DNA of 64,000 bases from Stenocarpella maydis (lineage: Eukaryota; Ascomycota; Sordariomycetes; Diaporthales; Diaporthaceae), in assembly GCA_002270565.1 (NCBI GenBank), contig NQMI01000016.1, forward strand, positions 62,001 through 126,000, read 5' to 3'. The translations under genes were made by a program, and so were the position numbers. This document shows, piece by piece, positions 1 through 64,000 of this stretch. The notes under the pieces are model-generated. The model searched no databases. It was not told the DNA's origin and worked only from the letters and a program-made list of their open reading frames with translations. How positions within the stretch are numbered: position 1 is the stretch's first letter; the number at the start of each line of letters is the position of its first letter.

Positions 1-1073
1 AATTGGTCCTTCCTCGGCTCGAAGAGGCGCAGGAAATCCTCCATGTTGCCGTCTCTCAGCCAGACAGCCGGCGGCTGGAGCAGCAGCCACCATGGCACGT
101 CGTAGGCGAACTGCGCCGGCATGACGTTGGTAAACTCGAAGTCAAATACGGCTGTGATACGCAGCGTTTTCGGGTCGACAAGCATGTTCGTGGGCCGTAG
201 GTCGTCACAAAAGAGCCGGAAGGGCCCGGCGTTGTCGACGGTGCCGTACGTAGGGATTAACTTGGCAAAGCAGCGGCGCGCGATGAACTGCCTCCAGGCA
301 AGGTTTTCGTCGTTGCCGGCAATGTTGCGCTGTGCCTCAAGGTGCGTCTGGAAGTACTGCGCGCACGCGGCGAAATAGGCATCGGCACGATCGAACGGCG
401 CCATGGTAGCAAACTGCTCAGCGGGGCAGCCACCAACGGTGACGACCTCGTTCATGTCGTACGTCAAGGGTCGTCCAGTAACAGCCCATTCACCAGACGT
501 GGCGTCCTTGGAGATGGCACCAATGCGCCGGAATTCTGGGCGCGAGAGCTCCAATATAAAGCTGGCGATCTGCTCGTAGATAGTGTCGAGCTTCGCCTCG
601 TCAATGTTTGGATCCAGAAATACAAGCTTCGCGTTGTCCTCAGTCGGCTGCGCTAGGAAACGGCCCAAGCTCTGCCCTTCCACAAAATCCATGATGATGA
701 ACGGTCCCAGCTGCTGCGGGCTCTCTTTAGTGAGGCCCCAGCAGCGCACGCGCGGGACAGGGATGTCAGTATGCTCACGGACATAGTTCATAACCATCAC
801 CTCGTTCTTGACTTTTTCTTCCCGCCACGGCCCATGTACTTTCCTCGGAGATGGGAAGCGGATGATGACATGCTCGTCGCTATCGCCGCGCTTCACCTTC
901 ACGCTGATGTTGAATGAGCCCCCAAGGAGACCATTATATCTTCCGGCCCCATTCCACTCCAGGCGTTTGTCAACAAAGGATACAATATCGCCGCCCGCAT
1001 CTAAGAGCTTCCTAGCGAACGCAATGCGCTCATCGTCGGCGTTTCTCTTGGCGATGGAGTCGTAGGGGGCCAT
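1..1073 (-). CDS. APH-family phosphotransferase, 3' end cut by window edge
   Basis: An open frame runs from an ATG at 1073 off the left edge without a stop, giving at least 357 residues. The kinase-like fold of aminoglycoside phosphotransferases (APH, PF01636) is recognisable: an N-lobe with VIIRFP, a hinge-like FIIMDFVEG, and a catalytic loop CDDLRPTN that corresponds to HxDxxxxN with Cys replacing His. FDFEFTNV follows in place of the metal-binding DxD. Fungi have many such proteins. Most are annotated only as phosphotransferase family and their substrates are unknown, so no substrate is assigned. No intron is needed in the visible part. The missing C-terminus should hold the remaining helices of the C-lobe. 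The upstream 1 kb has no recognised gene. Confidence 0.85.
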   Translation of the reverse strand, partial: MAPYDSIAKRNADDERIAFARKLLDAGGDIVSFVDKRLEWNGAGRYNGLLGGSFNISVKVKRGDSDEHVIIRFPSPRKVHGPWREEKVKNEVMVMNYVREHTDIPVPRVRCWGLTKESPQQLGPFIIMDFVEGQSLGRFLAQPTEDNAKLVFLDPNIDEAKLDTIYEQIASFILELSRPEFRRIGAISKDATSGEWAVTGRPLTYDMNEVVTVGGCPAEQFATMAPFDRADAYFAACAQYFQTHLEAQRNIAGNDENLAWRQFIARRCFAKLIPTYGTVDNAGPFRLFCDDLRPTNMLVDPKTLRITAVFDFEFTNVMPAQFAYDVPWWLLLQPPAVWLRDGNMEDFLRLFEPRKDQ

Positions 1074-2189
1074 CCTTTCGTGATCGGTCGTGTAGCCTGC
1101 ACGACGGTCGGAATCGAATTCAGGTAAAGGTGGAATGAGAAAGTGGGCGAGGCGGAAGAGAGATAGGTAAGGCGCGAGGATTGAAGTGCAGCACGAGGAT
1201 TAAAAGAAGGGAAGAGCGGAAGGTGGTGATTTTCTTCGATTCGCCCGAGGGGTGGAGACGACCCTCACTTCTTGGTACAGCAGATGGCCCGGGCCTGGGG
1301 CCGGTAGCAAAAACAAGACGGACCTGAGCCCCAGTTCGTCAGGCCCAGACGCACGGTACTGATTGATTTGTCCTCTCGGCGCTTAGATCACTGTAGTAGA
1401 TGTACATCGTGCGGGAGAACGCGAGATATCGTCAGAAGGTGTCAGAGCAAGCGACGCGACGCGACATTAGGTTTCGGGCAAAATTCGCTGGGGCAGCCAC
1501 AAGCGGGGGCAGCCACAAGCGGGGAAGGGGTAGCAGAGTGGCTAGTGAACACGAAATCCCAAGCGTGATATCCATAGCTGGTAGGCTACCCGAACTCCCG
1601 AAAAGAAGAGACGCATTCCAGAAAATCGGTACTTCGGCTCCGCTGAGACCTCCCACGAATTCCGCACAAGAGGGCACAGAACAAGGTCCAGGGCACAGGA
1701 AGTATGAACACGAGGAATGGCCCGGAACAGGGACCGCGGGATGGCACGACAGATGGCCAGTGCCAGGTGGTGGGTCCATGTCACGACGGGTCTAGCCGTG
1801 GGTACTTGAAGTTCTCCCAGTGCAATGCGGGATGGCCCTCGTTTGGTTCGCCCGAGATGAATCTTACTGTTGTTGATGACAGCATGTCGGCGCCTCTTCG
1901 CGTGGGCATTGACGCGGAGAAGAGTCATTGTGAAATGACATTGCTATGTCTGCATGCTGCGGACAGACTTGTATGAAATGGAAAGTGACAAGCTTGGATG
2001 TCCGGCCTTCAAGAGGCTTTCCGTGGCCTCGTGGCTGTGCCTAATTATGCGCCACTCACTCCAGCCACGTTGGTCAAAGCCTTTCCTATAAATAGAACCG
2101 AACGTCAAAAGTTGGGCCGGCCGTAGGAAAAAAATCGAGATACATCTCCAACCAGAGTTGCATGCCATGAAACTCCTAGCACCGTTGAA
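1074..2189. other. No gene recognised; probable promoter region of the phosphotransferase
   Basis: Only short overlapping frames on both strands are present, with no recognisable domain and no consistent splice pattern. The GC-balanced composition just upstream of 1073 fits a promoter and 5' leader, but no specific element is evident. A short tandem GCAGCCACAAGCGGGG occurs near 1493-1525. Confidence 0.4.
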
Positions 2190-2465
2190 ACTATACAGCC
2201 CTTTAAATAATTATATCACTTCTCTATTATATATATTCTCTTCTTTGTATAATAAACTATAACTTTTTTATTATTATATTAATTTTATATTTATTTATTT
2301 TTAATTATAAACTTTTTATATTTATAAATATTTATAAATATATACTTATTTTACTTAAAAAATACTTATAAATATTAACTTTTACTAGTATTTATTTATT
2401 ATTTATTTTTACTCCTGGGTTAATTAAAGATAATTCTATAGTAACTTTTAATAAGCTAAGTGTAA
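2190..2465. repeat. AT-rich tract, RIP-like
   Basis: The composition shifts sharply to almost pure A/T (TTTATTTATTTTTAATTATAAAC and similar), with no open frame. Such blocks in fungal genomes are usually remnants of repeats mutated by RIP. No element could be identified. Confidence 0.6.
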
Positions 2466-3440
2466 TGATCAAGGCTTCTTGGGTCCTCTAAACCTGCTGA
2501 TCGGGGTTTATGTTCAAGATACGTTGTTAGGCGGTTGTTGAGCAATATTGTTGACTGACAATTATCACTAGCCGGTGAGGGCTAATCAAGATAAATACTT
2601 GAAGACTTAGATTGACTGCTGAAGAGTCTATGCTATGAGTGCTATCTACTGTGGTGATGACCATGTGCTTTATATGATCCGACTCTTCAGTTGGCTATGT
2701 TGGATATCTCATATCCAACATATCCATCTGGCTGGGTGGGTTCCTGGACCCTAACCCTGGTCTTGGCTTGACTCCGCCGTAAGGACCTAAAAGAGGCGAC
2801 GGCTCAGGCCTTTGCCTGATTACGGAGTGGGGGAGGGGCGAAGGCGTCGCTTCAGCCGCTGCAAGGCAGACCATGATGACTACCACCCTGCCTAGCGAGC
2901 CGAACCAACCGCCGTAGTACAGCAGGAACTAGTACGTAGTAGCCGCCTTGAACACGGCCATCAGGAGAAAGAGCGAACTTTATATGCGCGAGGCGAGAGA
3001 GTGGCTGCGATGGCTCAATGGCAAAGAGCGCGCCGTGTCACACTTCGTCCATTCCATCGACTGCCGCGAGAAACGTGTCCAGCTACAGCCTTTCCTCGAT
3101 GGCTATCGAAGAACATCGGAGCGGAGCACCACACCTTCGGACGCCAGCCAACCACACAACTGCCGATTCGGAGAGGAGGCATCCGGGGAGGAGATGGGAG
3201 ACGGAGCCAAACCCCTGTGAGCGAACCATCCTGTTCCATTGGTGGTGTCGGATACGAGATGCCGTGGGCGAGGGACAGGCCCATGCAAAAAGTGACGAGA
3301 CGGACCTGTAACTATCACGTATGCTAAGCCACGTTGGGTCGTCACCGGGAACGCCGCAGATCATGTGTCTCCAACCCCGAAATGATGCCGGCAATGGTGA
3401 TGATACCTTCCGCACCCGGAAACCGTTCCGCGACTAGGTC
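2466..3440. other. No gene recognised
   Basis: Several short frames of 60-110 residues overlap on both strands around 3000-3415. None has a recognisable motif or plausible splice partner, so I treat them as chance frames in GC-moderate DNA. Confidence 0.4.
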
Positions 3441-3462
3441 TGGGCTCCAGTTCTTCCAGTTC

Positions 3463-3655
3463 GGGTTTCTAGTAAATGATCTTTACCAGACCACGTTTGG
3501 GTTTCTGTTTACCAGATCCAAATTCGGGAAGTTTCTGGTGAATTATCTCTGCCAATCCACGTTCGGGTTCCTGGTGAATATTTTTATCAGATCCTAATTC
3601 GGGTTTCTGGTGAATCATCTCTACCAGGATCCACGTTCGGGTCTCTGGTAGGGTC
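3463..3655. repeat. Degenerate 36-38 bp tandem repeat
   Basis: Four to five imperfect copies of a unit of the form GGTTTCTGGTGAAT..ATC.. TACCAG..CCACGTTC follow one another. Copies differ by substitutions and small indels. The array abuts the composite satellite that starts near 3660. Confidence 0.7.
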
Positions 3656-3659
3656 TGCA

Positions 3660-4205
3660 AAATGGGCCCTTTTTCTAGTAGAATATTCTCCGACTAGAGA
3701 GGGGCCCATTTTGCAGGCCTTACCAGTAGAGTATTCTCCAGTAGAGAGGGGCCGAATATTCTCCCAGTAGAGGAGGGGCTCATTTTGCAGGCCTACAGTA
3801 GATTCCCACCAGTAGATTCCCACCAGTAGATTCCCAAAGTAGATTCCCAGTAGATTCCCACAGTAGATTCCCAGTAGATTCCCACCAGTAGATTCCCACC
3901 AGTAGATTCCCACCAGTAGATTCCCACCAGTAGATTCCCACCAGTAGATTCCCACCAGTAGATTCCCACCAGTAGATTCCCACCAGTAGATTCCCACCAG
4001 TAGATTCCCACCAGTAGATTCCCACCAATTCCCACCATAGCTATCCTAATAAATTCCTACCAGTAGATCCCCAACATTATATTCCTACTAATTCCCAGTA
4101 GATTCCCACGAATATTCTCCAGTAGAGAGGGGCCCATTTTGCAGGCCTACCAGTAGAATATTCTCCAGTAGAGAGGGGCCCATTTTGCAGGCCCTACCAG
4201 TAAGT
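3660..4205. repeat. Composite satellite: 14-bp array flanked by 45-bp units
   Basis: The core, 3796-4028, is a tandem array of the 14-mer CAGTAGATTCCCAC, about 16 copies. The left part contains variants lacking one or two bases. On both sides (about 3667-3790 and 4108-4200) lie copies of a longer unit containing GAATATTCTCCAGTAGAG and GGGCCCATTTTGCAGGCC. The minus strand is open in all three frames only because 14 is not a multiple of 3, so each frame reads the same 14-residue period. It should not be called a protein. Confidence 0.85.
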
Positions 4206-4242
4206 AGTTGTAGTTGGACACTGCCCCACTAATGCCTTTGAA

Positions 4243-4735
4243 GACAAAAGCAGCGGGCCTGCAAGTCCGAGCCACCGGGATCGACTCCTCCAAGAACGCC
4301 CCTTAGAAGGACATCAACGCCAGGATCGCAGCAACATTGGGCACGACCCCAACGGGCGGCACTGTTCAGCAGCAGACCGACCGGCTGATGGAGGTCGTAT
4401 TGGAAGCTGTGCATGCGCTGACCCCTAAAGCCAACCCAGCCCCGGACGCTAAGCGATGGTGGACGACCGACCTGACACAGCTGCGACGCATTTATACATA
4501 CTGGAGAAACCGAGCCAGAACTGAGAGAAGGGCAGGACGTTCCGGGCTGACCTGGAGGACAAGGCGAAGGGGGCAGCTAAGCAATACCACGAAGCCATCC
4601 GGCAACAGAACAAGAGGCACTGGAACGAGTTCCTCGCGGACAACGGCAACATCTGGAAGGCAGCGAGGTACCTGAAAGCGGGGGACGACACAGCATTTGG
4701 GAAAGTCCCCACGCTTAGCCCTGCAATGCACACGT
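4243..4735 (+). mobile_element. Fragment of a Tad1-like non-LTR retrotransposon (LINE)
   Basis: The conceptual product matches the region between endonuclease and reverse transcriptase of fungal Tad1-clade LINEs. Recognisable words are KRWWTTDLTQLRRIYTYWRN and, after a frameshift near 4545, [32 protein letters not shown] and DDTAFGKVP. An in-frame stop lies near 4303. No catalytic RT motif (YADD) and no 5' or 3' end of the element remain, so it is a dead internal fragment. It sits directly against the composite satellite, with no target duplication visible. Confidence 0.8.
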
Positions 4736-4879
4736 TTGGGGATGCTCAATCGCTGCCAAGGGGAGGCTCGGCGAGAAAATCCGCCACCCAACCAGTCTCT
4801 GAACGATATGACAAAACCGTGCTCGTTATCTGGGGACTTCAAGTTGCACGTGGGATTCCGTGCACACCTCCGTTCCATT

Positions 4880-5246
4880 CACACGGGATAGAGAATGTCA
4901 GCCAGCGAATCACTCCGGCGGATCAGCCACATCAACATACAGCCGGAAAAGGTCTCGCCCACGAGCGGAGGCCAAGACACGGCACAGCCATTTCGTTGGT
5001 CCGTACTTTTACACCGCACGAATGGAAGGTGCTCGACAGCCAATCGTTCTCAGTCGCCCCACACTTTGCGGCTCTCATGTATTGGACGGGCCTGACGGGC
5101 GCGTAGCGATAGGACAAGATCGCATCCGCAAATGCACCATCGGGCCAACATGCTAACCACAAATTAGTGAGTAATCTGATGTGCCGTGTGGTGCAAAGCT
5201 CTGAAAAGCTAGCCTTATTCCAGCCTTCCGTGTGTTATGAGCACGT
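4880..5246. other. No gene recognised
   Basis: Short frames occur on both strands with no recognised motif. The region may be further decayed LINE sequence, but no family word was seen after 4735. Confidence 0.3.
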
Positions 5247-6144
5247 TCAACGCACATTGGACACGATTACTAGTGCGGCAAGTTTGTCTGCAATGTTCTT
5301 TTGTTGGCCCACATATTGAGTCATATCTTGCTCAAGGTTGGCTACTGTCAAGGCAGAATAATTGGCTCTGCGATCAAGATAGAAGCAAGACATGTCAAAA
5401 CTTGACCGAGCCCACCCTCCATGATGCGACCACCAAGGCAAGAGCCGGGGCTGCGACGCCAGCGGTGACGTTACGCTAAGGAAGTTTGTAAGCTTGGGCT
5501 CATAGAAGTGCATTATGCGAGTCCGAAGTATCCTGTGCAGCTCGGCTGCAATGTTACCCATTTCATCTGGAACGACGGCAAATATAATATGGTGGAGTTC
5601 CAGGAGGTGGACAAGTGCGGTCGGTCGATCGAAAAGCATGCAGCTGACGCGTAACAAAGCGTGCCGTGGAATCCAGAGGAGGGAGACGGAGAGGATAGTG
5701 CAAGGGGTGTCTATGCAGAGTGAATGTTTAGGAAATGACCGTCCAAAGCTTCCACCGCACGCGGTATTTGAGATTGACAAGGTGTCCAACAAGAAGTTGT
5801 GATCTCCGATCCAGAACGTCGACCTGAATGAAGTCTGCAGGAGACGCTGCCAACGCTTCCCCCTTGCCTCGTGAGACGGCGACGCGGACCAATCCCACTA
5901 CCCTAGAATCCCCACCCAGCCACACTATCTTCAGAGAAGTTTCCAATACCCTTAACAAGGAGACTGCTTTCTTCACGGTAGTACAAATACTCCATGCGAA
6001 GGTAGATGACTCATACTTCCAGACTTCGGGTTCGGACCTGCGCGACGAAGGGCGGTGAAGCTCACCTGGACACTCCAGCGCGGCGCGATTGGACATCTGG
6101 AGGCCGGGAGGTTGGGAGTGTGGTGGTCGATCATCTGTGAGCAT
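5247..6144 (-). other. Unassigned open frames, possible orphan gene
   Basis: Two overlapping minus frames, 138 residues (5728-6144) and 181 residues (5247-5792), overlap by 65 bp in different phases. The downstream frame stays open upstream of its first start, through words such as FWIGDHNFLLDTLS. A spliced orphan gene is therefore possible, but no convincing donor/acceptor pair or domain was found. Treat as unconfirmed. Confidence 0.2.
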
Positions 6145-6542
6145 CTGGACATGGCCGTGAAGTATCTACAATCATGTAAAGAGATGGCCAGGTAATTAAG
6201 GAAGAGCACGTAGGTCACTGCCATTGCGTTAACCAACATGGACGCTTATGCTTATGAGCAGTCTGTTGCAACATGTCTGTCGCGTTCAAACTGTTTCGAT
6301 CTTACTACTCTATAATGGCAAGAAAAAAGATACTAAAAAAGCCTCCAGTCCGGCTTTTAGAATATTGATACTTCTGCTCTCCACAGGCGGAACCATTCAA
6401 CCCAGGACTTCAACTTTATCCATTAACTGATCTCGGTCTTTATATATTACAAGGCATTTAAACGTAAGACTACAGAACTTGCGTGAGTGATTATTTCTAG
6501 AAAGGCTGGCTACAACTTTGCTAATGCTATTTGAACAGAAAA

Positions 6543-6743
6543 ATGTGTACCTGGGTGACTTCCACAACCAAATACACCGGATGCCCTTCATCATGTAACA
6601 CAACAAGAGCCGACCTAGTCAAGTGCGGACCCGCACGCCAGTCGGGCACCGTATGTGCAAACCCCGGGACGAGTACGTTGGGTTCAACCACTTCTCGCGA
6701 GCAGTGTCCCAATCATCGGGATGAAGGCTACTCCCAGCGCTAG
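6543..6743 (+). CDS. Small Cys-rich conserved fungal protein (66 aa)
   Basis: The ATG at 6543 opens a 66-residue frame beginning MCTWVTSTTKYTGCPSS and ending near EQCPNH. It contains six cysteines in loosely spaced pairs (C2, C14, C18, C28, C38, C55 approximately). This resembles the short MCT(W/Y)-type Cys-rich proteins common in ascomycetes, whose function is unknown. There is no signal peptide, so it is probably intracellular and could bind a metal. TTTGAACAG directly upstream looks like a 3' splice site, so a 5'UTR intron is possible. The lower-case part of the locus is otherwise gene-free. Confidence 0.6.
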   Translation: MCTWVTSTTKYTGCPSSCNTTRADLVKCGPARQSGTVCANPGTSTLGSTTSREQCPNHRDEGYSQR

Positions 6744-7185
6744 GGGAGCGCGAATTCTGCGATTCGCGAAGGACTGCTTCGATGGTTTATGATGATAACA
6801 GCAGTTGGAGCTATAGTATGGTGGGATGGCCCGAACAGAAGTTGGTTAGGATAACATCAGACACATCAAGATAATCCTTCATTTGTAACACTCTCATGAC
6901 ACTAAGTCAAAGCATCCTATATGGTAGATGTTGCAGAAGGAGGTGACACACTGATCACAGGTAGCCACCTCTCTCTTCCCCATTAAGGGTCGGAGGTGAT
7001 ACATAATGAACCAGAGAGGCCTTTGTCGATTAATATTGCTTTAGCTGGATTTCGCTGCTTGTCTGTATGTATGGCTAAGCTGTGAGCGTGTTGGCAGCAC
7101 GCAACAACACGGTCCTGGACATATATAAATATGCGTGTGACACAAAAACATTCGACGTTTTACCACATATCTAGGCTCATTTAGT
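6744..7185. other. No gene recognised
   Basis: Intergenic between the small Cys-rich gene and the convergent kinase-like gene. No motif stands out. Confidence 0.4.
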
Positions 7186-8100
7186 CTATGAGCGTTGAAT
7201 AATCTCGATGATCGTCTGAGCCGATTCGACTTCCTGTCTCCAGCATAGTGCAATAGCCTCTGCAAAGGGTACGCCGCCCAGTTCCGGAAACACTCCGTCT
7301 TTATAGAGTTTCTCCACCTCATCTTCGTCAGTCAGCTCGTTATATGGCTCGTGGCCTGTGGCGATGAAGTAGATCGTCGAGCCCAAAGCGAAAAGGTCCT
7401 CTTTGATCATCGCCGGCTGTATGTGTCTCCCACCCGGGCTCGGCAGCCTGTATCTCACTCCCGGCGCAACTGTGGCCCGGGAGCCATCTAGGGAAGACCC
7501 GCCGAAGTCACAAATCTTTAGTTCAAGATCGACGTCCAGCAGAAAATTGTGCGGCCCAACATCGCCCTGAAAAACACCGTAGGAGTGTAGAAGCTCAATG
7601 CCCTCAGCGGCCTCCATAGCCCACTTTTGCCTCTGGGATGTCGATATGTTTTGTCCGTGCTTCTCAACATATTCTCTGAGATTGCCATGAGGCATATATT
7701 CAAGCGTTAATGTGCAGTCGACCGGATCCCAGTGTTTAAGTTGTACCAGTCGGGGATGTGCTCCAAGTCTCTCGTATATCTGCGCCTCGATCGCCATCTC
7801 TCGCCTGCAGTCTGATGCTGTTGGACGGCCCGTCCAAGGAGATTTGATAACATCTCCCGATTCAAGACGTTCCACAAGTCCCGTCCCCCCCCCCCCGAGG
7901 AAGTCGCCTTTTCCCTGAATAATATTGACATTTTTTTCAAGTTCCTTCGCAGAGATGAGGTGGTCCTTCACATAATCAATGTCTGCTTTACCGCTCAGGT
8001 CGCAGGCTGTAAATGTACGCATGGTCAGTTTACTGGTGGGCACTGGTGGATCGCTCTCCGAGGAAGCCCTACCTGGCGAAATTGCTGCCTTTGAGGTCAT
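7186..8100 (-). CDS. Protein kinase-like protein, single exon (304 aa)
   Basis: The ATG at 8100 opens an intact intronless frame. The kinase fold is clear: a Gly-rich loop FLGGGGTG (residues 68-74), the VIK lysine (K86), the hinge LEYMPHGNL, a catalytic loop FQGDVGPHN with the Asp (D180) and Asn (N185) kept but HRD changed to QGD, and an intact DFG (198-200). Loss of the HRD arginine and histidine is common in expanded fungal kinase-like families, and activity is plausible but unproven. The C-lobe is short, about 100 residues after DFG. The Gly loop is encoded by a run of 12 C on the plus strand (7884-7895), a slippage-prone site. Substrate and pathway are unknown. Confidence 0.85.
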   Translation of the reverse strand: MTSKAAISPGRASSESDPPVPTSKLTMRTFTACDLSGKADIDYVKDHLISAKELEKNVNIIQGKGDFLGGGGTGLVERLESGDVIKSPWTGRPTASDCRREMAIEAQIYERLGAHPRLVQLKHWDPVDCTLTLEYMPHGNLREYVEKHGQNISTSQRQKWAMEAAEGIELLHSYGVFQGDVGPHNFLLDVDLELKICDFGGSSLDGSRATVAPGVRYRLPSPGGRHIQPAMIKEDLFALGSTIYFIATGHEPYNELTDEDEVEKLYKDGVFPELGGVPFAEAIALCWRQEVESAQTIIEIIQRS

Positions 8101-9503
8101 GCTTCCAACATGGAGAGAAGCGGAGTCCTGGGTTGGCCGGATGAAATATGGGGTGAGGAAAAGGAGGGTTCGTATGGTTCTGCTGGTTCGCGCTGGTGTG
8201 AGATGTTTGTGCTCAGCTCCTCAGGCGCCGTGCGGGCGTCAACTAAACAGAAGTTGGGTTAGTGGCCCGTGCGGCGCCGATGACTTTGGCGGGCCAACAT
8301 CCACAATTGCAGCCCATGAGTGGTGGGGAGCAGCAGGGGGTGCGGGAAAGAGGGGAATCGGAGGAGTGCAACAAACCGACACTGACCAGCGCGTGAAAGT
8401 TGTCCACCGACACAAACGCATAAAGTCTGTATCACTAAGGTGTTCATGCCTACCCATTCCGAAGATATAGAGCTCCTTGTCGACGTCGTGAAAAAAATGT
8501 AAGAAATTTCCCCGGCCCTGTGTGGACGCGTATAATAGGTAGCGATGTTGGTAGCGATATGACTCAGCGCATTTCTTTAATACTAGAGGCGTTTCTGCCT
8601 GGGCCACGGACGTAGCCAGTCCGCGGGCGTCGACATGGCCCTGGAGCTATCTCGAGAGGGCGCTCGTGCGCTGTTCATCGTGTCCTGCCGTGTACAAAGT
8701 GTTTCACCTGACTGACCTGTAGGACAAGGATGACTGGAACGAAGGGGCAGCGCATCAGCTCCAGGCCGGGAGGTGGCTGGAGCTATCCTGCTCTCGTTCG
8801 TTAGCAAGCACAGGACAGTTACCGTCTCGGTTGATCTACAATATGTTTTCTCGGTTCTTAAGGCCTGCTCAGAGGAGGAGTGTCCGCTGGAGAGGCAAGG
8901 TCTGGGTGGTCCTCACGAAAACAACTGACACCAATGTCAGGGCTGGCTTGGATAGTCAAGGAGATCTGTGGCAGGATCGACTGTAGTGTGGGGAATATGC
9001 GATTGTTTGGGTATCCGAAGCAGACGTATGGCCAAGCTTTTGGCTGCAGAAAGGCGCATTCTCTCCTGGCAACCATGCAACAACAAGCTCAGGATCTCAT
9101 CCAGGTGGCAGAGGAAGCCCCTTCCATCGTTGCCAAAACAGTGCGAAACCACAGCCTACCTGAGGCTCTTTTGAGGCAGCCCCCACTACTCAAAATGGCT
9201 CTGGAGGAGCCGAAAATAGCTTGCTGGGGCAGTCAGCGCAGGAGTGGTCAAAATAGAAATTGGGCCCTGTAACCGTGGACCCTGGCGCCAAGTCTGGCGC
9301 ATGCCAGCTATTCCCCATTTCCCCATCTCTTAACTTACTGTACTGTACTTCCTTTCTCTCTTCAGTGGCAGTTGCAGCTCCCGCAACATTCAATCGGTAG
9401 ACGCTTTAGGCGAGTTTCGCGAGATTGTACGGGTACCAACAGCAGCCAGACTACCCCGGTCCGTCGAGTTCTGTGAGCCGAAAGCATGCTGGGGATCGGG
9501 GTG
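8101..9503. other. No gene recognised
   Basis: Overlapping short frames such as a 130-residue plus frame at 8880-9272 lack domain similarity or splice support. The first few hundred bases are probably the promoter of the kinase-like gene at 8100. Confidence 0.35.
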
Positions 9504-9660
9504 GGGCGCGTCGGCATATTCGGCGCCGCGCTTCGCGGGCAGAGAGGACGGAGGCCACTGCACACAATTTGTTAGCTCGGCCCGCTAGCCATAACGAACG
9601 GCACTGTAGTCGCTACCTGGATCGGTTGCTCTCCCGTTCCCTCCGTTTCGCGAAGCGTTC
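9504..9660 (+). repeat. Dispersed repeat, copy A (partner at 19232-19412)
   Basis: This stretch aligns by eye with 19232-19412 on the same strand. Shared blocks include GGCGCGTCG, CGCCGC, TTCGCGGGC, TTGTTAGCTCGGC / TCGTTAGCTCGGC, TAACGAACGGCAC / TAACGAACAGCAC, ACCTGGATC / ACCTGGCTC and CCCGTT. Identity looks to be about 70 percent with small gaps. No known element family was recognised. Confidence 0.55.
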
Positions 9661-9664
9661 GACA

Positions 9665-10273
9665 CCGTGCGAGATCGACGGTCTGAAGCCGTCAGTGGTG
9701 CGGCAATGGAATTTGTTCCCGGCGCCCTGCGCGCTGCTAGGTCTGTCGCGCTGCTAGGATAGGACGTCCAAAGCATTCGTCAGGCTACCGCTCTTCGCGC
9801 CGCTGGTCGACTCGTTTTGCGGTGGGAAACACGCGGCGATCGTCAGGTTGCGACCCGGCCTGCGGCGTCGAAACGATTGGCTGTGGCCATGCCAGGCGGC
9901 GCCAGCGAGGCTCCAGGCCGAAAGGATTGGCTTGCGGCATTCAGCTGCCTCTACCCCGCCCTTCCTCACGACTCGCATCTCTCACGGTTTGTCCTTCTGC
10001 TTCGGAGACGACGATCAGCAGCTCCCTCGTCAGGTACCAGCGCGATGATCTACGCATCAGCCAGGGTTCGCCCTCCTAGTTGATTCGACAGCGCGCTCGA
10101 GACGATGGAGAGTGTCCAACGGTGGAAAGAGAAGCGCAGGGCTACGTCCCCTCCGCCAGACACGAGCCGCGACTGGACTCCTGGTCCGCAATCACGCGCC
10201 GAAACAGACTCCGGTCCGTCCGAGAGGCCCTCCAACACGCCCGTCGCTGAGGCTCAGGTGACCGTATTGGAGG
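9665..10273. other. No gene recognised
   Basis: Short GC-rich frames overlap on both strands. The region lies just 5' of the PNP fragment and may include its former promoter. Confidence 0.3.
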
Positions 10274-10705
10274 ATGCGCCTCCGACAGCCGCGACCGCGT
10301 CGGCCCGAAGACTTCGAGATCGCGGTGTTCTGCGCACTGCCGCTCGAGCACGATGCTGTCTCCCTCATGCTCGATGAATTGTGGGACGGACATGGAAGCA
10401 ACAGCCTCTACAAGACTGGTCGCATCGGCAAGCACAATGTCGTCGTGGCTCTGCTCCCAGGCATGGGCAAAGCCAGCGCCGCAAGCACAGCGGCCAGCAT
10501 CCGTTCGAGCTATCGCCGCCTACGACTAGCCCTTCTTGTCGGAATCTGTGGCGGCGTACCTCGAACCGGCGGTATGGAGATCCTGCTGGGTGACGTGGTC
10601 ATCAGCAAGGCAATCGTGCAATACGCCTTCGGCAGACAATATTCCGACAGGTTTGAGCGCAAGGATGGCCCCGAAGATAACAGAGCGAGGCCGGATATCT
10701 TGTAG
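10274..10705 (+). pseudogene. N-terminal PNP (nucleoside phosphorylase-like) domain of a wrecked NLR
   Basis: The frame from an ATG at 10274 carries the start of the PNP_UDP_1 domain seen at the N-terminus of many fungal NLRs: DFEIAVFCALPLEHDAV, TGRIGKHNVVVALLPGMG, LALLVGICGGVPR, EILLGDVVISKAIVQYAFGRQ. It ends at a TAG at 10703, right after the point where the domain should continue for another 150 residues. In intact relatives this domain is an enzyme or sensing domain in front of a NACHT or NB-ARC. Here the rest of the domain and the whole nucleotide-binding module are gone, and ankyrin sequence follows 9 bp later. I read this as an internal deletion. Confidence 0.8.
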
Positions 10706-10713
10706 AGTTATGG

Positions 10714-11160
10714 GTGGATATATACTGGGAAATAGATCGTTATTCCGAGGACTGCCCACGAAAAGGGACTAGCCTGATACACGTTATGTCGAGGTATGGG
10801 GTCTTCGGGCTGTTGACGGCTATTTTGCAAAGGGGGGATCAAATTACTATTGTCGACGCGAGAGATGACGACCGCCGGACACCGCTGTGGTGGGCTGCTG
10901 GAAACGGGCACAAGGGTATTTTCAAGTTGCTACTCGGCACGGGCAATGTCGACGTCAACGCGAGAGATAGCAAATATGGTCAGACACCGCTATCGTGGGC
11001 CGCCGAGAACGGGCACGAGGCCGTTGTCCAGCTGCTGCTCGGCACGGCAGCAGCGGTCGCTCAGACCTTCGACTACATGATTCCGGCCAGGCTACCTGTG
11101 GCTGTCTTACAATGGGGGAGGCGTTCGTTTTCCTCAAAATCGACTGAGCCGACCCCATAA
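10714..11160 (+). pseudogene. Ankyrin-repeat C-terminal fragment of the same wrecked NLR
   Basis: A frame of 148 residues contains two clear ankyrin repeats (RTPLWWAAGNGHKGIFKLLL and TPLSWAAENGHEAVVQLLL), with the NVDVNARDSKYG linker typical of fungal NLR ankyrin arrays and a weaker repeat before them. It is not in frame with the PNP fragment because of the intervening TAG, and both its start and end look truncated. PNP followed by ankyrins is a known fungal NLR architecture, so both pieces probably descend from one gene. Alternatively it is a separate small ankyrin protein. Confidence 0.7.
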
Positions 11161-11889
11161 CAGACAATTTGCATTGACAAGGACAGGGGTTGAAGTTCCC
11201 CTTGGAAAGGTACTCCCGAAGCACGTCGGTCGAGGAAGGCGAAGTTTTGCGGGACCTCTTCGCACGCTCCGGGATGAACGTGGCATCCATCGATGGCAAC
11301 TGGACCTCCTGGGATGACAAGTCCGCAGTCCCTCAGCTTGTTGCAGAGATAAAGTTCGCCTGTGGGCGAATTACATCCTTGCAACTGTTATTTTCATTTA
11401 CAACGAGACGGCGCATTGGGGTTGAGACAGCTATTCGGGAGGGTGGCGGCAGCGCCTAACAATTGGGAGAAGCAGGGCTCTTAGGTTTAGATTTGCCTAG
11501 GAACTAAGCAAATAAATAGTCAAAGCGGCCCCGTATAACGCCGCGGCTTCATGCTCTTTGATGATACGGAGGCGCATGCTGCATTGCTCTGGCAGATGCG
11601 CCACACCTCCCAAGGTAGCTGAAATACCCCGGAATAATTGTGGCTTGTGAGCTTAGGTGCGCCCGTTTCTCGGCCTCGACACGCAGTCAAAAAGAAGTCA
11701 GTTGCAGGTGACTCCAAAATGTCTTCACGTCGCGGAAAACTGCACTTAGCTCAGAATAAACTTTTTTCGGGTATCAAATGAAACGTTCAGGTTGATAAAC
11801 TGCGTCTGACACGTACCTGGTCCGGTAGGCAAGACAGGGCATCAGTCTCCTGTTACCTGCTGCAATCATAGATACAGTCCGGCCCGCCT
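11161..11889. other. No gene recognised
   Basis: Overlapping short frames only. The stretch is intergenic between the NLR wreck and the 3' end of the minus-strand orphan gene. Confidence 0.35.
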
Positions 11890-13467
11890 TCAGGCCCTCC
11901 GCTTTACTGCCAGTAACTGAAAGTCCTCATCCCCCGCAGAAGCCCGCTCTGCAGCGTCCCTCTCCTTGACTTGATATCTTGCCTCGTCCTCAGACCTTAG
12001 TTCGTCGGCCGGACTGGACGACGCCTTGCGCTTCCTTATCTGCCGTTGGGACTTGACGCTTTGTCGCCCGCCCTCGGGCTCTCTGGCTTGATGCATTTGC
12101 TCGGCTCGAGCGAGAAGGCTAGCGAGTTTCTCGAACGATATGTTCAACGAGACAGACTCGTCTCTAATGGGCAGTTCGTCCGTAGCGAAGTCGCTTAGCT
12201 TCAGCTGTAGAGCATTTCCCCCGTTGGCAGGTGATCCGTCTGAAGATCGGAACGGCTATTTGAAACATGAGCTTCTGCCCGGTTCACAAGAGCAAACGAC
12301 GTACCAGATATGCAACCTCCGATCTCGCCTCAAGTACCTCGAGCTCTTCACCCTCTTCTCGGATGTAATTTGGACGCCATAGCGACACGGTGGATGCTCT
12401 TCCATAGTTGATGTCGAGGCCGATGACAGCTTTGATATCGCCATTGGAGCGCAATATATAGTCCGAGGCCAACTTCCTCAGATTCTTACCGTCCTGCGAG
12501 TATGACACCTCCAGAACGACCCCGGGATAGGCCGCGTCCTGGTGTTGGATTTGCCCATCTGGTTCGCGTCGCATCGGGTGTGATGGGCCTTCAGATACCC
12601 CGTCTGAGATTCCCTCCTCCAACAGGATGCGAGATGAGCCCCCGTCTTCAACCTTCGCCACAAACTCACCAGTCGCGCCTCCTTTGTCGGCAATGCGCCT
12701 TAGCTGGTCGCGTATTTCATTTGCGAAGAAAGTCTTGAAAAAAATCGTGGACTGGAGAGGGCATCCGAAGGGTAATAATTCCAGGTTCTGGCTCGTAATC
12801 GTAGCTGTGAGCCATCAGCGTGACGACGATATCGCGCTCGCGGAAATGCATACCGCACTTTGTCTTCCACATACGTCTTCAACGGCGGCTCTCCGTCAAG
12901 CAACTCTAAGAGGCGGCAGTGTTGTTCCGGCGTTAGCTTGTGTTCGGTCAATGGCGTAGGGAACTTCGTTGCTGTCGTCTCATGGCAGGTTCGGAGCATG
13001 CGCATCACTCTTTCGGCAGACGCGTCCACACTCGGCCGGTGTTGCTCTTCGCTTGCAGGAGGCGTCAAGTGAAGTGAAATCGTGGTCTCGGGCGGCGCGC
13101 TCCCATGCAGATCTGAACGATGCTGAGATCGCAGGCTGGGGCCGCCATCGATAGCCGTTTGCCCAGCCATTTCAGCGGACAATGCACGGGTGTCCTGCAG
13201 ACACCCGTCGTCGAAGTGGCGGCGCGAGGTGGAATCGGAGGAGACGACGGGCCGGGCGATCGAGCTGACATCAGCTTCGGGGCCCGTGGCTCGTGCGCAG
13301 CTCGCGCCGGCTGGCGGGGTCGCCTGGGTCTGCGGCTGAGGCTCTCGGACGGCTGAAGCAGCACGAGGCTCCCATCTCGACCGCCCACCTCGACGCGGAT
13401 ACCTGCCCTGATGGATTTCTGCTCTCTTCGTCGCCTCGCCGCTCCACCGGTCGATAGAAGCGCTCAT
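11890..13467 (-). CDS. Orphan fungal gene, nuclease-fold-like C-terminal half, apparent 1-nt frameshift
   Basis: Three exons can be joined: 12854-13467, 12305-12804 and 11890-12255. Introns at 12805-12853 (GTATGC..CACAG, 49 bp) and 12256-12304 (GTACGT..AATAG, 49 bp) restore a continuous product. Its N-terminus is disordered and Pro/Ser/Arg-rich. The core reads PPLKTYVEDKVRYDYEP, LRMPSPVHDFF, GSSRILLEEG, YPGVVLEVSYSQ and DYILRSNGDIKAVIGLDI, which matches a family widespread in ascomycetes with unknown role. The C-terminal tail is basic (RQIRKRKASS). The P-x-VVLEV word followed by a basic helix resembles Uma2-like PD-(D/E)XK folds (inference only). A run of seven A on the plus strand (12738-12744) breaks the frame: six would restore it. 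The start at 13467 is the last good ATG before the NLR; longer starts would overlap the NLR. Confidence 0.65.
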
Positions 13468-13514
13468 TCCGGGCACGTAGACCACAGATTGCACAACAAG
13501 CGGCAGGGGCGACC

Positions 13515-16500
13515 ATGGGTTCCGAGGCGCCTCTGAGGGTCCTCTCTCTCGGTAAGGCTGGGCTCTCCCGGCGTGTTCGTCGCGCTGACCTGGCACAGAT
13601 GGCGGCGGCATCCGCGGCATATCAAGCCTCCTCATCCTCGAGGATGTCATGGAGAAGCTCCGCGACGCCCTGAATCTCGACAGCACTCCGCGGCCCTGCG
13701 ACTTCTTCGACCTGATTGGGGGTACGAGCACTGGAGGGTAGGCCCAACAGCCAAACCATCCTGTCTGGGTTTCCCACTGATGGACTGTACAGAATCATCG
13801 CGATTATGCTAGGGAGGTTGGGTATGACTGTGAAAGAATGTATACAAGCATACAAAGAGGTCGCCCAACAGGCCTTCACACCGAAACGAACCACATTCCT
13901 GCCCGCCTCGCCGGCGGGCGCCTTCTCGGCAAAGGCCCTCGAGGACGCTATCAAAAAGATGCTGAGGAAGTTCTGCGCGGAGTCGGAGTGCGCTGCTCAA
14001 CGGAGCCAGGGCCTCTCGACGACCGAGACATGTCCGCATAGCGACGTAGGATACCGACATAGGTCTTGCACCAAGACGTATGGTTCTCCGAGGCGCGTTT
14101 TCAGCCGTTACAGGGTAGCTGACATCTAGCAGGGTTGTCTTAGCGATTACAAAAGATAATGTTGATGCGGGGCCTACCCTTTTTGCAACCTACGACATGT
14201 CCGCCCGCCTCGACGGATGCGCTGTTTGGGAGGTTGCACGCGCGACGTCAGCGGCAACAACCTTCTTCAAGCCCATCAAGGTTGGTTGTAACAGCATTGA
14301 ATTTGTCGACGCCGGGTTTGGGTATAATAACCCGTGCGAAGTCCTTGTCGAGGAGGCGCGGCGACAGTTTCCCGGGCATGGACTGCTGCAGGTTCTCAGC
14401 ATCGGGACGGGACTCGGCGACGTCGTTTCGATTGGCAACACGCGGTTGGCGATTGTCAAGGCACTGAAGACAATGGCTTCGTCATCCAAGGCAGCAGCGG
14501 CGAGACTGAACAGCCAATACGGAGATAGCGGCCAGTACTATCGGTTCAATGTTAATCAGGGATTGAAAGACGTTACCCTATCCGACTGGGAGAAGTCCAG
14601 TACAATCTCGGCACACACGCACAACTACCTAAATGATATTAACACGAAAAGGGAAATCAAGAAGTTCGTGGACGGACTTGCAGGTACTATGCCGGGCTCG
14701 GAAGCGCAGGTGGGAAGGACGGCACCGGCGACAGGCAGCGCGGCCGAGAGCGGTAAAGACGAGGCTCAGGAAATGGCAGCAACCTTGCCGCGCCGTGTAC
14801 AGAGGCCAGAAGCTCAACCGGGCGGAGCCAGTACCGGTGAGTGTGAACAAAGCCGTGCCGCGTCATCCGGCGGCTGCTGAACCGGCCACAGACCGCCCTG
14901 GTATACCGTGGCACTACATCCCGTTTACCAGGAACCTCCGCTTCGTCGGAAGGAGCAAAACGCTGGGCAAGCTCCAGCAGATGCTCTTCACGCAGGAGAC
15001 GTGCCGAAAGGCCGCCGTCGTCGGGCTCGGTGGCGTCGGCAAGTCCCAGGTGGCCCTGCAGATGGCATACTGGGCGAAGAAGCACCGGCCGGAGTACTCC
15101 ATCTTCTGGGTGTCGGCGCTGAGCGGAGCGACTTTTGAGCAGGCATACACCGAGATGGCAAGGATGCTCCCTCTGGGAAATGTCGGTGCGGACGATGAAG
15201 ACCCCAAAGACGCGGTCCGGCGATACCTGAGCTCGTCGGCGGCCGGGCCGTGGCTTCTTGTGGTGGACAACGCCGACGACATGGACACCGTCTTCGGCTC
15301 TCCAGGCGGCCCAGGCGGTCTCAACAAGTACCTCCCTGAAAGCGAAGACGGCGTCGTGCTGTTCACAACACGGTCTCGAGAAGTGGCCGTGTCGTCGGCC
15401 GGAGGCGACGTGGTCGAGCTACACGAGATGGACCCGGGCGAGGCGGCTGATTACTTGGAGAGGTTGCTTATCCGGGACGACGATGTTGGCACGGCTGAGC
15501 TGCTGAAACAGCTCACGTACCTTCCCTTGGCGATCACACAGGCGGCGGCGTACCTGAACACCACCGGTGTGCCGATGGCAGAATATCTGAACCTGCTGCG
15601 TGGGGCAGACCAAGAGGCGGCTAGCCTGATGAGCCGGGAGTTCCACGACAGCACTCGATATGAAGGCTCGCAGAACGCGGTAGCGACAACGTGGATCGTG
15701 TCTTTCGACCAGATCCGCAGATCTGACGGCACCGCGGCTGATCTGCTAGCGTTTATGTCGTGCATCGAGCCGAAAGCCATTCCGCAGTCGATGCTGCCGC
15801 GGTGTGAGCTAGAAGAGCAGATGGTGCATGCGATCGGCACGCTGTGTGGATACGCCTTCCTGACCCGACGCGGCAACAGCAAGGTGTTCGACATGCACAG
15901 TCTGGTGCACTTGGCAACACGAATCTGGATTCAGAGAGAGGGCCGTGTGGCAACGACGAGCGAAGCGGTGATCCGACAGGTTGCAGCGGTCTTCCCGAAC
16001 GACGACCACGTGAACCGCAGCCTGTGGAGAGAGTACCTTCCACATGCTTTCCGGGTATTGCAGCACTGCTCAGAAGCGGATATGAAGGAGAAGTACAATC
16101 TGTGTTACTGGGTCGGGCGGTGTTTGAGGGTGGATGGACGGATCGGGGAAGCTGTGGAGTATTTGGAAGAGGCGTGGCGATGGAGGAAGAGTTATTTCGA
16201 GGAGGACCACCCCTCGCGGCTCGTGTCGCAGCACGCGCTCGCCATCGCCTACAGGGCTAACGGGCAGGTGCCAGCCGCCGTCGCGCTGCTCGAGCAGGTC
16301 GTCGCCATCAAGGCCAGAACCCTCACCGAAGACCACCCCTCGCAGCTCGTGTCGCAGCATGCACTCGCAATCGCCTACAGGGCTAACGGGCAGGTGCCAG
16401 CCGCTGTCACACTGCTCGAGCAGGTCGTCGCCATCAATAAAAGGGTCCTTGCCGAAGACCACCCCGACCGGCTTGCATCGCAGCACGCGCTCGCCGTCGC

Positions 16501-16777
16501 CTACAGGGCTAATAGGCAGGTGCCAGCCGCCGTTGCGCTGCTCGAGCAGGTCGTTGCCATCAAGGCAAGGGCTCTTGCCGAAGACCACCCCGACCGGCTC
16601 ACATCGCAGCTCGAGCTTGCCGTCGCCTACAGGGCCAACGGGCAGGTGCCAGCCGCCGTTGCGCTGCTCGAGCAGGTCGTTGCCATCAAGGCAAGGGTTC
16701 TTGCCGAAGACCACCCCGACCGGCTCGCGTCGCAGCAGTGGCTCACATACACATTGCAAGGAGCTAGCTCAGGATAA
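13515..16777 (+). CDS. Patatin-NB-ARC-TPR NLR-like receptor (1016 aa, five exons)
   Basis: Exons 13515-13551, 13599-13737, 13793-14077, 14133-14836 and 14892-16777 join in phase with introns of 47, 55, 55, 55 and 55 bp (GTAAGG, GTAGGC, GTATGG and GTGAGT donors). The patatin phospholipase domain is complete: oxyanion motif DGGGIRG (13-19), nucleophile GTSTG (Ser56) and DAG (Asp213). A Pro/Glu-rich linker leads to NB-ARC with P-loop GLGGVGKS (433-440), Walker B WLLVVDNADD (509-518), FTTRSREVA, LPLAITQAAAYL and an MHS in the MHD position. From residue 826 come 42-residue kinesin-light-chain-type TPRs. This is the architecture of Neurospora PLP-1, which triggers germling-regulated death together with the SNARE SEC-9. 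Here no sec-9 neighbour is present; instead a divergent orphan gene starts 47 bp away. It probably acts as a cytosolic receptor whose lipase is released on activation. Confidence 0.93.
16205..16774 (+). repeat. Near-identical 126-bp coding repeats (TPR array)
   Basis: Units start at 16205, 16331, 16457, 16583 and 16709 with an exact 126-bp period. Each encodes a 42-residue TPR of the form DHP..L.SQ.ALA.AYRANGQVP followed by AAVALLEQVVAIK. Nucleotide identity between units is very high, including synonymous positions, and the last unit is partial. Such homogenised repeats are typical of rapidly evolving fungal NLR ligand-sensing domains. Confidence 0.9.
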
Positions 16778-17019
16778 GCTAGCAAGCCTCGCCATATACG
16801 GAGCTTGTCACTTTATAATTATGATATTTTTTTCTCTTCATATCTCTCCGCTTACACAGCTCGTAGGATTGGTGGTAATTTTATACTTTCGGCATCTGCT
16901 TCGCAAATATTCTAGAATCAACCGGCATCTATACCGTAAACCATTCTTACATTTCTATAATATTAATACCCTTAAAATAAAAGTACCTTCATTAAAGCTA
17001 AGTAATATAGAGCATAGGT
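16778..17019. other. NLR 3' flank grading into AT-rich sequence
   Basis: AT content rises after the stop. The frame is only nominally open and no gene is evident. Confidence 0.4.
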
Positions 17020-17345
17020 ATTATAGTTTCTAATAATGTAGGTTGCTAATGATATAACTCTTGAACCTGAAGTATTGTTATTATAGTTTCTAGTAACGCA
17101 GGACGCGGTGCTATAGTCTCTGGTAATGCAAGTGCCGGGATCTCCGGGTTCCTGGAGATCATATAACCCGTATCCCGTATTCCTGGTAACCGGGTTCCTG
17201 GGCGTCCGGATCCTAGTAACGCGGGTCGCGGTGCCACGTTGTCTGGTAATGCAGGGTACCGGTGCTACAGCCTCTAATAACGCGGGTATGGGTGCTACGG
17301 TTTCTTGTAATGCAGGGTGCTGGTACTATGGGTTCCGGTAACGTA
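17020..17345. repeat. Degenerate ~30-bp minisatellite with core TCTRGTAAYGCRGG
   Basis: At least eight imperfect units can be followed, for example TCTAGTAACGCAGG, TCTGGTAATGCAAG, TCTGGTAATGCAGG, TCTAATAACGCGGG, TCTTGTAATGCAGG and TCCGGTAACG, each with a GGTGCTAYRG spacer. Differences are mostly C/T and G/A, consistent with RIP on a tandem array. Confidence 0.75.
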
Positions 17346-17667
17346 ATTAAGGGTTTTCTTTTTTCCTAATACATTTTAAACTAACTATTAATGCATTCAA
17401 ATTCCTTAGTATATGCTGCATTTAGTATTATAAATTCTAAATTAACTTCATTAAGGCCTGAAGGTTAAATAGAAAATGAAAGAATACTGGTCGTGCCATA
17501 CGTTTTAGGTTAAAGCTGCAAAAATGCTGTCAATCCTCTGCTACCGGGATTTCTTATAGTACATGCGTGCCATGGCGATATTCTCTCGCGTTTGTCAAGT
17601 CATCTGCTAAAGAAGCCGAAATGGGAAATTCCTTATCCACCCCGTCTTATAAGTCGATAGACAACCT
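17346..17667. other. AT-rich intergenic, no gene
   Basis: Low-complexity A/T sequence lies between the minisatellite and the sirtuin stop codon. Confidence 0.5.
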
Positions 17668-18728
17668 TCAATCCAGAACAATAGGGTTTTGAGAAGATGA
17701 GCCCAGCTCACATGTCCTGCTAGCAATTTCTGCTTGCTGCATTCCCAGCTCTTGACCGGACCCTGGGAGCCTGCATGTTTGCGCTAGGCTATCAGACTTG
17801 AAAGCTCCAGCGGCATGCTCATTCAGATACCGGAAACAGCTATCGCAATCCAATTCCACCGAGTAGTCGAAGATATGGCGGAATTCGCTCCGGGGTCTTG
17901 TAAGACCAATATATGCTGTTATGCCCCCATTAGTCCTAACCACCTTGGCAAATCTCTTGACCAACTTTTTCAGCCCATCGACTTTAAGACTTGTTCCCAG
18001 AACCAGAAGGAAATCAGGACAGGCGCGTTCGTCTTTTGTACTGATGTCAAAAATTTCCTCCCCATAAGGGTGATGCTGCTGGCCGAGCCGTACAATATCA
18101 GGGAAGTTTGCCGATTGGTGTTCGTCGCTTCCCAGCTGCCTCGCGGTTGTCGGAACAGGTTTTGCAGGCCGGACATAGCAAGTCTTGTCCAGCAGCAATA
18201 TGAGTTTCGAAAATTTCCCAATCGAACAGGTGCTGGCACAGATCGCACTGTAAGTGACGATGAGAACCATGGAGCTCCACATATGTTCCGTTGTCCAATT
18301 CGAGAGCACTAAGCAGGCCGGCTTTCTGCTCAAGCAAGTCGATGTTCTGCGTGTAGCACCGAAGAAGAGACCCAGCATCACGCATCGCCACGAGAGCTTT
18401 GTGCGTATACGTCGGAGTACTGTTGCTGGCAAGCCGGTGCAGTAGTAAGGTCTGTTGGCGGAGTTGTGCCCTGCTACTGGCATTACGAAGTGCAGTCTCG
18501 TGGAAGATTTGTCCTTTTGAATAGAGCCCGTTTTTTGATCTAAAGTCCTATGTATTATATCAGTCCTATGAGTTGAAGAGAGAAAAGAGGCTTACTAACT
18601 GGAATACCGGCAGCTGTGCTTATTCCTGCTCCAGCTACAACAATGACTCTTTTTGTGGAATTGAGCGCTTTTGCGATATTCTCCAGCTCCTGGAAAGAGC
18701 TGGGGTAGGTTTGGTTCGTGAGATCCAT
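17668..18728 (-). pseudogene. Sirtuin (Sir2-family NAD-dependent deacylase), frameshifted
   Basis: Exon 1 is 18600-18728 (43 codons ending in AGAGISTAAGIP) and exon 2 is 17668-18547, joined across a 52-bp intron 18548-18599 (GTTAGT..CATAG). Sir2 landmarks are present: GAGIS and DFRS for NAD, TQNID, the catalytic His in ELHGSH, two zinc Cys pairs (CDLC and CPAC), DIV, and GTSLKV. Near 18098 the frame breaks: PIGKL ends in a TGA, while PDIV, GEEI and FLLVLGTSLKVDG follow in another phase. One surplus base, or two missing, explains it. The pattern is closest to fungal Hst3/Hst4-type sirtuins, which deacetylate histones. It is either a recent pseudogene or an assembly error. A Lys/Ser-poor C-terminal tail ends in SSSQNPIVLD. 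Confidence 0.8.
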
Positions 18729-18784
18729 TATGAAGGTTGCCGTGTTACTGGTTGAAGCTCAGAAGTCGGATGCGGGTGCTTTTA

Positions 18785-18922
18785 CGCTTAGTAACCTCAA
18801 GCGCACGGTCGGTGGTTCCCAGTAACCGCCAAATCCTTGCCTTAGTTTCCCAGTAATTCTCAAGCGCCCAACGCTGATTCCCAGTAACCACCAAAATCTT
18901 TACGTCAGTTCCCAGTCACCCG
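18785..18922. repeat. 31-bp tandem repeat with core TTCCCAGTAA
   Basis: The core occurs at 18815, 18846, 18877 and 18908 (last copy TTCCCAGTCA), a regular 31-bp spacing, with CAAGCGC and CCGCCAAATC-type words between. It sits in the promoter side of the sirtuin. Confidence 0.7.
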
Positions 18923-19231
18923 CAGTGACTTACCCCTGGCTCCTAGCTACGCGCGCGCTTGTTTCAGGGGTTTCCGAAAACGGAGGTATGGCGCTCGCCG
19001 GAGAATTGGCGTGTCTGGCTACATTTTGGGTGCCGCGGAGGTCATCATCGGCCCTGAGAGGTCTGCACGAGTCATTGGCGCCACGGATAGGGTGATGGCG
19101 CCATCGAGCCGGGCCTTTGGCAAGGGGGCATATCCCACTAACAAACGCCCCCCCCCCCGGCAGAGTGCGGCCGCAGTCTCTAGAAAACGCGACCCAGTGG
19201 AGCACAAGGGCGATGTTATCGAGTCTCGGAG

Positions 19232-19412
19232 AACGGGCTACACAAGAGGCGGGGGTCGGGCTGTGGCGCGTCGCATCGTAAGCGCCGCAGCCCTTCGCGG
19301 GCCAGAGCGGGTAGAGGCGAATGCGCACGCTTCGTTAGCTCGGCTTGCCAACCCTAACGAACAGCACCACGGTCTGATACCTGGCTCCGTCGCCCGTTGC
19401 ACAGCCTTTCGC
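19232..19412 (+). repeat. Dispersed repeat, copy B (partner at 9504-9660)
   Basis: See copy A. This copy lies 180 bp upstream of the 305-aa orphan gene and is in frame with it, so gene predictors may wrongly extend the gene through it. Confidence 0.55.
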
Positions 19413-19589
19413 GGCACAGCCCATGATACAGAGGTAGGATTCACAAATCCCATGAGCCCGGGGTGCGGTATACTAGCCGCGATCCCGGATCCCAGTGCCC
19501 GGATTCCCTCTATATATACCGATATATCCCTCGTCTTCGTAGTAAACCTGCTTGAAAACCACATTCAACGAGCGAGTCAACCAGGCATT

Positions 19590-20580
19590 ATGTGCGATGA
19601 TATGGATATCGATGACGACGCTACCAGGGTAAACCTGACATTTAATGCAGTCAGTTCTCCAGTAACTTCTGCAACAAAGTCACTCCAGCGTCTCGCTATT
19701 AGAGATGAGACAGCGCCAGTAAGGGACCGCAGAAAACGTACACGTATCTACAAAGAAGCGGCAGCCGCAGTACGAAAACGCAAGCAAAAGCCTGAGTCGC
19801 GCGTTCCGCGCCAGAATCTGGGGCGACGACTCTATACCAGGAACTGGGTACTGCAGTTCATCCCGAGGCTGGTTCGGCACGATGTAACTGCCTTCTTTAC
19901 GACTCATTTCGAGAAGGCACTAGATACATGGATATCGATCCTTACGGAGACTACGATACCCGACAATATAGCAAGCTCGGATCCCTGTGTCATTCATGCC
20001 TTCCGGTTGCTACACAATGCCCGAGGAAGCGGAGATCCCGTACTGTCTAGACTCGCCTATATTCGGTTGACGCACGTATTTGAGGCAGTGGAAAAAAACG
20101 TCGCCCGGAATCGGCAACATGGACGACTTCCAGCCGAAAAGCGAAAGCGCGGCTATCGTAACCCTTGTATCGCCATGGATATATATATCGACGCTCAAGA
20201 ACAAGCGGGGACCTCTAGGACTGATGTAAAGGAATATAGACGGATCGCCCGGCGCTGGAAAATACTCTCGGGACCTTCACCTCTCTTCATCATCACCTAC
20301 ACGGACGCAGCCGAGGGTCTCGCGTATGTACTGCATCGTTTTACAGGCGGCTTTACACTAACTGTCTGAAAGCAAGAAGTCATTGATAAAAGCTAGCGAA
20401 CCAGATCTAAAGCGCCTAGCCTCCATCATCGTGCAAACCGCACCTGTCGGGATCGTCCAAGCGTCCGAGCGTCTTGCGATGATAGCAGAATGCACAGTAA
20501 GCCCGCGTCCATCAGTTGATGTGCAGGATGTCCTTGGGGAAGTCAAACAGGGCCTGCTTGGCGGGGTGATGGGGAGCTAG
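19590..20580 (+). CDS. Orphan fungal protein (305 aa, two exons)
   Basis: The start is an ATG at 19590 (MCDDMDIDDDATRVNLTFNA), with a second at 19602. Exon 1 ends at 20323 and exon 2 runs 20397-20580. The 73-bp intron has donor GTATGT, a CTAAC branch point and acceptor GCTAG, and its length gives the phase change needed. The product is basic in the first third (RRKRTRIYKEAAAAVRKRKQ, a probable nuclear localisation signal). A helical core follows with VLQFIPRLVRHDVTAFFTTH and RLLHNARGSGDPVLSRLAYI, and exon 2 adds DLKRLASIIVQTAP. It resembles a conserved hypothetical family in Sordariomycetes with no known function. The frame is open 580 bp upstream of the chosen start, through repeat copy B, so the true N-terminus could be longer. 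Confidence 0.7.
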
Positions 20581-20734
20581 AAAGGTAAGTGTCTTGTAGT
20601 CGGGGCCGGTGAGGTATGACGGCTAACCACGGGTTTTGGCACATGTACGATACCGAGTCTGCGGCTTTCGGCGGGGACACTGTTACAACTTGTGGGCCCG
20701 GTGTGCGAAACGCGGGGTTTCAGCTTTTCTGCTG

Positions 20735-21005
20735 CCAAGACTTCGGTGGACCTCTTCACGTTTCTGGTCGGCCCTGCCAAGATTTTGGTGGACCTGTCAA
20801 TGATTTGGGTGGACCTGCGGTAGATGGCGTCACAGGCTTTGGTTGGTTCGGCCATGATTTCGGTGGATCTGTTCCGTAATTTCGGTGGGCCTATCTGTGA
20901 TTTTGGTAGGTCCTGTCCATGATTTCGGTGGACGTGTTCTGTGATTTTGGTGCACCTGTCCGTGATTTCGGTGCACCTGTCCGTGATTTCGGTGCACCGC
21001 ATCAC
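20735..21005. repeat. 21-25 bp minisatellite, core GATTTCGGTGSACCTGTC
   Basis: About ten imperfect units run from 20735 to 21000. The last three (GTGATTTCGGTGCACCTGTCC) are identical at a 21-bp period. The minus strand reads as repeated TEITDRC-like heptads, but variable unit lengths upstream argue against a real protein. Confidence 0.75.
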
Positions 21006-21718
21006 AGGCTTAGGCGTGCCTGGCCATGACTCCGGCGGGACGTAACGATAGTTCAGTACACCACATTTTTGCCATAAATTTCGTGTAGAGTGGACTGGAA
21101 CTCATGCGTTGTAGCTGCCCTAGTGGATGAGAGCGATCGCAGGAATATAAATTTGTCGTGTCCACGTGCGATCTCAGATCGCCAATTCCCTTCGTATAGA
21201 TCTCAGATCTCGATCCCCGGGAGGTAGCAAGATGATGTCACAGCCCCACTTTAATCTAATGATGAGAACTTCTCTAAATATAGTAGCAACAGTTACAGAT
21301 CCGTACTTTTGTCCAAATCCGCAACCGCACAAAGCGCGCGCTTCAGACACAGAGATGATTGGCAAAGCAGGGTGGGTTAGTAGCTTGCTTCGTTATCAGG
21401 ATATAATATTCTGCATATGAGAGAAACCCCTGCTCCGCCCTCTTCTGGCCCCACTGTTATTTTCAGTCACTTTTGGCTCCCTTGAAGTCCACTTTGGGCT
21501 GCAGTGGAGTCTATTTCAGGGGTTAAAGGGGGGCCCAGTCTGGGCACCGGGAATCTGGTTGCTGAAAGCCGAGATCCGGGATCCGGGATCGGAAACCCAA
21601 ATCTCGGATCGTCAACGGCCTGCAGTTAGTATTAATTTACAGTGCTCGATGTCCGAATGAGACCTGCCACAAGCAGGCACCTCCCTTTTGCAAGCACTTA
21701 TAGAGAAACCGATACACA
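21006..21718. other. No gene recognised; upstream region of the MADS-like gene
   Basis: Short frames only. Words such as ATCCGGGATCCGGGATC near 21576 form a small direct repeat. No further structure is seen. Confidence 0.35.
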
Positions 21719-22094
21719 ATGGACCAATCCGCACAAGATGGCTGTGGATATAAAAAGCACTCACTGTATAAGCGACCACGGAAAAGGGATAGAAGCGGCG
21801 AGAACTTCCAGAAGCGATGGCAGACCCTTGTCAAAACTGGATATGCTCTTCATCAGGTCTACGGCGCTAGGATATATTTCTCGATATCTATCCCGAGGAC
21901 ACGAAGGGACTTCGTCTTCCGTTCAGAGATAAAAGTCTCGCCCATCTTGCCGGGTGATTTGGTATGTAGTATGCCCATTATAATGCAACAGCTGCTAATA
22001 ACAGAAGGAAACGATGTACCCCCGGCCAGTTATAGTTACTGGGGATGAGACGGAGAAGGGTCGAAAACCCGACTTAAAGTTTATAGAGAAATAG
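21719..22094 (+). CDS. MADS-box-like mini protein (110 aa, two exons)
   Basis: Exon 1 is 21719-21961 and exon 2 is 22005-22094, joined in phase 0 across a 43-bp intron with donor GTATGT, GCTAAT branch point and AACAG acceptor. The basic N-terminus (KRPRKRDRSGENFQKRWQTL) followed by VKTGYALHQVYGARIYFSIS resembles the basic helix and first beta strand of SRF-type MADS domains (KRxxGLxKKAxELxxLCxAxVxxxI). Fungal genomes contain many such short MADS-like proteins with unknown targets. Exon 2 ends in VTGDETEKGRKPDLKFIEK. If functional it would be a small nuclear DNA-binding protein. The MADS relation is weak and rests on pattern, not on alignment scores. Confidence 0.5.
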
Positions 22095-22760
22095 GGGAGG
22101 ACTGATGTAACTTATTCTGCTTCGTGAACGCGTATGATGTGGCCAGTTGGGCCGGTGATTCACGCTGATGAACGCTCCTATGCCGTGAAACAACAGGCAG
22201 AGTTGGCTGCCCTGTATATGCAGTAGGGGTGGTGTGGCGGAGGCTTGACTAGCGTCCGAGAAGGCGAATATATGAATCTCGTCACCTTAATGACATTTCT
22301 TGATTGTGCCGCTTGGTTGTGTCGTTTGGCTGTGCCGTGGTGCCCATCGTGCCGCCGTCTTTGGTTAGTTGCCCCACCCAACGCTGGTGGAGCTTGGTTG
22401 TCTGTGCCGGACATTCCGATGCCCCACTCATTCGCTCGGTTTCGGCCCCGAGGCGCCAGGCGGCGCAAACCCACTTGCTCGTCAGACCAGCACTTTCGGC
22501 CCCACGGCGCCCTCCGCGCCGAGCGCCGCTCATGTTGCCCGTTCAGCGCATCTACCCCGCCTCATAGCGCTGCCAGCTGAATTCCATTGGCGGCCGCAAG
22601 CCGCAGCCCAACTACCCCGCTTCTCGCGCGACGGTGATGGGAGGCAGCCCACCTCGTGTGCGTGCTTTGTCGACTCCATGCCCGCCTTATGAATCGTCGG
22701 CGTGTATACCGCCGCGTCCGTCCGACCGTCTCGACCGCGACTCCCTCTCCCGTGGCCGCT
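22095..22760. other. No gene recognised
   Basis: Overlapping frames on both strands without domain similarity. Composition becomes C-rich on the plus strand from 22440. Confidence 0.35.
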
Positions 22761-23090
22761 ATGCCTAAATTCCCGTGGAGGTCCCTTCTCGGCCGAAAAA
22801 AGGCGTCCGATGCCTCCAAGGCCCCCGTTTCTTCCGACCACCTCTCTATCACCGCCGCCGACTCTACTTCGCCTAGGTCTCGACCGGCCGACCCAGCCCC
22901 GGCCGATCCGCAATGGCCCTACACTAATTGCAATGGCCGACCCGAAGCCGTACCACAGCCACCCTCCTCGACTCCACGCCACTGCCTCACTAGACTTCAA
23001 CCTAGTTCACAATTCCTGAACTTCTCAATGTTGGTCGCACCCGTAGGACCAGCACCGGCAGTACTCTGGAGGAGCGCAGGGAACCTTTGA
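22761..23090 (+). CDS. Possible orphan gene fragment (starts MPKFPWRSLLGRKK)
   Basis: An ATG at 22761 opens a frame of 109 residues, basic then Ser/Pro-rich, of the kind seen in disordered fungal proteins. The second half of the frame overlaps the 3' part of the antisense MATE-like gene region and loses character, so the gene may be truncated or chimeric there. Function unknown. Confidence 0.3.
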   Translation: MPKFPWRSLLGRKKASDASKAPVSSDHLSITAADSTSPRSRPADPAPADPQWPYTNCNGRPEAVPQPPSSTPRHCLTRLQPSSQFLNFSMLVAPVGPAPAVLWRSAGNL

Positions 23091-23161
23091 GCTCGGGCTT
23101 GCCCTGGATCGGGAACCGAAACAGGGGCCACCACTCGTCGCATCGTATTAGTAATAACCTT

Positions 23162-24180
23162 CTAGATCTCCGAAGTAACCTGCAGCTCGACTTTACCCTT
23201 CATCAGCCTCCTAGTCCAAAGCACCAGAACCAGGCTGACATTGAAAAAATCAAATACCAGCGCGCCCCCAAAAATGAAAGAGTAAAACGTCCACGCATGC
23301 TCCTGGGTCAGATGAGCCACCGTAACCGCAATCGCCCACGGGAGCATCCATAAAAAGTTGGATCCTAGCGCTTCATAGAGATACCAGCGCGGGACGGTAG
23401 CCAGGAGGATGGCCGCAAGCTGGTAATTCAGCGCGTAAAAGATGTAGCACCAGTCAATATTCTTCCACAAAGTTAGATTTATATCATAATTCCAATTGTG
23501 TGGTCAAGTCGCCGTGGGATGGGAATACTTACTCGCCACATGGTCCGAACAATCACGGCTACTTGATCCGAGTTGGAAATATAGTACGCAAACTCACGCA
23601 TCCCCCATAGCGATAGAAAGATGCAGAGGGGGACTTCAACGCTAAGAGACAGGAGACACGATATCATGGCTGGAAGGGTAGTAACTGTGAGGAATCAGCA
23701 TCAATCCGTGTCCCTTGGACAGAAGCGGCGTTTGGGCATACTTTTTATATCGCGCCAACCCGCGGCGGCTCGTTGACGGCGCGCTCCAACCTCAGCCCTC
23801 CATCGCCCCCATCGATGGCCAACGAAAGTCAGTGTGGACGCCTCTAGAGCCTGCACAGGAACCATGACCAACCCCCAACGAATCGTGTTAAAGACTCCCC
23901 ATGCCGTTGCATAGTCCTGTCCAAGAGAGATAATGCGCGAGACAATCCATAAGTAACGTCCGTCCCTACGTGGCGGAAAACCCTCCGTGCCGGAAAAAAT
24001 GACAGGTACTTTGACTTTAAATATGTCAAACTCGCTACAATCTCCGGCCTCTGTCAAACTTATTCTCAAATCGTGTTCCCTAGCTGTCCATGAGCATTTC
24101 AAACTCATCTCCCGACAAATCACCTTCGCCTGGCTACCCTTGCGCCCGATCCGGGGGCATGTCTTTGTTGTAGCGTCGAG
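23162..24180 (-). pseudogene. C-terminal half of a MATE-like fungal membrane transporter
   Basis: Three segments join: 23742-24180, 23533-23669 and 23162-23462, with introns 23670-23741 (GTATGC..CCAG) and 23463-23532 (GTAAGT..GGAAG). The product has several hydrophobic helices and family words: [93 protein letters not shown] and HAWTFYSFIFGGALVFDF. These belong to a fungal multidrug/polysaccharide-exporter-like (MatE-related) family. A stop just upstream of 24180 and the absence of the first 250 residues indicate a truncated gene. The preserved splice sites suggest the loss was recent. Confidence 0.65.
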
Positions 24181-24429
24181 ATATTTGTAAAGCCACTAAG
24201 CGGATTGTGACTTCAGGCCAGAGCTTGTGCCTGTTTGGGTTAGACTGAAACAATCCCGCATTATCCACAACATATTTACGCTACGCGTGTTTGTACCCCA
24301 CGCGACAAAGCCACAGTGTGGCTGTTCCATTCTCGTCATCCCCCAATTGCATGGTCAATCGCCAGGGTGCGTTAGCGTTATAGAATGGCTTCCGCTCAGT
24401 TAGAGACTTCCTCTGCTGTGAATATCCCG

Positions 24430-25996
24430 TTAGCTGGCCCTGTACAGCTGTTCATCCATTCTGCTGGGTGAGTTCTTGTTGCTACTGGTGTTGATGGTAT
24501 GGCTGGACAGCTGCTGTCTGTTGTGGGAATTGTAGGCGACCACCTGGTTGTGGGCTGCTGTGACTGCTTGCGGTGAATTTTTGGGCAGGGTGTGGACCGT
24601 GTTGTTCATCTGGGCGGCTGCTGCTGATGCCTCCGCTGATGTGGCATAGAGATAGTTGTTTTCTGATTCCATGATATAGGAAGATTGCGCGGAGCTTGGG
24701 GTCGAACGGAGTGTGAAGGCCGACTGTGTGAAACCAGGATATCCCATCTGTGGATAGGCGGTGGTAGATGCAATCATCGAATGGTTATAGAAGGGGACTT
24801 TCTCTATGCTGGGCGCACGACGGATTTCAAATTTCTCCGTTCCATTTACCATTGAATTCAATGCAGTGCTCTCTGATCGGGTTGGACACGTGGCGTGCAC
24901 ACTCGAGCCAAATCTCCCCTGCTTGACTGCCATGTTGAGGTTGTGCTGTTGATGCGACGCAAACTGTGTAGCCGGCGGGTTGACTTCTGGTACCTCGACC
25001 AAAGATGGCAGAGACTTGCCGTACAGTAGTGTATTGTCAGGAACACCTGGAAGTTGACAGTCCACATTTGAGGGTTTGGAAGACGTTATGTCTATTGTCG
25101 TGCATAGTATAGATTGCTGAGTGCCATTGATACTGCACAAAGGTGCGCCATTGGCACGGGCTGGATCTGTGGTCTCGAGGGAAGATACCTGCTGCTTGGG
25201 GGAGTCGTCATTTAATGATTTTTCAGCATGGCGACTGGCATCCTTGACCCATAGGGACAAGAACTGTGTCCATTGGTCCTTGCTGGGATCGTTTTCAGGG
25301 TCCAACGGCGTGTTTAGTCCGTAGGGTGGAGGCCACTGCCACGGATAAACCTGAATTCCCTTGTCGTTGAGTAGCTTCTCCATATCATGCAGCCGGATCG
25401 CCATGTCCTTTTTCTCGTGCTCAAGCTTTTGCAGGTAACCGCGGCGTTCTGTATGCCCGGTGATGCGGTCGGTAACATAGCATTCTAGGCCCTGCCGAAC
25501 GCAGGGGGAGCATCCTTCGGGGAGCCCATCGCAACGGATCTTACGAACCTGAATTTTATGCAACCAACGAAAGAAAAGTCAGCTTGGACCACAGTGGGTA
25601 TAATGGTTGGCTCTGACACAATGGGTCTGTTCGCGGACCTTGCTTTGACTACGAACGGAACAACATCCATAATTATCGTAATATCACGGTTCCATGCCGC
25701 GAGTACATAAGTCAAGTTCGAAACGCTCGACATTCCACCATTTCGAGTTCTCAACTAAAGCCCCACATCTAACTATAATAAAATAAAAAATGAGAAGGAT
25801 AATAAGAATGACATACCTTGCAGCGATCGCACGCCTGGCCAGTCCGAGTATAGGATCGCACCTTCTCCTTGACCACCTGCGAGAAATCCTGGGGGCCTCT
25901 CTCGAGACGAGGCAGCTTAGCCCTCTCCGTGCCAAAAGAATTGCCCTCAGACTCGCCCAGATCGGCAGGTCGCTTCTGAAGGCATCCTGAAGGCAT
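24430..25996 (-). CDS. RosA/NosA/Pro1-type Zn2Cys6 transcription factor (432 aa)
   Basis: Exon 1 is 25817-25996 (60 codons) and exon 2 is 24430-25548, joined across a 268-bp intron with donor GTATGT and acceptor AATTCAG. Splicing completes the binuclear cluster C56-x2-C59-x6-C66-x6-C73-x2-C76-x6-C83, embedded in SYTRTGQACDRCKVRKIRCD and TDRITGHTERRGYLQKLE, the signature of the RosA/NosA/Pro1 group that controls sexual and fruiting-body development. A coiled coil follows (EHEKKDMAIRLHDMEKLL), then PWQWPPPYG and SKDQWTQFLSLW, also typical of the group. The rest is Ser/Thr/Gln/Asn-rich and probably an activation region. No fungal_trans (middle homology) domain is visible. It is nuclear by inference, and its role in this organism is unknown. 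Confidence 0.85.
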
Positions 25997-27059
25997 AGTA
26001 ATCAGTACGAAGTTGGTGGCAGCCGAACAATTAGCGGCAGGTGTGCCGTAATTAGCTTTCCAGTCTGCCTAGGTATGCTTTCTGGGCAAGATTTTGACGG
26101 TTCTTGATTCAAGGCTAATCAATGGGTTCGTTTCACTTGGCCAGCGATGGTGTGGTATATTTTGGTAATCAACAGGATGTAGCGTTCACCGCAAATCCGA
26201 GAATGAGCGGGGTGGGATCGATCTCCCTTGTGGCGTGCTGGGACGTCGTGGTTCCTTAAGGGGGCTGGCGCATAAGAATTTCACCGCCTCTCGTAGCAAT
26301 TCTATGTGCTCCGCACCGCACTTCAAGATTATGTCGACTCTGGATGAGCCCTGGATCTCCGGCAGATCACGGGCCTGACCTGATGAGCCTTCCTAGGGCC
26401 AGTCTCCTCGGATTCGCCTCTATGACAATTGATGGGGTTTATTGCGGCTTTCCCGGTCGAGAAAGATATGATAAATGTAAAGAGATGGCCTGCTAGGCTG
26501 GAGAACGAGTGCTTGCGGACCGAAGCGCAATAGCACGGCGATATAAGGGAACTAAACCTCGGGACACTACTCGGTAAGAGCTAGAGCAGAGTGGGAGCAA
26601 GGGAGCAGCGGCCCAGAGGGAAAAGCGTACGGGTTGGTTGTGTAGACGAGCTATCGAGTCTCATCGAAAAGCACCAAAGCTTTCAAAATTTTCAACTCGC
26701 GGGGTAATGTAAATTCATATTGAGAATGACGGTAGCTGGATATCATGATCTCACCTTCTCTGACCGGTTGGTGTTGTGTTACCAAAAGTGTGTGCCAAGG
26801 CTCTTCCTCAGTCTGCTTCCCACCAACCGTGTTTTGCCGGGCTGCAGGTCGGAGATCAGCTACTAATCCCGACGTGGCTCCAATCTGCATATTTGCGCTG
26901 TCACCCCGCTCTCTGTTTGCTTCTTTTGACCTCGAAATCAAGACCCTCGGACCTTGCTTTGCTTTTCTGGCACAATTATGTCAGTTTGGTGCATGGGTTG
27001 ACGGGAGACAGAATCGCCTGGACGCTTGAGTTTGAGGGCCATTATGCGAGATTCCCTTG
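25997..27059. other. No gene recognised; divergent promoter region
   Basis: This kilobase separates the RosA-like gene (minus) from the IFI27-like gene (plus), so it should contain both promoters. Frames on both strands are short and unsupported. No specific binding site is claimed. Confidence 0.4.
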
Positions 27060-27535
27060 ATGAGTGCTGAGAAGTTTGGCAAGGGCTTTGATCAAGTTGT
27101 GGAGATCCTCCGTTCTCTGCTAGCAGAACTAGCGACCGAGAAAGGCGGGGGAGGGAGCGAGTTGGGCTGCAAAAAACCCCGGTTCTGCTGCTTGCGCCGC
27201 CGTCGCCGTTGGAGGTTTGGCGGTTGTTGCTGCTCCAGCAATTGTCACGTTGCCTATGCTCGCCGCCGCAGGCTTCGGGTCGAGTGGACCTGTTGCGGGT
27301 TAGTAATCCCTCATGTTCTCCCGCCTACCGATATGCTAACGCTACTTGAACAGGCGGGATCGCCGCTGGTGTCCAGAGCATGATAGGAAATGTAGCCTCA
27401 GGAGGTCTCTTCGCAACTTTTCAGAGCGCCGCCATGGGGGGTTATGGCGCCGTGACTGTCGCGACGGCTGCACAGGGAGTGGGACTGGGTGTAGATGCTG
27501 CTGCGGGAGTGGCGGCTGCGAAAACTGCGAAGTGA
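27060..27535 (+). CDS. Interferon-inducible IFI6/IFI27 (ISG12)-like protein, possible frameshift
   Basis: Exon 2 (27354-27535) and the end of exon 1 (to 27298) join across a 55-bp intron (GTTAGT, CTAAC branch, AACAG) to give the Gly/Ala-rich hydrophobic IFI6/IFI27 domain (PF06140-like): AAVAVGGLAVVAAPAIVTLP, GFGSSGPVAGGIAAGVQS and GGLFATFQSAAMGGYGAV. The animal proteins sit in mitochondrial or nuclear membranes and affect apoptosis. Fungal members are numerous and uncharacterised. The best N-terminus, MSAEKFGKGFDQVVEILRSL from 27060, is in another phase; removing one G from the GGGGG run near 27148 would connect it. Either this is a frameshift or assembly error, or the gene has a different 5' exon. 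The C-terminus is AAAKTAK. Confidence 0.6.
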
Positions 27536-27802
27536 GCAGTGGGGAAAGTATTTTCCTGCGGGTGCTCGTGGGTTAGCGATAACATGAGTAAGTCAGCTTG
27601 AAGTCTAATCTCCAAGGGTTCAACGGTCCTTACTTAGCGTAGTACGAGATGGGTGATATCCTGCATTGCCAACCTCCTTCGCTGGTGGGCCACTGACATT
27701 GTCGCAGCCTCAATCACGTTCCCTGCGAAGCCAAGTCCATCGCACGCTCCCAAAAAGATAAAATAGCTGACCATTGACTACAATAACGCTAACCAAACAT
27801 AC
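27536..27802. other. Short convergent intergenic region
   Basis: Separates the ends of the IFI27-like gene and the DUF3435 gene. No feature seen. Confidence 0.4.
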
Positions 27803-30267
27803 TCAGGCCCGTAATCTAACGCCGTGGACACTCTCCACGTGGTTCTTGAAATGGTTCAAGTGCTTGAACTCCAGCGTCTCCTCCCTGCACTTAGGGTGAT
27901 TGCACGACATCTGCTTCGCGCCGCCTAGATGTTGCGCGTGCTTCCTGTCGAAATGGTCGTACATCACCGCCCGCCGACAGTACTTGAACGTCCTTTCCTC
28001 ATGAGACAGGGTTTCATCCCCGATGCAGCGTGGACATTGCTTCCTATCCATCAGGAGCGGAAAGAGGTCCGGCCCGGGAGACTCCTCCTTCACCGTGATG
28101 TCGGCCCGCGGTTTCCGTCGAAGGCGGTTCCGCCTCGCGGTCTCTCGTTTGCCGCACAGGGCGACCATGAGCTCGGCCGCCTGGATGCGGAGCTCGAGCA
28201 CGTCCGAAGAGCTCAAGTTGTCCGGCTGGTTGCAGAGGATCTCGGCCAGCTGGGCGCGTTCAGGGATGTGCAGATCGATGGTCGGCGCAACGTATCCCTC
28301 CTCCTCTTGGCCCTCGGCCTCGATATCCCAGGTCGGGCGGTTGTGAAAGTAGTCTTCCCGGTAAGCTCGCCGGATTGCTTTCTTCCGCTGCGCCTCCTTA
28401 GACGCGATCAACCTGGTAAGCTCCCGAATCCGGTCCTCGTTTTCGGTGCCTTTGATCCGGTACTGGCCGCCTTTGAGCTGTGCTCTCTCCGCCTCCAGTG
28501 CGGCGATCTCTGGATCGGGCGGCATCATCTCCCAGACCTCGTCGGGGACCATATCTCTGCTCGCACGAGGGTCTCGCATGAGGCCTATGTGTGAAAGCAT
28601 TGCAAGCAGGCTGTCCTCGGTCGGCTCGTCCAGGAATGCGTTCTGAAGGTGGAACCCAACCTTCTCGTTGATGTATGCGCTGTTGAACGTAGCCCACTTC
28701 GGGTCGTGACGCATCATCTGATCGCGGACAGCATCGGAGGCGTTTCCTATGCGCTATTAGACCAGTGGCTGTTCTGAAGATGGAAGAACATACCGTTTGC
28801 TGCGTTGGCCGCTCCTCTTCGCCAGGCCTTTGGCTCGATCGCGTTTTCCTCGCCAGCATCGAGCGATTGCCGTGCCATATCGTCTGCTAGCTTCTGGTAT
28901 GGAAGAGGTTGATACTTCGACTCGTCGGATTCCTCCTTTGCAACGAAGTCCTCATCACGGCGGAAGACAGGCCGCTTGAGCCATTCCTCCTTCCAGCGAA
29001 GGGGGGTACACTTGACTGGCCCCCGATTCTTTGCTTGAAAGACATCTCTTGCGCTCGTGAACTTCGATGCGGCAAACGCGCCGTCATGCACGGCCAGGCT
29101 AACGATGACGGTGATAAAACAGAAGATCACCCTCCTGGTGGGGGTGAAGAAGAAGATAGTCCTGAATAGAAATTGTCAGGTCCGAGACGCCAAAGAGAAG
29201 GGAGGCCATCACTTACGGTTTCGGCTTGTTGTCTGCGCCTTTGTGGTGCGCGAGCTTGATGGACATGGCCAGGACGTCCTCACCGGTTTCCGGGTGGCGA
29301 ACAACCATCAGCTTAATGTCCTCGTAGCAGAGCGCTTTTGGGCGGCCACGACTCTCGCACTCTTGCAAGATCATCTCTTCCAGAAGCCTGGAAAGGTCAT
29401 CAGACGCCTCATCTCCGTCGCTAGAGGTACTCCCAGCAGTGCGCCGCGGGAAGAGCTCTTCTAGACACCCGTCGTTGCCGCTCTTTCTCTCGCCGTCCAC
29501 AAACTCGGCCGGCCGCGCCCCCGTGAAGGCAAGGCCGAGGTAGCATCCCGGCAGCTGGACCCGGTGCTTCTCCGAAGAAAAGATGCCCATGTCGAACTTG
29601 ATATTGAAGGTCAGGAGGACCAGCAAAGTGTCCGCGTTCGCGACGTCCTTTCCACGGATGCATGGCGCTTGTAGGCCGTACCGGTCAATCAAGACGGCGT
29701 CGTGCCACTTGCGAGCCGCATTAGCTGTACGTCGCCCGGGCGGGAGTTTGGGAAACGTACCTTCTGGACTTCTTTACTGTCGTTCCTGTCCATGTAGCGG
29801 CCCGTGACACTGGTATACAGCTGCTTGTACTGGCGGAAATATTGCCACGACGAGCCCCACGAATCGATCCGGCATGTCTGACACAAATACTCGAGGAAGT
29901 CCATCGCCATCGCTCGGTTTGCTTTCTGTATCACGTCTCGCCAGGTCCCCTCTAGCTTGTTGAACTGGCAGTATCTCCAGGTTCGTTAGCGGAGATGCGG
30001 ATGAAACGGGAGGGGGGCGGGCTGTTTTTACCTCTTCCATTTTCGCAGCATACCGGCAATGTTGATCTTGGTCTTGTCGGCATAGTCGGGCTGAAGAAAC
30101 TGGGTGTCCTCGAGCTGCTTGCGGAGAGCTGCGCGCTGCTTCGGCGTAAGGGCCGCTGGCCGTTTCGCAACTCGCCGCTGCTCCTCTCGCTGCGTGAAGC
30201 GCCGGATGAAATCCGTATTGTAATGCTGGCCGCCTGCGGGCGGCTGTGGCGGGCGGCGTGGCGCCAT
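27803..30267 (-). CDS. DUF3435/FluG-domain tyrosine recombinase with C-terminal zinc fingers (750 aa)
   Basis: Five exons (30032-30267, 29761-29974, 29217-29707, 28794-29161, 27803-28746) join cleanly through introns 29975-30031, 29708-29760, 29162-29216 and 28747-28793, with GT..AG ends throughout and no stop. Family words include PAGGQHYNTDFI, DYADKTKINIAGMLRKWKR, GSSWQYFRQYKQLYTSVTGR and GRPKALCYEDI. Tyrosine-recombinase landmarks can be placed: box I Arg in FTGARPAE (R215), Lys in HHKGADNKPKP, Arg in AWRRGAANAANG (about 428) and a candidate nucleophile Tyr in FNSAYINEKV (about 461). The C-terminus has CPRC..H..H and CNHPKCREE..H..H zinc fingers. DUF3435 proteins include the captains that mobilise Starship giant elements. 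This one is intact, which is unusual for old transposon genes. Confidence 0.9.
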
Positions 30268-30869
30268 GGCGATGGCGGTAGCGATAGCGTTGAGTGTTAG
30301 GGCTGCCGGCTCCGACGACAGAAATCAACGAGCCGGGGACGACAGAAAGCGCGGGCGGCATCATCTTTATGTCTTGCTGCTGCGCCCTGGGGGGAGCCAA
30401 AAATGGATGCCAGGTTGAAGAAAACGGATTCCTGGTTTACGGCTTTCTCGAAACCAACTGCGCCCCAGGTCCACCCGGGCGCTCATTGGAGGGTGGAGCA
30501 AGGTGGTGGGGTCGTGGAATCTGCAGCATGAACTGATTGGGGGGGGAGCGGCCCCGCGGTGAGGTACTCTGTACCTGGCTGTGGTCAAGCGCCCCGCACT
30601 GTCAAGACCCCCGAAAATGGCGGCCCTGCCCTGCCAAATTCGGCGGCCACAACAGCAAGTTCTGTACTTAACTTGTAAATATTATAACAAACTAGAAACT
30701 AACAAGTTCTGAACTCAATAAGAAATGTAAAGAAGTTTAAAATTGAATACAAAAAAACTTCCAATACTACCATTACCAGCTTCTTAAATAAGATGTAGAC
30801 TTGAGACACCACAAGCCATAAGAGAAGGTTGGTATATAAGTTTACTAGACAGTTGAAGCTAGGACAACT
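30268..30869. other. 5' flank of the DUF3435 gene; AT-rich from 30650
   Basis: GC-rich sequence to about 30650 is the likely promoter. It is followed by a 200-bp AT-rich tract with repeated AAGTTCTG / AACAAGTTCTG words (30655, 30702). If the gene is a Starship captain, the element end should lie here, but no terminal repeat or target duplication was found by eye. Confidence 0.4.
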
Positions 30870-30960
30870 GCGCCGACACGGGATTGCACCGCGGACCTTA
30901 CGATTGAGAACCGGAGTTTAATACTTCAGTCATACGCTCTCCCAACTGAGCTATCAACGC
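30870..30960 (-). tRNA. tRNA-Phe (GAA) with a 19-nt intron
   Basis: Read on the minus strand, GCGTTGA pairs with TCGGCGC (two G-T wobbles) as acceptor stem. The D arm is AGCTCAGTTGGGAGAGC. The anticodon stem TATGA/TCGTA closes loop CTGAAGA with anticodon GAA, interrupted after position 37 by a 19-nt intron (TATTAAACTCCGGTTCTCA). The T arm CGCGG-TGCAATC-CCGTG pairs, but the loop has TGC and AATC where TTC and GATC are expected, so the B box is off consensus. CCA is not encoded, as usual. It may be functional or slightly decayed. Confidence 0.8.
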
Positions 30961-31057
30961 GTTGATGGCGCAGGCGGAAAAAGGACTCAAACATACCGAC
31001 AGAACTAATCTAATTCCGTAGGCTTGTTAAATAATTAATATTATTACTTTTAGACGG

Positions 31058-31255
31058 GGAGGCGCTCTTCGTCAACACCTTCACCTCGGCGAACTATGTC
31101 GGGTGCTTCAAGCTGTTGGCGGAGGCGTCGGCGGCGACGACGTCGATGTCGCAGGAGGCCGTGATGGGTGTCATGAGCCGGTACGCGACGCTGCCGGCGC
31201 CCGCTGCGGACATGAAGGTGGGCGGCCAAGAGGTCGTAGAGGACAGAATAATATC
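31058..31255 (+). pseudogene. GC-rich coding-like fragment, unrecognised
   Basis: A 200-bp island with strong third-position G/C lies inside AT-rich DNA. It is open in one frame with words such as ALFVNTFTSANYVGCFKLLA and MSQEAVMGVMSRYATLP. It has neither start nor stop of its own and ends abruptly in AT-rich sequence. It looks like an exon remnant of a lost gene; no family was recognised. Confidence 0.35.
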
Positions 31256-31572
31256 TAATAACTATAGTAATCAGTACCGCCGAATAAATCCACGGCCAAT
31301 TCCCATCATAGGGGTTCCTGCTTTAACGTACTTACCCATGTGAAATTTTCTCCGTAAGCCACAGTGAGCGGTGACCAGTTCCGACGTGTTTTGTGCCATG
31401 ATCCCTCGCCTTTCGAGTTGAATAGTTATGGCAAGAAACGTCACGCACGCCATGTAAACCATTGTGGTTTGTCACGTATCCTGATCCGTGTATTGTCTCC
31501 ACCCTCGGCTGGGACCAGTCCAGAGCTTCTGGCTGGAGCAGCTCGGCCTATGTGCTCTGTTTCGGAGCCTCA

Positions 31573-34454
31573 TCAAACGATGCTGATGCGCTCGACTCGT
31601 TCCTCCATATCCCTCCACTGCTGCTCACTCGGCGAAACGCCAAGATATGCCTCGCCCATAAACTTCCAGCCCGTCATGCCCTTCATCTCGCCATGTAGTT
31701 CGTGTAGCTGCTTTTCCAGCAAGAGCCTGGCCTTGCTGGTCAGAGTCTTCTTCAGGCAGTCCTGCAGTTTCTCAACTCGCCTCTGCGCCATAGCCGCTTC
31801 CTCTGCGAAGACATATGGGACCCTCCCGTCCGCAACCAGCATGACGACGTCCCCCGCCTGCACGCTGATAGGACCCAGCCCAACCTGGCCGTCTGACGTG
31901 ACGAATATATCCATCCAGTTGCCCGCGGGAACCACGTAGCCCACAAAGCCAGTCGAAATCGGCGACGCCACTACCCACTCCCCGGCGTCATCATGCTGAT
32001 CCGTGCTCCGCCGTACTATGTCCGGCCAGGGCGCGTTAGGGAACACCGCTCTCAGCCGCTCGTAAGCCGCAATGAGTCTCGCCTGGCCGTGCGCTGCGTT
32101 CATCCAGGGGGCCATGAGATGGGTTACTCGCGTGCGAGCCCGGCTGCACATCTTCAGGGCCTCGGAGACCCTCTCGGCCATGTAGCTGCAAAACTGGGCG
32201 ACGAGGTCCTCTGTGTTTGACGGCTGTACCGGCCTCCCCTTCCACCTCCCGCCCACGAGTGCGCTGGCAAGGGCCGCAACGCTATCGCCGCTGCCCAACC
32301 GGCGCGGGACCACCTCGGCAACCCACTCGACAAATTTGATCATATCAAGTGCGTCGCAACCCAGCATATATGACGCTGTGATGTGGTCACTAATGGTTGC
32401 CAGTCGGACAGCGGACGCGAAGAGGGTCGTCCCGTCGTGAGAAATCCGGGCCCTTGGGTGCTGCTCGAATATGCCATCCACCATCGGGGAAAGACTGTCA
32501 GCTTCAATGGCCACGCCAGGCTCCGCCATGGGCCATGTTCGCGTAGTCGCCGTCATCAAGGGGAGCGGCACCCAAGACGGGACACTGGTGCGAGCCCGCT
32601 GGAAGGGGCTCCATTCCCTAGTGTATAGATCGCCGAAGGTGGCTACGCACCCGAAGAGGCTGCCTATACCGTGTGGCTGCGAGAGCAGACAGGCAGCCAG
32701 GTTGTAAAATACCTCTGATTCATTTGCCTTGTAATTCGTGTGAAGGACGGGCCAGAGGCGCTTTGATGAGGAATCGGGGACTCGCGGCAAATCGGAGCTG
32801 TCCTCCTGTGTGGGCGGTTCGAGCTGAAGACCTTGGTCTATTCTCAGTGTCTCGGGCTGGACGAGCGAGAGTGCAGCGTAGATGTAGTCCCGCGGATCTG
32901 ATGCTCGTCGATTCTTGCATATGAGCAGCCAATGCTCTAAGGTCCATAGACCGCCGTCTCGAAAAAAGTCGCGATGCTCAATTGTTTTGTACAAATCCAC
33001 AATGGAGGTGCCGAACACAGACAGCAACCGGTTGCAAGAGCCTCTCAACGACGCCAGGGCCAAGGTGGAAGCATCATCGCCATCAGCCATGGCTGTCACG
33101 GCTGCCTGGAGCTTGTGTAGCGCCAAAAGAACAACATCAGCATCCAAGCAGCATCCTCCGTGCATGAAAACAATGCGTCGCGCCAGGCAAGCTTCCTGGA
33201 GCACCCAAAGGCGCCGGAACCAGCGTCGGCCAAAGACGTATGCGGCAGCTAAGACCATCGATAGTATGTTCCCTTTGGTGGAAAGTGATCCTCCTCTGGG
33301 GACTTTCTCCGGCAGTACCTTGGGGTGTGAAGTCGCGCCGCCGGATCTGATGGAGCCATGCGCTGACGAAGAAGTGATATGAGGAGCTGGGAGTGCGGAT
33401 TCGCGAAGCTCACACGAAGTCATCGTCCCCCTGGATTCGACTCGAGCCGGCTCGATAGGCCCGGACAGGGAGGATTGTGGAATAATTCCGCCACCGTCAG
33501 TACATACAGGCGATCTGGCGGGAGGAGACGGAGGGGCGCCGGGAAGAAGAAGTGGTGGTTGTGGAGGTGGTGGAGGTGGAGGTCGAGAGGTGTGCGTTTC
33601 ATCGTGCGCTACTCCCTCGATCAAATTGTTCAATCTAGCCAGGCCAGGAGAAAGAACGGTCGGACATTGCCCGAGCCAAACCAGCACCTCCCCTGCGCCA
33701 CGATATACTTGGCCCATCATCTGGACCTGAGATGCGCGCTCTTCGAGGTCGAGCTGGTTGATACACACGGCATCGATCCAGTAGTCTCCCGGTCGACTCC
33801 GCCGCAGTTGGAGCAAGGCGTCATAAAGATTGGGGAGGACACGAAATTGTTGCCCATTGAGAATGATGGTGCGAGTCTGGCCTGTGAGCTGCTTCTTCTC
33901 CCTGCGAGAAGCAGCAGTCAAACGTTCCGAGTTGTGATAAACTTGCGCAGCATCCAGCCTCTGTTCCATTCTTGCTGATGATTCACCCTTGAGACGTCCT
34001 TTGAGCTGGTGATACATGACAAAAGAGATCGCACGTAGACCTTCTTTCACGCAATAGACCGCAAGCCTCGCCCATGACTTATCTTTGACCCACGAGTAAG
34101 ATACGGCCGTATAGTCTGGCTCGTCGTCCAACTCGACTGTGCGCAAGGTGCAACGTATCACGTCGGATTCCGCGTCCTCCTCGATGCTGAGTACTCTGAT
34201 GGAGGAGGGCGTGGGAAGTCCGGCATACCGAAATTCGTCCGCTGTGAGTGCCTAGCCGCTGGATGCATGAGCCATAGCACTCTAGTTGCTGTAGTTGAGT
34301 CAATGGGTCAAGCACACACCGCAATGGTTTCTTTGGGTCTCCTCAGGAACTTCTTGTCTGCCCACTGTTTCCTCAATACGAGCCCCAATTTCGCGGCCTG
34401 CCTGCGCGCGCTCCTCCCCACAAGCCCGGCCAAGGCTCGCTTATTGATGGGCAT
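31573..34454 (-). CDS. HET-domain protein (heterokaryon incompatibility family), 937 aa
   Basis: Exon 2 (31573-34251) carries the HET domain (PF06985): FRYAGLPTP, AVSYSW (about 94-99), VLPNLYDALLQLR, YWIDAVCINQ, ERASQVQMMGQVYRGAGEVL, RRLWVLQEACLARRIVFMHG (about 391-410) and DPRDYIYAALSL. Exon 1 (34320-34454) is joined by a 68-bp intron 34252-34319 (GTGTGT..GCTAG) and gives a basic helical N-terminus (RRQAAKLGLVLRKQWADKKF). This join is plausible but unproven. A roughly 110-residue Pro/Ser-rich stretch (PPPPPPPQPPLLLP onward, about 268-375) interrupts the HET core. The C-terminal 450 residues follow the usual pattern of HET proteins, ending with AGDVVMLVADGRVPYVF and GEAYLG. HET proteins trigger cell death after fusion of unlike strains. 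Trigger and partner are unknown here. Confidence 0.88.
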
Positions 34455-35549
34455 CTTGATCTCGGAGACCGAACATGGTGTTTGTTGGCTTCGAGCGACA
34501 TGGTGCGGGCGGCGAGCTACTATATTCTTGGCACCCCATGTGTTCGCTGTCCGACATCCCAAGGGGGGGGGGTGGTCGCGTGGCATACCTACGGCAGGGT
34601 GGCAAAGGCGGGGCAGGGGGCGCTACGGCATAGGGCTTACGGTTGAAGCGTAGTATACATTTGCTATTTGTCCGGAATAATTCATGAAGGGAACTTGTCC
34701 TACCACGCTACCACAACGATTCGGAATATCAAATACTGATTGGTCACCAAATGTGCTGTTCGTCCAGAATACATAACTAGGTGATCTGCTCGTGGTAGTT
34801 GTGGCGCTGTAGGCTTGCTCTCGGTGAGGGCTTGTTTTGTAAGCTTGTGAGGGCGTATCTGTATGTATATGTGTGGGTGTGCATTAGGTACTCAAGTAGG
34901 TACATATGTATATTAAAGGGCAGGCAGCGAGGGCTTCGCTCATCCTCAAGGTATATTTGTACGGGCAAGGCCACATTTCTTTCGGCTATATGCATATTGG
35001 TAGCGTTACCTGATGATACTCACTGTGGTTTGATCCGATAGCGCACAAATCTTTCAGTATGTATGTGTGAGTGTTGTTTAAGAAAGGGGGGCGGGGGAGG
35101 TATGGGAATGGGGTTCACAGGTAGAATCACTGCAGGACACCAAATTCCTGTCGCAACTGAAGATCCCTACTTCCATCCAGCGCTGGCCTCACTCAACACC
35201 GAATCCTCTGCAAAGCCCAAAATGGTTTCCTCAGCTTGCTTTAGCAGCATGGCTTGGCTTGAGCCGTGACCCCAGGGCTCCGTAGCCTATACTAGGGTCA
35301 AAGTAGCATTGTAGCCACCACCACCGGGTCCTGCAGCAATGAAGCTCGCCGCAGTATGTTTCCAGTTCAGATCAATATCAGCGGGATCACGTCTGGTACC
35401 TTCTGAGGTGCTCGAGCAGGAATTATGATGACACAGCATAACAGTTTAGTCCCGTCATTGGCGGAATAAACTCTGGACGATTGGCGACCGTTTCTTCCCC
35501 GACCACAAGTTCCTAGGTTCGTTGCCAAGTTGCTAGTCTGTTGGGTCCT
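34455..35549. other. No gene recognised
   Basis: Contains a run of nine to ten G near 34563 and a GTATGTATATGTGTGGGTGTG microsatellite-like patch near 34860. The first few hundred bases are probably the HET promoter. No gene seen. Confidence 0.4.
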
Positions 35550-37033
35550 TCAATTGCTGACAGCCGTGACACTCGAGTTTCTCAGATGGGTATCTCCAGC
35601 GAAGGCGCCCACCTGTACCCAAGCTGATCCGCTGGGCAGGCTGTACTGAGTCTCGAAGCCGGTACGTGCCACCTCTCCAACCTGGGTTAGCGACCCGTTC
35701 GAGGCACCTGCATACACTGCCCACTTGGTTGTCCTGGTGTCCCCGTTCCAGCTGGCCCACCCCTTCTCCCCCATGGCCGTTGTATTTGGACCGTACTCTG
35801 CTGGCGTGGCATCCCAGGCGAGCCGATAGGCGCGATACGAGGCTGCACCGGAGATGCTCATGCGGACGTCGCCCTCGGGGCCGAACTCCTTGATAGAGTC
35901 CACGTTGCCGTAGCCGAGGAGCACGTTTCCGTTAGAACAGACCTCGTATGAACCCTGCGACGTCGTGGCGATCTCGTCTTGCGGGTCGATGTAGAGCTTC
36001 AAGAGTGTGACATTGCGGTGCTTGAGGTCTAGGTAAAGAAGAAGGCCGTTGGAAGGCAGATCACCAGAGTCATTCATATCATTGAACATGTGCAGCACGA
36101 GGGAGTCCGAGGTCTCGTTCTCCACCCGGACGTGATGTTGCCAAGACTGCTACCTGGTTAGGCCCGTTCCAAAGTTACTAACTAAGCGCAGGAGTCGAGA
36201 GGACTTACAAAGTTGGCCGCCGACGGCAGGGCGAAATCACCCCCAGTTGATCCTTCAAGGAACCATTGCAGTTGCCCCTTTGAATCTATAGCATATGAAG
36301 TCCAGGTGTGTCGGGAGTTGGCAAGGTAGCCATCGTTTAAGGTTGTCACCGAGTTCATGTGGAACCAATCGAAAGGGTTAGACTGTGATGACCCAGAAGA
36401 CCCTAGAGCTAGTTTGGTAGAATTAATGGGGATGCCTGCTTTGACTGGGCTCCACATGAATAAGATCTCATTGGTCTTGATGTCGATTTCCATGAACATG
36501 GTGTCGTACACCCATCCATCTCGTGGCCCTCCCACAGGCGTTAAGTCAGCGTTCGTAACGTTGATAGCAGTACAAAGAATGGTACCGCGAGTGGTCACCA
36601 ACGACTCGTGCAGGTCGAGAGCAGTGCAGCCCTCTGTAAAGCCCGTGGTTGTCGTAAGGTGTATGTCGGGGCAGATTGTGTATATCTGAGTGTAGTTTGT
36701 GTCGAGAATGTTGACTTGGCCGTTACCATGTCCCAGGTTGCTCCCATTCCCGATCCAGTAAGTTAATACCGGCATGCCATCCAAAGTTTGGACGAAAAGA
36801 TTGGTGGTATGGGCCTTAGGTCCGTTCCACACGAGATCTCCAGAGTCAGTCATGATGACCGGTCCATCGTTCTGAGTAGTGATGAGCAAAACCCCGTCAG
36901 CCAGCGCTGCTCCAGACTTGTTGACTGACAACACTTGGGGATGGAAGTCAGGGGCGCTGACAAAGGTCTGAGAAGCGCTCTGAGAAGACTGCTGCGCCGA
37001 GCAAAGGGCAGCGAAGAATAGCAAAGACAACAT
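35550..37033 (-). CDS. Secreted arylsulfotransferase-like protein (473 aa)
   Basis: Exons 36209-37033 and 35550-36146 join in phase 0 across a 62-bp intron (GTAAGT..GCAG). The ATG at 37033 starts a perfect signal peptide (MLSLLFFAALCSAQ); a start at 37138 would bury it. The body is the beta-propeller of fungal ASST-like proteins (PF14269): SAPDFHPQVLSVNKSG, ALADGVLLITTQ, GPVIMTDSGDLVW, FHMNSVTTLNDGYLANSRH, QLQWFLEG, LHMFNDMND and GSYEVCSNGNVLLGYGNVDS. NxS/T sites are frequent, fitting secretion. Bacterial relatives transfer sulfate between phenols; activity of the fungal group has not been shown, so the name describes the fold. Intact. Confidence 0.88.
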
Positions 37034-37559
37034 AGCGAGTGACGTTATGTTAAAAGGAATGTGTTCGAACGGGAACAACAGACGACAAAGGGGTGCCTCA
37101 AGAAAGGTTGGCCTGAGAGAATCAGAAGGATTCTTCATGTTCCCTCTTATCTCTGGACATTTATTGCGCCACTCTTAAGCTGTAGTATTAGATCTCCCGC
37201 CACAGGTGAGTGGGTGGTGGGTAGGGTTATCCAAGTGCCGGTAGCCGATCACAACATTTCGCTCAATTCAAATGGGGATTTCTCGCCAAGGGTCGTGCCA
37301 GTTAACACGTGGAGCTCCTGAGAAAGCATTGGCATCTTGATGCGCACGACTATCTAGAGTAGCAATGTGCCACTATTATGTCGTATTAGCTTGCCCACAG
37401 AATGTGACGAGGTTCGTCCAATTACCGATCAAAACATTTCGACCCTTTCGAGTGGTTATGACTCGTGATGGGCCGCATAAGTTGGCAAGTTGAACTCCTA
37501 AAACCATGACGAGGTGCCCTCATGTTGGATTACGTACACAGTTGGCTGTGGTCAGCACA
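37034..37559. other. Promoter side of the arylsulfotransferase-like gene
   Basis: A partial direct repeat is visible: GATCACAACATTTCG (37249) and GATCAAAACATTTCG (37425), each followed about 40 bp later by CAAGGGTCGTGCCAGTTAACACG or GTGATGGGCCGCATAAGTTGGCA-like words. No gene. Confidence 0.4.
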
Positions 37560-37890
37560 AAGAGAACATATACATTAGGATACTGTAGCTTAAGGTATAC
37601 TTCAAATAAAGGTAAAAAGAGATTATTAAGGGTATATAATAGGTAATTATAATAATAATTAATAATTATTTATAAATAAGTCCTTTTAATTAATTATATC
37701 ACTTAAAGTATGGTAATTATTAGATTATATATATAATTAGATAACTACTAACTATATTTAATGATATAAAAGAAATATTACATAAGATACTGTAACTTAT
37801 AGCAAACTACGAAGTACTTTCTGTAATTTATAATAATATATTAAATACAGCATTCTATGACCTATTGCAATATCTCAGATCGCTAAGAGA
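37560..37890. repeat. AT-rich tract, RIP-like
   Basis: Nearly pure A/T with repeated TAATTATTA words. No element recognisable. Confidence 0.6.
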
Positions 37891-38391
37891 TTACATGCAT
37901 CATGACGCGTACGACCTACCAATGGAGGCTGTGTTGCCGCGTTGGCTTCCCTCTCTGGCCGGAAATTGCTACCGACTGGCAGTGTTCTAGGCTAAGCCCA
38001 ATTTGTCGACCAGGGCCGAGCTGCTAGCGACTGTGGATGAGCAGGTCCCCCCATCGGAAAACCAGAGCATCACGGCCGGGTGTACGGCACGCCGAATGGG
38101 GCACGCACACTCGATTTGAGAGATGCCACTTTTGGGGCCTGGCGAGCGACCATGTCGAAGTGGAGCGAAGAATCAGAGACAGTCGGATCACCAGGACTTG
38201 AGCATCTTGGATATTCATACTGGAAGCCTATGCCGACGTGACGGCACTAGGCTTTTCATGAATTTTCTACGCAAGACACTCTTGCTTCATCCTTTGGCAA
38301 CATCTTTTCCTCCGTATTATTAAGCCGTTGGCCAAAACTATTATCCGGCGCTTTCCGGGCTGTAGGACAAGCGTTAGCTCGGTCTCTGGGC
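37891..38391. other. No gene recognised
   Basis: Short frames on both strands without motifs. Confidence 0.35.
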
Positions 38392-38421
38392 TTGGGGGGG
38401 GGGGGTTGGGGGGGGGGAGGA
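38392..38421 (+). repeat. Long G tracts, G-quadruplex candidate
   Basis: Two runs of ten or more G separated by TT, followed by GAGGAGAGGGG. Such a tract can fold into a quadruplex and is a typical assembly weak spot. Confidence 0.6.
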
Positions 38422-38470
38422 GAGGGGTGGGAGGCAGGATGGTTTAGCACAAGACTCGAGATTGACATAC

Positions 38471-38764
38471 CTCTTGTCTTTCTGGCGGGCACTCCTTGAC
38501 GAAGCATCTCATCGGTTGCCTCTAGGGACCGCCCGGCCGACTCAGGAAAGAAAAAATAGGCCCAGACGACGGCGATTACTGCAAAGGACCCATAGATGAA
38601 GCCCACCTTAGCCCCTAGGTTGCAGTAGCCCGCGTCGATGAGATACTACGGAACTGTGGATTAAGTGACAAAGTTGGTCAGATTCTCAACAGACCAAGCT
38701 ACCATTGCGGTCTTGTCTCGCAGCTTCAACGAATGAATTTCGGCCGCTGAAAGCGCGGCACTGT
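38471..38764 (-). pseudogene. C-terminal relic of an MFS sugar transporter
   Basis: The minus strand reads EIHSLKLRDKTAMVAWSVEN, then after stops at about 38668 and 38650, GYCNLGAKVGFIYGSFAVIA, VVWAYFFFPESAGRSLEATD and GVPARKTR. This is the last two helices and the PESAGRS motif of fungal maltose/hexose-type MFS transporters. A GTATGT donor follows KTR, but no next exon was recognised. The rest of the gene (over 400 residues) is missing. Confidence 0.75.
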
Positions 38765-39210
38765 CGAGGTGTCAGTATGCAAGTTTTGAGAAAACAGGGG
38801 CAATTACCAGAAGCCTTACTAGGTATAGGAAAAAGCTAGGTATGACAATGAGAAATCTGGGTACGTGAACGCTGCCCCCCTAAAAAGCTCACCCAGCTTA
38901 ACCTCCAGGGCTGTCACTTAAAGATGTAACCGTCACCGTTTGTATATCTTCAATGTTGGATACCTTCCAAGTCACACCCCCTGCTGCTGGTTTTCAGACA
39001 CCAATCCTATGATTGTCGAAAATCAAAAGTCGGCTGACTTCAGTGACCGCCTTGCCAACGCTTTATACCAACTGCTTCATAAGCAAATCTTGCTCAACGA
39101 ACCCAAGTGCCCCCCCCTCCACCCCCAATCTTGCACTCTCTCCAAGCTCTTTACCGTATTCTCTTCCATTGTCGATCAACCTACCGACTACCGTCTCATT
39201 TCAAGTCAAA
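38765..39210. other. Probable promoter of the 39.2-kb gene
   Basis: Pyrimidine-rich stretch CCCCCCTCCACCCCC near 39110 and a CTCTCC-rich leader lead to the ATG at 39211, as often in highly expressed fungal genes. No gene seen. Confidence 0.35.
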
Positions 39211-40425
39211 ATGGGCATGCTCCACGTTCTCGGCATGATATCCGGTATCATCGGCTTCTGGAACTTCGGTGAAGACATGTTTCCTGTGCATGGCGATGGC
39301 GGCCACGGCCGCTCCAACTACAAGATCTTCGTCGGTATCAACGGTGCTGCGAACCCAGGCGACTGCGGCGAGTGCTGCCTCACGGACGCTGGTGGAAAGC
39401 TTAGCTATGCCAAGGTGTACAACAGGCATGGGACGGGCATCGGACATGGCGGCATGTTTCCTAGCCTGGAGTCCGGCTCGGACGAGGTATGTTTACCTGA
39501 AGCTGGTGGCATTTTGTAGGGCTTTGAGCTATCATGAGCCCCGAGCCTTTTCGTGCTTCTGACTATGAGCTTCTTAGACCATCACTGTGCCGCAGACCAT
39601 TCCTCAGCAGGCGGTCACCATCAAGCTCTTTGCGGACACAGACGCTGTTTGTATCGCAGCGATTGCCGCCACGATGCACGACGGCACTCACTGGGGCTTG
39701 GTCGGCGACTGGGGCATGATCTGCGGGCTTGACTGGTACTACAGCGGCATCACGGTTCGGACCTCTGGTGGCATCGTGCTATCAACAACGGACCTTGGCT
39801 GACATTTTAGAAAGCAACCTCAATGGGATGGGTAGGATTGACCGACACTGGAGTACATACCACGACCCCTTTCAGCTAACCACATGTGCCCTGCTATAGC
39901 AACAGCCCCATGTGCACCTGGCTGGACAAGGATCACTCCAATGGCATCAAGGCTGGCGGCATGGACATCTACTGGCCCGGCTTCACCAACACCTTCCTCC
40001 CGGATGACGGCGGCGTATCAAGGTGTCGCGACAGCTTCGGGGCGTGGGACGAGGAGGGCGGCAGCTCGGTCATCAGCCCTGCCATTGGTAGACAACAACA
40101 ACAGGTCGCAAACGGTAACCGTAGCGGCAAAGCCCGCCACAGCCGCGAGCCCAACAACGACCGCCGCCTCGTCGTCAGCTCCCTGCCTGCCCACAGCGCC
40201 GACAAGCTCTGCCAGCACCCCAATTCCCGTGACCCCCACTTTGTCTCTCTCACGGAGGGCACGTACTGCAACATGGAGACCAGGGAGGTCCTTCCCCTCT
40301 GCCCAGACGGCCCGAGGACGGGCTGCTTTGACCTTGACCCAGAGATCACCGTGAACCGCTCTTCGGCGGCCGGGGGTGGCGGGGGTGTTGGTTCGGCCGA
40401 TGCGAGCCACATTATCTACTGGTAG
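39211..40425 (+). CDS. Conserved fungal protein of unknown function, three or more exons
   Basis: Exon 1 is 39211-39486 (MGMLHVLGMISGIIGFWNFG) and intron 39487-39577 (GTATGT..CTTAG) leads in phase to exon 2 (TITVPQTIPQQAVTIKLFAD, IAATMHDGTHWGLVGDWG, GLDWYYSGI), which ends near 39760. Exon 3 starts at 39900 after ..GCTATAG (SPMCTWLDKDHSNGIKAGGM) and runs to the stop at 40425, with EGTYCNMETREVLPLC and TGCFDLD. The donor between exons 2 and 3 could not be fixed: the phase needs two carried bases, and no strong GT fits. The N-terminal helix could be a signal or membrane anchor. The family is common in Hypocreales and Sordariales with repeated Cys and aromatic residues. No function is known. Confidence 0.7.
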
Positions 40426-40953
40426 GCGGGATAAGGGAGAAATGATAGGCCTCGGGGAGGGGAATACGGTTAGTCATGAGTTGGCCACGGCAAAGAAGTC
40501 ATGCGAGCTTTGTGACCGACCCGTGGAAGGCTATGAGCATGTAAAGACGTCAACTGGTGTTGGGTTACCGCATCTGAAACAAACAGCTCGTTTGTCCCGA
40601 ATTAAAGTATGGGCAACGATAATGAGATCAATTCAATTTAGCAACCGTCACAATTACCTCTTCAGGTTAGGGACCACATGGTGGCGTGTCCTTACGTGTG
40701 CGAGTGCTGATGTTATTGACTCCTTGAACGTCTAGTCACCATATATGCTGCCAAATGGTCCAGCTGATATCTTCAGCATCTCAACCAATTTTTAGTCGAC
40801 CCATTCTAACTCGTAGTTACTTTTGCTTGTAAGGGATAGTGTGCTGTTCGTCTCAACGGTCTCAGGCATGTGCAAACGGACGCGGATCTGTTGGCACCTG
40901 CGCTTCAATGCTATCCCTTGATCCACGACGTGTTCATTACCAGGCCAAGGTAA
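40426..40953. other. No gene recognised
   Basis: Short frames, none convincing. Confidence 0.35.
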
Positions 40954-42764
40954 TTGATCTCGCTCAGGCCAAAGGATCTCCGGGGACAGGCCGTCTGTGG
41001 ATCTCATTATTACTCCTCATGCTATTACGTCGTCTTACTTCGTTTGGTGCAACAGTCCTGCACAGCGAAGCCCACCTTTGGCTGGGACCGCCCTGCTTTA
41101 TCTTTCGTCAACAAAAATGCCGAGGTGCGCCTCTCAGAGCCATCAAAACAGCGAGATTAGCTGACTTTAACTCATAAGTAACAGACGTGCCAAGATCCAA
41201 GTCGAGTACGCGTCGACTGAGTACGGTCCATGCTGGAGGCTTACAGCTCATTCCGGAGCAGGCCCGGGTCGTCGAACTCGCCGCGAGCGGCCGCAACATA
41301 TTCTATACGGGGTCGGCGGGATGCGGCAAATCGACTGTCCTACGCGCCATAGTGGAAAGGTTGACCAGCATGGGCAAGCGCGTTCATGTGGTCGCTCCGA
41401 CTGGCCGGGCCGCCCTCGCCATCAACGGGACCACCACGTGGAGTTTCGCCGGGTGGACCCCTAATTCACACAAGGTCAGAATAGAGAATCTGGAGGCAAT
41501 GTCAAAGAATAATAGAACCGTGAGAACGAGGCTGGAACAGACACATGTGCTCATCATCGACGAGATCAGCATGGTGGAGAACCTGCACTTCGAGCGCTTG
41601 AACAAGGTCATGAAGGCAGCGCGGCACAAGAAAGAGCATCCTGCCGAGCAGTACCCATTTGGCGGTGTCCAACTCATAGTTACGGGTGACTTTGCGCAAC
41701 TCCCACCTGTGAAGCCATTCAGGCACTGTATAGAATGTGGGGGCGAAATGCTAAAGAAGGACCTTAAGGATGAGGACCGAGAAGAGCGAGAGGACGCATA
41801 CCACTGCGGTCGATGCAGCATCACGCACCGTGACAGCGACAAGTGGGCTTTCCAGAGCAAGGCATGGGAGGAGTGTAACTTTGCGTATGTATACCTCGAT
41901 ACCATCCACCGGCAGCGCGATTCAAAGTTCATCTCTCTACTGAACAAATGTCGACTAGGCGAGGCATTCAGCCCGAAAGAAGTCAAGCTCCTGATGGATC
42001 ACAAGGCAAAAACTACAGGCGCTGTTGAGCTACACTCGACGCGGGAGGAAGTTCGAATTGTGAACGAGACAAGCTTCCGAAAATTGGCTGCAAAGTCATA
42101 TAGATTCCAGTGCCGTGACAGCTTTTTCTGGAACACGAAGATCTATCCACACCTCGCGTCAAGAGACAAGAGACATGTTGATGGGTCCCTTATGGCCCTC
42201 GACGAACACTCTATGGACCGCGTGCTGGAGCTCAAGTCCAGAATGCCGGTCGTGCTTCTGGTCAACCTCGACCTGGTCAACGGACTGTGCAACGGCAGCC
42301 AGGGCGTCATCGTTGGATGGACATCACTTGGAAAAACAAAGCAATTCTCTAGCTCCGATGAACGCGCGGAACTCAAGGAGAGGGAGATAGCAGAATTCGA
42401 GAAAGCCGCCCCCGAGCCTGTCTGGCCTATAGTCCGCTTCAGCAACGGAATCGAGCGCACTATCCGCGCCGAGTGCCAAGTCAACGAGCTGGGTGACGAC
42501 AAGCCCTACTCGCTGCTTTGCCGCACGCAGATACCCCTCACGCCAGCGTGGGCCATCAGCATCCACAGGGCGCAAGGAATGACGCTCGACAAGGTCAAGG
42601 TGGATCTTTCAAAGGCGTTTGCGGACGGTCAGGTCTATGTTGCGCTGTCACGCGCCACCAGCCTGCGGGGTCTCGAGGTCAAGGGCAATGCCAAAGGGCT
42701 GGATGTTGGTGTTGGGGGAAACAAGGAGGTTAGGCTGTTTTATAAGAACAAGTTTGGGCGATAG
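40954..42764 (+). CDS. PIF1-family DNA helicase, 5' end unclear
   Basis: The frame from 41187 to the stop at 42764 encodes the helicase core: motif I TGSAGCGKST, motif Ia VVAPTGRAA, motif II IIDEISMV, motif III VTGDFAQLPPV, TIHRQRD, then VMLLVNLD-like PVVLLVNLDLVNGLCNGSQG, LTPAWAISIHRAQGMTLDKV and QVYVALSRATSLRGL (motifs V-VI). A small Cys-rich insert (CIECGG..CGRC) follows motif III. PIF1 unwinds DNA ahead of forks and at telomeres and G4s; fungi often carry several extra copies. No ATG precedes motif I in this frame. A frame from 40954-41160 with TAKPTFGWDRPALSFV and RLSEPSK resembles PIF1 N-terminal sequence but is in another phase, with no GT donor between. Hence a frameshift or a missed 5' exon. 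Confidence 0.8.
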
Positions 42765-42789
42765 TTCGCGGGAGACCCATATGGACTAG

Positions 42790-43160
42790 CAAGAACTCAG
42801 TTAAAGAAATAATATAGAACATTCAAAGAGCTTAAATCAAATAGTACAGCCCAGGAGGGCAAACTAGCCAGCCCTAGGGCCAGTTAACGTACGCCCACCC
42901 AGCTTTTTACAAGCACCCACCCAGAGTCTAGAGATATAAAAAGCTAAGTATACAGCCTTATATAAAATCTTATACCATTTATGAAAAATTTCTATATGCC
43001 TACCTAAAACCCTTGTAATGGCTCTTTAATATTTCTGCTATATAAATTAATTTCTATGGGGAGCTTAATATAATTGAACAAGTAAATATATTCTTGAAGG
43101 CGCTTATGTAGAGCTACCTTTTCCCATTAAAAGTAGTTGAACAAAACTAATATTACTAGC
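42790..43160. repeat. AT-rich tract with a CACCCAGCTTTTT motif
   Basis: Mostly A/T. At 42888-42910 it contains ACGCCCACCCAGCTTTTTAC, very like the left terminus of the MITE at 62497 (CACGCACCCAGCTTTTT). It may be a decayed relative; no second end was found. Confidence 0.45.
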
Positions 43161-43202
43161 TAGGTCCTTTCCCTCCTTCCTTCGACTTTCAATTGACCAT
43201 AA

Positions 43203-43867
43203 TTACGCTTCAGGCAAAGGGTCATATTTTTCCGGAGATCCATGGACCTCCCTCCGGTGATCCTGTCTCCTGACCCAGGCGTCAGGGGTATCAAAAGTTA
43301 TATCGCACTGGTCACATTTCTGGGGAACCTAGTCATAAAAGCGGTAATTTTAGCATGCCATAGATACAAAAACATTATAGCTATCGTTGGTTTGCAAGTG
43401 ATTACCTGATGCCTTGCCTTTAGTTCTTCTGGCTGGAAGTTTACCTCCTCTGACTGCACCAGGAACAGGCCAAACTTGCCCTCAGAAGGGTGTGCTTCAA
43501 TTTTCTTGTCACCAAATCCCAGAATTTCCTTGCGTAGGGCCTCGAATTCAGCTGGTGGGTGTGGTGGTAGGTCGGTATCGAGGTTAATCTCGCGATGTGC
43601 ATATACCATAACCCAGGTATACGCGACATAGGCAACGGTTGAGCTATTCTTGGCCTTCCTTTGTGGAATAATGACGCGCGACATTTTCTTTGGATCGGCC
43701 TCGGAACCTAATTTGCAGTGTAGGAGGACCGATATAGCATCCTTATCCGGGTGGTCCTGTATGAAAGGTGATTCCCCGTAGGTCTCGTCCACCCCGTTTG
43801 CGGCGAGAAAGGCGTCCAGTGTGGATACCGACACTCTGAAACCACGAAGCAGTGTAACTGCAACCAT
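43203..43867 (-). CDS. Conserved fungal protein with C-terminal zinc-finger-like motif (195 aa)
   Basis: Exon 1 is 43406-43867 (154 codons) starting MVAVTLLRGFRVSVSTLDAF, and exon 2 is 43203-43328. The 77-bp intron has donor GTAATC and acceptor ACTAG, phase 0. The body has words of a known fungal orphan family: ESPFIQDHPDKDAISVLLHC, YVAYTWVMVYAHREINL and EALRKEILGFG. Exon 2 adds CDQCDITFDTPDAW and RRQDHRREVHG, a C2H2-like Cx2C..Hx4H arrangement. This may bind zinc. No role is known. Splicing is needed to acquire the finger, which supports the model. Confidence 0.75.
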
Positions 43868-44544
43868 GTTCACCGATGAGGCAATGCTGATGTTTGCAGT
43901 CGCGCCTGAGTGGGAGCCAAAACAAAGCGAGAGGCACACGATCGAATCTTAGTAAAATTCTTTTTTTTTTTGGTGTGGGGGGAGCAGGCGTGTGGTGTTG
44001 GATCGAGGTCGCGGAGACTGGCGGGAGGGGGGCGGTGGCAGGATTTAAATGGGCTATGCTCCAGAGCACCACAGCCGCACCGGGGAGGGCCCCAGCCGCC
44101 TGACAGATGCCTGGATGCTTGGCCCGAGCGGCAACCCTACCTGGCCTGCTCCAGCGGCCTAGGCTGAACCCCCCGGGGCTGTGTGGTGTGGGGGCAGCCT
44201 TGAACACGCCAGCTGCTGTGCCTAAATATCATCGTGTCAACCTTTCAGCAATACCATTCACGCCTGAAGCTCAACCCAAGAAGAGAATTCTGAGAGAAGG
44301 TGTTGAGGCCCCAAATTTGAAATATTTGTAGCAGGTCAGGCTCATACGGGATTTACACGGATATCCGCTCCGCGACCACGGCATTAACGGTGCTCACTAC
44401 CAGAACCTGTTTACCCTCACCCTACAGGCCCCCCTGTAGTACAGCCTGCTACCGGACAACATCCTACTAGACAAATTCCTATAAGAAAACCCCTTGAAAA
44501 TCATGAATTCGTGACAGGTGGACTCCTATGTGCCAACGTCGAGC
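43868..44544. other. No gene recognised
   Basis: Contains a T10-type homopolymer near 43961 and GC-rich sequence with overlapping frames. Part is the promoter of the 43.2-kb gene. Confidence 0.35.
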
Positions 44545-45431
44545 CTAAAATTGCGCAGCATTCTCTCCTACAAACACCGTCTGCTGAATTTGTGCGAAAC
44601 AATGCTCGAAAAGGGTCAAATCCGCAAAATGCATCGGGAGCTGGGTCTGCTGGTCCAGTGTCCAGTAATCTAGTATGTACGTCTGTGTTGAGTCTATCGA
44701 GATCTGGCCTCCTTGAGCGGTAAGAATGTGCCTCTGGTTTCGGATCGGCGCTGCGTATATCCTGGGGTCAATATACCAGTATTCGTTTCTGTTGTGGTTT
44801 AACATCCTCAGCGGACCACCTGTCGGGTTGTGAGGGCCTGCCCTATCACAGTCGCATCCCAGATAAACGGCATCCACTTGAGCCCAATGGCCAGTATGAG
44901 GTAAACCATGCGATCAGGATGGGCGCTGTTGAGCCGTTTGACAACTTCTCGCATGACGCGATGCCAGTGGTTCGGCTGATCCAGATTTGGTGCTTTGCAT
45001 TCAATCCAGAGAATGTCACACTCTGAACCAAGGACTACAGGCGCGCCAGGCTGGACGGTGGAATTAGAGCAGCGTACGACAACAACGTCAGGAACTTGAT
45101 CCTCAGCGTCGTCAGGCGCGAGACCTCGATAGGCTTCTCTATCGATGGCGTAGGATGGCCCGCCTGCAACAAGGGGCTCGTCTGGAAAGTAGACTCGACA
45201 GATATGAAGCCATGCATGCCAGACAACATCTTCTTTGGTATAGTTAGGTCCTCTTAATGCTATCTTTCCAATTTTCACAGCAGACATTCTCTGGATGTCC
45301 CAGAAGTGTCTGAAGCAAAGAGAAAGTATTAGTATACCAGATCGATTCTTAATTATTGACTTGCTCGTGGACGGAATCTTGCTAGAGCCTTGTTTTCGCG
45401 TTCTATCTTACCCTACGAAGTTGGCGGCCAT
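44545..45431 (-). CDS. Orphan fungal protein with a D..ECK nuclease-like motif, apparent frameshift
   Basis: Exon 1 is 45412-45431 (MAANFVG) and the 102-bp intron 45310-45411 has donor GTAAGA, a TACTAAT branch and TTGCTTCAG acceptor. Exon 2 begins HFWDIQRMSAVKIGKIALRG and continues NYTKEDVVWHAWLHICRVYF, SYAIDREAYRGLAPDDAEDQ, CDILWIECKAPN and LKWMPFIWD. Near 44840 the frame breaks: GPHNPTGGPLRML, DYWTLDQQTQLP and the end are one phase away, as from a single indel in GGGCAGGCCC. The product then ends at 44545. D-x-LW-I-E-C-K fits the PD-(D/E)XK active-site pattern (inference). The family is frequent in ascomycetes without known function. Pseudogene or sequence error cannot be separated here. 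Confidence 0.65.
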
Positions 45432-45679
45432 GGTTATTGCCGGTCTAAGTTATTCAGGCTTTGGATTGAACTCTGAGGAGAATATGTATGCAAATTTTTT
45501 TTTTTTAAGAAAGAATGTTTTATGGAGATAAAAACACTCTCTTTTCGCCTCTCATTGAGGAGATGACGCATCTTAATATACAAACGAATGACCGCTTCAT
45601 GAGACTGTGCTTCAGCATCAGTCGCGGAAATGTCATATTACTGTACCAGCCAGGCCAGCCTGGTCAACGTCCGACAATA
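45432..45679. other. Promoter side of the 45.4-kb orphan gene
   Basis: Contains a run of eleven T near 45497. No gene. Confidence 0.35.
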
Positions 45680-47535
45680 AGTCAGGGGGCCCACATTTCG
45701 ACCACCCCCTGATTCCGACCACTCTACACCCGCGTACGCGTTTGGCCTACCCTATTACGTCTTTCGCGATATCTTTCTAATAGATTTTTTGATCTCTTCA
45801 AACTTGTAATATAATACCTTCTATCAATAATGAAGCGGTGTACAGAGGACGACGTGTAGGCGGCCCTTGATGCTATTACGAATGGCGCTGGCGTACGAGA
45901 GGCTGCCTTATATTTGGGGTTCCAAGGTCTACACTTCATGATTGCTTTAACGGCGTATAAAGCCATTCTAAAGCTGCAGAATGGCAGATGAGGCTATTAA
46001 GAATCTAAGAAACCTATCTAACTAAATGGGTAATTACCCAAGCCTTGTTGGGGCTGCCGGTTACCCATTTTGAGATGAGGTCTTTTGTAGCTAGAATTGC
46101 TGCTCCCTTCTCCTGGTAACCCCTATTTGGCCGCTACTCGCTATGTGCTTTCCTTTTAAGAAATCCTGAGATTTGAAGTATATGAAGCCGTTAGATAATT
46201 GCTAGTTGTGCTAATGGGGCTAAGGAGATGATAATTAAGGAGTGGTTTAACCTTCTTTATTTACTAGCGATCAGGAGTATTAAATCAGACAACCGCTATA
46301 ATGCTGATGAGGGAGGAATCGCTAAGGGCGAGGGAAAGAACGGCATTATCTTAGGGCTTGCTGGGAGGAAGGTTATTACTTGAAAAAGCCATGAATCTCG
46401 TATATGGACCTCCTTTATTAAGTGTATCACTATTATGGGTAAATTATGCCCTTTACTTGTTATCTTTAAGGGGAAGAGTGTTTAATAATAATGGTTTAAG
46501 AGTCTTGAGGGCTATAAGAATTGAGAGTTTATAGCGACCCTAAACGGTTGGACTAATAATGATGTGGCCCTGGAATGGCTTCAGAAGGTCTTTATCCCCC
46601 ATATAGCCCCTAAACACCCGGGAGATTGGAGGTTATTAGTACTAGATAGCTATAAAAGCTATATTATACTAGAGTTTATATAGGAGTGCTATTTAAATAA
46701 GATATATACACTATATTTACTATTATATATATTATATATACTTGAGCCTCTTAATATAGGTATATTATTATCCTTTAAAGCTATATATTGAATGGAAGCG
46801 GGTCTTTTAAACCTTAAGATTAGTGATACCCTTATTGGTAAGCAATTATTCCTTTATTACTATCAGAAGGCAAGATCCAAGGCACTTATAGCAGATTACG
46901 GGCGTTTTGGGTAGTAAGGGACTAATCTCTAGCCTAAGAATATAGCTAAGCTACTAATAAACTCCCTTCTGGTAGAAAACTCCAACAAATTGACCTTAGA
47001 GGTGAATTCTAAGGAAGCTAATTAAATCAGAAGGTATGAATTAATTACACCTATATTCATTGGGCTGCAGAAGAGGGTGTTATTAATGCTAAGGGCATCT
47101 CGAGAGATAAGGTCTTTAATGGCTGATTACAGCCGTGATAAACACTTAACTATAACTTGATGAGTACTCTTCCGGAAGGTCCAAAAAGGATATGATGAGA
47201 AAGACTGGTAATTGGTGATGGCCCTTAGAGAAGTTGAGGCCTTTAAAGCTAGATTGGTGGCGATGGTACCTCCCAAGCGAAGGAAGGTTGAAACCAGCCT
47301 AAATTTAATGTTTGTTAATATTAAGGTTATTCGCAGGGTGTAAATTGAAGCTGGTGTAATTGAGGATAACTCAGTAGATTTAGAAGTGTCTGAAGATACC
47401 ATAGACCCAGAAGAATGCATTGTGGTTGGTGGCGATGATGATTTAGAAGAGTCTGAATAGAAGAGGTGGTGTGGTGAAGGAGGTCGTTTTTGGTGGTCGG
47501 AATCAGGGGGTGGTCGAAATGTGGGCCCCCTGACT
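45680..47535 (+). mobile_element. Dead pogo/Fot1-type (Tc1/mariner) DNA transposon, 1,856 bp
   Basis: Perfect terminal inverted repeats of about 43 bp (AGTCAGGGGGCCCACATTTC.. at 45680 and its reverse complement ending at 47535) are flanked by TA on both sides (45678-45679, 47536-47537), the Tc1/mariner target duplication. Inside, plus-strand remnants of a Fot1/pogo transposase can be read: MKRCTEDDV, NGAGVREAALYLG, DNRYNADEGG, GKNGIILGLAGRKV, LLVIFKGKSV, NGWTNNDVALEWLQKVF and GDWRLLVLDSYKSY. The frame carries numerous TAG and TAA stops at sites expected for TGG or CAG, and composition is AT-shifted, as after RIP. TIRs are spared from differences, so it may have inserted not long ago. Confidence 0.92.
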
Positions 47536-47537
47536 TA

Positions 47538-48383
47538 TCATTTCCAGAGGAGCAAGAAATATGACGGTCTCTAAGTTGGACAAGACCGGCCCTCAATTCA
47601 CGGCCGTTTTATCTTCGGTGGCGTCCGTATTTCGGCATGGGAACCTTGGAAAGGCCAGGTGTGCTGCCAGACACCCACCTGTTGCTGAAGTGGTTCAAAA
47701 ATAACCGCACTTCGGGCCCCACCCCTTGGACCCCGAACTGCGGCTTTCAAAGGCGCTTTTTCAGCTGGTGGTGAGCAGTCCTAGCTGACGCCACCCTTGG
47801 TCGTACAACCAGGTGACGAAGGAAACCAACTTGTACTCTTTTCAACCCTGGTCACAGAATGTATCAACCTGCGAGTCTCAGCATAACGGCGCAGCTCTCC
47901 TTGTGGCGGCACGACGACTACCTACCCGTGCTGAGCCTATAAACTCCTGGAGTATTCAGTTCCAAAGGAACTGAATATTATGGTCTTTTGGCCGGGTCGG
48001 CTATTACACCAGTAGTTAATAGACAAAACCGTCTCACTCCTGGCTTATTATTAGCACGGGATATTTTGAGTCGACATCGGCGTTTGGGAGGCGGCCGCAC
48101 GGGGTTTCAGAAGATTGCAGGTAACCGATGGGAGCATTCGAGATCTATTGGCGTTCAACAGAGACGTAATAGACTGCTGAAACCTTGGCTCTGTGAACTC
48201 CACTGACCCAACCTCGATCAAATATATGAAGCATCTGATCCCTAGCTCTGGAAAATAATATCCAACAGGGCTCGGATCCAATGATTTTGACATTATAACA
48301 ATCAAGAAACATACATTCTCAACCGCCCTCCCTTCCCCACCCTCTCTGTCCCAGATCTTCAGCGTTTACATCACCAATCCATC
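47538..48383. other. No gene recognised; promoter of the interrupted gene
   Basis: GC-balanced stretch without domain-bearing frames. CTCCCTTCCCCACCCTCTC just before the ATG at 48384 is a pyrimidine-rich leader. A strong hairpin lies at 47953-47977. Confidence 0.4.
47953..47977. other. Perfect hairpin (stem 10-11 bp, loop AAA)
   Basis: ATTCAGTTCC-AAA-GGAACTGAAT, extended by one T-A pair. Could be a protein-binding dyad or the end of a lost element. Confidence 0.6.
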
Positions 48384-48822
48384 ATGCCACGATACCCTGA
48401 ATACAACCAGCAAATTCCTGCAGCACTAGCTCCTAGTAAGCATCTACCTTATAACTTTGCGGTTTAATAATGCCCACGGTCGTGGTCTTATTGCATGCTA
48501 ATATAGAAACAAAGGGACGACTCAAAAAGTCGCTAGAAACGGTCAGCAATTGACGGGAGAAATCACGCAAGGCCTGGCCAACATTTCCATAAGCCAGCCC
48601 GCTCCCCAAGAGTCTTCAGTAGAAGATGAGTGGAATTCCATAAGAAAGTCGAGTCCAAAGCTCTACAACGCGATTTTTAAATCCTCAAAAGTCATGCGCG
48701 CACTAGAGGCAAACAAAAAGATTCACTCGTTCAGAGTGGGCTTCCCGAAGCTTTTACCAGCGCCATCTAAGACTACGGCCTGCCTTTCGAATAAACACCA
48801 GCTGGCCAATCCTGCCAGAAAA

Positions 48823-51800
48823 GAGAACGGAGATTCGCAAGGCAGAAAACGGAGGGTATAAGGCAATATGTATCCCTGGTGCGCCAACCTTAATTTGCAC
48901 TATGGGCTCGCCATATATAATAGAAATACACAGTTATTAACTATACATCTATTGCATATTGTTGCTACTATCGTGACTTCTGGCCTTGGTGTTTTGCTAC
49001 TTTCTTTGTTGCCTAGGCTGTTCCTTCTTGTACTTAAGCACTGTAATCTCCTCCTGGGTCTCCTTTTCGTCGCCGATGAGGTCCTCTATAGTTAACTCTA
49101 CCCGTGGCAGCTGGTTGATGGTCTCATGAGCCCTCGTACGGGGCTTCTTGGCTGTTGGCCCTGGTGTTAAGGCTGTTGTTGCTAGTGAGGCTGTCTCTAT
49201 AGAATGTTGCTTTGGAAGCTGGTGAGTTGGTGGCTTTGTAAGCCCTGCTACTAATTGCTGGTCTCGTTAGACGGCTTCTTGCTGGTTCTTCCTATTACGG
49301 GAGTCCTTCTCGTTTAGTGACTGGAGGGTCTTGTTATTCCACTTGAATGCTGAGTTAATATATTGTATAGAGGTTGTTGTTGCCCTTGTCTTGTTACCTG
49401 CCCTATTACCCAGACTGGTGGTTGTTGAGGCTGTCTTCTTGCTTATTACAGCCTTCTTATGGGTTGCAAGAATGCTATCTTTATCTGCACCAAATGTACT
49501 CTTGTTATGAGGTCTTCCCTTTGTTATAGTAACCTTGTTTGGCTTGAGGATTGCTAGAAGAGGGTTTCCAACTAAGAGGTTATGATCTAGCTAGTAAGAC
49601 TTGTGAATATCTTCTCTTTTAAGAGGGCAGCCGGGTTTCTTGCTGTTAGTAATTTGGCTTGCGTAGGGCAAGCCGTATTGGGTATAGATAGGGTAAATAC
49701 ATGTTATTGGTGAGCAGTTGCCTCGTAGGACCTGCCCCTGAAGCATTTGCTTTATATGACTTCTTATTATTAAGAGAAGCTTAAGGGCTGCTTATGATAC
49801 CTGAAGTGGAAGCTTACCAAGCTACTTCTGCCCGTTAAACTTCTCTAGTGATGATGTCTTCTGATGGGCCTCCTTAGAGCATAGAGTATAAGAACTATCC
49901 TCTATTATCTTATGGGCAGCCTTAATTAGATAGAGAATGTTACCTATTCTATAGCTGAGATAGACCTTTAGCTTCTAATGTGTGGCCTTTGTGGAGGAGG
50001 TTGCATGTAAGCTGAAGTTAAGGATTTTATAGGTCTTATGTACAGCCTATTTGGCAATAATCTTCTCCTTTTCGTTAATATACTAGGTCTAAAGGTAGTT
50101 AATAATTACTACCTGGTTTGAGAACTTCTCTTATAGGTGCTGCTAAGCTATATTATAGATCTTATAATTAGTTAAGAATTCTATAATCTTTAGAAGGTTG
50201 AATAAAGCTTGATAAGTATAGGGGATATCCTTTAATTTGGGGACCTTTGTAGGTATTGTGGCTTTGTTTCTCCCTGGTGCACCTAGTTAGACTTTATCTT
50301 CTACCTTGCTAGCTTCCTCCTTTTCTGCTTCCTCCCCTTTATCTTTTTCTGCTATTACTTATAGCTTCTTCTACTTCTTTTTAATATTTAACTTAATGTT
50401 GGTATTAATGTGAAAAAAGTAGTGTTAGTGATGTGCCTGGGGGAATTTGTGGCTGAGGGCGTTGATTAGGGTAGTATTATAGTCTGTTATAAAGACCGTT
50501 GGGTTATTAGCTTAGTAGTGGCGGAGGAGGTTGTGAACTTGCTCTAAAAGCCATTAGAAGTTAGGTTCCTTCTCGCTATTAATAACGCCTTGGAATAGGG
50601 GCAAGTTCTTCCTTATATAGGTTACGTAAGTGCCCTGGAAGTATAGCATCTTCTTATTGTTTATTAAATATATATAGTTAAGTAAAAGGCACTATATGAA
50701 GTGATTCTCTTAAATCCATGCTAACTATTTCCTTATATATTAGAAGATACTTATAATATTATTATTACTTGTTAAACGGAACCGCTCAGCAGGGCGTTAG
50801 TACTCCGTGCAAGGAGTTACCCTAGACTTCATTGTAAGGAGTTACCCTAGACTTCCTAGCAAGGAGTTACCCTAGACTTGCGAGTCAGGCGATTTTCGCT
50901 AAGTACGCCCAGTGCGTGCGTGACGCAAGATGAGTTTGGTGGCCGTGAGTCAATTATTTTGGCCTGCATTTGCACCTTAATTCAGACCTCTGCATTACCC
51001 TTATTTCTTACCCAAAAAGTATATGACTTAGTGCATTGGATAGCCTGATTTCTGAAGTTTGTATGTACTTAATTTGGGCATTGCTAGGGCTGTGGTTGGC
51101 TAGTTGTTTGGAACCAAAGATGGTGTGTTGGAAGGGCGAATTTTCCGGCATTTGCAAATTTGCACCAGAGCCGACCGCAGCGTGCCCAGGGGTGAGACGA
51201 CGTCGGAGGGTATATAAGGAGGGCTTACAGAAGCCCAACTTAATTCAATACAAAGTTGTCCAGACCATTGTCAATCGTCCCAATTCGCCTCAGAGCACCA
51301 CACTGCGACCCTGCCGAAACACACGCTGAACTGAATGCTATTCTATAGCACAAATTCATCAGATTACTATTAGTTACAAAGCAATACTAATATTCCTTCT
51401 TCTCAAGCAAGTCTAGTAAGGCTTATATTAGAGTGTAAATTCCTTACTTTTCCTTCTGCTAGCCTGCTAGCTAGTCCTTTATTGTATTTGGTCCTATAAT
51501 AACATTAGGATACTGTTATTGGAGTGCCTGCTTAAGCTTCTTCAGCTTTACTATTAAGGGGTCTTTGGCGGTATAAGTGAGGAATTCACGCTGGGCTTCT
51601 ATTAGTTTAATCCAGCTATGCTAGGCTCCACCAACTTCTTAAGGGCCGTAAGACTGGTGCTCTATATTATTAAGCTAAAGGACCTATTTGCCAGCAGTCT
51701 TCTTGGTATAGTGGGCAAGTGCTAACTAGCTATAGTTAGCTTTAATTATGGAGGAAGAGTATATTGTTATAGTAGTTGGGCGTTTGGTGCTGCGGCTATA

Positions 51801-52326
51801 CTGTAGACTTACATATATAGGGCTAGAATCCACCTTAACTATTATATAGCTAGCTCGCTTTGTGACTTTATTTAACTCAGTTTTGAGGTCCTTATAGGTA
51901 TTATATCTATCATGGAAAAGTCTTAGGTACTTAGGAGGTTGGCAAAGTGCTGGGAGTCTGTTGTTTGCAGCGGTAATATGGGCGTTCTAGTTGTAATAGT
52001 CTGCCTGCTACTGCGCCTTAAGGCGGGTGTAGTTAGGGGCCTGCATTATCGCTATAATACTAAAAAATTTGATTCTAACTGGTGATGATGTATCTCTAAT
52101 GGCTAAACTATTAATCGTAAGAAGTATTTGGCTAGTATCGTATGTGGTGGGTGGTTGGCGAGGGAGTGTTATTTGGTGGGTGAAGGGGGTTTGGCAGGTC
52201 TGCAGACGAAGGGCACAAAAGGCACCTGGTTGGGGTGGTGTGTGAGGTTGAATGGAGCGCTCTGATTGGCTGGGGGTACTTATTGCCTTGTACCCTCCGT
52301 TTTCTGCCTTGCGAATCTCCGTTCTC
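48823..52326 (-). mobile_element. Mutator-like DNA transposon (MULE), RIP-degraded, with 8-bp target duplication
   Basis: The ends are inverted repeats: GAGAACGGAGATTCGCAAGG at 48823 and its complement ending at 52326, matching over about 50 bp through AAAACGGAGGGTAYAAGGCAATA. The perfect direct repeat CCAGAAAA at 48815-48822 and 52327-52334 flanks them, a target duplication of MULE/hAT size. Internally the minus strand near 50.3-50.6 kb reads PTVFITDYNTTLINALSHKF and PQAHH, then FHINTN, the DDE core of MULE transposases (VTDRELALMNAL..FP.A..L..WHINKN). Near 49.0-49.5 kb KKAVISKKTASTTT and RVELTIEDLIGDEKE look like its C-terminus. Many stops and AT bias show it is dead. A GC-richer island at 50.77-51.35 kb may be a nested insertion. 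Confidence 0.82.
50770..51345 (+). repeat. GC-richer island inside the MULE, possible nested solo LTR
   Basis: This block differs in composition from the surrounding AT-rich MULE. It holds three direct copies of AAGGAGTTACCCTAGACTT (50811, 50836, 50861; 25-bp spacing) and a TATA box (TATATAAGG at 51211), followed 100 bp later by CGACCCTGCCGAAACACACG. Promoter-like sequence of this kind is typical of LTRs. A TG at 50770 could be the 5' end, but no matching CA end with a 5-bp target duplication was confirmed. Confidence 0.4.
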
Positions 52327-52523
52327 CCAGAAAAAGGCTGGGGAGCAGCCAGGCGACTCCCAGACCGCTTGCCAATGCAGGCCAACCCTCTCCCAAGAGA
52401 GATTCTTCGTCCAGTCGGCGAACCACGGCCAGTGATTCTCCAGCAAGCTCCGCCAGGTATGCTTGCAAGTACTGTAGTAAGAAGTACGATGAGCGTCAGA
52501 AAAAGGATACCCATGAGAAGTAA

Positions 52524-52834
52524 CATTGATAACTTGAATGTCAATCATGCACACGATGCATGTTACATTGCCTTTGACGCATACCTGTGGGGAAGGGGGG
52601 CATCGCTCTTGCTGTGTCTGTGACCGGCTATGTTATTTAAAAGAGTCCTTTTTTTTTCTTATGAGAATCCCTGGTTTAAAACTATAGTGCTGCAGAATTC
52701 CATAAGATTGTCTCTAATATGGCGTTTCCAATCATCAAGTCATCTGTATTATCCGAAATGCCCATCAAATCATAGCTTGAATGAAGCCTTGAACGGAGAG
52801 GGCAGAGAGTGTGTTGGAGGGTCCTGCAGGCAGC
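52524..52834. other. No gene recognised
   Basis: Contains T9 near 52650 and AT-balanced sequence. It may include the remaining exons of the small secreted-protein frame that starts at 52975 on the minus strand. Confidence 0.3.
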
Positions 52835-52975
52835 TCACGGGAGGAAACAGACCCTCCCCTCGAACAGTGGATTACCGGACTCGGCGGTGGTGAAGTTGAG
52901 ACTAGGGAGACGAGGGTGCTTAAGTGGTGCAGCAACAGCTGCGGCCAGGAGGGAGACAAAGGTAAACAGCTTCAT
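52835..52975 (-). CDS. Candidate small secreted protein, 5' exon or truncated (46 aa)
   Basis: The ATG at 52975 opens a frame beginning MKLFTFVSLLAAAVAAPLKH, a textbook fungal signal peptide with an AVAA-P cleavage site, followed by PRLPSLNFTTAESGNPLFEG and a stop at 52835. The short length suggests either a 5' exon (a GTCTGT donor lies at the end) or a truncated gene. No mature domain was recognised. Confidence 0.35.
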   Translation of the reverse strand: MKLFTFVSLLAAAVAAPLKHPRLPSLNFTTAESGNPLFEGRVCFLP

Positions 52976-54243
52976 GATGCGCCAAGGCGATTTGAATTCA
53001 ACGATTCGAGACTCTTTTAAGTGCCTCGTGAAGGCAGAGAGCGCTTTTCATATGTTATTATTATTAGGGGCTTAGGCTGGTGGCCTGAGCCTTATAATAG
53101 CTAGCTAGATAATTAAGATTAAGGTTAGTTATTATATACCTTTTGGCTTAATCAGAAGGTAGCTACCGCCGTTCTATGTTGGTAATGCTCTAACATAGAC
53201 ATCGTCCAGCAATGGCAGGCCGTCAACAATCTGTGAGAATCCACAGCCTGGCCTGCCCTTTTCGTCTCCAATTTCTGGGGTGGGGGTACATTGGCGTATT
53301 TTGGATCATCGTAGGCTGGATAATCCCACTAGGGCTTGAGTGATATGATGGGCAGTTGACGTTCAAAATTTCAGGTGGTGTTGTCGTTGCGCCGGTGTGC
53401 GAGAAAGAACAAATCAGAGTTCAAGGTTTTGCAGCTTGAATCAGCCGCAAAAGATGCAGACTACGGGCAGAGGGCGGTTCCATCAGAGGCCAAAAGCAAA
53501 GAATCAGGGTACCCTAGATACCCACTTAATTAGGTACCTGTGTGTATACCTCCCCAGGCGTAGGTAGATACTCGAGTACCTAGGTACTGCATGCCGTGGG
53601 TGGAGGATAACCATGAACCCTGAACCCTGAACCCTGAACCCTGACCCCAATTCTCATTTGGCCGTGGCGGCGGAATGCAGCGGCTAGACCCGGCCCCCGC
53701 AGCCATGACCGTGATGGACCGACCTACTGACGCCCATCACATCAGTCAGTCCCTCACTCATAACTCGTCACGTCAACCACCACATGGGTTGACGAGGCTG
53801 ATACGCAGGGCTGGCTGATACCCACCCGATTGAGTCAATTGGGCACGCCCACAGCAGACACTTACGAAATAGCCACCACCTGCTGTCCAGACCTTCCGCC
53901 TCGCCCAGACGGACCCGTCGGCCGGACCCCGCACATGCTTGCTCTCTCGCCTCCTCAACCATCTACGCCATCTCGACAACCTCGCCTGCGCTGCGGCTAC
54001 AGCATTAATACTAGGACGCTTTCCCGGTCACACAACCTCCCCGGCGATCCTCAAGGAGACACTGGCCCCCTCCACCACCACCTCCCTCTGCTGGTCAAGA
54101 TCGCCAGACTACCGGCCCGGCGTCACGATCCAACACGGCGAACCAGCTCAAGTCGCTCTTCGGACCCCCCGTCCTCGGAAATCCCTCCTGAGAACCCAAG
54201 GGGAATAATCTGCGGGCCCAGCAGGGCAGCCCGGCTGGCCAAC
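52976..54243. other. Gene-poor region with short repeats
   Basis: Contains the TGAACCC array at 53614-53648 and repeated AGGTACC words (53534, 53579). The last 500 bp are C-rich and probably the promoter/5'UTR of the gene at 54244. The frame is open from 53830 but without recognisable content. Confidence 0.35.
53614..53648 (+). repeat. TGAACCC heptamer repeat (about 4.5 copies)
   Basis: Four exact TGAACCC units followed by TGACCCC. It looks telomere-like at a glance but is not the TTAGGG/CCCTAA repeat of fungi. Confidence 0.85.
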
Positions 54244-55182
54244 ATGGCGAGCCTCCCTTTGCAGCACCCGTCGCTGGCCATACACATGACAGACAGGGCC
54301 ACCACTCCTCTGATATCATCCGCCGCCGCCGGCGCCGCCTACACCACCTCTTCCTCATCCAAGCCACACGCACCGCATCAACAACAACAACAACAACAAC
54401 AAGCCAGCCACCACAACCACCACCACAACTCAACACAGCAGAGCAAACACGAACAAGCAACCTTTTCCACCTCACCAGCCTCCTCCTCCTCCGCCCCCGA
54501 CCAGGATGACCTCTCCGACGAAGACGAGCCCCCCTCCCCCTCCTCCCGCCAGGCCGCCGCCCTGACCACCCTCTCCGCCACCGCCCTCCTCTCCCACGAC
54601 GCCGCCAAGCGCCTCGGCCGCGGCGCGCCCCTGCGCACAATGGTCGAGTACCCGGCCGGCGGGCCCGTCGTCCTCCACAGCTACATGTGCCCCATGGGGC
54701 TCGCGCTCGGCACTCCCGGGCGAAGCGCGAGCTCGGCGAGCCTCAGCACCGCGGCGGGGGGACGCGGCAGCGACGATGGTGATAACGATCATCACCATCA
54801 CCGCGGCGGGGACGGGCACGACGCCGTCGGGGCTGGAGGAGGGGCAGGGGGAGGAGGTGCCGCCCCGGATGCGGTCCCCACATGGACCGACGGCGATCAC
54901 CACCGCGGGGTGGCGACAGGGCAAGGCAGGCGGACGCCGACGACGACGACAAGGCCCGTGTCGTTCGCCCTGGACCCGTCGGCGGCGGCGGGCGGCGGGG
55001 ATGACGGGGGCGAGGGCGGCCTTGACCCCGAGGGCATCGACCCGAGCGACCCGCCCATGCTGACCGGCACTGTCGTCGCGCCCCGGGCCGAGGACCTGCG
55101 CGAGGCGAGGAGGGCGGCTGCGAGGCTCGAGAGGGTCGCGAGGGTGTTCCAGGCCGAGTGGGTCGCCGCCGGGCGGCGGTGA
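54244..55182 (+). CDS. Conserved low-complexity fungal protein, single exon (312 aa)
   Basis: The ATG at 54244 (MASLPLQHPSLAIHMTDRAT) gives an intronless frame. It has a poly-Q tract from a CAA repeat (54379-54410), His/Asn-, Ser- and Gly/Asp-rich regions, a short acidic patch (DQDDLSDEDEPPSPSS), a conserved-looking core (LRTMVEYPAGGPVVLHSYMC) and a C-terminal helix (LREARRAAARLERVARVFQA, EWVAAG). It resembles a conserved ascomycete hypothetical family with disordered middle and helical C-terminus. No function is known. It converges with the transketolase gene, with 795 bp between stop codons. The frame stays open to 53830, so an upstream start cannot be excluded. Confidence 0.7.
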   Translation: MASLPLQHPSLAIHMTDRATTPLISSAAAGAAYTTSSSSKPHAPHQQQQQQQQASHHNHHHNSTQQSKHEQATFSTSPASSSSAPDQDDLSDEDEPPSPSSRQAAALTTLSATALLSHDAAKRLGRGAPLRTMVEYPAGGPVVLHSYMCPMGLALGTPGRSASSASLSTAAGGRGSDDGDNDHHHHRGGDGHDAVGAGGGAGGGGAAPDAVPTWTDGDHHRGVATGQGRRTPTTTTRPVSFALDPSAAAGGGDDGGEGGLDPEGIDPSDPPMLTGTVVAPRAEDLREARRAAARLERVARVFQAEWVAAGRR

Positions 55183-55977
55183 CGAGGCCTTGATAGTCCT
55201 CCAGGGAGGATATCACGCCCTGGGGGCAGGGGCGGGAATCAGTGTGGTTTCTGTTGGTTAAGTTGAGGCGTAGCCGGGAAGATGGCGTACATCTGCTCTC
55301 TCCCTTGGTCTACGGTTCTGCAAAAAGAAAAGAACACAACAAGATAACAACAAAACAAAACGAAAAAGGAAACGCCAAGTTACGACAGCAGGCGCCCCAT
55401 CCGGGCCGACCATCACAAAATCTAGGGAGGGGGGGGGGAGAACAACGGGGAATGCCACCAGGTTCGGTTACCAGTCCCGCGCCACGAAGCAGCGGGACAG
55501 CGGGAGATGACGACGAGAACGAGAAATGAGCGATGGGATGAGAATTATACCGGGCAGATTGATTTCATCCATCATCAAAACAACCAGCAGCAAGGAGGCG
55601 ACGCGTCGCATTTATTCTCGAACCAGAAGAAAAAGCAGTCAGGGAACCACAGTACCATGATTGTAAGGCTTACCAGCACCTCCTGGACCCAGAGCAGCAG
55701 TGACAAGCCTCACAAGGACTACTGCCCATATACCTTCCTGCTGTTGGTAGCGCGTTCGCGATGCTGCAGTACATGAGTTGGCAACAACAGTTCAAGGGGA
55801 CGGGCAGACTCGGGCTACCTGTTGAATACGACGAACTTTGTTCATTGTGGTGTGTATTGTTGATTGTGCTCACAAATGCACAAGAGTAATACTAGTCTAT
55901 TTGAATACACCCGTTACTGTGGGCTCCGTATCATTTCCCCGTAAACCTTTTTTCTGACCATCACCACCTCTTGCTAT
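55183..55977. other. Convergent 3' region
   Basis: Holds both 3'UTRs. Contains A-rich stretches (AAAAAGAAAAGAACACAACAA near 55320), a G9 run near 55430 and many CAGCAG words. No gene. Confidence 0.45.
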
Positions 55978-58549
55978 CTAGATGAGCTGCTGGAAGGCCC
56001 TGTTTAGGGGCGAGCGGATGTTGGGCACATCCTTCCAGAAGTCAATGGTTGCCAGGGCGCGCTTGGCGATGCCCTCGGGGGTGAACTCAAACTTCTTGTA
56101 GACATCCAGGTAGGCGCCCGAGGCGCCGAAGCGGTTCAGACCGAACTGCTCGTGGGTATACCTCTCCCAGCCCATAGTGCTCATGACCTCAACCGACAGG
56201 GACGGGATGCCGTCGGGCAGCACCGACAGGCGGTAGTCCTTGGACTGGGCGTCAAAGACCTCGAAGCAGGGGATGGAGACGACACGGGCCTTGATACCCT
56301 TCTTCTCTAGCTCCTTGACGGCGTCGACACAGATGCAAACCTCGGAGCCCGTCGACACCAGGGTGATGTGTGCGCCCTCGACCTCGTGCAGGACGTAGCC
56401 ACCCTTGGCGGCCCTCTCGATGGTGGAGCTCTCGAGCTGGGGCAGGTTCTGCCGGGACAGGGCCAGGATGCTGGGGGTGTGCGAGGACGTGAGGGCGACG
56501 TAGTAGGCGGCGCTGGTCTCGTTGCCGTCGGCTGGGCGCCACACCATGCAGTTGGGAAGGGCACGGAAGTGGGCCAGGGTCTCGATGGGCTGGTGGGTGG
56601 GGCCATCCTCGCCGAGGCCGATCGAGTCGTGGGTGGCAACCCAGATGACGCGCTGCTGGGACAGGGCCGACAGGCGGACGGCACCGGCGGCGTACGAGAC
56701 AAAGTTGAGGAAGGTGCCGCCGTAGGGGATGATGGTGCCGTAGGCAGCGAGGCCGTTGAGAATGGCACCCATACCGTGCTCACGGACACCGTACCGGATG
56801 TAGCGTCCGGTGTAGTCGCCCAGGCCGGTGGACGGGGGCTGAAAGTCGACGGCGTCCTTCCAGCGCGTCAGGTTGGAGCCAGTCAGATCGGCAGAGCCAC
56901 CGACCAGCTCGGGAATGACCGAGTGGATCTTCTGCAGGACGATCTCTGACAGCTTCCGGGAGGCGACGGCAGAGTCGGCCGGGGTGTAGACGGGCAGCGA
57001 CTTCTCCCAGCCCTCAGGCAGCTTGCCAGTCAGGCGGCGGGAGAGGTCGTCGTGCTCGGCCTTGTACTTCTCGCCGTAGCTGGCGAAGAGCTTGTTCCAC
57101 TCCTGCTCGGCGGCGGCGCCGGCCGAGGCAACCTTGCCGGTCAGGTCGTAGACCTCCTGGGGGACGGAGAAGCTCTCGTCGGGGTTGAGGCCGAACTTCT
57201 CCTTGAGCTGCTTGATGTCGTCAGCCTTGAGGGGCGAGCCGTGAACGCCGTGGGTGCCCTGGTTCTTGGAGCCGAAGCCGATGGTGGTCTTGAGCTTGAT
57301 GATGGTGGGCTTATCCTTGACGGCCTGGGCCTCCTTGATGGCCTTCTCGATGCCGTCGAGGTCGTGGTCACCGTCGGCGACCTCGAGGACGTGCCAGCCG
57401 TACGACTCGTATCGCTTCTTGACGTCCTCGGTGAAGGCCTGGTTCGTGTCACCGTCGATGGAGATGTGGTTGTCATCGTAGATGGCAATCAGGTTGCCGA
57501 GCTGCAGGTGACCGGCCAGGGAGCAGGCCTCCGAGGAGACACCCTCCATCAGGCAGCCGTCACCGAGGAAGCAGTATGTGTAGTTGTTGACCAGGTCGAA
57601 GCCGGGCTTGTTGAAGACGGCAGCGGTGTGGGCCTGGGCCATGGCGAGGCCGACAGCATTGCTGATACCCTGGCCCAGAGGGCCGGTGGTGACCTCGACA
57701 CCGGGGGTATCGTGGGACTCGGGGTGGCCGGGAGTGATGCTGTCGACGTGCTACGGGGTCGACCGTCAGCGGCTTGTTCGCCTGGGTTGGCCCCTCGCTG
57801 GGGAGGCGGTGGGGAGACTTACACGGAAGGCCTTGAGATCGTCGATGGACAGGGAATATCCGTAGAGGTGGAGCAGAGCATACTGTAGCATGCACCCGTG
57901 GCCGTTACTAGACGAGAGTTTTGAGGTCAGAGGCACGTCATGTTGACGGTGGTGTGGTATTCAGGCCGTCCGTTGAGAGGCGAGCAAGGGAGGGCGCAGG
58001 GAAGTACTCACGAGAGGACAAATCGGTCACGGTTGAGCCACTTTGGGTTCTTTGGGTTGAACTTCATGAACTTGCTCCAGAGAACGTGGGCCACGGGTGC
58101 CATGCCCCTGTATTGAGAGCATTATCAGCGAGGGTCCACAGGTCGACCTCAACGTCAACGTCTACCTCAACCCCAACCTCGACCTCTTTTTGGCTTGATT
58201 GCGCGCACAGCCGCGCGGTCCTCGACTTGGGTCGAGGTTGAGGTCGAGGATAGGCAATGCGAGGCATCAGGGAGAAGATAGCAACGTACATGGGCGCACC
58301 GGGGTGGCCGGAGTTGGCATGAGCGGTGGCATCGGCCTAGAGGGACAAGTGGTGAGCGCAATTGATCATGTTGAGGCGTGGCGTGGGTGCGGCTTCTGCG
58401 GATTTGCACGATGAAACAGCTGTCCTTCTGTCTCTCTCTCTCTGTCTGTCTCTCTCACGGGGCGATGGAGGGGCAGCTGTCTGTTGGTTACTTACTGCCA
58501 GGACCCGGATGGTGTTGATGGTGAGCTCGTCTGTCTTTGTGTAACCCAT
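55978..58549 (-). CDS. tkt1: Transketolase (684 aa, five exons)
   Basis: Exons 58496-58549, 58290-58336, 58012-58107, 57823-57907 and 55978-57750 join through introns 58337-58495, 58108-58289, 57908-58011 and 57751-57822, all GT..AG, giving 684 residues, the normal size. The start [20 protein letters not shown] is typical. Thiamine diphosphate and metal binding are shown by [17 protein letters not shown], the GDGCLMEG motif (157-164) and [11 protein letters not shown]; other landmarks are [17 protein letters not shown], the transketolase motif [36 protein letters not shown] and RPADGNE. The enzyme moves two-carbon units between sugar phosphates in the non-oxidative pentose phosphate pathway, in the cytosol. 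The gene is intact, single-copy-like and strongly codon-biased, marking this end as core genome. Confidence 0.97.
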
Positions 58550-60380
58550 CTTGGCAGACTGTTTTTGGACTTCAAAAAGATGGTCTGGGTGATGGACTGG
58601 ATTGAGAGGGGTTTGAAGTTGAAGGTATGAAGGAGAAAAGAAGGAATTGTTCCAAAAGGAGGGGTGACGGGGGGGTTGAAGAAGAGAGGGCGAGGGCGAG
58701 GGCAGGCGGGGCAGGGCAAGGCGGGGCCTAGTAAAACGGTTGAGAGCTTGAAGCTCGGGCTCGGGCCTGCCTCAGAAGTGACGGCCTGGAGAGCCTCGTC
58801 GAAACACCTCACAAGCTTCGTGACACACGCCTTGGCTTGGGGGGCCCACCCTCGGCAGCGGTGGCGGTCACTACATATATACATACATGTACAGACATCA
58901 CAAACACCAACGCCATCAACGTCGCCGTCAACACCCGTCCACGCGTGCATGTACACAATACAGAATAGCTGCTGAGCTTCTTATCGGACATGAAGCCTGG
59001 CGACTCGAGCGCTTGACCTGGCCTGGAGCTACAATCTTCGCATTGAGCACACACACCACATCAATCACCACGCCATGCATTTTGCCGGCGGGACCAGCTA
59101 GCTCGGGCTATCATTAACAGCAATTCCCACATGGCCTGTCTCCTTTTTACCCGCTGCCACGATGGAGTCTTTTGGAACAAGGGAGAAAAAAAAGAGAAAA
59201 GCCTACTGGGTACACAGGCTATCCTCACACTACTAGTCCAAATTTTGCTTGCCGCTGCTGCTGCTGCCCCGCGGATGGGTCGGATCGACGTCACCGCCAG
59301 CTCGGTCCTCGCTGAGCCCAGCGTCGGTCGCCTTCAGCCAAACGTCACCTTCTCCATATAAACCACCGACCAAGTACACTAGTTAGCCTCTCGCTTATCT
59401 GCCGAGCTTTGGAGCGCACATACATACTAATAGCTCTAGTTATCCAGGTTGGGCTATAGCTTACTCAGCGCTTTTGACAGCATGCTGCGGCTTTTTCGCC
59501 GGTTTGCTCTGCAAGCATAACCAATGGCCGCACCATAATGCGGATCCCGTCGGGTCTCACCCCCTGTGTCTATCTGCTAAAGCAACATATGGATGCTTAT
59601 CCAGCTGCGGGTGTTCACCTCGCCAAGTGCAAACATCAACAGGGCTCCAGTTGTACACACCCCGGTTCCCAGCCGGCGGGAGAATGAGCTGCCACGAGTA
59701 GGCGGACCCCCCAATAGACCCAATCTTCTTTTGTGACGTGCCTAAACTTCAGGACTTCCTCATGAACGAAGTCTTGGCCGTGAATGCACTACAGGGGCAA
59801 AACAGAAACCACAATGAACCCTTCACTGTTAGCCAGCGGCCGACTGCCTATATATATTTCACCACCTCTCTGTTCCTGGTTCAGCATAGGTCTGACCCCT
59901 ATTTGGCGAGCCCAGCTGTAATGCACTCAGTTTAACCCCAGAATCCAAGTTCCCTCAACCTGCTCACGACCAGTCTAGAAAGCTACCAAGACATCCTTTC
60001 GCTGCCACAGAAACTGTATACAAATCCCCCTAGTCTAGCGGTCTCTCACGAGGAAATTCAATTTTTTATATTTATATATACTTATCGGGTGACCAGATCA
60101 GACGTGAAACGTCTCATGATCCTCAGATCCCCATGCGCTTTTACCCGCACCTCCCACGATCGACATTGTGATCATGAGCCGGGCCCTTTCTGTGCTCGAA
60201 TTTGTTGCGCGGAAATCGTTCCAATTCAAGCTGCCCACCAGGGCACATTCGACCCACCCTCCGATTCCCCTCTTTCGGTCCGCGCTTTCAATATTATTGA
60301 CACCATCCACGGGTATCTTGTCACGGGCTTTGACCGGTTCGTTACTCCAAGGTTAACGGACACGCATAATAACAGTTTCG
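58550..60380. other. Transketolase promoter and gene-poor upstream region
   Basis: The first few hundred bases upstream of 58549 (minus strand) are pyrimidine-rich and should hold the promoter and transcription start. Farther out only short frames occur. TACATATATACATACATGTACA at 58873 is a small palindromic AT patch. No gene is supported. Confidence 0.4.
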
Positions 60381-60446
60381 TAAATAAATAAATAAATATA
60401 TAAATAAGTAAATAAATACATAAATACATAAATAAATACATAAATA
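60381..60446 (+). repeat. TAAA/TACA microsatellite
   Basis: Tetranucleotide array TAAATAAATAAATAAATATA.. with TACA interruptions. It grades into AT-rich sequence to about 60560. Confidence 0.9.
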
Positions 60447-60560
60447 TTAAATTCATACTTTATGTTTTAATATTTTGATTTATAAATACTAATATTAAAT
60501 ACTCAATATAAAGCTTAGTAGTACTAATAATAAAGCATTAACTTTGAAGCCTGTATGTGG

Positions 60561-61569
60561 CGGAGATACCGTGTAAAGAGGAATCGATTAGTCGCGAGTA
60601 GCGGTTAAATTATGTCTTTGTTCAGTTCCCGGAGGCAACCGTTCACTTTCAGCAGTTGGCTTTATATTTACCATGCTAAGTCGTTCACGGCGTACTAAAC
60701 AGTCTAGTTGATTTTCAAGTCTGTCTGAGCGGCGGACTATACCCAACGAGTTTAACTTCCTCGTGATGAGTTATGGGCTCGCGTCATGAAAGCTGGGGAG
60801 AGACGGCTCAAGGAACATTCAAGTCAAACGGACCGTCCAACAGCGGGCAAACTGCGCCCTCACACGTCTTGAACGGTTTTAAACTTTGGATATGAATATG
60901 CAAATAACACGAGTGAGTACGGTGAAAATCCGTCCAGGTTATCCAACTCATTGAGAATGTTGGGCGGGGATGGCCAGGACGAGTTCAGAGGGGCCGTGGC
61001 TTATGAGACTGTATGGTGGGAGCTTCCAGGCAGGGGGAAGGCTGATTGTATTTTTCTCCTTTTCTTCCAGCCGTTTTGGGCAATGATGAGATCGCAGGGA
61101 AAGTACGGATCAAACACCGGCAAGCGAGATCGACTGTTGTCACGCCTAGCAAGTAAGAAGTTGTGATGACAGACTATAGTGGCTCGGCGGAAGCCGGCGG
61201 CGAAGGGTAGGGTGGTTGAAGCAATCATTCTGAACCCAGAGGTTTGAAATTTGGCGGAGCTTTCGCATCAAGAACGCCTCTAATCCACCCATATGGGTAA
61301 GCCATGGTAGTTAAAATGAGAAGCACATGGTAAAGCAGAACCGAGGCAGAAGAACGCGGTTCTCGGTAGCCGTAAGGCTTTCAAGGCCGATCACGGGATT
61401 TAATAAATTGGATTCCTACGCAGTCATCGCTTTTAGTTTTCAAATTTTTATTGTTTCGCAGTATCAATTCGAACAAAGAATGTACTGGTATTGTGGAACC
61501 TAGTTAAGAAAACCTCTTCGCCAGCTAGGAACGCGTTGGTCCAGATGTCTAGAACCCAGTGCTCCTCCA
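60561..61569. other. No gene recognised
   Basis: Short frames only. Nothing convincing on either strand. Confidence 0.35.
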
Positions 61570-63560
61570 GCCTGCTAGAGAAACCGATTTCCGCTGTCCG
61601 TCGTTGTGTCGTGATCATTCAAGCTTTCACGTAACCCACACCTGCTATCCCTGCTTGTCCTTATACCACCATTTATTGTCTTGTTTGTCGATGAACGTCG
61701 CCACAATTCCTTGTTTACCATTAATCCGAGTGTCGTTATCCTCGTTTTCTTCGAACGCTTGTTGTACCTTTCGGGTTGCCTCGTTTGGTCCTGAGTCATC
61801 TTTGTAATCCAGCGACTGGCACTGATGGATCCCCAACGGCTTTGCTCCAAATGAAGTCAAGTGCTTCAAGAAGCTAACGGCATCAGCCAAGTCGGTTTCT
61901 CTGTTCCGGTTCGGATGTAAGAGCCTTCGGAGCTTCCTCTCAAAAGCGATTTAGAGGTCAATTATGTAGATCTCCAAATTTGGTCCAGAGTACATCTTTT
62001 GGCCGTTGGCCACTGACTCGAGAAACACCTTCTCTCGTACATGGGCCTTTCTGGAAGAACATCTTGCACTGATCTATAACGTACCACGGTTAGTATGCGA
62101 TTGTTGCCCTTCAGATTAGCTCACTGTCCACTGATCGTTCATCCAGTCGTCCTCAAGCTTGTTCTTTTTCCCAACCGTGTCTATACATTTCAGCACCTCG
62201 TCACGGAACTCCTGGACAGCATCTATGTTGAAGGTATCATATGGACGCATCTATTGGTAAACTGCAACACAGGTGTACTTGCCATTATCCATATCCTTAG
62301 CAGACGTCAATTTCTTCCCCTTCTTGGGCCCGTATTCATAAACGGGCTTCTTGGAAGAGCCAGCACCTCCATTGCTGCTGTTCGAACCTTGAGAGGGGGG
62401 TCTGCTTCCGGCAATAATTGATGAATATATATTAGAAGAATGATCATTAGAAGGTGATTTTGAACTTGGAGGATGGGTTGGTATAGGGCCATAGTACACG
62501 CACCCAGCTTTTTCCCAGTATAAGAAATTAAGCGTGCAGCATACCTAGTTCCCTTGTACCGCTGGCTCCTTCACCCCGCATTTAGAAAGGCCTACCCTAA
62601 CCCTCCGGGCCTGGGCCCCTGGGCGCTTGCACTCAGAGGAAGGCCCTCCACTCGCCTACAGGAAGGCTACCCACGCGTCTTCTCTATGCCCCAATAAAGG
62701 GCCCTCTGTATACCTATAGGAATAGCTTTTGAATGAGCGTGCAAAGAGGTATATAACGGGCCTTCCTCTAGATATATAGAGGGTAGGCAGAGGGGCGCTA
62801 TTTGGAGGGGCCTTTTAAAGGGGCATACGGAGGAGCCCTTTGGAGGGGCGTGGAGAGGGGCTTCAGAGTGGGGGAGGTATAAGAATTTGTAGTGTGCTGC
62901 GCGCTTGATTTCTTGTACTGGGTGTGCCCATAGGAAAATGCCGGGTGCGTGTACCATGGCCGATTGGTACTATAGCCTTTGCGAGGATAAAAGAGTCTGA
63001 ATGTGTTGTATTGACAACGAAACTCTGAAATTCCGGAACAGTTTTGTCTCCCTATTTATATTTGTCGTACCTGAAAGCCGTAATGCAAATATCTAACTGT
63101 CAAAGTAGTCTTTCTTTCGGTCTTTGCTCCGGCCGCGAGGGTCTCTGGCCGGGGCCGTCACTACCAACTGTGTACCAAAATTGGAAATTGCGGTCCACAT
63201 TTGCTGTGCCGCGAATGTTGTTGCTCCGGGGGCCATGGAACCATCAGGTCGGTTTTCCCACAGCTGAAGAGCACTGAGCCACGTTTGGGCCGCCAACTGC
63301 ATAAATTCGATACAAAATTAGGGTAGCAATTGACATGCCGGCTTGCAGAGCCTCAGAGAAGCCAAATTCACGACCGAACGGGGCCCCAACAAGTTTCTGG
63401 ACCCTCGTGTCTATTTCGGGATTTGCTGTTGAGTTCCTTTCACATCATGCCTTCCCACCTGTCCATTCAAGTATGTGTGTCCATGAGAACGTAGGGCGGC
63501 TTGAGGGCTTGCATATCTTCCGGTTGGGGGTGTGGCATTTCATCGTGAGTGCTTGAGCCG
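61570..63560 (-). other. Fragments of an unrecognised minus-strand gene, split by a MITE
   Basis: Minus-strand open stretches recur in the same direction: IDTRVQKLVGAPFGREFGFS and TWLSALQLWENRPDGSMAPG around 63.1-63.5 kb, GSSKKPVYEYGPKKGKKLTS around 62.3 kb, DEVLKCIDTVGKKNKLEDDW near 62.1-62.2 kb, and VSFLKHLTSFGAKPLGIHQC around 61.8 kb. Stops and phase changes separate them, and the 455-bp MITE lies between the second and third. They could be one decayed gene or a decayed transposon ORF. No domain was identified. Confidence 0.3.
62497..62951. mobile_element. MITE with long imperfect TIRs and TA target site (455 bp)
   Basis: The left end CACGCACCCAGCTTTTTCCC.. AGTATAAGAAATTAAGCGTGCAGCATAC matches the reverse complement of the right end (CACGCACCCGGCATTTTCC.., a 15-bp extra piece, AGTACAAGAAATCAAGCGCGCAGCACAC). 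TA flanks both ends (62495-62496, 62952-62953). Differences are mainly C in the right copy against T in the left, the direction expected from RIP. The interior is repetitive GAGGGGCC / GGAGGGGC-type sequence with no transposase, so it is non-autonomous and probably mobilised by a Tc1/mariner-type transposase. Confidence 0.8.
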
Positions 63561-64000
63561 TATCCTGAAGTTCCTTCGAAAGGTTGTCATGCCATTTCCA
63601 GAGTGAATCTCCCGCTGAGTAATATGTTGCTTTACACTGGGCAAGATATTTATTATTTATGTTTTCACTTATTGTCTTCCTCTCTTCGTCGTTGTTGATT
63701 ATTTCTGACGTTTTGTTTGGTTGTGTATATGTTTTCTTGATGTGTTTTTGCTTTGCTTATTTTTTTAAAAAAAACTTTTCGGCTTCTCGAATTGAGGAAG
63801 GAGAGGTTTCTTGTTTGTTATGAGTAGTTTGGGTCTGAAGGTTTGGGCCCAGAGATCGCAATTATGGTCCCAGTTGCACCAGTCAGCTACTTTCCCTGGA
63901 GTGCCTTGGGAGCCTTTGTATTGACGTAATAAGCCAGACGTTCTAAGTCCGCTTGAGGCAGTAAGACTCTTAATGGTCACACTGTGGCCCTTTTCGGTAT
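63561..64000. other. No gene recognised
   Basis: T-rich low-complexity sequence (63650-63780) followed by ordinary sequence to the window end. A minus frame at 63765-63980 is unsupported. Confidence 0.35.

What the first reader, a model, noticed from the sequence alone, without database searches (positions are those of the whole stretch)
11890..16777. NLR and nuclease-fold-like orphan gene in a head-to-head pair 47 bp apart
The intact patatin-NB-ARC-TPR receptor starts at 13515 and the divergent orphan gene starts at 13467 or overlaps it. Fungal NLRs are often encoded next to their partner or effector (plp-1/sec-9, nwd2/het-S are established cases). Here the neighbour is an orphan family whose C-terminal half (YPGVVLEVSYSQ, DYILRSNGDIKAVIGLDI) has the look of an Uma2-like PD-(D/E)XK fold. 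A shared bidirectional promoter would co-express them, which could make this an undescribed two-gene recognition/effector module.
Basis: partly seen in the sequence, partly recalled or inferred. Interest (0 to 1): 0.75.

Follow-up and report, generated by a model that had tools for sequence, protein, structure and literature searches.

The report
Fungal immune receptor beside nuclease-fold gene
A fungus carries an ordinary cell-death immune receptor gene next to a gene that resembles a bacterial DNA-cutting enzyme; the resemblance holds up, but nothing found so far shows that the two genes work as a pair.

Summary

Three points weaken the module. (1) The '47 bp' spacing rests on the most upstream ATG; relatives put the start at 13170, so start codons lie 345 bases apart. 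(2) The neighbour has no single open frame here: exon 2 changes frame near 12.74 kb (pseudogene, variant or assembly error). (3) No second case of linkage was seen, as far as testable: the other family copy in this genome has no patatin gene in the 19.5 kb fetched, 7 of 9 other patatin loci were fetched and show no Uma2-like gene, no contig length is shared between 62 relatives and 120 listed NLRs, and the one large fusion found is to a RecQ-type helicase.

The locus lies among HET genes and a DUF3435 recombinase. Chance neighbourhood in an accessory island is the better reading.

The parts
13515..16777 (+). Patatin / NB-ARC / TPR NLR, 1016 aa; exons 13515-13551, 13599-13737, 13793-14077, 14133-14836, 14892-16777
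   Evidence: spliced translation open throughout; Pfam NB-ARC and TPR, patatin piece just below cut-off; relatives with the same domains
16205..16737 (+). TPR array of the NLR: 126-base (42-aa) period, 4.2 copies, 87% matches
   Evidence: Tandem Repeats Finder
11890..13170 (-). Uma2-like PD-(D/E)XK-fold gene: exon 1 13170-12854, intron 12853-12805, exon 2 12804-12305 (with a frame change), intron 12304-12256, exon 3 12255-11890
   Evidence: relatives aligned exon by exon, intron positions, start from relatives
12725..12750 (-). stretch in exon 2 within which the reading frame of the Uma2-like gene changes; relatives align in both frames with no gap that an intron could fill
   Evidence: frame-wise translations and tblastn
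   Evidence: no hit below E 0.11 among 63 relatives
13171..13514 (.). stretch between the two inferred start codons (start-to-start 345 bases)
27806..29773 (-). DUF3435 tyrosine-recombinase-family gene in several frames; best of six DUF3435 matches in the genome
   Evidence: Pfam PF11917
31576..34251 (-). HET-domain gene (892-aa frame), one of four HET matches on this contig between 22 and 136 kb
   Evidence: Pfam PF06985
10262..11157 (+). PNP_UDP piece followed by ankyrin piece (looks like an NLR remnant)
   Evidence: Pfam

Best explanation
Two accessory genes lie side by side by accretion in a gene island of self/non-self type. The NLR most likely works alone, as described for PLP-1-type receptors: the TPR array binds a ligand, the NB-ARC module switches and oligomerises, and the receptor's own patatin lipase domain attacks membrane lipids and kills the cell. 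The neighbour encodes a divergent Uma2-like PD-(D/E)XK protein with a basic tail, most likely a DNA-acting nuclease (or a nuclease-derived DNA binder) of an accessory gene family, and this copy is frame-broken in this assembly. Shown: gene structures, fold match, motif conservation, frame change, no second linkage in what could be tested. Inferred: ligand binding, lipase action, cell death, nuclease activity, nuclear location, accretion.
Against: A divergent pair 345 bases apart could still be co-regulated. Known clusters such as het-S/nwd2 and gasdermin/protease show that fungal cell-death genes do sit together (passages). The linkage tests are weak: 120 of 1170 NLR hits listed, contig length stands in for contig identity and only the longest contig of each cluster was compared, two patatin loci were not fetched, and no other fungal genome could be read. 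The catalytic lysine is not strictly conserved, so nuclease action may be lost. Foldseek alone found no match at E 0.001 or below for either model.
Confidence: 0.72

Rival explanations
1. Two-gene recognition/effector module: the NLR senses or guards the Uma2-like protein, or releases it as a DNA-cutting second effector.
For: Adjacency, head-to-head order and a nuclease-like fold; known fungal two-gene cell-death clusters (passages).
Against: The NLR already carries its own effector domain; partner frame-broken; no second linkage found; the one hit of the domain in large proteins, among 2431 candidates, is a RecQ-family helicase and not an NLR.
Confidence: 0.07
2. Both genes are cargo of a Starship-type giant transposon led by the DUF3435 gene at about 28-30 kb, which points towards them.
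For: DUF3435 gene on the minus strand with the pair on its downstream side; captains lead at the 5' end and mobilise cargo, and patatin-like genes and an NLR are named among cargo looked for or found (passages of PMC12134995).
Against: Element ends, direct repeats and an empty site were not sought; [quoted passage not shown]
Confidence: 0.2
3. The Uma2-like gene is a dead relic and only the NLR matters.
For: Frame change in exon 2.
Against: Splice sites are kept; the RMPSPVHDFF stretch before the change is kept and the five residues invariant in the family (E, Q, A, Y, W) are kept after it. This suits a recent break or an assembly error. One nearly invariant F after the PD motif is I here.
Confidence: 0.3

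Closest known systems
Uma2 / DUF820 (PF05685), PD-(D/E)XK superfamily; structures 1wdj, 3ot2
   Same: 1wdj is the best structural match of both models, 3ot2 second and fifth; PD...E core conserved. UniRef already names relative P0024 'Restriction endonuclease ...'
   Different: Pfam Uma2 matched only below cut-off (14.1 against 27 bits for P0002; 8 of 50 members at E up to 1); N-terminal TPP-rich and C-terminal basic tails; no strictly conserved catalytic lysine
PLP-1 of Neurospora (patatin NLR recognising SEC-9)
   Same: Patatin effector on an NLR (PLP-1 from passages; its exact domain order is recalled)
   Different: The neighbour here is a Uma2-like protein, not a SNARE
NWD2/HET-S two-gene cluster
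   Same: NLR next to another gene (passages)
   Different: The NLR here begins directly with a patatin domain, so an N-terminal amyloid motif passed to a partner is not expected; no amyloid search was run
SPOK spore killers (PD-(D/E)XK domain plus kinase)
   Same: Fungal protein with a PD-(D/E)XK-type domain (passages)
   Different: SPOK3 needs a catalytic lysine, carries a C-terminal kinase domain and its best HHPred hit is HsdR; this family has S at the E-x-K place in 49 of 50 and no kinase match

Membership tests
Uma2 (PF05685) | profile match above the curated cut-off | tested here: not met
   14.1 bits against 27 for P0002; 8 of 50 members match at E up to 1, best 0.0048; the three window frames gave no family
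Uma2 (PF05685) | DUF820/Uma2 fold | tested here: met
PD-(D/E)XK nuclease | conserved PD ... E acidic core | tested here: met
   P 49/50, D 48/50, E 50/50
PD-(D/E)XK nuclease | catalytic lysine | tested here: inconclusive
   S in 49/50 at the E-x-K place; nearby K 44/50 and K/R 45/50 could stand in
PD-(D/E)XK nuclease | nuclease activity | not testable with these tools
   needs purified protein
fungal patatin NLR | patatin, NB-ARC and TPR in one open gene | tested here: met
   (the patatin piece scanned alone is just under cut-off)
NLR/effector two-gene cluster | adjacency conserved across genomes | tested here: inconclusive
   no second case: second copy without NLR nearby, 0 shared contig lengths of 62 against 120; no fungal genome besides the own one could be read
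NLR/effector two-gene cluster | co-expression or joint phenotype | not testable with these tools
   needs RNA-seq and mutants
SPOK | catalytic lysine in the nuclease domain and a C-terminal kinase domain | tested here: not met
   S in 49/50; no kinase among the Pfam matches; SPOK features from passages
Starship | DUF3435 captain at the element's 5' end | tested here: inconclusive
   gene present and oriented suitably; element ends not determined
Starship | element boundaries, direct repeats, empty site | not tested
   no related strain available

The most novel reading that the evidence does not exclude
A eukaryotic Uma2-type nuclease has been paired with a cell-death NLR, so that one trigger could attack both membranes (patatin) and DNA (Uma2-like), with the frame change in this strain representing a disarmed allele.
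Probability: 0.05. Interest if true: 0.75.

Novelty: new member of a known kind. Interest (0 to 1): 0.3.

Why it matters
The useful outcome is the fold assignment: a scattered family of fungal proteins, mostly listed as hypothetical or without a name, gets a Uma2-like nuclease fold that Pfam scores below cut-off, and can now be tested biochemically. One relative is continuous with a RecQ-type helicase, which points to DNA work. For the NLR question it is a caution: adjacency in an accessory island and a most-upstream ATG can look like a shared-promoter module.

Tried and rejected

Rows dropped: alignment A1 and the counts used 50 of the 63 relatives (left out: P0004, P0038, P0041, P0042, P0044-P0047, P0050, P0051, P0053, P0054, P0057); the contig comparison used 62 of 63 because P0012 lists no contig; 7 of 9 other patatin loci were fetched (not C111:105 kb and C67:15.8 kb, both weak); tblastn used 8 of the 63 relatives.

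Full report
The window is part of a 53.5-Mb, 312-contig genome (G000:C67:62001-126000). Of the 63 relatives of the Uma2-like gene, 40 bear an organism name and these are ascomycete fungi (classification recalled); the closest come from Cercophora and Podospora. The closest listed NLR relative is from Pleurostoma. The species was not identified.

NLR. Four introns join five exons from 13515 to 16777 into 1016 aa without a stop. The long ORF has TPR and NB-ARC domains above cut-off; a patatin piece on one exon, scanned alone, scores just below. A search returned 1170 relatives, the best 120 listed, many with Patatin, NB-ARC and TPR. The TPR array has a 126-base period, 4.2 copies, 87% matches; internally conserved repeats are reported as enriched in fungal NLRs (passages of PMC4986451). 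This looks like an intact, ordinary receptor of a common type.

The divergent gene. Introns of 49 bases at 12853-12805 and 12304-12256 fit, and relatives align exon by exon. Within exon 2 the conserved sequence passes from one frame to another between about 12,750 and 12,725, so the assembly has no single open frame. The stretch RMPSPVHDFF before the change and the family's five invariant residues after it are kept; one nearly invariant F is I. A recent break or an assembly error is as likely as an old pseudogene; no reads were available.

The start. An LTPP-type motif was found by pattern in 42 of 63 relatives, at median position 31.5 and at most 83; from the ATG at 13170 it lies at 35, from 13467 at 134. 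Residue 1 of P0006 and of P0032 aligns to 13170 (2 of 8 queries). Start-to-start distance is therefore most likely 345 bases; that this is an ordinary divergent spacing is recalled, not tested.

Linkage in this genome. The genome search gave one other family member, on C111 (30% identity, E 7e-7, one stop inside), near an ORF with PAS/LOV-like sequence that I recognise from recall as white-collar-1-like. No patatin match lies in the 19.5 kb fetched there. The patatin search gave 19 matches, that is this NLR and nine other loci; seven of these (C78, C298, two on C167, C145, C3, C248) were fetched with 9-10 kb each, and eight diverse family members found nothing there. In the C3 locus the patatin query itself was not found by tblastn at E 0.001, so that locus rests.

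Linkage elsewhere. Between 62 relatives and 120 listed NLRs no contig length is shared. Cercophora sp. LCS_1, C. newfieldiana and Hypoxylon sp. NC1633 are named in both lists, on contigs of different length; Fusarium oxysporum is in both with different isolates. A search for the domain in proteins of about 690-2180 aa found one protein among 2431 candidates, named recQ family helicase of Metarhizium guizhouense, with the family protein at its N-terminus (residues 1-375 align to P0039 at 82%) and DEAD and Helicase_C domains after it; whether this is a true fusion or a merged gene model cannot be told. None of this shows linkage with NLRs, but the tests are partial.

Surroundings. Around the pair lie a kinase frame, a PNP_UDP/ankyrin remnant, a Sir2 piece, a Zn-cluster frame, a DUF3435 gene, a HET gene, an arylsulfotransferase and a PIF1 helicase, with DUF5308 and transketolase genes from 53 kb on. 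Four of 100 HET matches of the genome fall between 22 and 136 kb of this contig (0.21 expected; Poisson P about 7e-5, with the interval chosen after the fact). The genome has 51 NPHP3_N matches (E up to 1e-5) and 10 NB-ARC matches (E up to 1e-3), overlapping in part; such counts are lower bounds. An accessory island explains the neighbourhood without a module; whether it is a Starship is open (passages on captains and solo DUF3435 genes).

Verdict. Observation partly confirmed, fold guess supported, two-gene module not supported by what could be tested. Interest 0.3.

Noticed in passing
window 27806-29773 (-): DUF3435 tyrosine-recombinase-family gene, best of six DUF3435 matches in the genome, pointing towards the NLR pair; possible Starship captain.
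   Followed up: partly
window 17671-18591 (-): Sirtuin (SIR2) gene spread over several frames, downstream of the NLR in convergent order.
   Followed up: partly
L036 5670-7100 (+), G000:C298: Another patatin-NB-ARC gene of this genome has a different divergent neighbour, a 477-aa frame with no Pfam match.
   Followed up: partly
P0184, Metarhizium guizhouense: Uma2-like family protein continuous with a RecQ-type helicase; relative P0008 of Trichoderma is named telomere-associated RecQ-like helicase although its 387 aa are family protein throughout the alignment.
   Followed up: partly
G000:C67 22-136 kb: Four HET-domain matches around the window.
   Followed up: partly
window 18888-20366 (+): Long open frame of 493 aa without Pfam match next to the sirtuin.
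   Followed up: no
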